From the NCBI GenBank assembly GCA_021648195.1, contig JAKITG010000004.1:1-32573 (forward strand): a stretch of 32,573 nucleotides of DNA. Reading direction: 5' to 3'. The notes under the pieces were generated by a model that was not told where the DNA came from, did no database searches, and was given only the letters and a program-made list of their open reading frames with translations. This DNA is from Flavobacteriaceae bacterium. GTDB taxonomy: Bacteria > Bacteroidota > Bacteroidia > Flavobacteriales > Flavobacteriaceae. This document shows positions 1-32,573 of this stretch, one piece after another (within the stretch, counting starts at the first letter, position 1; every line of letters starts with the position of its first letter). The position numbers and the translations under genes were made by a program.

Positions 1-171
1 CAAAAAAATCAGAATATTCACTTGGTTTTTAGAAACTGACGTAAAAAAATTATGAAATTATCAGCAACCGAGATTTTTTTTAAATTACAATCCTAATTTT
101 TAAACTTATTCGCACGATGAATAATACAGGTTAATTCTTTTAAAAAAAATCTGAAAATTCAATTAGAAGCA

Positions 172-204
172 AGACCTAGTAGGTTTTTAAAACCTACTAG
201 GTCT
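172..204. repeat. Perfect 16-bp-arm palindrome downstream of the S9 peptidase
   Basis: The two 16-bp arms (172-187 and 189-204) are perfect complements around one central T. The core reads CCTAGTAGG/CCTACTAGG. No T-tract follows on either strand, so it does not look like an ordinary terminator. The layout resembles the degenerate palindrome at 9912-9938. It is probably a REP-like intergenic repeat lying in the 3' region of the peptidase mRNA. The rest of 1-263 shows nothing I can assign. Confidence 0.75.
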
Positions 205-263
205 GAAAAAATAAAATTTATACAGAATAGTATGTGTAATTTAATAATAAACCATTATAACAT

Positions 264-2900
264 CTATTTTAAAGTACTTATTATTTTAGCATTACCCATA
301 GCAGGAACAACTTGTTCAAGATAGGTTGCCATTTTTTTAGACCCATCTATCATTAAAATTGTTTCTTCTTTTTCATTTTCAACATTCACTATTTTCACTT
401 TCCAGTTCCCTTCTTCTTTACCTACAACTTCCAATTTCATAATTTTTAACTTTTGAGTCATTACATCTAAATTGTAAAATGAAGTTGTATAACCCTCAGT
501 TAAGGGAAATCTAGCAATTAACATATCATAACCCGCACCACTGGTAAGTAAAGCGCTATCAACTGGAAAATCTTTTGTTTTTCCCATCATAGTAACCGAA
601 ACTTTTTTAGGAGCATACACCACTTCTGTAGTTTGTCCACCTTGAATTATAATTCTTTTTACAGGTATCATATTTTCTAAATAAACCACATCTTCACTAT
701 TTCCCATAGCCGAAGTTGAAACATCTTTAATAACCCATTGTAAACCTTCTTTTTTAATTGTTCTGGTAGATTGCATAGGGATATTTTGCCCTTGTACTGC
801 AATTTTTATATCATATCCAAAAGTTCCTTCTTTTAAATCATTACTTAATGTTGGTAAAGCTGCTGCTACTTTAATGGCCTTGGCTTTTTTATAAACTACC
901 TTAGAGACATCTTGAGTAATTTCTCCAAGTCTTTTTGCCACTTCTTCCGACATTGTTTCTTGATATCGCCCACCTAAATGTTTAGCTAGAAATTTTTCAG
1001 TAGTTACCCACATTGCCATTTGATTATTGGGTTTTCTAAATCCGTGACCTTCATCATCTGCTAAGAGATATTCTACTTCTTTGCCAGAATCACGCATAGA
1101 CACAACAATTTGATCACTTTCTGCTTGTTTTACTCTTGGGTCATTTGCTCCTTGAATAATTAATAAGGGTTTGGTAATTTTATCTACACTGAATAAAGGA
1201 CTTGCTTCTCTTATCAGTTTTCTTCCTTCTTCAGTTTCTGGATCTCCTGTCATTTCGTACAGACTTTTTCTAAATGATTCCCAATATGCAGGAATTGATT
1301 CTAATAGCGTAAATAAATTACTTGGCCCTACAATATCAACACCACAAGTATAAACTTCTGGAGTAAAAGCTAAACCTGCTAGTGTTGCATACCCACCATA
1401 GCTTCCTCCCATAATGGCTACACGTTTTTTATCGACAATACCCTCAGCTACTAAATGCTTTACACCCCAAGTAATGTCATCTTGCATTTTTTTACCCCAT
1501 TCTCTATCTCCAGCATTTAAAAATGATTTGCCATAACCGCCACTAGCTCTAAAATTAGGTTGTAAAACAGCATAACCTCTATTGGCTAACATTTGTGCAT
1601 AAGAATTATAACCCCAATAATCTCTAGGTCCTTTTGGTCCACCATGTACAAGTACTACCAAAGGAAGGTTTTCTTTTTTTGCTCCATAAGGAATAGTTAA
1701 ATAACCTGGAATTTCTAAACCGTCGCTACTTTTAAATGAAATAGACTCCATTTTTGCCAAATATTGCTCTACTTCTTTTAAACGAGGTCTTGGTGTATAT
1801 TGATGAATTAATTTTTTGGTATCCCTATTAAAATAATAGGTTTCAGAAGCTGATTGATCACTACTCACATAAATTAACATTTGTTTGTAATCTTTAGTAA
1901 AACTTGTAAAACCTATTTCTTTGCCTTTGAATTTACTTTGTAGGTATTTGTACATTTCACCCCATTCTTTATTTTTCCAATCTCTTTCTCTTTTATCATA
2001 GATATATGAAGTGTATAAAACTTCTCTTGTATTGTCATCAATAAGCATACCTCCAAAGTCAACTTTATTTTTTTGGTCACTTTCAATTTTTTCAATTTTT
2101 TCTGTTTGATCATCAAATGAATAAAGTGTAGAAAAGTTTACATCACCTTTATTTGATACTAAATAAGTTTTAGTATTGTCTTTATTCCAACCTGCTATAT
2201 GTGCTTTTTCTTGAAGATTTGTTTCGTATATTTTAGTAAATTTATTATCGCCATCAACACGAAGAATTTCAGAAAAACCTTCTTCATTGGTGCGATATGC
2301 CAAACGTGCCTTTTCATCCCAATCAAAATTCCAGCCCGTAATTCGATTCTTATTTTCAAATAATAAATCCAATTTACCTGTTGCGATATTTAATTTATAC
2401 AAATCGTGCCATGCTTTATCTCTATCATTAATCCCAACCATCATAATATTTGGATCTTTCCTACTTACTTGATAAATCATCACTCTAACATCTTTCATCG
2501 GACTTAAATTCTTAAAGACAGGAACTCCTGTTTCTTTTACAGCTTTGTCTTTAGGATCAACAGCATAAACATTATAATTCTCATCTCCTTTATTGTCTTT
2601 TACAAAAAGAATATACTTACTGTCATAGGTCCAAAAATAACCACCAAGAGGTCTTTCATTATTAGTTAATGGTCTTGCTTTTTCAAAAGGTTCGTCAAAT
2701 TTTTTAACCCAAATATTCATAATGCCATTGTATTCTTTTTGAAAGGAAATCCAATTTCCATCAGGACTTAATTGTCCAGCAGAAATTTCAGGATTACCAA
2801 AAAAGATATCTCTATCGATTATAGGTGCATTTTTTTGTTGACTAACGACTTGCAATGAAATCATTGCAATTAGCATAAAAAGTAGTTTTGTAGTTTTCAT
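264..2900 (-). CDS. Secreted S9-family prolyl oligopeptidase with C-terminal extension
   Basis: This is an exported serine peptidase of 878 residues. A signal peptide covers about residues 1-21. A TolB-like beta-propeller region fills about 35-370 and an alpha/beta-hydrolase catalytic domain about 385-645. The catalytic triad is visible: Ser500 in GGSYGGYA, Asp587 in GANDPRV and His619 in DEGHGF. Bacteroidota S9 peptidases of this type usually end soon after the hydrolase domain. Here about 225 further residues (650-878) follow, ending in a beta-rich segment that I do not recognise. The expected role is periplasmic or surface cleavage of oligopeptides. The gene starts 59 bp after the enoyl-CoA hydratase stop on the same strand, so cotranscription is possible. 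Family assignment is firm; the substrate is unknown. Confidence 0.93.
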
Positions 2901-2959
2901 ATATTTAAATTTAATTATTATTATTATTTGACACTAAAAATGAATTATTGTTATATGTT

Positions 2960-3736
2960 TTATTTAAAAATAGCTTTTCTTTTTTCTAAAAATGCTGTTG
3001 TTCCTTCTTCAAAATCTTCTGTACCAAAACAATTACCAAATTGTGCTATTTCTACTTGATAGCCATTTACTCCATCTTTAAAATTTGCATTGATTGCTTT
3101 TATTGCTGAAGCTATAGCTAAAGGTGAATTGTTTATAATTTTACTTGCTAATTTTTTTGCTAATAGTAATAGTTCCTCTTGAGAAACTACATGATTTACC
3201 AATCTGTTTTGTAAGGCATCTTCTGCCGAAATCATCCCTGCAGTTAGTATCATTTCCATCGCTTTTCCCTTACCAACTAACTGAGGTAATCGTTGTGTAC
3301 CTCCATAACCTGGTATTACACCTAAACTCACTTCGGGCAAACCCATTTTTGCATTATCACTTGCAATTCTAAAATGGCATGACATTGCTAATTCTAAACC
3401 TCCGCCAAGAGCGAAACCATTAATTGCTGCTATAACAGGAGTTGATAAATTTTCAATAAAATCAAAAAGTAATTCCTGTCCTTTTTTAGAAAGGTTAGCT
3501 CCTTCAACAACATCAAAATATGCAAATTCAGAAATATCTGCACCTGCTACAAAAGCTTTATCTCCACTTCCTGTTAAAATAACAACTCTAATGTTTTTAT
3601 CCAAATCTACTTCCGCGAAAGCGTTATGTAACTCTTGAATAGTTTCTCTATTTAATGCATTTAACTTTTTTGGTCGATTGATTACAATCGTTGCTATACT
3701 TTTATCTGTTGTAACTAATATATTGTTATAGCTCAT
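2960..3736 (-). CDS. Enoyl-CoA hydratase/isomerase family protein
   Basis: This 258-residue crotonase-fold protein has the normal length for an enoyl-CoA hydratase, which hydrates trans-2-enoyl-CoA in fatty-acid beta-oxidation. The oxyanion-hole segment AFVAGADI lies near residue 65. Both catalytic glutamates expected in hydratases are present: one in GGGLELAM (near 112) and one in PEVSLGVIPGYGGTQRL (near 134). Keeping both favours a true hydratase over other crotonase-fold enzymes. It sits 33 bp downstream of the histidine kinase gene on the same strand, so the two probably share a transcript. The exact acyl-CoA substrate cannot be told from sequence. Confidence 0.92.
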   Translation of the reverse strand: MSYNNILVTTDKSIATIVINRPKKLNALNRETIQELHNAFAEVDLDKNIRVVILTGSGDKAFVAGADISEFAYFDVVEGANLSKKGQELLFDFIENLSTPVIAAINGFALGGGLELAMSCHFRIASDNAKMGLPEVSLGVIPGYGGTQRLPQLVGKGKAMEMILTAGMISAEDALQNRLVNHVVSQEELLLLAKKLASKIINNSPLAIASAIKAINANFKDGVNGYQVEIAQFGNCFGTEDFEEGTTAFLEKRKAIFK

Positions 3737-3769
3737 AATATCTATTTAAAATAATTTATTGATTAAGTT

Positions 3770-5230
3770 TTAAGGTTTTTCTAAAGGTAAAGTTACAGTA
3801 AAAACTGTTCCTTTATTCAATTGTGATTCAAAAGTTATGATACCGTTATAAGTCTCAACTATATTTTTAACTATTGGCAATCCGAGTCCCATACCACTTG
3901 ATTTTGTAGTGAATTTTGGTTCAAAAATTTTATCTTTATCCTCATCTAAAATTCCTGTTCCATTATCTAAAACAGTAATAATAACATTCGTATTTGCTTC
4001 ACTTACAGTTACCAATATTTTAGGGTTTTCATTATCTTTTGAAGCATGAATTGCATTGGTAATTAAATTGGTAATCACCCTTGTTAACTGAATTTTATCC
4101 AGTTTTGCAATAATTTCATTCTTATCATGATGATAATCAATATATTCTTCATGGAAAATATCTAAAGCCAATTTTACTTGCTGAACAACATTTAATGCTT
4201 CTCTTTTTTGAGTTGGCATTTCTGCAAAATTTGAAAAAGCTGAAGCTATAGAACTCATCGTATCTATTTGCTGAATTAATGACTCACTATATTCATGAAG
4301 TTTTTGTTTAATATTTGGATCTTTAGGGTCAAACTTATGTTCAAAACTTTGCACTGTTAAACGCATTGGAGTTAGCGGATTTTTAATTTCATGAGCTACT
4401 TGTTTTGCCATTTCTCTCCAAGCTTGTTTCCGCTCAATCTTTGCCAATTGAACTGCACTGTCTTCCAATTGATCAATCATAACATTATATGCATTAACCA
4501 AATTGTATATTTCTTGACTAGACTCCTTTAAAATTATTTTTTTATTGGTTTTATCTAAAGCTGTTTCTCGCATTTTATTACTAATATACTCTATAGGTTT
4601 GGTAATATATTTTGATAAAAAATACGCTATTACAACGGCTATCAATAAAATAAGCAAATACACAATTGACAAACGTTTTAAAAATGAAATTAGCTCTTCA
4701 TCTTGAAAGGTATTATCTTGTAAATAGGGTACTCCAATAATACCAATAGGTGTTGAATTCACATCGTCTAAATACGAAAAAGATGATGTAAATTGCTTTC
4801 CATCAGTTGATTTTCTGGGCAAAACTGTACGATGAAACGGACTATTCGTGATTTTATCTAAAATAGATTTCGACAAACTGGTATTGGCTGTGTCTTTAGA
4901 AGAACTTGAATGTGAACTAAGAAGTAATGCTCCTTCTAAATTATATAAATTAATATCTAAATTATGGATATCAGAGATTTCATTTATTTTTTTATCTAAA
5001 ATTCCAGATAAAAAATTCCCCTTCAATAAATCATCATCATTTCTATTTAGCTCATAAGAAATAGCAGATTTGATTGCTTCTTCTTTACGTTCTAATCTTC
5101 TTTCGTGATAATCTTCTGTTTGTTGCTTATATTGATAAACACTTATAGCAGCAATTAAAATAGAGGCAAGAAGCACTAAAAAAAGTATGCTAATAAAAAT
5201 TCGTAAACGTAAAGAAAGTTTGTTTTTCAT
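3770..5230 (-). CDS. NtrY-like membrane sensor histidine kinase
   Basis: A 486-residue sensor kinase. The first membrane segment spans about residues 10-31, an extracytoplasmic domain about 32-184 and the second membrane segment about 186-206. A HAMP linker follows to about 260. The phospho-acceptor is His280 in AHEIKNPLTPMRL. The N box is NLITNAIHAS, G1 is LDNGTGI and G2 is GMGLGLPIVKNIVE, so the kinase looks active. The NPLTPMRL form of the H box is characteristic of NtrY-type kinases. No response regulator gene is adjacent, so its partner lies elsewhere. The start is the first Met before the hydrophobic segment. Upstream DNA is filled by repeats (5247-5588), so its promoter may lie in or beyond them. 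Confidence 0.93.
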   Translation of the reverse strand: MKNKLSLRLRIFISILFLVLLASILIAAISVYQYKQQTEDYHERRLERKEEAIKSAISYELNRNDDDLLKGNFLSGILDKKINEISDIHNLDINLYNLEGALLLSSHSSSSKDTANTSLSKSILDKITNSPFHRTVLPRKSTDGKQFTSSFSYLDDVNSTPIGIIGVPYLQDNTFQDEELISFLKRLSIVYLLILLIAVVIAYFLSKYITKPIEYISNKMRETALDKTNKKIILKESSQEIYNLVNAYNVMIDQLEDSAVQLAKIERKQAWREMAKQVAHEIKNPLTPMRLTVQSFEHKFDPKDPNIKQKLHEYSESLIQQIDTMSSIASAFSNFAEMPTQKREALNVVQQVKLALDIFHEEYIDYHHDKNEIIAKLDKIQLTRVITNLITNAIHASKDNENPKILVTVSEANTNVIITVLDNGTGILDEDKDKIFEPKFTTKSSGMGLGLPIVKNIVETYNGIITFESQLNKGTVFTVTLPLEKP

Positions 5231-5246
5231 TTAAATATATACCTAG

Positions 5247-5268
5247 TACCAATTTAATTTTAAAATAC
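5247..5268. repeat. Remnant arm of hairpin element C
   Basis: The stretch following TACCAATTTAATTTTA matches the reverse complement of the right arm of the complete hairpin elements at 5434-5509 and 30490-30565. It directly precedes MITE-like element A. This suggests that element A landed in, or next to, an older copy of element C. Confidence 0.5.
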
Positions 5269-5270
5269 TT

Positions 5271-5432
5271 AAGACCGTTGCAATATTGAGTAAAATTAAG
5301 ATTTAAAGCTTTTTTACTTCGAATTACTTCCTTCTCTAAAAAATTTAAGTCCTCATAAACAAAGGTTTACTGCGGGTTAAATTTTTATCGAGCGTCATAC
5401 TTCTTTGTCAAAAGAGCTTTTGCAACGGTCTT
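5271..5432. mobile_element. MITE-like element A, copy 1 (162 bp)
   Basis: It is bounded by perfect 13-bp terminal inverted repeats, AAGACCGTTGCAA and TTGCAACGGTCTT. The left about 70 bp and right about 55 bp are nearly identical to the copy at 28059-28264, while the middle differs. It carries no open reading frame, so it would need a transposase supplied in trans. No clear target duplication is visible here (flanks TACTT and TATAC), possibly because it lies among older repeats. Confidence 0.75.
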
Positions 5433-5433
5433 T

Positions 5434-5509
5434 ATACCAATTTAACATCATAATGTCGCATTGAGATTGTTTAATTCAATTATACGACATTATAAAATTA
5501 AATTGGTAT
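5434..5509. repeat. Hairpin element C, copy 1 (76 bp)
   Basis: This near-palindrome begins ATACCAATTTAA and ends TTAAATTGGTAT, with further complementary segments (ATAATGTCG/CGACATTAT) inside, so the whole unit can fold into one long hairpin. It differs from the copy at 30490-30565 at one position of 76 (G versus A at 5486). It abuts the right end of element A. Confidence 0.8.
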
Positions 5510-5575
5510 TACTTGTATAAATGTAAGGATATTTTCAATACCAATGAAAATAAATTATGCTATATCAAATAATTT

Positions 5576-5588
5576 AAGACCGTTGCAA
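5576..5588. repeat. Solo terminal repeat of element A
   Basis: AAGACCGTTGCAA occurs alone here, 12 bp from the trmL stop codon, inside a 17-bp match to the left end of copy 1 (TTAAGACCGTTGCAATA). No matching right end follows, so it is probably a remnant of a third insertion in the same gap. Confidence 0.6.
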
Positions 5589-5599
5589 TAAATTATTTG

Positions 5600-6055
5600 C
5601 TACCCTCTAATTTGCCTCAAACCTTCATAAACAACAATACCTACAGCATTTGCCAAATTTAAACTTCGCACATACTTACTATATAGTGGAATTTTATAGA
5701 GCTTGTTAGAATATTTTTTTAGAATCAATTTTGATAAACCTACAGATTCCTTACCGAAAATAAGGAATAATTCATCTTCAAAATTTATTGACCAATGATC
5801 TTCTTTACCATGACTAGAAAAAAAAACCATGGCTACATCTTTATTTTTATTAAGAAAATCTTCAATATTTTCATAAATAGTTACCGATAAGTGTTGCCAA
5901 TAATCTAAGCCTGCACGTTTTAATCTTGCGTCATTGATTTCAAAACCAAAAGGTTTTACCAAATGTAAGTTTGAACCTGAAGCTAAACTTAAGCGACCAA
6001 TATTACCTGTATTATTAGGAATTTCAGGTTCAATTAAAACAATATTTAATGCCAT
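5600..6055 (-). CDS. trmL: tRNA (cytidine/uridine-34-2'-O)-methyltransferase, SPOUT family
   Basis: The 151-residue length fits TrmL, a SPOUT (trefoil-knot) enzyme that methylates the 2'-O of the wobble base 34 in leucine tRNAs using S-adenosylmethionine. Visible family motifs are NNTGNIGR near residue 15, GSNLHLVKPFGFE near 28-40, FGKESVGL near 102 and the knot segment IPLYSKYVRSLNLANAVGIVVYE near 117-139. Its ATG overlaps the trpA stop by one base (TAATG), so it is read as the last gene of the trp operon and is probably translationally coupled. That places a tRNA-modification enzyme under tryptophan attenuation control; whether the link matters is inference. Confidence 0.93.
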   Translation of the reverse strand: MALNIVLIEPEIPNNTGNIGRLSLASGSNLHLVKPFGFEINDARLKRAGLDYWQHLSVTIYENIEDFLNKNKDVAMVFFSSHGKEDHWSINFEDELFLIFGKESVGLSKLILKKYSNKLYKIPLYSKYVRSLNLANAVGIVVYEGLRQIRG

Positions 6056-6819
6056 TACTTTAGTATCGTTTTTACAAATTCATCTATATTTTCAATACCT
6101 TTTTCTGTTAGATACTTGATAAATGCAGAACCAATTATTGCTCCTTTTGTATGTTTAGTGACTTGTAAAAAGGTTTTATTATTTGAAATACCAAAACCAA
6201 TAATTTGTGGATTGTTCAATCGCATAGCTTCAATGCGTTTAAAATATTCAGTTTGTGCTGCACTAAACCCTGATTGACTTCCAGTTACACTTGTACTACT
6301 TACCATATAGATAAATCCGTTAGAAATAGAATCGATATAGCGAATTCTTTTTTCTGAGGTTTGCGGAGTAATTAAAAATATATTTTCTAAATTATATTTT
6401 TTAAAAATAGCTTTATAATCTTGATGATAAATATCAACTGGTAAATCGGGTACAATCAAACCATCGATACCAATTTCTGCACATTTTTTGCAAAAAGCCT
6501 CTACACCATATTGCATCATCGGATTAAAACAACCCATAATAATTAACGGAATACTTACTGTTTTTCGAATGTCTTTCAATTGTTCAAAAAGTAGTTTAGT
6601 TGTCATTCCGTTTTGTAAAGCTTTGGTGTTACTCTCTTGAATTATTGGTCCGTCAACCAAAGAATCTGAGAATGGTAAACCTATCTCTATCATATCCACA
6701 CCAGATTTTTCTAGACCTTGAATAATGCTAACTGTATCTTCTAATTTAGGATACCCCGCAGTCAAGTATATGGATAAAATCTTGTTACTTTCTTTTAGTT
6801 TTTTATTTATTTTGTTCAT
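6055..6819 (-). CDS. trpA: Tryptophan synthase alpha chain
   Basis: A 254-residue TIM-barrel subunit that cleaves indole-3-glycerol phosphate to indole and glyceraldehyde 3-phosphate, passing indole to TrpB. The catalytic Glu and Asp are seen in MIEIGLPFSDSLVDGP (near residues 45-60). The phosphate-binding end is present in GFGIS and GAIIGSAFIKYL. The length is normal. It lies 64 bp after trpB, and its TAA overlaps the trmL ATG by one base. Confidence 0.96.
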   Translation of the reverse strand: MNKINKKLKESNKILSIYLTAGYPKLEDTVSIIQGLEKSGVDMIEIGLPFSDSLVDGPIIQESNTKALQNGMTTKLLFEQLKDIRKTVSIPLIIMGCFNPMMQYGVEAFCKKCAEIGIDGLIVPDLPVDIYHQDYKAIFKKYNLENIFLITPQTSEKRIRYIDSISNGFIYMVSSTSVTGSQSGFSAAQTEYFKRIEAMRLNNPQIIGFGISNNKTFLQVTKHTKGAIIGSAFIKYLTEKGIENIDEFVKTILK

Positions 6820-6841
6820 TTAATTATAGTGTTGAGTACAG

Positions 6842-6864
6842 AGTATTGAGTCGTTCTCAATACT
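6842..6864. repeat. Hairpin in the trpB-trpA gap
   Basis: Perfect 9-bp arms AGTATTGAG and CTCAATACT enclose TCGTT. The right arm continues into CTAACTTCTCATTTTTTA, which recurs with a few changes at 11097-11121 before trpG. No T-tract suits termination in the operon direction. Probably a REP-like unit carried in the operon mRNA. Confidence 0.6.
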
Positions 6865-6883
6865 AACTTCTCATTTTTTATTA

Positions 6884-8110
6884 CTACTTTAGGTTAAAAT
6901 AATCAATATAAGTATTCAAATCTTTATCTCCTCTACCTGATAAATTAAGAACAACTATATCTTCTTTTTTAAATTTCATTTTGTTTAATGCTGCTAATGC
7001 ATGCGCTGATTCAATGGCTGGAATAATCCCTTCCAATTTACATAATTCCAACCCTGATTGCATCGCTTCATCATCGGTTGCATTTAAATATTTTGCTCTT
7101 TTAGATATAAATAAATGTGCATGTTGTGGACCTACCCCAGGGTAATCCAATCCAGCAGAAATGGAATAGGGTTCAATAATTTGTCCATCATCGGTTTGCA
7201 TTAATAAGGTTTTACTTCCGTGAATTATACCTTTTTTACCCAAAATACTTGTTGCTGCCGATTTGCCTGAATCCACACCTTTTCCTGCAGCTTCAACTGC
7301 AATTAATTTTACATTTTTATTATCTAAATAATGATAAAATGCTCCAGAAGCATTACTTCCTCCTCCAATACAGGCAATAATATAATTTGGATTTTCTGTA
7401 CCTTCATGTTCCTTTAATTGCCATTTGATTTCTTCTGAGATTATAGATTGAAATCGCGCCACCATATCTGGATAAGGATGAAAACCAACAACAGATCCAA
7501 TGATATAATACACATCAACAGGGTTATTGATCCACGCTCTAATTGCTTCATTTGTGGCATCTTTTAAAGTTCTACTTCCAGATTTTGCAGGAACAACCGT
7601 TGCGCCTAACATTTTCATACGAGCAACATTTGGAGCCTGACGAGCAATGTCTATTTCGCCCATATAAATCGTACACGGAATTCCTGCTAATGCGCAAACC
7701 GTTGCCGTAGCTACACCGTGCTGACCAGCTCCAGTTTCGGCAATGATTTCTTTTTTACCCAAACGCTTTGCCATTAAAATTTGACCAATTGTATTATTAA
7801 TCTTATGTGCACCAGTATGATTTAAATCTTCTCTTTTTAAATAGATTTTAGTATTGTATTTTTTGGACAACCGTTTAGCTAAATACAAGGGAGAAGGTCG
7901 ACCCACATAATCTTTTAATAAGGATTGAAATTCTTCTTTAAAAGAAGCTTCATTCATTATTTCTAAATATTTATTTTGAAGTTCTTCTACATTTGGATAT
8001 AACATTTCTGGTACAAATGAACCTCCAAATTCTCCGTAATAACCTTTCTCGTTTATCCCCCATCCTAAACTTCCCTCAATAGGGGAAGGAATATTTTCTT
8101 GATTAATCAT
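6884..8110 (-). CDS. trpB: Tryptophan synthase beta chain
   Basis: A 408-residue PLP enzyme that condenses indole with serine to tryptophan. The PLP lysine lies in [13 protein letters not shown], the phosphate loop is [10 protein letters not shown], and the C-terminal serine loop NLSGRGDKD is present. The ATG overlaps the trpF stop (ATGA), which supports this start; the next Met is about residue 36, inside the conserved [11 protein letters not shown]. Residues 7-18 ([12 protein letters not shown]) precede the conserved GYYGEFGG and are not part of the normal family N-terminus. They are encoded by a palindromic repeat at 8057-8092, which explains most of the extra length over the usual about 393 residues. 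Confidence 0.96.
8057..8092. repeat. Palindromic repeat captured in the trpB N-terminus
   Basis: The segment contains arms CTTCCC (8070-8075) and GGGAAG (8083-8088) and G/C runs unlike the surrounding AT-rich DNA. It translates in the trpB frame as [12 protein letters not shown]. From general knowledge of flavobacterial genomes, similar CCCCTnnnGAGGGGA units recur between genes. I infer insertion at the 5' end of trpB without loss of frame. Confidence 0.55.
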
Positions 8111-8718
8111 TTTAGTTGCTTTATAAAATTTGTTAATTTTTCAAGATCTTTTAACCCCGCTTTTAGTTCAAACTTGCTGTTCACGTCAATGGCATAGCAA
8201 TATTTAGATTTCTGCCTACGCAGAAATGACAAAACTTTATCAATTTCATTTAATCCAATACCTCCACTTAAAAAATAAGGTTTCTTACTTGGGTATTTTT
8301 CTAACAGTTTCCAATCAAATACAACTCCGTTCCCTCCTTTTTCTTTTCCTTTGGTATCAAATAGAAAATAATTACAAACATTTTCATACGGATCCAACAT
8401 CTTAAAATCAAATGTTTCTCCAACAGGAAATACTTTAATTACCTCAACATTTTTAAAAATTTTACAAAACTCTGGAGATTCATCTCCATGTAATTGAATT
8501 GCATCTAAATTGTGTTTTTCTATTTTAGATAACACTTCTTCTACATCTGCATCAACAAAAACACCTACTTTTTTAATGTTTTTAGGTAACTCTGCAATAT
8601 TTCCTTCAAAATTTCGTTTAGATTTATTATAGAATATAAAACCTAGGTATTCAGGATGCAATTTTGCAACCTTCTGAATGTTAGTTTTATATTTCATTCC
8701 GCAAATTTTTAGCCTCAT
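8107..8718 (-). CDS. trpF: Phosphoribosylanthranilate isomerase
   Basis: A 203-residue TIM barrel catalysing the Amadori rearrangement of phosphoribosylanthranilate to CdRP. Cys6 in KICGM and Asp121 in FLFDTKG are the catalytic pair. SGGIG (151-155) and IDVNSKFE (177-184) form the phosphate-binding end. Residues 163-171 (LSFLRRQKS) between these two motifs come from a palindromic repeat (8207-8230), adding roughly four to five residues to a surface loop or helix compared with the usual spacing. The reading frame stays intact, so the enzyme is probably still active. The gene overlaps trpB by 4 nt. Confidence 0.95.
8207..8230. repeat. Palindromic repeat captured inside trpF
   Basis: Perfect arms ATTTCTGC (8208-8215) and GCAGAAAT (8220-8227) surround CTAC. 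On the coding strand it reads LSFLRRQKS. Peptides of the form SFLRRQES are a well-known translation product of dispersed bacterial palindromic repeats of the type TTCCTGCNNNGGCAGGAA. Here the repeat lies in frame in an essential-pathway enzyme. Confidence 0.7.
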
Positions 8719-8752
8719 CTAATCTTATTTTTTGATTAATCTAAATGTGATT

Positions 8753-8854
8753 TTATCTTGATTTTTTACTCATCATTTGATGAATTATTCCTGTTTTATT
8801 TGATGAATACTTTTCTTCAATTTGTTTAAAATTAAAACTCTTATAAAATTTCAT
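8753..8854 (-). CDS. Small ORF (33 aa) between trpC and trpF
   Basis: The ATG is 3 nt after the trpC stop and the ORF fills most of the 139-bp gap, so it could be translated by coupling. It starts MKFYKSFNFKQIEEKY. The FYKSFNF segment faintly resembles the C-terminal part of GNAT acetyltransferases (FYxxxGF), so it may be the tail of a decayed acetyltransferase gene; this is only a guess. No signal peptide or membrane segment is visible. It may also be chance. Confidence 0.35.
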   Translation of the reverse strand: MKFYKSFNFKQIEEKYSSNKTGIIHQMMSKKSR

Positions 8855-8857
8855 TAC

Positions 8858-9634
8858 CTACAATTTCTTAATAAATTCTTTACATGCAAATTTAGGATCA
8901 TCCGTTTTCATGAAATTTTCTCCAATTAAAAAACCTTGAAATCCATATTTTTTTAGTTCTTGAATTGCTTCAACGGAACTAATTCCGCTTTCTGAAATTT
9001 TTATTTTCTCATCAGGAATTAATTTTGACAAACCTTTACTTGTTTCCAAGGAAACTTCAAATGTTTTTAAATTTCTATTATTAACACCTACCATATGGAC
9101 ATAGGTTAAATCAGCTTTTTTTAACTCATCTTCGTTATGAATTTCTAATAAAACTTCCAACCCAAATTTATTGGCTAGACTTGAAAATTGAATTATTTCA
9201 GCTTCACTTAAAATAGCTGAAATCAATAAAACGACATCTGCTCCAAAAGCTTTTGCTTCATAAATTTGATAAGAATCAATAATAAAATCCTTCCTTAAAA
9301 TGGATGTTTTAACCGTATTTCTAGCTTGTAATAAATCATCTAAAGCTCCTCCAAAATATTTAGTATCTGTTAAAACTGAAATTCCTGAAACGCCAGCTTC
9401 TTCATATCCTTTTACAACATCAATCACATTGCTATTTTGATTGATTATTTGTTTTGAAGGCGAGCGACGTTTAAACTCAGCAATAATCCCACTTCCTGAT
9501 TTTATACTTGCCACTAATGAATTCGTTTTACGTAAAAACATTGGCGATTGTTGTAAAAAATCAATCGGAATCACTTCCTTTTTTGCTGCAACCTCTTGTT
9601 GCTTATCTATTATAATTTTATCTAAAATATTCAT
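8858..9634 (-). CDS. trpC: Indole-3-glycerol phosphate synthase
   Basis: A 258-residue single-domain enzyme that closes the indole ring, converting CdRP to indole-3-glycerol phosphate with loss of CO2. Seen are AEFKRRSPSK (catalytic Lys in the beta1 region), VLTDTKYFGG, RKDFIIDSYQ, VGVNNRNLKTF and ISESGISS. It is separate from trpF, as usual in this group. The 308-bp gap to trpD holds a MITE-like element and a palindrome. Confidence 0.96.
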   Translation of the reverse strand: MNILDKIIIDKQQEVAAKKEVIPIDFLQQSPMFLRKTNSLVASIKSGSGIIAEFKRRSPSKQIINQNSNVIDVVKGYEEAGVSGISVLTDTKYFGGALDDLLQARNTVKTSILRKDFIIDSYQIYEAKAFGADVVLLISAILSEAEIIQFSSLANKFGLEVLLEIHNEDELKKADLTYVHMVGVNNRNLKTFEVSLETSKGLSKLIPDEKIKISESGISSVEAIQELKKYGFQGFLIGENFMKTDDPKFACKEFIKKL

Positions 9635-9665
9635 TCTTATTTTTGTAAAAAATATTCTCTTTTTT

Positions 9666-9881
9666 AAAATACTATTGTCCGATTAAAATTTACTTAAATG
9701 CTTCAAGCTATATCTAATACCAAATTAACCATAAAATAGATCAAATGTTTTTATAAAAGAGATACCTTGATTTTTTATTTTTTCCTATTCTCGTCTTTTT
9801 ACTGAAAATACTATTTTAAAACAACTGTTTATCAGTTCGTTTAAAACAATTTTTTCATCTTGTATCGGACAATACTATTTT
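9666..9881. mobile_element. MITE-like element E in the trpD-trpC gap (216 bp)
   Basis: Its ends are 18-bp inverted repeats with one mismatch: the left end runs AAAATACTATTGTCCGAT (9666-9683) and the right end is its complement at 9864-9881. A 14-bp direct repeat, TTAAAATTTACTTA, overlaps or follows each end (9683-9696 and 9881-9894). There is no ORF inside. Only one copy is in the window, so mobility is inferred from structure. Confidence 0.5.
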
Positions 9882-9911
9882 TAAAATTTACTTATATTTC
9901 ATTTATTAATA

Positions 9912-9938
9912 CCTACAAAGTTATAAAAACCTTGCAGG
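9912..9938. repeat. Degenerate palindrome before the trpD stop
   Basis: CCTACAAAGTTAT and AAAAACCTTGCAGG form an imperfect inverted repeat whose layout (CCT...AGgtttt/aaaacct...AGG) resembles the perfect palindrome at 172-204. It ends five bases from the trpD stop codon. Confidence 0.45.
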
Positions 9939-9942
9939 ATAA

Positions 9943-10935
9943 CTATTTATTTAACTCTTGTAATTTTTTAAATGTATTTAAGGCACTTTTACTTTCTAGA
10001 GCTTCTTTTGCCAAAAGAAAACCTTCGATATGGGATATTTTTTTTGAAACAGAAATTGCCAAACCAGCATTGGCACAAACTACATTATTTTGTGCTTCTG
10101 TACCTTTTCCATTTAAAATATCCATAAAAATTGATGCACTTGCTTCTACGGTTCTTCCTCCGTAAATATCTTTTTTATTTATGGTTTTGATTCCTAATTC
10201 ATCAGGACTAAAAATTTTATCTTCTTTATTGCTAATCATCTTTGTTTTACCCGTTAATGAAATTTCATCATAGCCTGCCAAATCATGTAAAATGGTATAA
10301 TTTCTATCCGTATTTTGATATAGATAGCCATACATTCTTGCCAATTCTAAATTAAAAACTCCTACAATTTGATTTTGAGGAAATGATGGGTTTACCATCG
10401 GTCCCAACATATTAAAAAATGTTTTCACCCCTAATTCTCTTCTAATTGGCGCTACATTTTTCATGGCAGGGTGAAACAACGGTGCGTGTAAAAAACAAAT
10501 CCCTACTTTATCAATGGCTTCTTCTAATTTACTTTCTTGATTTGTGAATTGGATTCCTAAAAACTCTAAAACATTTGATGATCCGCAAGAAGATGAAACT
10601 CCATAATTTCCATGTTTGGCTACTTTAACATTTGCTCCTGCTGTTACAAAAGAGGACAAAGTTGAAATATTAAAGGTGTCTTTTCCATCACCTCCAGTTC
10701 CACATAAATCAATAGTGTTGTATGCTGATAAATCTATCGGTAAACACAAATCTAACAATGCTTCTCTAAAGCCATCTAATTCTGCTACAGAAACACTTCG
10801 CATCATATAAACCGTTAAAAATGAAGCTATTTGACTATTATTATAATTTCCTTTTGAAATATTTACCAAAACATTTTTAGCCTCTTCTTTGGTAATTCTC
10901 TCATGATTTATTAATCTGTTTAGTATTTGTTTCAT
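9943..10935 (-). CDS. trpD: Anthranilate phosphoribosyltransferase
   Basis: A 330-residue enzyme that transfers phosphoribose from PRPP to anthranilate. The PRPP-binding GTGGDGKDTFNIS lies near residue 83, and KHGNYGVSSSCGS and NMLGPMVNP follow. Length and motifs are normal and it is not fused to trpG. It sits within the trp operon with 175 bp to trpG and 308 bp to trpC; both gaps hold palindromic repeats rather than genes. Confidence 0.96.
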   Translation of the reverse strand: MKQILNRLINHERITKEEAKNVLVNISKGNYNNSQIASFLTVYMMRSVSVAELDGFREALLDLCLPIDLSAYNTIDLCGTGGDGKDTFNISTLSSFVTAGANVKVAKHGNYGVSSSCGSSNVLEFLGIQFTNQESKLEEAIDKVGICFLHAPLFHPAMKNVAPIRRELGVKTFFNMLGPMVNPSFPQNQIVGVFNLELARMYGYLYQNTDRNYTILHDLAGYDEISLTGKTKMISNKEDKIFSPDELGIKTINKKDIYGGRTVEASASIFMDILNGKGTEAQNNVVCANAGLAISVSKKISHIEGFLLAKEALESKSALNTFKKLQELNK

Positions 10936-10969
10936 CTGTCTATAATATTTGTTAAACTGGTCACATGCT

Positions 10970-10986
10970 GCCTGCCCGCCGCAGGC
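10970..10986. repeat. GC-rich hairpin in the trpG-trpD gap
   Basis: GCCTGC-CCGCC-GCAGGC forms a 6-bp stem of almost pure G/C in AT-rich DNA. It resembles dispersed CCTGC/GCAGG palindromes of flavobacterial intergenic regions. There is no T-tract, so it is not a terminator. Confidence 0.5.
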
Positions 10987-11096
10987 TGGTTAATCATCTC
11001 CTTAGGTGAAAAAATTTTTAACATGCTCGCTTCATATTTTTAGTATTAAAAAGTGAGTAATTTAGTAATGAGTTAATTTTTCAAGGTATTTCAGTA

Positions 11097-11121
11097 CTCA
11101 ATACTAGTTTCTAATTTTTTA
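11097..11121. repeat. Repeat related to 6856-6880, overlapping the trpG stop
   Basis: The segment CTCAATACTAGTTTCTAATT and its continuation match CTCAATACTAACTTCTCATT at 6856 with few changes. It supplies the last codons and the TAG stop of trpG, so the present C-terminus (VKN) may have been set by the repeat. Confidence 0.45.
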
Positions 11122-11677
11122 CCCAATTCTCTAATATTTTTTTTCCTTGTGGGGTTAAAATTGATTCAGGATGATACTGTACTGCTCTCACATCAAGATT
11201 TTTATGCCTTAACGACATAATCTCTCCTTTTTTATCTATTGAAGTTATCATTAACTCTTCTGGAAGATTTTTAGAAACTACCCATGAATGATATCTTCCT
11301 ACTTCTATTTTTTTGGGAATTTCTTTATATAAAACCTCATCGTTATTTATCAATTCAATTTCTGTAGAAACTCCATGATAAACTTCACTTAAATTTTCAA
11401 TTTCTCCTCCAAAAACCTCAGCGATAGCTTGTTGACCTAGACAAATACCCAAAATACTTTTGGTGGTTGCATATTGTTTTATAATTGGTTTTAACAAACC
11501 TGCTTCATCGGGAATTCCTGGTCCAGGAGAAAGTAATATTTTATCATAAGCTTCTACTTCATCTAAAGTTAATTTATCGTTTCGTTTTACCGTTACATCA
11601 CAAATTAAATCATGCAAATAATGCACTAAATTATAAGTGAAAGAATCGTAATTATCTATAACTAATATTTTTTTCAT
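11111..11677 (-). CDS. trpG: Anthranilate synthase glutamine amidotransferase component
   Basis: A 188-residue class I amidotransferase that releases ammonia from glutamine for TrpE. Visible are LSPGPGIPDEAG (oxyanion region), the nucleophile Cys in GICLGQQAIAE near residue 79 and His-Glu in YHPESI near 168-172. Because only this one is seen, it might also serve 4-amino-4-deoxychorismate synthase, as in some bacteria; the trp context makes the anthranilate role the main one. It is 166 bp downstream of trpE; that gap holds a short CCCTTT/AAAGGG hairpin near 11690. Confidence 0.95.
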   Translation of the reverse strand: MKKILVIDNYDSFTYNLVHYLHDLICDVTVKRNDKLTLDEVEAYDKILLSPGPGIPDEAGLLKPIIKQYATTKSILGICLGQQAIAEVFGGEIENLSEVYHGVSTEIELINNDEVLYKEIPKKIEVGRYHSWVVSKNLPEELMITSIDKKGEIMSLRHKNLDVRAVQYHPESILTPQGKKILENWVKN

Positions 11678-11843
11678 TATTATTCTTAACCCTTTTCAAA
11701 GGAAAGGGAATTTTTATTTATATTACTTCTGTTAAATCAGAAATCTTACTGTTTATAATTCTTAGTTTTATTTTTTATCTGAATTTCTCACTCCTAATCC
11801 TGCTAAAACTAACCCATAACAAGCTTCTTAAAAGGAGAATTTA

Positions 11844-13241
11844 CTATATTTTTTCTGCCAACTCTAAAGCTGTTTTTAAGGCTCTTAATTTATTATACAC
11901 TTCTTGCAATTCATTTTCGGCAGTAGATTTGGCTACAATACCTGCTCCTGCCTGATAAAATAATCGATGATTTTTACTTAAAAAAGATCGAATAATAATT
12001 GCATGATTAAAATTACCTTCAAAATCCATAAATCCAATAGCACCTCCATAAAAAGCTCTATTTGTTGTTTCATATTTTTCTATCAACTGCATGGCTTTAT
12101 GTTTGGGTGCTCCAGATAAAGTTCCTGCAGGGAAAGTATCGGCAACAATTTGAAATGTGATAGCATCTTTATATTTCTTACCAACAACTTTAGATACCAA
12201 ATGAATTACATGCGAAAAAAACTGAATTTCTTTATAATTTTCAATTTGAACATCATATCCATTTCTGCTCAAATCATTTCTAGCCAAATCTACCAACATT
12301 ACATGTTCGGCATTTTCTTTTTCATCATTTGTAAGTAATTTTGCAACTTCTAAATCTTTTTCATCATTTCCTGTACGCTTAAAAGTACCTGCTATAGGAT
12401 GAATTTCAGCCTTACCTTTATTAACTACTAATTGAGCTTCGGGAGAAGAACCAAAAATTTTGAAATTTCCATAATCAAAATAAAATAAATATGGTGACGG
12501 GTTTATTGACCGTAAGGCTCTATATACATTAAATTCGTCTCCTTTAAATCCTTGAGAAAATCGTCGCGATAAAACCAATTGAAAAACATCTCCTCTAAAA
12601 CAATGTTTTTTTCCTAATTCAACAAACTCTTTAAACTCTTGATCTGTTAAGTTAGAAGCTTCATCTGTACAATTGGAATAAGAATAAGATGCAAAATTTT
12701 TATTCTCAATTAGTTGAATAATTTCATCAATATTACTTTCATTCTCATAACAATGGGAAAAAATATGTGCTTCGTTTTTAAAATGATTTATTGCAATAAT
12801 ATTTTGATAAACGGCATAATAAATATCTGGAATTTCAACATCATTTTCCTTTTTTCGAATTGAGACATCTTCAAAATATTGTACTGCATCATAATTTATA
12901 TAACCAAACAAGCCATTATTAATAAATTTGAAATCTTGATTTTCTGTATCAAATTTCTGACTAAAATCATGAATAACTTTAGGAATACTGGTTTCACTTG
13001 TTATTTCGGTTTTTTTATTCTTCCCATCAGGAAATGACTCTAATATTTTACCAGTATTTATTGTAATACTAGCAATAGGGTTACAACAGATATATGAAAA
13101 ACTGTTTTCATTTCCATGATAATCAGAACTTTCTAACAGAATGCTATTAGGGTATTTATCTCTAATTTTTAAGTAAATACTAACGGGTGTTATTGTATCT
13201 GCTAGTATTTTTTTAGAATATGTTTTTAATTTATAATTCAT
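11844..13241 (-). CDS. trpE: Anthranilate synthase component I
   Basis: A 465-residue chorismate-utilising enzyme that makes anthranilate from chorismate with ammonia from TrpG. The N-terminal LLESSDYHGNENSFSYI contains the LLES motif that binds tryptophan for feedback inhibition. The catalytic part shows SSPEAQLVV, HPIAGTFKRTG, LVDLARNDLSRNG, FPAGTLSGAPKHKAM and YQAGAGIVAKS. It is the first enzyme gene of the operon. Upstream lie a terminator-antiterminator leader and the Trp-rich peptide trpL, so expression is likely set by attenuation plus feedback on the enzyme. Confidence 0.96.
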   Translation of the reverse strand: MNYKLKTYSKKILADTITPVSIYLKIRDKYPNSILLESSDYHGNENSFSYICCNPIASITINTGKILESFPDGKNKKTEITSETSIPKVIHDFSQKFDTENQDFKFINNGLFGYINYDAVQYFEDVSIRKKENDVEIPDIYYAVYQNIIAINHFKNEAHIFSHCYENESNIDEIIQLIENKNFASYSYSNCTDEASNLTDQEFKEFVELGKKHCFRGDVFQLVLSRRFSQGFKGDEFNVYRALRSINPSPYLFYFDYGNFKIFGSSPEAQLVVNKGKAEIHPIAGTFKRTGNDEKDLEVAKLLTNDEKENAEHVMLVDLARNDLSRNGYDVQIENYKEIQFFSHVIHLVSKVVGKKYKDAITFQIVADTFPAGTLSGAPKHKAMQLIEKYETTNRAFYGGAIGFMDFEGNFNHAIIIRSFLSKNHRLFYQAGAGIVAKSTAENELQEVYNKLRALKTALELAEKI

Positions 13242-13281
13242 TTTTATTCCAAATTTAATTCAGTAACGTTTGCTTTATGAG

Positions 13282-13303
13282 ATGCTGAAATAGAATTCAG
13301 CAT
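13282..13303. other. Small hairpin between attenuator and trpE
   Basis: Perfect 8-bp arms ATGCTGAA and TTCAGCAT enclose six bases. It follows the attenuator terminator in the trp mRNA, with no T-tract. It might stabilise the 5' end of readthrough mRNA; no function is shown. Confidence 0.4.
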
Positions 13304-13308
13304 AAACT

Positions 13309-13339
13309 AAAAAAGGCTTGTCGTGAAGACAAGCCTTTT
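13309..13339 (-). terminator. trp attenuator (intrinsic terminator, 3:4 hairpin)
   Basis: Read on the minus strand, 12-bp perfect arms (AAAAGGCTTGTC and GACAAGCCTTTT) around a 5-nt loop are followed directly by a T6 run (13309-13314, shared with the stem). It lies 27 nt after the trpL stop and 67 nt before trpE. The loop and upper stem contain CTTCAC, which is complementary to GTGAAG at the end of trpL (13364-13369), giving a competing antiterminator. Confidence 0.88.
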
Positions 13340-13388
13340 GATATTATAATATACAAGGTACTACTTCACAAATTTATTTTTTGTAAAG
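13321..13388 (-). promoter_or_regulatory. trp leader: alternative pairings (pause hairpin and antiterminator)
   Basis: Three mutually exclusive helices can be drawn. Helix 1:2 pairs CTTTAC (13383-13388, just after the Trp codons) with GTGAAG (13364-13369). Helix 2:3 pairs TTGTGAAG (13364-13371, spanning the trpL stop) with CTTCACGA (13321-13328), eight pairs including one G-U, helped by CCTT/AAGG. Helix 3:4 is the terminator. A ribosome stalled at the Trp codons would cover strand 1 and free strand 2 to form the antiterminator; one reaching the stop would cover strand 2 and allow termination. Confidence 0.75.
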
Positions 13389-13422
13389 ACCACCACCAAG
13401 TATTTAATTTTTGTATTTTCAT
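13366..13422 (-). CDS. trpL: trp operon leader peptide (18 aa, three consecutive Trp)
   Basis: ATG to TGA encodes MKIQKLNTWWWSLQKINL. Three consecutive TGG codons are very unlikely by chance in AT-rich non-coding DNA, and they are followed at the correct distance by an attenuator terminator and trpE. The ATG lies only about 12 bp after the -7 box, so the transcript has almost no 5' untranslated region. The peptide itself probably has no function; its translation senses charged tRNA-Trp. Confidence 0.88.
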   Translation of the reverse strand: MKIQKLNTWWWSLQKINL

Positions 13423-13433
13423 ATTTATGTCAG

Positions 13434-13463
13434 CAAATTTATAAAAAAAAATTAATTATCAAA
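13434..13463 (-). promoter_or_regulatory. trp operon promoter (TTTG-N18-TAAATTTG)
   Basis: On the minus strand a -33 TTTG (13460-13463) and -7 TAAATTTG (13434-13441) are 18 bp apart and match the Bacteroidota housekeeping promoter. The start site would fall near 13428, about six bases before the trpL ATG. Confidence 0.75.
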
Positions 13464-13529
13464 GTAATTTTGCATTATTTATAAAAAAATTGACTTTTTG
13501 ATAAAATTATTAATCTCTTTTAAATATTC

Positions 13530-14555
13530 TTACGGAACCAATTGTACTTCTTTCCAAGCTGTTCCATTATGAAAATATAACTTATTATCTGTTCCAACAT
13601 ACAAATCGCCTAAAGCTCCAGAAGGTGCTGTAGCTTGTGCTTCTAAACGCATCACTCCATTAATATGCACTTTTTGTTGAGGTGAAGTTGTACCAATACC
13701 AATATTTCCGTTAAAATAAGAATCGGCATCAGAAAGAGAATAAATTGAAAAATTTTCAGATGTCCCTTTATTAAAAGACCCGTCAATATATATTGCATAA
13801 CTATTCGCTACAGTTCCAGTACCTAAATATTGAAAAACCAACCCATTTACCTCACCTATAGTTCCATCATTTCTAACAACACTTCTAAATCCAGCACCAT
13901 AATTTAAAGTTCCTGAATTATTTAACTCAGACCATACTCCAGCACCCTCGGCTACAGTTCCAATATTAACTAATTCTGAATAGCTACTCATAGCATTATT
14001 AAGAGTTCCTCCAACATTTGAGTTTTCAGCAAAACTTACCGTTCCGATGGCATAATCAATAGTTGCACTGCTACTATTTTTAGCAAATGCAGCCAATGCA
14101 TAGGTAGAAACATTCGTGCCTGTACCTTCATAAGTTGCATTTATTCTAGTTGCAGTATTTGCCCCATCAGTATCTTTTATACTTTCTACATATAATTTAT
14201 GTGCGCCAGTAGAGAAATTATCTCTTCCAATTCCAACACTACCGTTATAATAGGCAATATTAGAACTTGCTCCATCCACAAACTTTCCTGTTCCACCACC
14301 AGCTTCAACCCAACTAGTATCATTATAGTTCCAAACAGATTTTGTTTCTGTATCATAAACCTGTAAGCCCATTGCTGGACTGACAATAGCAGTTCTTTGA
14401 GCTGTAGTCATTCTTGGCATTAAAAAGCCTTTATCTGTGGCAGTAATATCTAATGCAGCAGATGCATCTGGTGATGTTGTACCAATCCCTACTTGTGCAA
14501 AACTCACACTTGATATGATAAACATTAAAGAAAAGAATTGTATTTTTTTATTCAT
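13530..14555 (-). CDS. Secreted flavobacterial surface protein, GIGTTSP type
   Basis: A 341-residue exported protein with a signal peptide over about residues 1-20. The mature N-terminus VGIGTTSPDASAALDITATDK leads into KGFLMPRMTTAQRTAI and a VYDTETKSVWNYNDTSW segment. A Gly/Ser/Asn/Thr-rich middle (about 100-260) follows, then a second IGIGTTSPQQKVHI and a C-terminal LYVGTDNKLYFHNGTAWKEV. This arrangement recurs in Bacteroidota extracellular proteins and looks like phage tail-fibre-type repeats; function is not established. There is no type IX sorting domain on it. It lies 14 bp after the sorting-domain gene and is probably cotranscribed with it. Confidence 0.8.
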   Translation of the reverse strand: MNKKIQFFSLMFIISSVSFAQVGIGTTSPDASAALDITATDKGFLMPRMTTAQRTAIVSPAMGLQVYDTETKSVWNYNDTSWVEAGGGTGKFVDGASSNIAYYNGSVGIGRDNFSTGAHKLYVESIKDTDGANTATRINATYEGTGTNVSTYALAAFAKNSSSATIDYAIGTVSFAENSNVGGTLNNAMSSYSELVNIGTVAEGAGVWSELNNSGTLNYGAGFRSVVRNDGTIGEVNGLVFQYLGTGTVANSYAIYIDGSFNKGTSENFSIYSLSDADSYFNGNIGIGTTSPQQKVHINGVMRLEAQATAPSGALGDLYVGTDNKLYFHNGTAWKEVQLVP

Positions 14556-14569
14556 AACTATATTAATTT

Positions 14570-15523
14570 TTATTCTATTATTATTTTTTTAACGCCTTGT
14601 TTTCCTTCGTGGCTAAATTTCAATAAATAAACTCCACTTGGTAAATTTGGTTTTTGTAATGTTCCTATTCCATTTTGAATAGATACATTTTGATACAAAC
14701 GTAATTGCCTACCTCTTAGGTCATAAAGTGAAATTTCTAAATTATTTAAATTATTTTCTGATCTGAATTGAATATTATTTTTGCCTGATTTTATAGGGTT
14801 AGAAAGAATACTTATTCCATTAAACAAAAACAAATCATTTACTGTTAAAAGTATTTGATGGTCTATTCCAAAGGTGAATTGAGAAAACCCATTTAAAGCA
14901 ACTTCATTACTTGCATCACTAGTAGTATTCCCTGTTAAAAGATCTCCAGAAACAATATTTGTTCCTACTGCACTTACTAAATTCCATGTACCATTATCGT
15001 TACCAACAATAGCAATAGAATTTAACGCTCCACCATTATCATTCACCAAAGAAGTAATACCACTTGCATTGTTCCATGGTAAAGTTATTATTGCATTTCC
15101 AGTAAGTTTCCAGTATTCTACATTAGAAACTGCATCTACACCTGCTCCATTTGATCCATTGGTTGGTGTGGCATTAAAATACGATCCAACAATGTTTCCT
15201 GTATGATTTGCAAAAACTGGAGCATATACACCATTGTTTCCAACAGGTAATTTTGTTTCTCCATTTCCGTATGCGGTAACTTCTCCATCTACATATTCTT
15301 GTGCAAATCCCCAATCACTACCTGCTTCTACAGAAAATTTTCCAGAAGTATTTACTGTAACTACTGTATTGCTTGTAGTGAAATCTGTATTGCTTTTCAG
15401 GTAAAATTCTGAACTAGCACCTATATATAAGTCTTGAGAAAATGTGTTTTGAACTAAAAGAAAGAAAATAAGAAGAAGAAAGCTTAATTTAATTCCTTTA
15501 AAAATGTGTAAAATTTTTGTCAT
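14570..15523 (-). CDS. Secreted protein with type IX secretion C-terminal sorting domain
   Basis: A 317-residue protein with signal peptide over about residues 1-29. A beta-rich middle (about 30-235) full of Asn, Thr and Gly follows, and the end is a type A sorting domain (about 240-317): ISLYDLRGRQL, then LPSGVYLLKF and a C-terminal KKIIIE. Type IX cargo is moved across the outer membrane by the Por/Spr machinery and often anchored at the surface. Together with the next gene it may form a surface or gliding/adhesion unit; that is inference. A -7-like TAAATTTG sits at 15540-15547, about 17 bp upstream, without a clear -33 element. Confidence 0.88.
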   Translation of the reverse strand: MTKILHIFKGIKLSFLLLIFFLLVQNTFSQDLYIGASSEFYLKSNTDFTTSNTVVTVNTSGKFSVEAGSDWGFAQEYVDGEVTAYGNGETKLPVGNNGVYAPVFANHTGNIVGSYFNATPTNGSNGAGVDAVSNVEYWKLTGNAIITLPWNNASGITSLVNDNGGALNSIAIVGNDNGTWNLVSAVGTNIVSGDLLTGNTTSDASNEVALNGFSQFTFGIDHQILLTVNDLFLFNGISILSNPIKSGKNNIQFRSENNLNNLEISLYDLRGRQLRLYQNVSIQNGIGTLQKPNLPSGVYLLKFSHEGKQGVKKIIIE

Positions 15524-15584
15524 ATTTCTTAATTTTTATCAAATTTATAAAAATATTTAATACTTTGATTCTTTTAGCCTACTT

Positions 15585-15842
15585 TTATTTGTATTTGATT
15601 TTAAAATAAATAAGTATTGCTGACAAAAAAGCTGTAACACTATTTGCTAAAATCATGGCTAAGCTATCAATATAGAAACCATAATACAACCAAGCTATAA
15701 CGCCTATAAAAAATAATGAAAACATACTTAAAGAAAGGTTTTCTGCTGATTTTTCTTTCCATGTTTTATATACTTGAGGTACAAATGAAGATGTTGTTAA
15801 TACTCCTGCCAACAAACCTACAATTTCGATGTTAAATATCAT
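15585..15842 (-). CDS. SemiSWEET sugar transporter (PQ-loop family)
   Basis: Starting at this Met the protein has 85 residues, the usual size of a SemiSWEET, a three-helix unit that dimerises to move sugars across the inner membrane. Helix 1 (about 5-25) contains the PQ motif in SSFVPQVYKTWKEKSAENLS. Helices 2 and 3 cover about 36-55 and 60-80. A longer in-frame start at 15941 would add 33 residues of non-membrane sequence (MCLLVESTNC...) unlike the family. A promoter-like TTTG-N17-TATTTTCG at 15863-15891 lies inside that extension, which supports the short form. Confidence 0.85.
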   Translation of the reverse strand: MIFNIEIVGLLAGVLTTSSFVPQVYKTWKEKSAENLSLSMFSLFFIGVIAWLYYGFYIDSLAMILANSVTAFLSAILIYFKIKYK

Positions 15843-15862
15843 ATTTGTAATTTTTTCAGGCG

Positions 15863-15891
15863 CGAAAATACGACCTTTTTTCAATTGCAAA
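15863..15891 (-). promoter_or_regulatory. Possible SemiSWEET promoter
   Basis: TTTG (15888-15891), 17 bp and TATTTTCG (15863-15870) are close to the TTTG/TAnnTTTG consensus with one mismatch. It lies about 20 bp before the chosen start. Confidence 0.5.
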
Positions 15892-15960
15892 CGAAAAAAT
15901 AAATAAATATTACAATTGGTAGATTCAACTAACAAACACAACTTTTAGATTTTCAATTAA

Positions 15961-18900
15961 CTAACCAACTATATTTACAATCTTTCCCAGCACTACAATT
16001 ACCTTTTTAGGCGTACGCCCTTGCAATTGATCTTGAGTTTTTTCATGAGCTAGTACAGCTGCTTCTATTTCATCTTTACTTAAATCTAAAGAAAGTTCCA
16101 TCGTAAAACGCATTTTACCATTAAAAGAAATAGGGTAAATTTTTGAGCTTTCTACCAAATATATTTCTTCAAATTTAGGAAAGGCTACTGTTGAAATAGA
16201 TTCACTATTACCTAATTTATTCCATAATTCTTCGGCAATATGTGGAGCATAAGGTGAAATTAATACCAATAAGGGTTCTAAAATTTCTCTGCTTGTACAT
16301 TTCTGAGCAGTTAACTCATTTATAGCAATCATAAAGGTTGAAACCGAAGTATTGAAGGAGAAATTATCAATGTCTTCTTCTACTTTTTTGATGGTTTTAT
16401 GTAATATCTTCCACTCCTCTGCTGCAGGTTCTTTATTGGTTACATGAAAAGTACCACCTGCTCCTGTATGATACAGTTTCCATAACTTTTTAAGAAAACC
16501 ATGCACACCTGTAATACCAGCTGTATTCCAAGGTTTGGCTTGTTCTAGCGGACCTAAAAACATTTCATACAAGCGTAAACTATCTGCACCATACTGTTCA
16601 CAAATGGCATCTGGGTTGACGACGTTGTATTTTGATTTGGACATTTTTTCGACTTCGCGACCGCAAATGTATTTATCATTATCTCCATCAATAATTTCTC
16701 CTTTTTCTCCTATAAAAATAGCATCTTTATATTCAGGTCTCCATTTTTTAAAGGCTTTGATGTCTAATTCATTAGAAGCATTTACAAAAGATACATCAGT
16801 GTGAACATCATCAATTGCAAATGAAATAAAATCGTTTGATGAATAATCATTTAAAAAACTATCTTTATCAAAATGATATAAGGAAATCTCTTTGATTTTT
16901 TCTTCAACATGTTTTGGGAAACTATTGCTTTTCCAAAAATCAATTAAGGATATTAATTCAAAATTGTTTTTAAGATTAAAAGATATAAAAAATGACTTTT
17001 TATTTAAAAGTGTGGATTCCTGCCCTCCTCTTAAACTTTTATTAATTATAGGAGTAACTCTATAAACAAACGCGCTTGTTCCTAAAATCATTCCTTGGTT
17101 GATTAGCTTCTTTGCATATTCATCTACTGGTACAATGCCTTTATCAAATAAGAATTTTTGCCAAAAACGAGAGTATAATAAATGCCCTGTGGCATGCTCG
17201 CTACCGCCAATGTATAAATCTACTTCTTTCCAGTAATTTATTACTTTTTGAGAGAATATTTCATCCTCATTATGAGCATCCATATAGCGGTTAAAATAGA
17301 AGGAACTTCCTGCCCAGCCTGGCATGGTATTCAATTCTAAAGAAAACACCGTTTCATTATCTACCAACTGATTACTGACTACTGCCGACCTTTTTGTATC
17401 CCACGCCCAAACTTCGGCATTTCCCAAAGGTGGTTTTCCATCTTCGGTAGGTAGGTATTTTTCTACTTCGGGTAATTTGATAGGTAAATACTTTTTGTCT
17501 ATCATTTGTGGCATTCCATCTTTATAATAGACTGGAAATGGCTCACCCCAATAACGTTGGCGACTAAAAACAGCATCACGTAATCTATAGTTGATTTTAC
17601 CTTTTCCTTGCCCTAGTTTTTCTAGCTCATAAATAGCCAATTTGGTGGCTTTTTTATAACTTAATCCATTTAAAAAATCGCTATTTGCAATGATAGTATT
17701 TTCTTTATCAGCATAAGCTTCTTCGCTAATATCTACACTTTCAAAAATATTGGGAATATCTATATCAAAATGCTTGGCAAAATCATAATCACGTTGATCA
17801 CCACAAGGCACAGACATTACAGCTCCTGTTCCGTATCCTGCCAAGACATAATCTCCAATCCAAATAGGAATTGGTTTTTTGGTAAAAGGATGTTCTGCAT
17901 AGGCACCTGTAAACACACCTGAAATGGTCTTTACATCTGCCATTCTTTCGCGTTCGCTACGTTTTGTTGTAGCAGTTATATAAGCTTGTACCGCTTCTTT
18001 TTGTTCTGGTGTTGTAATTTGTGACACCAACTCATGTTCTGGAGCAAGAGTCATAAAACTGACTCCGAAAACGGTATCAGGTCTTGTAGTAAACACACCA
18101 ATTCTGAATTCTGAACTCTGAACTCTGAACTCAACCATCGCCCCCACAGATCTTCCAATCCAATTGGTTTGTGAATCTTTGAGCGGTTGTGGCCAGTCAA
18201 TGGTGTTTAATCCATCTAATAAACGTTGTGCATAAGCGGTAATTCGCATAGACCATTGCTTCATTTTTTTACGAACTACAGGATGTCCACCACGCTCTGA
18301 AATACCATTTATAATTTCGTCGTTAGCTAAGACTGTTCCTAGAGCTGTACACCAATTTACTTCGGTTTCTGACAAATAAGTTAAACGGTATTTTAATAAT
18401 ATTTCTTGCTGTTCTTTTTCAGAAAAGACATTCCATTGTACTGCAGTAAATTGTTGAATATCTTCATCCGCGGAAGCGTTAACTTTATCATTTCCTTCTT
18501 TATTAAATATGATTACTAAATCAGAAATATCTTCTGCTTTACCACTATCTTTATTATACCAAGAGTTGTAGAGTTGAATAAAAATCCACTGTGTCCATTT
18601 GTAATAATTGGGATCTGAAGTTCGGATTTCTCTACTCCAATCGAAAGAAAAACCTATTCCATCTAATTGACGCCTATATGTTTTAATATTAGTTTCGGTT
18701 GTAATTGCTGGGTGCTGACCTGTTTGAATAGCATATTGCTCAGCGGGTAAACCAAAACTATCGTAACCTTGGGGATGTAATACATTAAAACCTTTATGAC
18801 GTTTGTATCGTGCGTAAATATCTGAAGCAATATATCCTAAAGGATGACCGACATGTAAACCTGCTCCTGATGGATAAGGAAACATGTCTAATACATAATA

Positions 18901-18996
18901 CTTTGGTTTTTTAGAAGTATTTGAAGCTTGAAAAGTTTTATTTTCTGCCCAATATTTTTGCCATTTGACTTCTATTTCTCTATGCTTATAACTCAT
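15961..18996 (-). CDS. leuS: Leucyl-tRNA synthetase
   Basis: A 1011-residue class Ia synthetase charging tRNA-Leu. The HIGH-type motif is in PYPSGAGLHVGHPLGY near residue 40 and KMSKSKYNVV is present near 800. The editing domain shows FTTRPDTVFG. The insertion SGKAEDISDLV...NWC is typical of Bacteroidota LeuRS. Two further regions are odd: about residues 289-298 come from a 7-bp tandem repeat, and an insertion of about 84 residues (16806-17058) follows ILGTSAFVYR. Together they make it some 70 residues longer than relatives I remember (about 940). The start MSYKHREIEVKWQKYW is the conserved N-terminus; an 18-residue upstream extension is rejected because a strong promoter lies across it. Confidence 0.95.
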   Translation of the reverse strand: MSYKHREIEVKWQKYWAENKTFQASNTSKKPKYYVLDMFPYPSGAGLHVGHPLGYIASDIYARYKRHKGFNVLHPQGYDSFGLPAEQYAIQTGQHPAITTETNIKTYRRQLDGIGFSFDWSREIRTSDPNYYKWTQWIFIQLYNSWYNKDSGKAEDISDLVIIFNKEGNDKVNASADEDIQQFTAVQWNVFSEKEQQEILLKYRLTYLSETEVNWCTALGTVLANDEIINGISERGGHPVVRKKMKQWSMRITAYAQRLLDGLNTIDWPQPLKDSQTNWIGRSVGAMVEFRVQSSEFRIGVFTTRPDTVFGVSFMTLAPEHELVSQITTPEQKEAVQAYITATTKRSERERMADVKTISGVFTGAYAEHPFTKKPIPIWIGDYVLAGYGTGAVMSVPCGDQRDYDFAKHFDIDIPNIFESVDISEEAYADKENTIIANSDFLNGLSYKKATKLAIYELEKLGQGKGKINYRLRDAVFSRQRYWGEPFPVYYKDGMPQMIDKKYLPIKLPEVEKYLPTEDGKPPLGNAEVWAWDTKRSAVVSNQLVDNETVFSLELNTMPGWAGSSFYFNRYMDAHNEDEIFSQKVINYWKEVDLYIGGSEHATGHLLYSRFWQKFLFDKGIVPVDEYAKKLINQGMILGTSAFVYRVTPIINKSLRGGQESTLLNKKSFFISFNLKNNFELISLIDFWKSNSFPKHVEEKIKEISLYHFDKDSFLNDYSSNDFISFAIDDVHTDVSFVNASNELDIKAFKKWRPEYKDAIFIGEKGEIIDGDNDKYICGREVEKMSKSKYNVVNPDAICEQYGADSLRLYEMFLGPLEQAKPWNTAGITGVHGFLKKLWKLYHTGAGGTFHVTNKEPAAEEWKILHKTIKKVEEDIDNFSFNTSVSTFMIAINELTAQKCTSREILEPLLVLISPYAPHIAEELWNKLGNSESISTVAFPKFEEIYLVESSKIYPISFNGKMRFTMELSLDLSKDEIEAAVLAHEKTQDQLQGRTPKKVIVVLGKIVNIVG
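17014..17034. repeat. Repeat-like G/C segment in the leuS insertion
   Basis: On the coding strand it encodes LRGGQES inside a lineage-variable insertion. The GGATTCCTGCC half resembles one arm of dispersed TTCCTGC palindromes such as that in trpF. The second arm is missing, so this is weaker evidence than for trpF. Confidence 0.35.
18105..18132. repeat. Heptanucleotide tandem repeat inside leuS
   Basis: Four contiguous units, TGAATTC then TGAACTC three times, on the plus strand. Coding-strand translation is EFRVQSSEFR, just before the conserved editing motif FTTRPDTVFG. Since seven is not a multiple of three, loss or gain of one unit would shift the frame of an essential gene. Confidence 0.8.
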
Positions 18997-19022
18997 TATT
19001 CTTGTCTGTACTTTAAGATTGG

Positions 19023-19053
19023 CAAAGTTACATTTAAAGTAGGAAATCACAAA
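19023..19053 (-). promoter_or_regulatory. leuS promoter (TTTG-N19-TAACTTTG)
   Basis: TTTG (19050-19053), 19 bp and TAACTTTG (19023-19030) match the consensus exactly. The start site near 19017 lies about 20 bp before the leuS ATG at 18996 and downstream of the alternative upstream ATG, so it fixes the translation start. Confidence 0.75.
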
Positions 19054-19159
19054 GGAGAATATTTTCCAAAATTATTTTGAAATTCAAGTTACATTAAAAA
19101 TGACAATTTAATAAAGAGAGTAATTTACATTGCTTATTCTAATTTTAAAATTACCTATT

Positions 19160-19711
19160 CTATTCTTTTACAATAATAATAGGAACTTTCACTCTAGTCG
19201 TATCCCAAGCTAAAACCATATCAACACGCTTCCCTTTGCTCTTAAAACCTATTGAAAAAATTTCAATGGGTTCGGATTTACTTACTTTTGCTTTGACTCT
19301 GGCAACATCAAATTGTTTTTTATATTTAAACGCCCCCCATGCATCTATACTTGAACTCAAAATAAGTGTCCATTCTTTTTCTCCAGGAATAGCAAATAAT
19401 ACATAAGTTCCTGCTTTTACTTTTTTTTCACCAAAAATAACATCTTTATAAAACCTTATTTCTGTTGCTTCATTGGCACCAACACGCCAAACTTTATTAT
19501 ATGGAATTAATGATCCAAAAATATCTCTTCCTTTTTTTTGTGGCCTTCCATAAAGAACCTTTATAACTGGAGGTGAAATTTTATTAGCACGGAAATAAAC
19601 TATATCATGTGGACTTTTATCTATTTCATTAAAATTTTGAGCATTACTTGACAGGCTTAAAAAAAATGAAAGAACAAAGAATAATATGGTTTGAAAATAT
19701 ATATTTTTCAT
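19160..19711 (-). CDS. DUF2911 secreted protein (paralogue 1)
   Basis: A 183-residue exported protein with a signal peptide over about residues 1-24. DUF2911 features are clear: VLYGRPQKKGRDIFG, VWRVGANEATEIRFYKDV, KAGTYVLFAIPGEKEWTLIL and a C-terminal MVLAWDTTRV. The biochemical role of the family is unknown; many Bacteroidota encode several. It is paralogous to the gene at 20361-20909 with conserved blocks across the whole length. Both are on the minus strand and flank the plus-strand PepSY-like gene. About 30 bp upstream of its start lies a degenerate repeat A copy. Confidence 0.88.
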   Translation of the reverse strand: MKNIYFQTILFFVLSFFLSLSSNAQNFNEIDKSPHDIVYFRANKISPPVIKVLYGRPQKKGRDIFGSLIPYNKVWRVGANEATEIRFYKDVIFGEKKVKAGTYVLFAIPGEKEWTLILSSSIDAWGAFKYKKQFDVARVKAKVSKSEPIEIFSIGFKSKGKRVDMVLAWDTTRVKVPIIIVKE

Positions 19712-19746
19712 AGCAATGAATTTATTATAAAGATATAAGGCTCTTC

Positions 19747-19789
19747 AATATTAAATAAAATTAAGATTTAATGCTTTTGCAACGGTGCT
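19747..19789. repeat. Deleted copy of element A
   Basis: The left-arm sequence CAATATTAAATAAAATTAAG (compare CAATATTGAGTAAAATTAAG in the full copies) runs straight into right-end sequence GCTTTTGCAACGGT. The middle and the outermost left end are missing, so this is a decayed internal-deletion copy. Confidence 0.6.
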
Positions 19790-19863
19790 TGATATATAAA
19801 AAACGAATACTCCTATATATTATTGTTAAGCTAAATTAGTTATTACTAAAACGTTGCCTCTAA

Positions 19864-19920
19864 CTTCAAATTTCCTTTAGATTCCCTTTAGATTCTACTT
19901 AGATTCTATTTTTATATTTG
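19864..19920 (+). promoter_or_regulatory. Promoter with four 11-bp operator boxes upstream of the PepSY-like gene
   Basis: Four adjacent 11-mers, CTTCAAATTTC, CTTTAGATTCC, CTTTAGATTCT and ACTTAGATTCT (19864-19907), lie 5 bp before a -7 TATATTTG (19913-19920); no -33 TTTG is present. Direct repeats with an 11-bp period just upstream of -7 are typical of activation by OmpR/PhoB-type regulators. Two more promoters with the same boxes and spacing lie at 23672 and 23821. Confidence 0.75.
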
Positions 19921-19960
19921 GATTATAATTTATTATTAACAATTAAAAACATTTAGAATT

Positions 19961-20254
19961 ATGAAAAAGCTTATTTATTTATTAATGATTGGAGCATTTA
20001 GTTTAACTAGTACAACTATTTTTGCTCAAGAGGTAAAAGAAGCCCAAGAAACCGTTCAAGACAAAGTTGAAGTTCAATTAAGTGACTTACCAGAGGCTGT
20101 CACAAAAGCTTTAGGCGAAAACTTTGCTGGATATACTGCTGAAAAAGCTTACAAAATTATGCATAATGAAAAAGAAATTTATTACGTTTACATGGTAAAA
20201 GATGATGAATCTATTAGAGTTATTATTGATGCTGATGGTAATATACAAGAGTAA
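19961..20254 (+). CDS. Small secreted PepSY-like protein
   Basis: A 97-residue protein with a signal peptide over about residues 1-22 (cleavage near IFAQ-EV), leaving a mature part of about 75 residues. The mature part, LSDLPEAVTKALGENFAGYTAEKAYKIM followed by EIYYVYMVKDDE and VIIDADGNI, has the helix-strand-strand pattern of PepSY-like periplasmic domains; I assign this from pattern only. Such proteins in Bacteroidota often lie near OmpR-type two-component systems. Here the promoter carries four copies of the box shared with the region behind the kinase at 22386. It is likely an output of that system, possibly a periplasmic sensor or inhibitor acting back on it. A strong terminator follows. 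Confidence 0.75.
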   Translation: MKKLIYLLMIGAFSLTSTTIFAQEVKEAQETVQDKVEVQLSDLPEAVTKALGENFAGYTAEKAYKIMHNEKEIYYVYMVKDDESIRVIIDADGNIQE

Positions 20255-20313
20255 TTCTGTTTAATGTAAGATTTTGGAATAGTGTTGTATAACACTCTTA
20301 AATTAAACAAATC

Positions 20314-20350
20314 GGCACACTTTTTTTTAAAAAAAAGTGTGTCTTTTTTT
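20314..20350 (+). terminator. Intrinsic terminator of the PepSY-like gene
   Basis: Fifteen-base arms (20314-20328 and 20329-20343; one G-U pair) made of CACACTTTTTTTT and its complement are followed by T7. It lies about 60 bp after the stop. A smaller palindrome AGTGTT-GTAT-AACACT (20281-20296) precedes it. Confidence 0.85.
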
Positions 20351-20360
20351 AGACCTTATC

Positions 20361-20909
20361 TCAAATTCTATTACAAGTTTGCAACGGAATATTTACTCGT
20401 GTTGTATCCCAAGCTAAAACCATATATGTATTTTTCAACTTATGCTTAAATGCTATTGAAAAAATTTCTAATTCTTTAGCCTTTTTGGCAGAAACTTTTA
20501 TTCTAACAACATCTTTAGTTTCATCATAAAAAGATGTTCCCCATGTATCTACATTGCTATTTAAAATAATTGTCCATTCTTTTTCTCCAGGAATAGTATG
20601 TAATATATAGGTGCCTGCTTTTACAACCTTATTTCCAAATCTCACATCTTCATAAAATTTAACTTCAGTTGCTTCATTAGCTCCTGTTCTCCAAATTTTA
20701 CCATACGGAACTTGTTCACCAAACACTTCTTCACCATCCTTTTTCGGTCTTCCATAGACTACTTTTACCAATGGTTCTTGTATTTTATTTTGACGCAAAT
20801 AAGTAATGTCTGTTGGTGTTTTATCTATGTTATTAAATCTTTGAGAATACAATTGATTCTGAGAAATAAAGACATAAAAAAAAACAGTGATAAAACAAAC
20901 TTTTTTCAT
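20361..20909 (-). CDS. DUF2911 secreted protein (paralogue 2)
   Basis: A 182-residue exported protein with a signal peptide over about residues 1-22. It shares YGRPKKDGEEVFG, IWRTGANEATEVKFYEDV, KAGTYILHTIPGEKEWTIIL and MVLAWDTTRV with the paralogue at 19160-19711. The C-terminus ends with LQTCNRI instead of IIIVKE. Function is unknown. Both paralogues start within CAAT(T)GCTATGAAAAA, suggesting a duplication that included the translation start. The PepSY-like gene sits between them in the opposite direction. Confidence 0.88.
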   Translation of the reverse strand: MKKVCFITVFFYVFISQNQLYSQRFNNIDKTPTDITYLRQNKIQEPLVKVVYGRPKKDGEEVFGEQVPYGKIWRTGANEATEVKFYEDVRFGNKVVKAGTYILHTIPGEKEWTIILNSNVDTWGTSFYDETKDVVRIKVSAKKAKELEIFSIAFKHKLKNTYMVLAWDTTRVNIPLQTCNRI

Positions 20910-21481
20910 AGCAATTGATTTTAGTTGTTTAAACTGAAAAAAACATAACGTTAAATTTTTAATTTTATTTTAAATACGAAATGAATGAATTTAATTTTTT
21001 ATTCCCACTCCCTAAATTTCGGGAGGTTTAACACTCCGACGCTTGCGTCAAAATATAAAAGATGAATTCCTTTTAAATACCTCGTAGGCTTACCCCGAGA
21101 TAGTTTGCTTAAAAATGTATGTGAATAAAATTTTTCTAACTCTTACCACTACTTCATTATATGTTATCAATTATATAATTTTAAATAAATTATGTCTAAC
21201 CAAAAAATACTGTAAATTGAAATTCTTAAAAGAAGAGGCTCAATACCTTTTGAGTTTAATTTTTAATTATTTTTATAAAACGACCTGTTTGTTTGTGTTA
21301 AATTCAATTTTTTTCATAATTCTTTATTTTTTATTCTTATTTTATTATAAATTACAATTAAATTACAATTTTTCTACCCTAAGAATTACTAATTGAATCT
21401 ATTTTGCATGATTTTTTAAAAAAAAGTAAGTGATTTTTAGCTTAACACTTATAATCACAACTTTTAAATGATTTTTTATAG
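20910..21481. other. Gap without a supported gene
   Basis: Very AT-rich except for a short G/C patch at 21003-21110 holding CTCCC/GGGAG (21008-21025), the hairpin GACGC-TT-GCGTC (21038-21049) and CCTCGTAGGCTTACCCCGAG. These look like repeat remnants. A 93-codon open frame (21115-21396) is hydrophobic and low-complexity and I do not accept it as a gene. Confidence 0.5.
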
Positions 21482-21489
21482 TATATTTG
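21482..21489 (+). promoter_or_regulatory. -7 element (TATATTTG) of a possible small transcript
   Basis: Exact TAnnTTTG match about 120 bp before an intrinsic terminator. No TTTG at the -33 position and no CTTTAGA boxes upstream, so it does not belong to the promoter group at 19864, 23672 and 23821. Confidence 0.45.
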
Positions 21490-21494
21490 CATTT

Positions 21495-21643
21495 GAACTC
21501 ACTCAGAGAATTAACATTATACTGACTCGTACAATTTTAAAATGAGTATAGAAACATTAAAAATGTAATTACCAATTATAAAAAAATATTATTTTTATTT
21601 GAGTTGACAAAAGCTCTTCTTTAACTTTTAAGAAGGGCTTTTT
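21495..21643 (+). ncRNA. Candidate small RNA upstream of the response regulator
   Basis: About 150 nt from the -7 element at 21482 to the terminator at 21611-21643. The longest ATG frame is eight codons (MSIETLKM). It ends before the regulator's own -7 box at 21672, so it could be a separate RNA or a leader with a terminator for the two-component operon. Ends are estimated. Confidence 0.4.
21611..21643 (+). terminator. Intrinsic terminator upstream of the response regulator
   Basis: AAGCTCTTCTT (21611-21621) pairs with AAGAAGGGCTT (21630-21640), one G-U pair, followed by TTT giving a T5 run. Its AAGC...GGGCTT base resembles the terminators at 23762 and 24021. Confidence 0.8.
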
Positions 21644-21671
21644 CATTTTACGATATGTCATTTTAAAACAC

Positions 21672-21679
21672 TATTTTTG
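21672..21679 (+). promoter_or_regulatory. -7 element of the two-component operon
   Basis: TATTTTTG matches TAnnTTTG, 32 bp before the ATG of the response regulator. No clear -33 box and no CTTTAGA boxes, so there is no sign of autoregulation through the same operator. Confidence 0.45.
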
Positions 21680-21711
21680 TATAATCACTTAATAATTAAT
21701 TCAACATACAA

Positions 21712-22389
21712 ATGAAAATTCTAATTGTAGAAGATGAAATAGAACTACTTAACTCCATGAGTAGTTTCTTGCAAAAAGGAGATTTTGTATGCGAAACATC
21801 ATCAACTTTTTTTGAAGCCGAAGATAAATTCATTTCCTATAATTATGACGTTATCATATTAGATATAAATTTACCTGATGGAAATGGCTTGGATCTTTTA
21901 AAACAAATTAAAAAAACCAAACCAGAAACTGGTGTTCTAATAGTTTCTGCAAAAGACTCATTAGATGATAAATTAAAAGGATTGGATTTAGGAGCAGATG
22001 ACTATATTACTAAACCTTTTCATTTAGCCGAATTAAACTCAAGAGTAAATTCCATCATTAGACGAAGAAAATTTGAAGGAAATGAGAAAATCACCTTCAA
22101 TGAAATTGAAATAAATCCTGATGCAAAAACGGTAATAGCAAATCAAAAAATAATAGAATTAACCAAAAAAGAGTATTATTTACTTTTATATTTCATTACC
22201 AATAAAAACAGAGTTTTAACAAAAGAAGCTATTGCCGAACATTTATGGGGAGATAATATTGATTTGGTTGATAATTTCGACTTTATTTATACTCATATGA
22301 GAAATTTAAGAAAAAAAATAAAGGAAACTGGCGCTAGTGATTATTTAAAAACTATTTATGGTCTTGGCTATAAATTTAGCGACCAATGA
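21712..22389 (+). CDS. OmpR/PhoB-family response regulator
   Basis: A 225-residue regulator. The receiver domain (about 1-118) has the acidic pair Glu7-Asp8, phospho-acceptor Asp51 in IILDINLPDG, Ser79 in LIVSAKDS and Lys101 in DYITKPF. The DNA-binding winged helix (about 128-225) shows LTKKEYYLLLYFITN, LTKEAIAEHLWG and the wing IKTIYGLGYKF. Regulators of this class bind direct repeats with about an 11-bp period. Three promoters nearby carry such repeats (19864, 23672, 23821), making it their likely activator. Its TGA overlaps the kinase ATG (ATGA), so the two are coupled. Confidence 0.94.
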   Translation: MKILIVEDEIELLNSMSSFLQKGDFVCETSSTFFEAEDKFISYNYDVIILDINLPDGNGLDLLKQIKKTKPETGVLIVSAKDSLDDKLKGLDLGADDYITKPFHLAELNSRVNSIIRRRKFEGNEKITFNEIEINPDAKTVIANQKIIELTKKEYYLLLYFITNKNRVLTKEAIAEHLWGDNIDLVDNFDFIYTHMRNLRKKIKETGASDYLKTIYGLGYKFSDQ

Positions 22390-23633
22390 GGTTAATTCAA
22401 AAATCAAAACAAACTTATATAATTTATTCAATAATAATTTTTATTGTTTCTAGTATTGTCATTTTCTTTACTTTAAAAAATGTTTTTACAGAAAAACAAG
22501 ATGAAAGACTAAATTTTCACAAAGAACTTATTGCTAAAAAAATAAAATACGACTACCCTTTGCCCATTTTTGAAGTCGATGATTTTGAAAGTAAAACTCA
22601 CATAAAAGACACTTTATATTATAAAGATACTACATTTTTACATATTGTAAATGGTGTAGAAGTACGCGAAAGATATAGACAACTTACCTCCTATGAGACC
22701 TTACATGGCAAAACCTATAAAATAATAACGCGAGATTCTCAAGTTAAAAATGAAGATTTTATTTTAGTAATTACAATATCAGTTGCTATTGTTATTTTTT
22801 TATTAATTTTAACTATATTTCTTGCAAATACAATCGTTTTAAAAAATGCTTTGCATCCATTTTATGAAAACTTAGAAATTTTAAAAAACTTTTCTGTAGA
22901 AAACAATCAGCCTATTTTCTTACAAGAATCAGAAATTGATGAATTTCAAGAATTAAACTCTTCCTTAATAAAATTAACAAACAAAATTAATTCTGATTTT
23001 AATAATCTAAAAGAGTTTACAGAAAATGCTTCACACGAAATGCAAACTCCATTGGCAATCATGCAATCAAAATCTGAATTACTAATGCAATCAGAAGGCT
23101 TAAACAGCTCACAGAAAAAACAAATAAAATCTATTTATTTAGCCACGCAACGTTTATCTAAGCTCAATAAAACTCTACTTTTACTTTCTAAAATTGAAAA
23201 TCAGCAGTTTAGTGAAAAAGAAGATATTTCAATTAACAAAACCATTGACAGACAACTTGAAATTTTTGAAGATTTCATAGACAATAAAAAAATTAAAATA
23301 ACTAAAAAATATACTGAAAATGTAATAAAACCTACTAATTCAATGCTCTTTGATATGGTAATTTCTAATTTAATAAGCAATGCCATTAAACACAACTTCA
23401 AAGGAGGAAATATTAACATCACAACCTCTAATGACTTTATTACTTTTTCCAATTCTGGAGAAGCACTCAAGCTCTCTTCGAAATCTTTATTTGAAAGATT
23501 TAAAAAAGAAAGTAACTCATCAGACTCTTTCGGACTAGGTCTTGCTATTGTAAAAAAAGTTTGCAATCTGAATGATTGGAAAATAGAGCATAATTACATT
23601 GAAAATCAACATAATTTTTCTATCTATTTTTAA
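22386..23633 (+). CDS. Membrane sensor histidine kinase partner
   Basis: A 415-residue kinase. Membrane helices lie at about 11-30 and 126-150, bounding an extracytoplasmic sensor of about 95 residues that is rich in charged and aromatic residues. The phospho-acceptor is His217 in ENASHEMQTPL, the N box NLISNAIKHN and the G2 box FGLGLAIVKK. The G1 position reads TFSNSGEAL in place of DxGxG, a variant I have seen in Bacteroidota kinases. No clear HAMP domain separates helix 2 from the dimerisation helix. The signal is unknown; the PepSY-like and DUF2911 neighbours suggest envelope conditions. Confidence 0.92.
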   Translation: MRLIQKSKQTYIIYSIIIFIVSSIVIFFTLKNVFTEKQDERLNFHKELIAKKIKYDYPLPIFEVDDFESKTHIKDTLYYKDTTFLHIVNGVEVRERYRQLTSYETLHGKTYKIITRDSQVKNEDFILVITISVAIVIFLLILTIFLANTIVLKNALHPFYENLEILKNFSVENNQPIFLQESEIDEFQELNSSLIKLTNKINSDFNNLKEFTENASHEMQTPLAIMQSKSELLMQSEGLNSSQKKQIKSIYLATQRLSKLNKTLLLLSKIENQQFSEKEDISINKTIDRQLEIFEDFIDNKKIKITKKYTENVIKPTNSMLFDMVISNLISNAIKHNFKGGNINITTSNDFITFSNSGEALKLSSKSLFERFKKESNSSDSFGLGLAIVKKVCNLNDWKIEHNYIENQHNFSIYF

Positions 23634-23671
23634 TAAAAATTAAGTATTCATAAACAAAAATTTACAACGAA

Positions 23672-23706
23672 CTTCAGATTTACTTTAGATTTTATAAATA
23701 TATTTA
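23672..23706 (+). promoter_or_regulatory. Promoter with two 11-bp operator boxes (first unit behind the kinase)
   Basis: CTTCAGATTTA (23672-23682) and CTTTAGATTTT (23683-23693) are followed after 5 bp by TATATTTA (23699-23706), one base off TAnnTTTG. Box order and spacing to -7 equal those at 19886-19920 and 23821-23855. Confidence 0.7.
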
Positions 23707-23711
23707 CGGTA

Positions 23712-23792
23712 TTCTAAATTATGTTAACAACATCTATTTGAATACTTTAATTTGCGTAAATAAGCCTATTATGACGCTCATAATGGGCTTTT
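23712..23792 (+). ncRNA. Candidate regulated small RNA 1
   Basis: About 80 nt between the operator-promoter at 23672-23706 and an intrinsic terminator. It contains a self-complementary ATGTT-AAC-AACAT and only a six-codon ATG frame (23721-23741). No protein is likely. I infer a short regulatory RNA made when the adjacent response regulator is active. The 5' end is estimated from the -7 box. Confidence 0.5.
23762..23792 (+). terminator. Terminator of candidate small RNA 1
   Basis: AAGCCTATTATG (23762-23773) pairs with CATAATGGGCTT (23779-23790), 12 pairs with one G-U, and the run CTTTT follows. The T-run is short, so termination may be partial. Confidence 0.7.
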
Positions 23793-23820
23793 AAAAACTT
23801 TTTAAAAAAACTAAGTGAAA

Positions 23821-23855
23821 CTTCAGAATTCCTTTAGAATTACAAATTAAATTTA
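23821..23855 (+). promoter_or_regulatory. Promoter with two 11-bp operator boxes (second unit behind the kinase)
   Basis: CTTCAGAATTC (23821-23831) and CTTTAGAATTA (23832-23842), then 5 bp, then TAAATTTA (23848-23855). The order CTTCAGA then CTTTAGA and the 16-nt distance from the last box to -7 repeat the arrangement at 23672. Confidence 0.7.
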
Positions 23856-23860
23856 CCTTC

Positions 23861-24056
23861 GTTAGTTACAGTTCTATTCAAAATATATTTTATATTTAGA
23901 ATACACTATAAATTAGCAAAAAAGTTTTTTTAAAATATTAAACTGAGGGGAATAATATTTTTATTAAAATTAACATTCTGCAAATAAATTTATTAAGCTA
24001 TTTTCGTTTGCAATAAGTAAAAAGCCCATTCAATCATGTTGAAATGGGCTTTTTTT
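23861..24056 (+). ncRNA. Candidate regulated small RNA 2
   Basis: About 195 nt between the operator-promoter at 23821-23855 and a strong terminator at 24021-24056. No ATG frame of note precedes the terminator. It contains an A/G-rich ACTGAGGGGAATAATA segment that could be a single-stranded seed; this is speculative. It shares its control region, but no obvious body sequence, with candidate 1. The 5' end is estimated. Confidence 0.5.
24021..24056 (+). terminator. Terminator of candidate small RNA 2
   Basis: AAAGCCCATT (24021-24030) pairs with AATGGGCTTT (24043-24052), extended by CAA/TTG with one bulged A, and followed by a T7 run (24050-24056). It is strong and isolates gyrB from upstream transcription. 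Confidence 0.9.
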
Positions 24057-24217
24057 ATTGCCTTATCTTATCCTAAATAAGTTAACTTATATTTAAAAAA
24101 ATCAGGCAAACACAAATCAGCAAAAAACCCAAGAGTTATTTCATTTTTTAAATTAAAATGTTGATAACTTACCCACTTAAATACAACAAAAAACATCCTT
24201 AAAAGCGACTGTTTCAT

Positions 24218-24225
24218 TATATTTG
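24218..24225 (+). promoter_or_regulatory. -7 element of the gyrB promoter
   Basis: TATATTTG matches TAnnTTTG, 38 bp before the gyrB ATG. No TTTG is found at the -33 position. Confidence 0.5.
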
Positions 24226-24233
24226 TGCGTTAA

Positions 24234-26201
<1,968 letters not shown>

Positions 26202-26254
26202 AGCCCATCTCCTTGAGAGATTAGTAAATAAAATAAATTTAAAATAAAAACAAA

Positions 26255-27181
26255 ATGAAAGTAACAATCATAGGTGCAGGTGCCGTAGGCGCAAGTTGTG
26301 CAGAGTATATCGCCATAAAAAATTTCGCTTCAGAAGTTGTAGTTTTAGACATTAAAGAAGGTTATGCCGAAGGTAAAGCTATGGACTTAATGCAAACAGC
26401 TTCATTAAATGGGTTTGATACTAAAATCACAGGTAGCACAAGTGATTATTCTAAAACAGCAAATAGCGATGTTTGTGTAATAACTTCTGGTATTCCTCGC
26501 AAACCAGGAATGACACGTGAAGAACTTATTGGTATTAATGCTGGAATTGTAAAAACAGTATCCTCTAGTTTATTAGAACATTCTCCAAATACCATCATAA
26601 TTGTGGTAAGTAACCCTATGGATACGATGACTTATTTGGTTCACAAAACAACGGGAATAGCAAAAAATAGAATTATTGGAATGGGTGGGGCATTAGATTC
26701 TGCTCGTTTTAAATATCGTTTAGCAGAAGCTTTAGAAGCTCCAATATCAGATGTTGATGGAATGGTAATAGGTGGTCATTCTGATAAAGGAATGATTCCT
26801 TTAACACGTATGGCGACAAGAAATAGCGTTCCAGTAACTGAGTTTTTATCTAAAGAAAGGCTAGAAAAAGTAGCTACTGACACCAAAGTAGGTGGAGCTA
26901 CATTAACTGGCTTACTAGGAACTTCTGCTTGGTATGCTCCAGGTGCAGCTGTTTCATCTATGGTTAGAGCTATTGCTTGCGATTTAAAAAAAATGTTTCC
27001 ATGTTCAGCATTATTAGAGGGTGAATATGGTTTAAATGATATTTCAATTGGAGTTCCTGTAATTTTAGGAAAAAATGGAATTGAAAAAATCGTAAAAATT
27101 GATTTAACAGATGCCGAAAAATCAAAAATGCAAGAAAGTGCCGCCGCAGTTAAGAAAACAAATGAATTGTTAGAACTTTAA
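26255..27181 (+). CDS. mdh: Malate dehydrogenase (LDH-like type)
   Basis: A 308-residue NAD-dependent enzyme interconverting malate and oxaloacetate in the citric acid cycle. The Rossmann GAGAVGAS lies near residue 7. The substrate-binding mobile loop is GIPRKPGMTREEL with its arginines. NPMDTMTY holds the Asn, GMGGALDSARFKYRLAE the third Arg, and GGHSDKGMIP the catalytic His. The MDH-type RKPGM loop argues against lactate dehydrogenase. Spacing suggests cotranscription with gyrB and the DUF4412 gene 22 bp downstream. Confidence 0.95.
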   Translation: MKVTIIGAGAVGASCAEYIAIKNFASEVVVLDIKEGYAEGKAMDLMQTASLNGFDTKITGSTSDYSKTANSDVCVITSGIPRKPGMTREELIGINAGIVKTVSSSLLEHSPNTIIIVVSNPMDTMTYLVHKTTGIAKNRIIGMGGALDSARFKYRLAEALEAPISDVDGMVIGGHSDKGMIPLTRMATRNSVPVTEFLSKERLEKVATDTKVGGATLTGLLGTSAWYAPGAAVSSMVRAIACDLKKMFPCSALLEGEYGLNDISIGVPVILGKNGIEKIVKIDLTDAEKSKMQESAAAVKKTNELLEL

Positions 27182-27203
27182 ATTAATCTTATAAAAAATA
27201 ATT

Positions 27204-27866
27204 ATGAAAAAACTTATTTTAATATTACTAATAACACTTAATTTTAGTGTATTTGCTCAAAAAGAATTTAAAGAAGGTGTAATTTATACAAAAATCACCA
27301 TGAATAGTGACAATGAGCAAATGAAAGCTTCATTTGCTATGTTAAGTAACTTATCTACAACAACATATTTTAAAGGAAATAAATCTAGAACAGAAATGGA
27401 CAACCCCATAGCTGGAAAAACAACTTCTATTGTTAATAATGACACCAAAGAAATGCTAGTTTTGATGGATGACCCTATGTTAGGTAAAAAATTTATGAAA
27501 AAGAGTATAGCTGTATCAGAAGAAGAGTTAAAAGATATTAAAGTTACTCCAAATGGAGAAACTAAAACTGTAGTTGGCTATGAATGTAAAGGCTATGATG
27601 TTGTCACTAAACAAGAAGGTATTGAATTAAAAATAAAAATGTTTGTAACCAATAAAATTTTAGCACAAGAACAATATAGTGCAATGTTAGGTGGGAAAAT
27701 AAAAGGATTCCCTATGTACATGGTAATGGATGTAAAACAAGAAGGAATGCCAATAATTACGACTATGGAAGTTACTGAAGCAAAAAAGGAAACTGTTGAC
27801 GACGGTAAATTTGAAATGATTATACCAGAAGGTTATAGTGAAATACAAATACCATCAGAAAAATAA
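27204..27866 (+). CDS. Secreted DUF4412-type protein
   Basis: A 220-residue exported protein with a signal peptide over about residues 1-18 (ending SVFAQ). The mature part resembles DUF4412: an N-terminal EGVIYTKITMNSD strand, a YFKGNKSRTEM segment, TVVGYECKGYDV near 110-125, and a C-terminal FEMIIPEGYSEI. Periplasmic or outer-membrane lipid-binding-like folds are suspected for such proteins; no activity is known. It is 22 bp after mdh, and its transcript would run through two MITE-like elements to the terminator at 28275. Confidence 0.75.
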   Translation: MKKLILILLITLNFSVFAQKEFKEGVIYTKITMNSDNEQMKASFAMLSNLSTTTYFKGNKSRTEMDNPIAGKTTSIVNNDTKEMLVLMDDPMLGKKFMKKSIAVSEEELKDIKVTPNGETKTVVGYECKGYDVVTKQEGIELKIKMFVTNKILAQEQYSAMLGGKIKGFPMYMVMDVKQEGMPIITTMEVTEAKKETVDDGKFEMIIPEGYSEIQIPSEK

Positions 27867-27872
27867 CAATCG

Positions 27873-28055
27873 TTAACCCCGAATTATGTATTAGAAAACA
27901 TATTACATCTTGAAGTTACTGCAAAATATACCTCCGCCTCAGGCAAATACTTTTTGAATTTTAACTGTAGCGATGCTATGTTAAAACTACTAAAAATCAT
28001 ACTTTGTTGTATTTTCAAGCCTTATTACGTTTCTTTAATATATAATTCGGGTTAA
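27873..28055. mobile_element. MITE-like element D (183 bp)
   Basis: The left end TTAACCCCGAATTATGTATTA (first 20 of these shown plus one) and the right end at 28035-28055 are inverted repeats of about 21 bp, differing by one gap and one or two bases; the shared core is CCGAATTAT. No ORF is inside. It fills the gap after the DUF4412 gene and its right end touches the target duplication of element A copy 2. Confidence 0.6.
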
Positions 28056-28058
28056 TCT

Positions 28059-28264
28059 AAGACCGTTGCAATATTGAGTAAAATTAAGATTTAAAGCTTT
28101 TTTACTTCGAATTACTTCCTTCTCTAAAAATTAACTGCAATATAAAAATTATTCACCCGCTTACTATATCTGTAATAGATATAGTAAGCGGGTGAATGAC
28201 TAATTTTGTTAAATTTTTATCGAGCGTCGTACTTCTTTGTCAAAAGAGCTTTTGCAACGGTCTT
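28059..28264. mobile_element. MITE-like element A, copy 2 (206 bp), with 5-bp target duplication
   Basis: Ends are AAGACCGTTGCAA and TTGCAACGGTCTT as in copy 1. The element is flanked on both sides by AATCT (28054-28058 and 28265-28269), a target-site duplication. Compared with copy 1 the middle is replaced by unrelated DNA holding a 21-bp perfect palindrome. No coding capacity. Confidence 0.8.
28151..28197. repeat. Perfect 21-bp palindrome inside element A copy 2
   Basis: Arms 28151-28171 (ATTCACCCGCTTACTATATC plus T) and 28177-28197 are exact complements around GTAAT. No T-run follows either arm, so it is not a standard terminator. It is absent from copy 1, so it was either gained here or lost there. 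Confidence 0.85.
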
Positions 28265-28274
28265 AATCTTAATA

Positions 28275-28303
28275 AAAAAATTCTGCTTTAAGCAGAATTT
28301 TTT
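28275..28303. terminator. Bidirectional terminator between convergent genes
   Basis: AAAAAATTCTGC (28275-28286) and GCAGAATTTTTT (28292-28303) form a stem with A-run and T-run on either side. It would end transcripts from the plus-strand mdh/DUF4412 unit and from the minus-strand M61 peptidase gene. Confidence 0.85.
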
Positions 28304-28354
28304 ATAACTTCAAATTAATATTTATTTTACTCAGTTTTTATACAGCAAGTTTAC

Positions 28355-30247
28355 TTACCCTTTTAACCAAGCTTTTCTTAAATCTTTTTGCTTGTCTGTT
28401 GAACCTTCCTTTTCTTGTAATTTTTTTCCTGTAGTATAAGATTGAGTTAGGATAGTTTTTATCACAACTTCTTTACCATTTCTATCTAATTTTATTTCAA
28501 CTTCTTTTCCTGACTGCCAAGAAAACATTTGTCCGAAAATTTGATTTGCACTCTGTAAGGTAACCTTAACTCCTTCTACTTCTTTAATTACATCGTTTGG
28601 CAAAACTCCTTGTTCATTCCAAAAACTATTTTCTGTAACTAAATCAGTAAAATAAATCGTACCTTTTTCTCTATTCCCTGTTACAATTAAAGCTCCAGCA
28701 TTTTGAATATAATTTGTTTTAACTTTACCTTCTACTATCTCTAAGCCTACTTTTTCAAAAAAAACATTGTAGTCAATTGGTGTTGTACCAATAACATGTG
28801 TATTTAAAAATTTGCCAATAGCTGGATAAGTCATTGCTATAATTTCTTCAATTAGCTTATCATCTTCAAAAGGTTTGTTTTTACCATATTTTAATGATAA
28901 CTCCTTCATTAAGGATAAAATTCCTCTAGTATTATTACTTTTTTCACGCAGTATAATATCCATGCACATACCTATTAAAGCACCTTTTTGATATACATTT
29001 AAATAATTATCTGCATAAGGTTTATCTAAAATATTCTCACTCATCACAGTAAAACTCATCGTATCATCTAAACTAGAAGCTTGTTGAATTTTTCCTAAGA
29101 TTTTGGTGTAAAATTCTTCTTCAGAAACCAAATCTTGATCTACTTGAAACAGGCTTGCAAAATATTCTGTCACACCTTCATACATCCATAAATGTTTAGA
29201 AAAAGTAGGATTATTATAATCAAAATAATGTATATCTTCTGAGTGCACACTTAAAGGTGATACGATATGAAAAAATTCATGCGATACTACATCAACCATA
29301 CTTTCTGCTAGAGCTTCTTCTGGCATTGCCTCTGGCAATACTACAACTGTGGATGTATGATGTTCTAAAGCTCCAAAACCTTTAGGGGCCTTTTCGTCTT
29401 GCCTTGCTAAATATAAAAAAATATCATATCGAGGTGTACTATTAATATCTCCTAAATATACTTTTTGAGCTAGCATCATTTTATGCATAGTCTCTTTAAT
29501 TTTCTTTGCGTTATGTATTTTGTTTGGAGAATATACACTTAACACTATTTTTATATCACCTACTTGAAACTCTTCAACATCTAACTTACCATACATCATT
29601 GGGTTATCTGTAATATCAAAATATCTGGGTGCAAAATAACTTGTAGTAACTTTTAATCCATCTTCACTAGGCTTTGTTCCTGTATTTTGCAATGCTGATG
29701 AACGCTCAAAAGTAGCTGGCGCAGTGATATTAAGTTTATATTGATTGTTTTTGAGTGAATCAAAATAACCTATAAAACCGTGAAGGTTTAATACATAATT
29801 TTCTAATTCAATATTTGTTCCTGCTGGAGAAAACGGTACTTCTTTGCCAATTCCTCCTGAAACTTCAATATCAAAAGTATCGTTTACGTTATATTCAATT
29901 TTATCTAAATTACTTGCATTGCTAATTATCCAAGAATTGGTGTCTATTTTTGAAACTTGTAACTCATTACCTTTATAATCTATAGCTTTAAAATCATCAA
30001 TATAATTCCCAAAATCACTTACAGAATATGTGCCTGGAATTACTTTAGGCAAACGGTAGGTAACAGTTTCTGATGTAAACCTTCCTGGGTTAATTATTAC
30101 AGGAACCTTATCATCTTTAACTTGGGTTAAATCAATAGCAGTTATAATTGGTGTACTTATTGCAAGATCATTAATTGTATTTTTTGTTGTATTACAACTA
30201 ATAAGTAGCAAGCCAGTAAATAGTGTAATTAGTATTTTTTTATTCAT
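28355..30247 (-). CDS. M61 family metallopeptidase lipoprotein with PDZ domain
   Basis: A 630-residue exported peptidase. A lipoprotein signal ends with LLIS-C (Cys18), so it is probably anchored to the outer membrane or periplasmic face. The N-terminal beta domain (about 40-240) is followed by the zinc site HEFFH (His323, His327) with Glu324 as catalyst and the third ligand Glu361 in YEGVTEYFA. A PDZ-like domain lies near 515-605 (GALIVTG...LPNDVIKEVEGVKV). M61 enzymes are glycyl aminopeptidases and relatives; substrate here is unknown. A TATTTTTG -7-like box at 30309-30316 precedes it. Confidence 0.92.
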   Translation of the reverse strand: MNKKILITLFTGLLLISCNTTKNTINDLAISTPIITAIDLTQVKDDKVPVIINPGRFTSETVTYRLPKVIPGTYSVSDFGNYIDDFKAIDYKGNELQVSKIDTNSWIISNASNLDKIEYNVNDTFDIEVSGGIGKEVPFSPAGTNIELENYVLNLHGFIGYFDSLKNNQYKLNITAPATFERSSALQNTGTKPSEDGLKVTTSYFAPRYFDITDNPMMYGKLDVEEFQVGDIKIVLSVYSPNKIHNAKKIKETMHKMMLAQKVYLGDINSTPRYDIFLYLARQDEKAPKGFGALEHHTSTVVVLPEAMPEEALAESMVDVVSHEFFHIVSPLSVHSEDIHYFDYNNPTFSKHLWMYEGVTEYFASLFQVDQDLVSEEEFYTKILGKIQQASSLDDTMSFTVMSENILDKPYADNYLNVYQKGALIGMCMDIILREKSNNTRGILSLMKELSLKYGKNKPFEDDKLIEEIIAMTYPAIGKFLNTHVIGTTPIDYNVFFEKVGLEIVEGKVKTNYIQNAGALIVTGNREKGTIYFTDLVTENSFWNEQGVLPNDVIKEVEGVKVTLQSANQIFGQMFSWQSGKEVEIKLDRNGKEVVIKTILTQSYTTGKKLQEKEGSTDKQKDLRKAWLKG

Positions 30248-30308
30248 GAGGTAAATATTTTAGATTAAGTTATTTGTTGTTATTTTTATTATGATTTTGT
30301 ATGACAAG

Positions 30309-30316
30309 CAAAAATA
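30309..30316 (-). promoter_or_regulatory. Possible -7 element of the M61 gene
   Basis: TATTTTTG on the minus strand matches TAnnTTTG about 62 bp before the start codon. No -33 TTTG at the usual distance. Confidence 0.4.
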
Positions 30317-30450
30317 AATTATGTTACATAATTATTTACTTAAGTATTTGTTAAATTTTTAAGGTTCTACAACTATTTTAATGGGTAATGTCATTAACTC
30401 CATCCTTTTTATTTATCTTAAAAGAGTCGTTGTATCTTCGATTTCTTACA

Positions 30451-30476
30451 GAGCGACCAAGGGAGCGACGAGGAGT
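30451..30476. repeat. G/C-rich repeat-like patch
   Basis: AGAGCGACCAAGGGAGCGAC and the following GAGGAGTC contain GAGCGAC twice, 14 bp apart, in AT-rich DNA. It resembles dispersed flavobacterial intergenic repeats, but only one copy is in the window. Confidence 0.3.
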
Positions 30477-30489
30477 CTAAATACTTATT

Positions 30490-30565
30490 ATACCAATTTA
30501 ACATCATAATGTCGCATTGAGATTGTTTAATTCAATTATACAACATTATAAAATTAAATTGGTAT
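30490..30565. repeat. Hairpin element C, copy 2 (76 bp)
   Basis: It matches the copy at 5434-5509 at 75 of 76 positions. Both copies are flanked by TTA on each side of TACC...GGTA, so a TTA target duplication is possible. It lies in the 562-bp gap upstream of the M61 gene. Confidence 0.8.
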
Positions 30566-30681
30566 TACCCCAGCCCTTTGTCAAGCCTGTGAAGTTTTGT
30601 TTTATAAAATAAAGGGGTCACATATAAAAATTGTAAAATTTAAATTGAGTAATTGACATAAATAACCTGTATAAAAAAAAA

Positions 30682-30744
30682 ATAGTAGCGGTTTGAATAT
30701 GGTGCATTTGGAATTTTAACTCTCCATTTTTCAAATACTACTAT
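30682..30744. other. Imperfect long hairpin in the gap before the M61 gene
   Basis: ATAGTAG/CTACTAT, TTTGAA/TTCAAA and ATGG/CCAT pair in order, with small internal loops, around a 21-nt loop. No T-run or gene is attached. The rest of 30248-30809 shows no ORF I can support. Confidence 0.45.
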
Positions 30745-30809
30745 GTTTATTTATTTATTACTATAAGATTCATTTTTAGCGATATATATCAAATATGCTA
30801 TCTATTTTG

Positions 30810-31490
30810 TTATGTGGTGTTTTTTTTTATAGTCATTAATACCCAAGGGCTTTGACTAATCCAATTTCGTAATCTAAATATATTTTCAAAGTATTCGAAG
30901 AAAGAAACAAATCTACTGTTTGAACTAAGTGGAAGTGGGATCCAGTTCATCCCTACAGCTTTCTCAACATATAAATTATGCTTTCCCATCAAGTCTATTA
31001 ATACTTTGTATTCTACCTCATTATAATGATACGGTCCCTTTTTCCAGTGTCGCAATTTTCGCAATAAAAATCGCCAACTTTTCGGGTTCTGGTATGTGAT
31101 TATTAAGCTTCCATTGTTTGTGAGAAGTTTACTTATTTTTTTAAAAAACAATTCTAAATCGAAAAAGTAACCCAATGCTTCAATACAAAGAATTAATGAA
31201 AATTTTTCGTTAATATCTATTTTTAAAAAATCACCTTCGATTGATTTAATAACATCATCTCTTTGCTTTAATAATTGTAATGCCGTATGATTAATATCAA
31301 TAACAACAATATTTTTGGAATAACGCCTTAATGGTAAAGCAAATCTACCAGAACCTCCTGCAATATCCAATATACTACTATAATCACATTTATTTTCATT
31401 AATAATGAAATCAAACTCTCGCTTAAATTTGTATTTACCAGTTCTATTATTATAGGTTTTTTTATTAGTATAATCCCAATTGTAACTCAT
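30810..31490 (-). CDS. Class I SAM-dependent methyltransferase
   Basis: A 226-residue cytoplasmic methyltransferase. Motif I is SSILDIAGGSGRFALPL (near 39-55), with the ribose-binding acidic residue in IVVIDIN (near 73). GDFLKIDI and LILCIEALGYF (near 95-113) are motifs II and III, and NNGSLIITYQNP the post-motif strand. The target cannot be predicted: sequence after motif III is basic and aromatic (WRFLLRKLRHWKKGPYHYNE), as in lipid, quinone or small-molecule methyltransferases. It begins 40 bp after the broken SH3-like gene on the same strand. Confidence 0.85.
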   Translation of the reverse strand: MSYNWDYTNKKTYNNRTGKYKFKREFDFIINENKCDYSSILDIAGGSGRFALPLRRYSKNIVVIDINHTALQLLKQRDDVIKSIEGDFLKIDINEKFSLILCIEALGYFFDLELFFKKISKLLTNNGSLIITYQNPKSWRFLLRKLRHWKKGPYHYNEVEYKVLIDLMGKHNLYVEKAVGMNWIPLPLSSNSRFVSFFEYFENIFRLRNWISQSPWVLMTIKKNTT

Positions 31491-31530
31491 TTTTTAGTCT
31501 TTTAAATACCGTATAATGGCAAATTATTTT

Positions 31531-32328
31531 TTATTTTTCAAGTTCTATTTTTGGTAAAATCTCTCTGTTTTTCCATTCTAATTCTCGACTCACTTTATTA
31601 ATTTCAACCCAATTTGTTTCTTCATCTATATATTCACCAAGTTCTTTTTGATAAATTATTTTGCCTTTTATTCCTTTTTCGTCTGTTGGAAAAATTAAAT
31701 CTTCTATTAACCAATAAACTCCACTATCAGAAATTTGTATTATTTCAAAGACTTTTTTTAATTCATTTTCAGTTTGAAAAAAGAATATTCCACCACCATT
31801 AATTCCGCAAGCTTCTGCCAAATAGTTTACAAATACAATGTTTTTTATATCTTCAATTCCTTTGTTTTCAAAAATATCAATAGAAAATTCATAAGTATCT
31901 AAATTAGAAATTGATTCAGTTAGTTCAGATTTTTCATTTAAATGCCGGATAATAATAGAGTAATTATTGTCCGTTTTTTTATAAGTGAATAAATATTTTG
32001 ATTTATTAAATTCCTTTTTTTCTAATGATATTAATCCTCCTAGAATATAACCAACTTTTCCTTTATATTTAACCTTATAAAATGGCGATTCAATTCCGTT
32101 ATAATTTAGTTTTTTGTCAGTTTTGTTAACTATTTGTATTTCTGCTCCAATTTTAAGCAATCCAATTACTTCGGAGTTTGTGTTTGGGAGTTATCTAAAC
32201 TCTATATCATTACCAAATAAGTAATAATATTCTCCACTTTTCAAATCCAAATTTGGATTATGATATTTTGTTTCTTGACTAAAAGAAAAACTTGTTGCTA
32301 AAAGAAAAAATAGTGTTAATTTGTTCAT
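31531..32328 (-). pseudogene. SH3-like secreted protein gene interrupted by one in-frame stop
   Basis: From ATG at 32328 the frame encodes a signal peptide (MNKLTLFFLLATSFSFSQ) and a mature start, then TAA at 32191-32193 (codon 46), and continues in the same frame to 31531 for a total of 266 codons. The stop lies within a bacterial SH3-like segment: YYYLFGNDIEFR-stop-LPNTNSEVIGLLKIGAEIQIV, then FYKVKYKGKVGYILGGLIS. Only one base separates TAA from sense codons such as CAA, AAA or GAA. Without the stop it would be an exported SH3-like protein of unknown function. A distal start at TTG 32160 is formally open but lacks the signal peptide. A recent nonsense mutation is most likely; a sequencing error is possible. 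Confidence 0.8.
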
Positions 32329-32573
32329 CAGTTCAAATGATTGCCAATGGTAAATGTATGATTTTGTTTCGATTTCTATGCAATTAAATCACTAAACTTT
32401 CAAGAACCTTTGTGAAAATTCACAGGATTTTTTCAAGTACAAACCGAACTAAGGGTCTGTTACAAAATAAAGTTTACAGAATTGGCGACGTTATTTTGTG
32501 CAATAACGAGGCAAAAAACGCAGGTATAGCCTTAGCTAAAGTGAGTATTTTTAACACTGTTAGTGTGCAAAAG
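32329..32573. other. Right edge, no supported gene
   Basis: The only structure is a hairpin CGTTATT-TTGTGC-AATAACG (32489-32508) and ACACT-GTT-AGTGT near the end. From about 32450 the base composition becomes richer in G/C and one plus frame (GDVILCNNEAKNAGIALAKV) stays open to the edge, without an ATG. It may be an insertion-sequence end or repeat continuing outside the window. Confidence 0.35.

Follow-up and report, generated by a model that had tools for sequence, protein, structure and literature searches.

A predicted tryptophan attenuator with a Trp-Trp-Trp leader peptide upstream of the trp operon in a Flavobacteriaceae bacterium

We analysed a 32,573-nucleotide stretch of Flavobacteriaceae DNA (the window) and found that a short region upstream of trpE very probably controls the trp operon by ribosome-mediated transcription attenuation, responding to charged tRNA-Trp. 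This region is part of a 288-base intergenic stretch of the minus strand, flanked by an upstream gene, which stops at 13530, and by trpE, which starts at 13241, and its coordinates as first given proved exact. NCBIfam matches showed that the genes downstream, in the order trpE-G-D-C-F-B-A, make up the whole trp pathway in a single direction. The features are as follows:

13309-13463, minus strand: attenuator
13460..13463, minus strand: -33 promoter element TTTG, read from the sequence, 18 nt upstream of the -7 element
13434..13441, minus strand: -7 promoter element TAAATTTG, read from the sequence (consensus TAHHTTTG)
13428..13429, minus strand: predicted transcription start, placed by F. johnsoniae spacing
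13366..13422, minus strand: leader peptide gene, product MKIQKLNTWWWSLQKINL, 18 codons, ATG at 13422, TGA at 13368-13366
13390..13398, minus strand: regulatory codons TGG TGG TGG (Trp9-Trp10-Trp11)
13364..13388, minus strand: 1:2 anti-antiterminator hairpin CTTTACAAA / TTTGTGAAG, 9 bp, 7-nt loop
13364..13371, minus strand: antiterminator strand 2, TTGTGAAG, which contains the stop codon of the leader
13321..13328, minus strand: antiterminator strand 3, CTTCACGA, in the terminator loop and inner flanks
13309..13339, minus strand: intrinsic terminator AAAAGGCTTGTC-TTCAC-GACAAGCCTTTT with T-run, 12 bp, predicted -16.5 kcal/mol
11844..13241, minus strand: trpE, anthranilate synthase component I (best NCBIfam match TIGR00564, 1.3e-124)
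11677-11111, minus strand: trpG (NCBIfam match)
10935-9943, minus strand: trpD (NCBIfam match)
9634-8858, minus strand: trpC (NCBIfam match)
8718-8107, minus strand: trpF (NCBIfam match)
8110-6884, minus strand: trpB (NCBIfam match)
6819-6055, minus strand: trpA (NCBIfam match)

The preliminary description of this DNA had named a promoter, an 18-codon peptide with three adjacent TGG codons (13398-13390) and a competing helix over the leader stop, and all three were found again: the promoter as TTTG (13463-13460) and TAAATTTG (13441-13434), the helix as TTGTGAAG (13371-13364) with CTTCACGA (13328-13321). The helix CTTTAC/GTGAAG placed right after the Trp codons is also present and extends to 9 bp instead of 6, with CTTTACAAA (13388-13380) pairing with TTTGTGAAG (13372-13364). 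Likewise, the 12-bp terminator with six Ts before trpE is there, with arms at 13339-13328 and 13322-13311 and a T-run reaching 13309, and can be refined in that four of the six Ts are part of the stem.

In the mechanism that we propose, transcription start, stalling, pausing and tryptophan response are all predicted from these elements. Transcription would begin 6-7 nt upstream of the leader AUG, and the ribosome would load without Shine-Dalgarno guidance. When Trp-tRNA is scarce, the ribosome would stall at any one of the three TGG codons and cover strand 1 (CTTTACAAA) with its footprint, leaving strand 2 (TTGTGAAG), which lies about 18-26 nt past the last TGG, free to pair with strand 3 (CTTCACGA). 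Because strand 3 overlaps the terminator loop and both inner flanks, the 2:3 pairing would block the terminator and trpE-A would be transcribed. When Trp-tRNA is plentiful, the ribosome would reach the stop codon inside strand 2, the 2:3 pairing would be blocked and the terminator would form. If there is no translation, 1:2 would form, giving termination by default.

A ribosome with any of the TGG codons in its A site is expected to cover up to about 9-12 nt beyond the third one, which would hide strand 1 and leave strand 2 free. When a footprint of this assumed size was masked at TGG1-3, the fold contained 2:3 as long as the polymerase had got no further than the end of strand 3. Removing the mask gave 1:2, and moving the ribosome to the stop codon abolished 2:3. 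In static folds the completed terminator was preferred in every case, even with a stalled ribosome, suggesting that antitermination depends on timing, as the outcome does in E. coli trpL.

To place the element among its relatives, we gathered 99 trpE loci from the genus and from 80 genome contigs, mainly of Flavobacteriaceae, and left out one (L027) that came without upstream DNA, giving 98 loci, 92 of them distinct. The results showed that an ORF with TGGTGGTGG, encoding the WWW leader, stands upstream of trpE in all 98 loci (92 distinct), and that the terminator is present in all 92 distinct ones. In an alignment of 89 sequences, TGGTGGTGG (the TGG TGG TGG run, 89/89), GTGA and most of the terminator are invariant. 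Counted from the last TGG, GTGA follows after 20 nt in 73 loci, after 21 nt in 17 and after 18 nt in one, thus 20-21 in 90 of 91. Where the gap is 20 nt, the peptide ends at the in-frame TGA; a gap of 21 nt changes the frame and delays the stop by a few codons, with the strand staying put, which indicates that it is the RNA geometry and not the stop position that has been preserved.

These results also bear on whether the terminator merely stops transcription of the upstream gene (13530-14555), or acts as a constitutive 5' terminator, beside an incidental Trp-rich ORF. That gene is on the same strand and ends 66 nt before the -33 element, a point in favour of such an explanation. However, a promoter intervenes between gene and terminator, the WWW run, spacing, competing strand and terminator are kept together ahead of trpE in 98/98 loci, and shuffling the 288-base intergenic region 20,000 times with dinucleotides preserved never produced TGGTGGTGG, a comparison that used the Trp-run count alone; we therefore consider it very improbable. 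The 341-aa product of the upstream gene is without a Pfam or NCBIfam match, and the product of the adjoining 14570-15523 carries a C-terminal sorting domain of type IX secretion (PF18962).

The competing helices behind the proposed attenuation were examined one by one. In the 89 sequences 96.7% of the terminator cells are paired, and two pairs are changed on both sides. The six core pairs of 2:3 are retained in 97-100% of sequences and hardly vary, so that covariation is uninformative within the family, and it was seen only at the ends and between families. For 1:2, the best helix per locus scored a mean of 13.7 against 9.2 in shuffles (maximum shuffled mean 9.9), and the mean dG of the hairpin was -5.2 against -1.8, about 3.5 kcal/mol more stable; it is weak in part of the set, with 51 of 91 loci beating 95% of their shuffles. 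Its column counts are low (56%) because the register slides between lineages, from CTTTACAAA/TTTGTGAAG in the window to CTTACG/CGTGAG in Allomuricauda and Flagellimonas and TTTACG/CGTGAA in Flavobacterium. RNAalifold, run on the whole alignment, recovered the terminator only, as expected for alternative structures. An outer helix, which in the Rfam model joins the Trp-codon region to sequence after the leader stop, is present in the predicted fold of the window and has 79.7% of cells paired in the 89 relatives, above all slid controls. We considered the Trp codons themselves as strand 1 and rejected this; the outer helix exists, but it is the hairpin after the Trp run that sequesters strand 2.

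Other families were compared as well. In a more distant one (f11), most loci again have strand 2 about 20 nt beyond the Trp codons, and strand 3 has changed with pairing kept (GTCGTG/CGCGAC, GTCGTA/TGCGAC and GTCGTAAGG/CTTTACGGC); judged from the sequences, these antiterminator differences are compensatory. In a second Flavobacteriales family (f2), a Trp-run leader precedes trpE at 14 of 15 loci, and its WWW leaders (L154-L167) mostly precede a different terminator, AAAGACTTTGACG...CGTTGAAGTCTTT. A comparison of trpE upstream regions, which the preliminary description had proposed, thus bears out its fit to ribosome-mediated attenuation, since the Trp run and competing helices are conserved and the 2:3 differences of f11 compensatory.

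Between the terminator and trpE the loci vary. The window has a palindrome, TGCTGAATTCTATTTCAGCA, at 13283-13302; similar ones occur at the same place in L016, L017, L020 and a few others, and a repeat-family check of the rest of the genome gave only a handful of loose matches. In nine relatives (L041, L045, L048, L061, L062, L091, L097, L100 and L111) this place holds an ORF of 94-101 codons, and the two tested by Pfam are both GIY-YIG nucleases (PF01541). A gene inserted there, after the attenuator, would fall under trp attenuation.

Of 149 family genomes, 93 carry exactly one copy of the terminator signature (0 for a reversed-pattern control), and GGCTTGTC-N-TCACGACAAGC is nearly invariant across these 93 genomes. 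The single copy per genome rules out a terminator shared by several operons. Terminator and strand 3 (13309-13339 in the window) are conserved in the 93 genomes beyond what pairing alone seems to require. Such conservation of primary sequence might point to an RNA that senses tryptophan or a protein directly, as a riboswitch or a TRAP-like target would, rather than through a translating ribosome. We regard this as highly unlikely, because what has been conserved is a reading frame whose three Trp codons keep a fixed distance, T-box and riboswitch families all scored below the Rfam cut-off in the window, and the motif was marked cis-regulatory, not a switch, by Weinberg et al. 2010 (PMC2864571). 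The trp repressor (PF01371) was absent from 22 genomes of the genus in a search positive for the E. coli control, the window's own genome being about 71% complete, and this too speaks against direct sensing. The near-invariant, single-copy sequence would also be accounted for if, besides attenuation, the terminated leader or the peptide acted in trans, for which rnTrpL/peTrpL of Sinorhizobium meliloti are a precedent (PMC7298713). We think this improbable, if somewhat less so than direct sensing: the same bases serve both 2:3 and 3:4, and the overlap of these pairings may be enough to freeze the sequence.

The attenuator belongs to a class that has already been described. It scored 50.7 bits with Rfam RF01692 (Bacteroid-trp), above the gathering cut-off of 49 and over the full model (1-131), and this was the sole Rfam element in the 32.6-kb window, with no match to other Rfam trp-leader families. 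Its location is that of the family, with trpE-G-D-C-F-B-A downstream and Flavobacteriaceae as relatives, and it shares with RF01692 a leader ORF with a Trp run before trp genes in Bacteroidota, an extended hairpin that takes in the Trp codons, and the terminator arm AAAAGGCUUGUC. It differs in scoring near the cut-off, and the model ends at the first terminator arm and is without the 2:3 antiterminator or promoter. RF01692 detected the element in 12 of the 18 genus genomes that carry one, missing 6, and matched one of seven f2 genomes scanned; the WWW attenuators of f2 are thus largely missed by it. The motif has also been noted upstream of the trp operon in a paper on F. psychrophilum elastase (PMC6414381), and a 2021 transcriptome of that species gave strong indications of attenuation by leader peptides ahead of operons for amino-acid biosynthesis (PMC9723704). 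The structured 5' regions of the latter are alike in family, in the type of operon and in the attenuation proposed, and differ in species and in resting on transcriptome-based inference. In the literature searched, which included few subscription journals, we came across no experiment that proves tryptophan-dependent readthrough in Bacteroidota, as the preliminary description had expected. The element is less novel than was suggested there, because RF01692 has a name and attenuation in flavobacteria had already been inferred (PMC9723704; PMC6414381).

We also analysed how the leader would be translated. No SD-like sequence lies ahead of the leader ATG, in agreement with the earlier claim of ribosomes acting without such guidance; a missing Shine-Dalgarno is normal for Bacteroidota, a phylum that uses neither the usual sigma-70 promoter nor the Shine-Dalgarno sequence. 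The promoter follows the consensus TTTG/TANNTTTG, and F. johnsoniae transcripts begin 4-5 nt past TAHHTTTG (PMC6847099). In the window 11 nt separate the TTTG of the -7 element from the leader ATG (13422), which predicts a 5' UTR of 6-7 nt, short and not strictly leaderless. The -7 element stands just 5' of the leader start in 91 of 92 distinct loci, and among these 91 trp leaders the TTTG-to-ATG distance is 5 nt in 32, up to 12 nt in 53 and up to 20 nt in 89, counts that come from related loci and are not independent events. From promoter spacing rather than mapped starts, a 5' UTR of 0-1 nt is predicted in 33 of 91. In f2 the distance is 4-5 nt in 10 of 14 Trp-run leaders, and in f11 it is at least 21 nt. 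As a rough control, 46 genes with the element in a complete genome of the same genus gave a median distance of 30 nt, with 7 of 46 within 12 nt (start codons not curated). Leaders exceed 10 nt in 87% of F. johnsoniae transcripts (PMC6847099), and F. psychrophilum has a median 5' UTR of 24 nt, with 5.5% of transcripts leaderless (PMC9723704). With a gap of exactly 5 nt between -7 element and AUG in 32 of the 91 Flavobacteriaceae loci, and of 4-5 nt in most of those from the second family, we lean slightly towards a trp leader peptide of Flavobacteriales whose transcript is leaderless or nearly so, with SD-free ribosome loading set by the transcript 5' end and tightly timed to RNA polymerase.

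The proposed attenuator resembles E. coli trpL in its tandem-Trp leader peptide, alternative 1:2, 2:3 and 3:4 pairings and control of a trp operon. It differs in having three adjacent TGG codons against two, a leader stop inside strand 2 and a predicted 5' UTR that is very short and without Shine-Dalgarno, and TrpR was not found in its genus. Leaderless trp leader peptides are known from Sinorhizobium meliloti trpL (PMC7298713) and Streptomyces lividans TrpL1, MFAHSTRNWWWTAHPAAH (PMC8079986), so that the principle is not new. In both the start codon is at or near the transcript 5' end, as predicted in the window, and TrpL1 has the same length of 18 with WWW at the identical position. These are different phyla with no sequence homology shown, and the window's UTR is predicted at 6-7 nt, not zero.

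The mechanism itself is textbook and the family catalogued, and the element is an ordinary, well preserved member; the new details are modest. It adds a clean case, with all its parts within 155 bases and kept in close to 100 loci, to a known and apparently experimentally untried family. One new detail is the predicted leader 5' UTR of 6-7 nt in the window and 0-1 nt, predicted leaderless, in a third of the relatives; such a near-end start of the leader gene seems unusual for these bacteria. The other, also modest, is that Rfam RF01692 under-detects such attenuators in Flavobacteriales and largely misses those of f2. The added interest lies in the conserved, predicted near-leaderless start. 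In a phylum with neither the usual sigma-70 promoter nor Shine-Dalgarno, the element would be a compact natural system in which fast ribosome loading on a very short 5' UTR is coupled to control of a terminator, and thus a good model for attenuation without Shine-Dalgarno.
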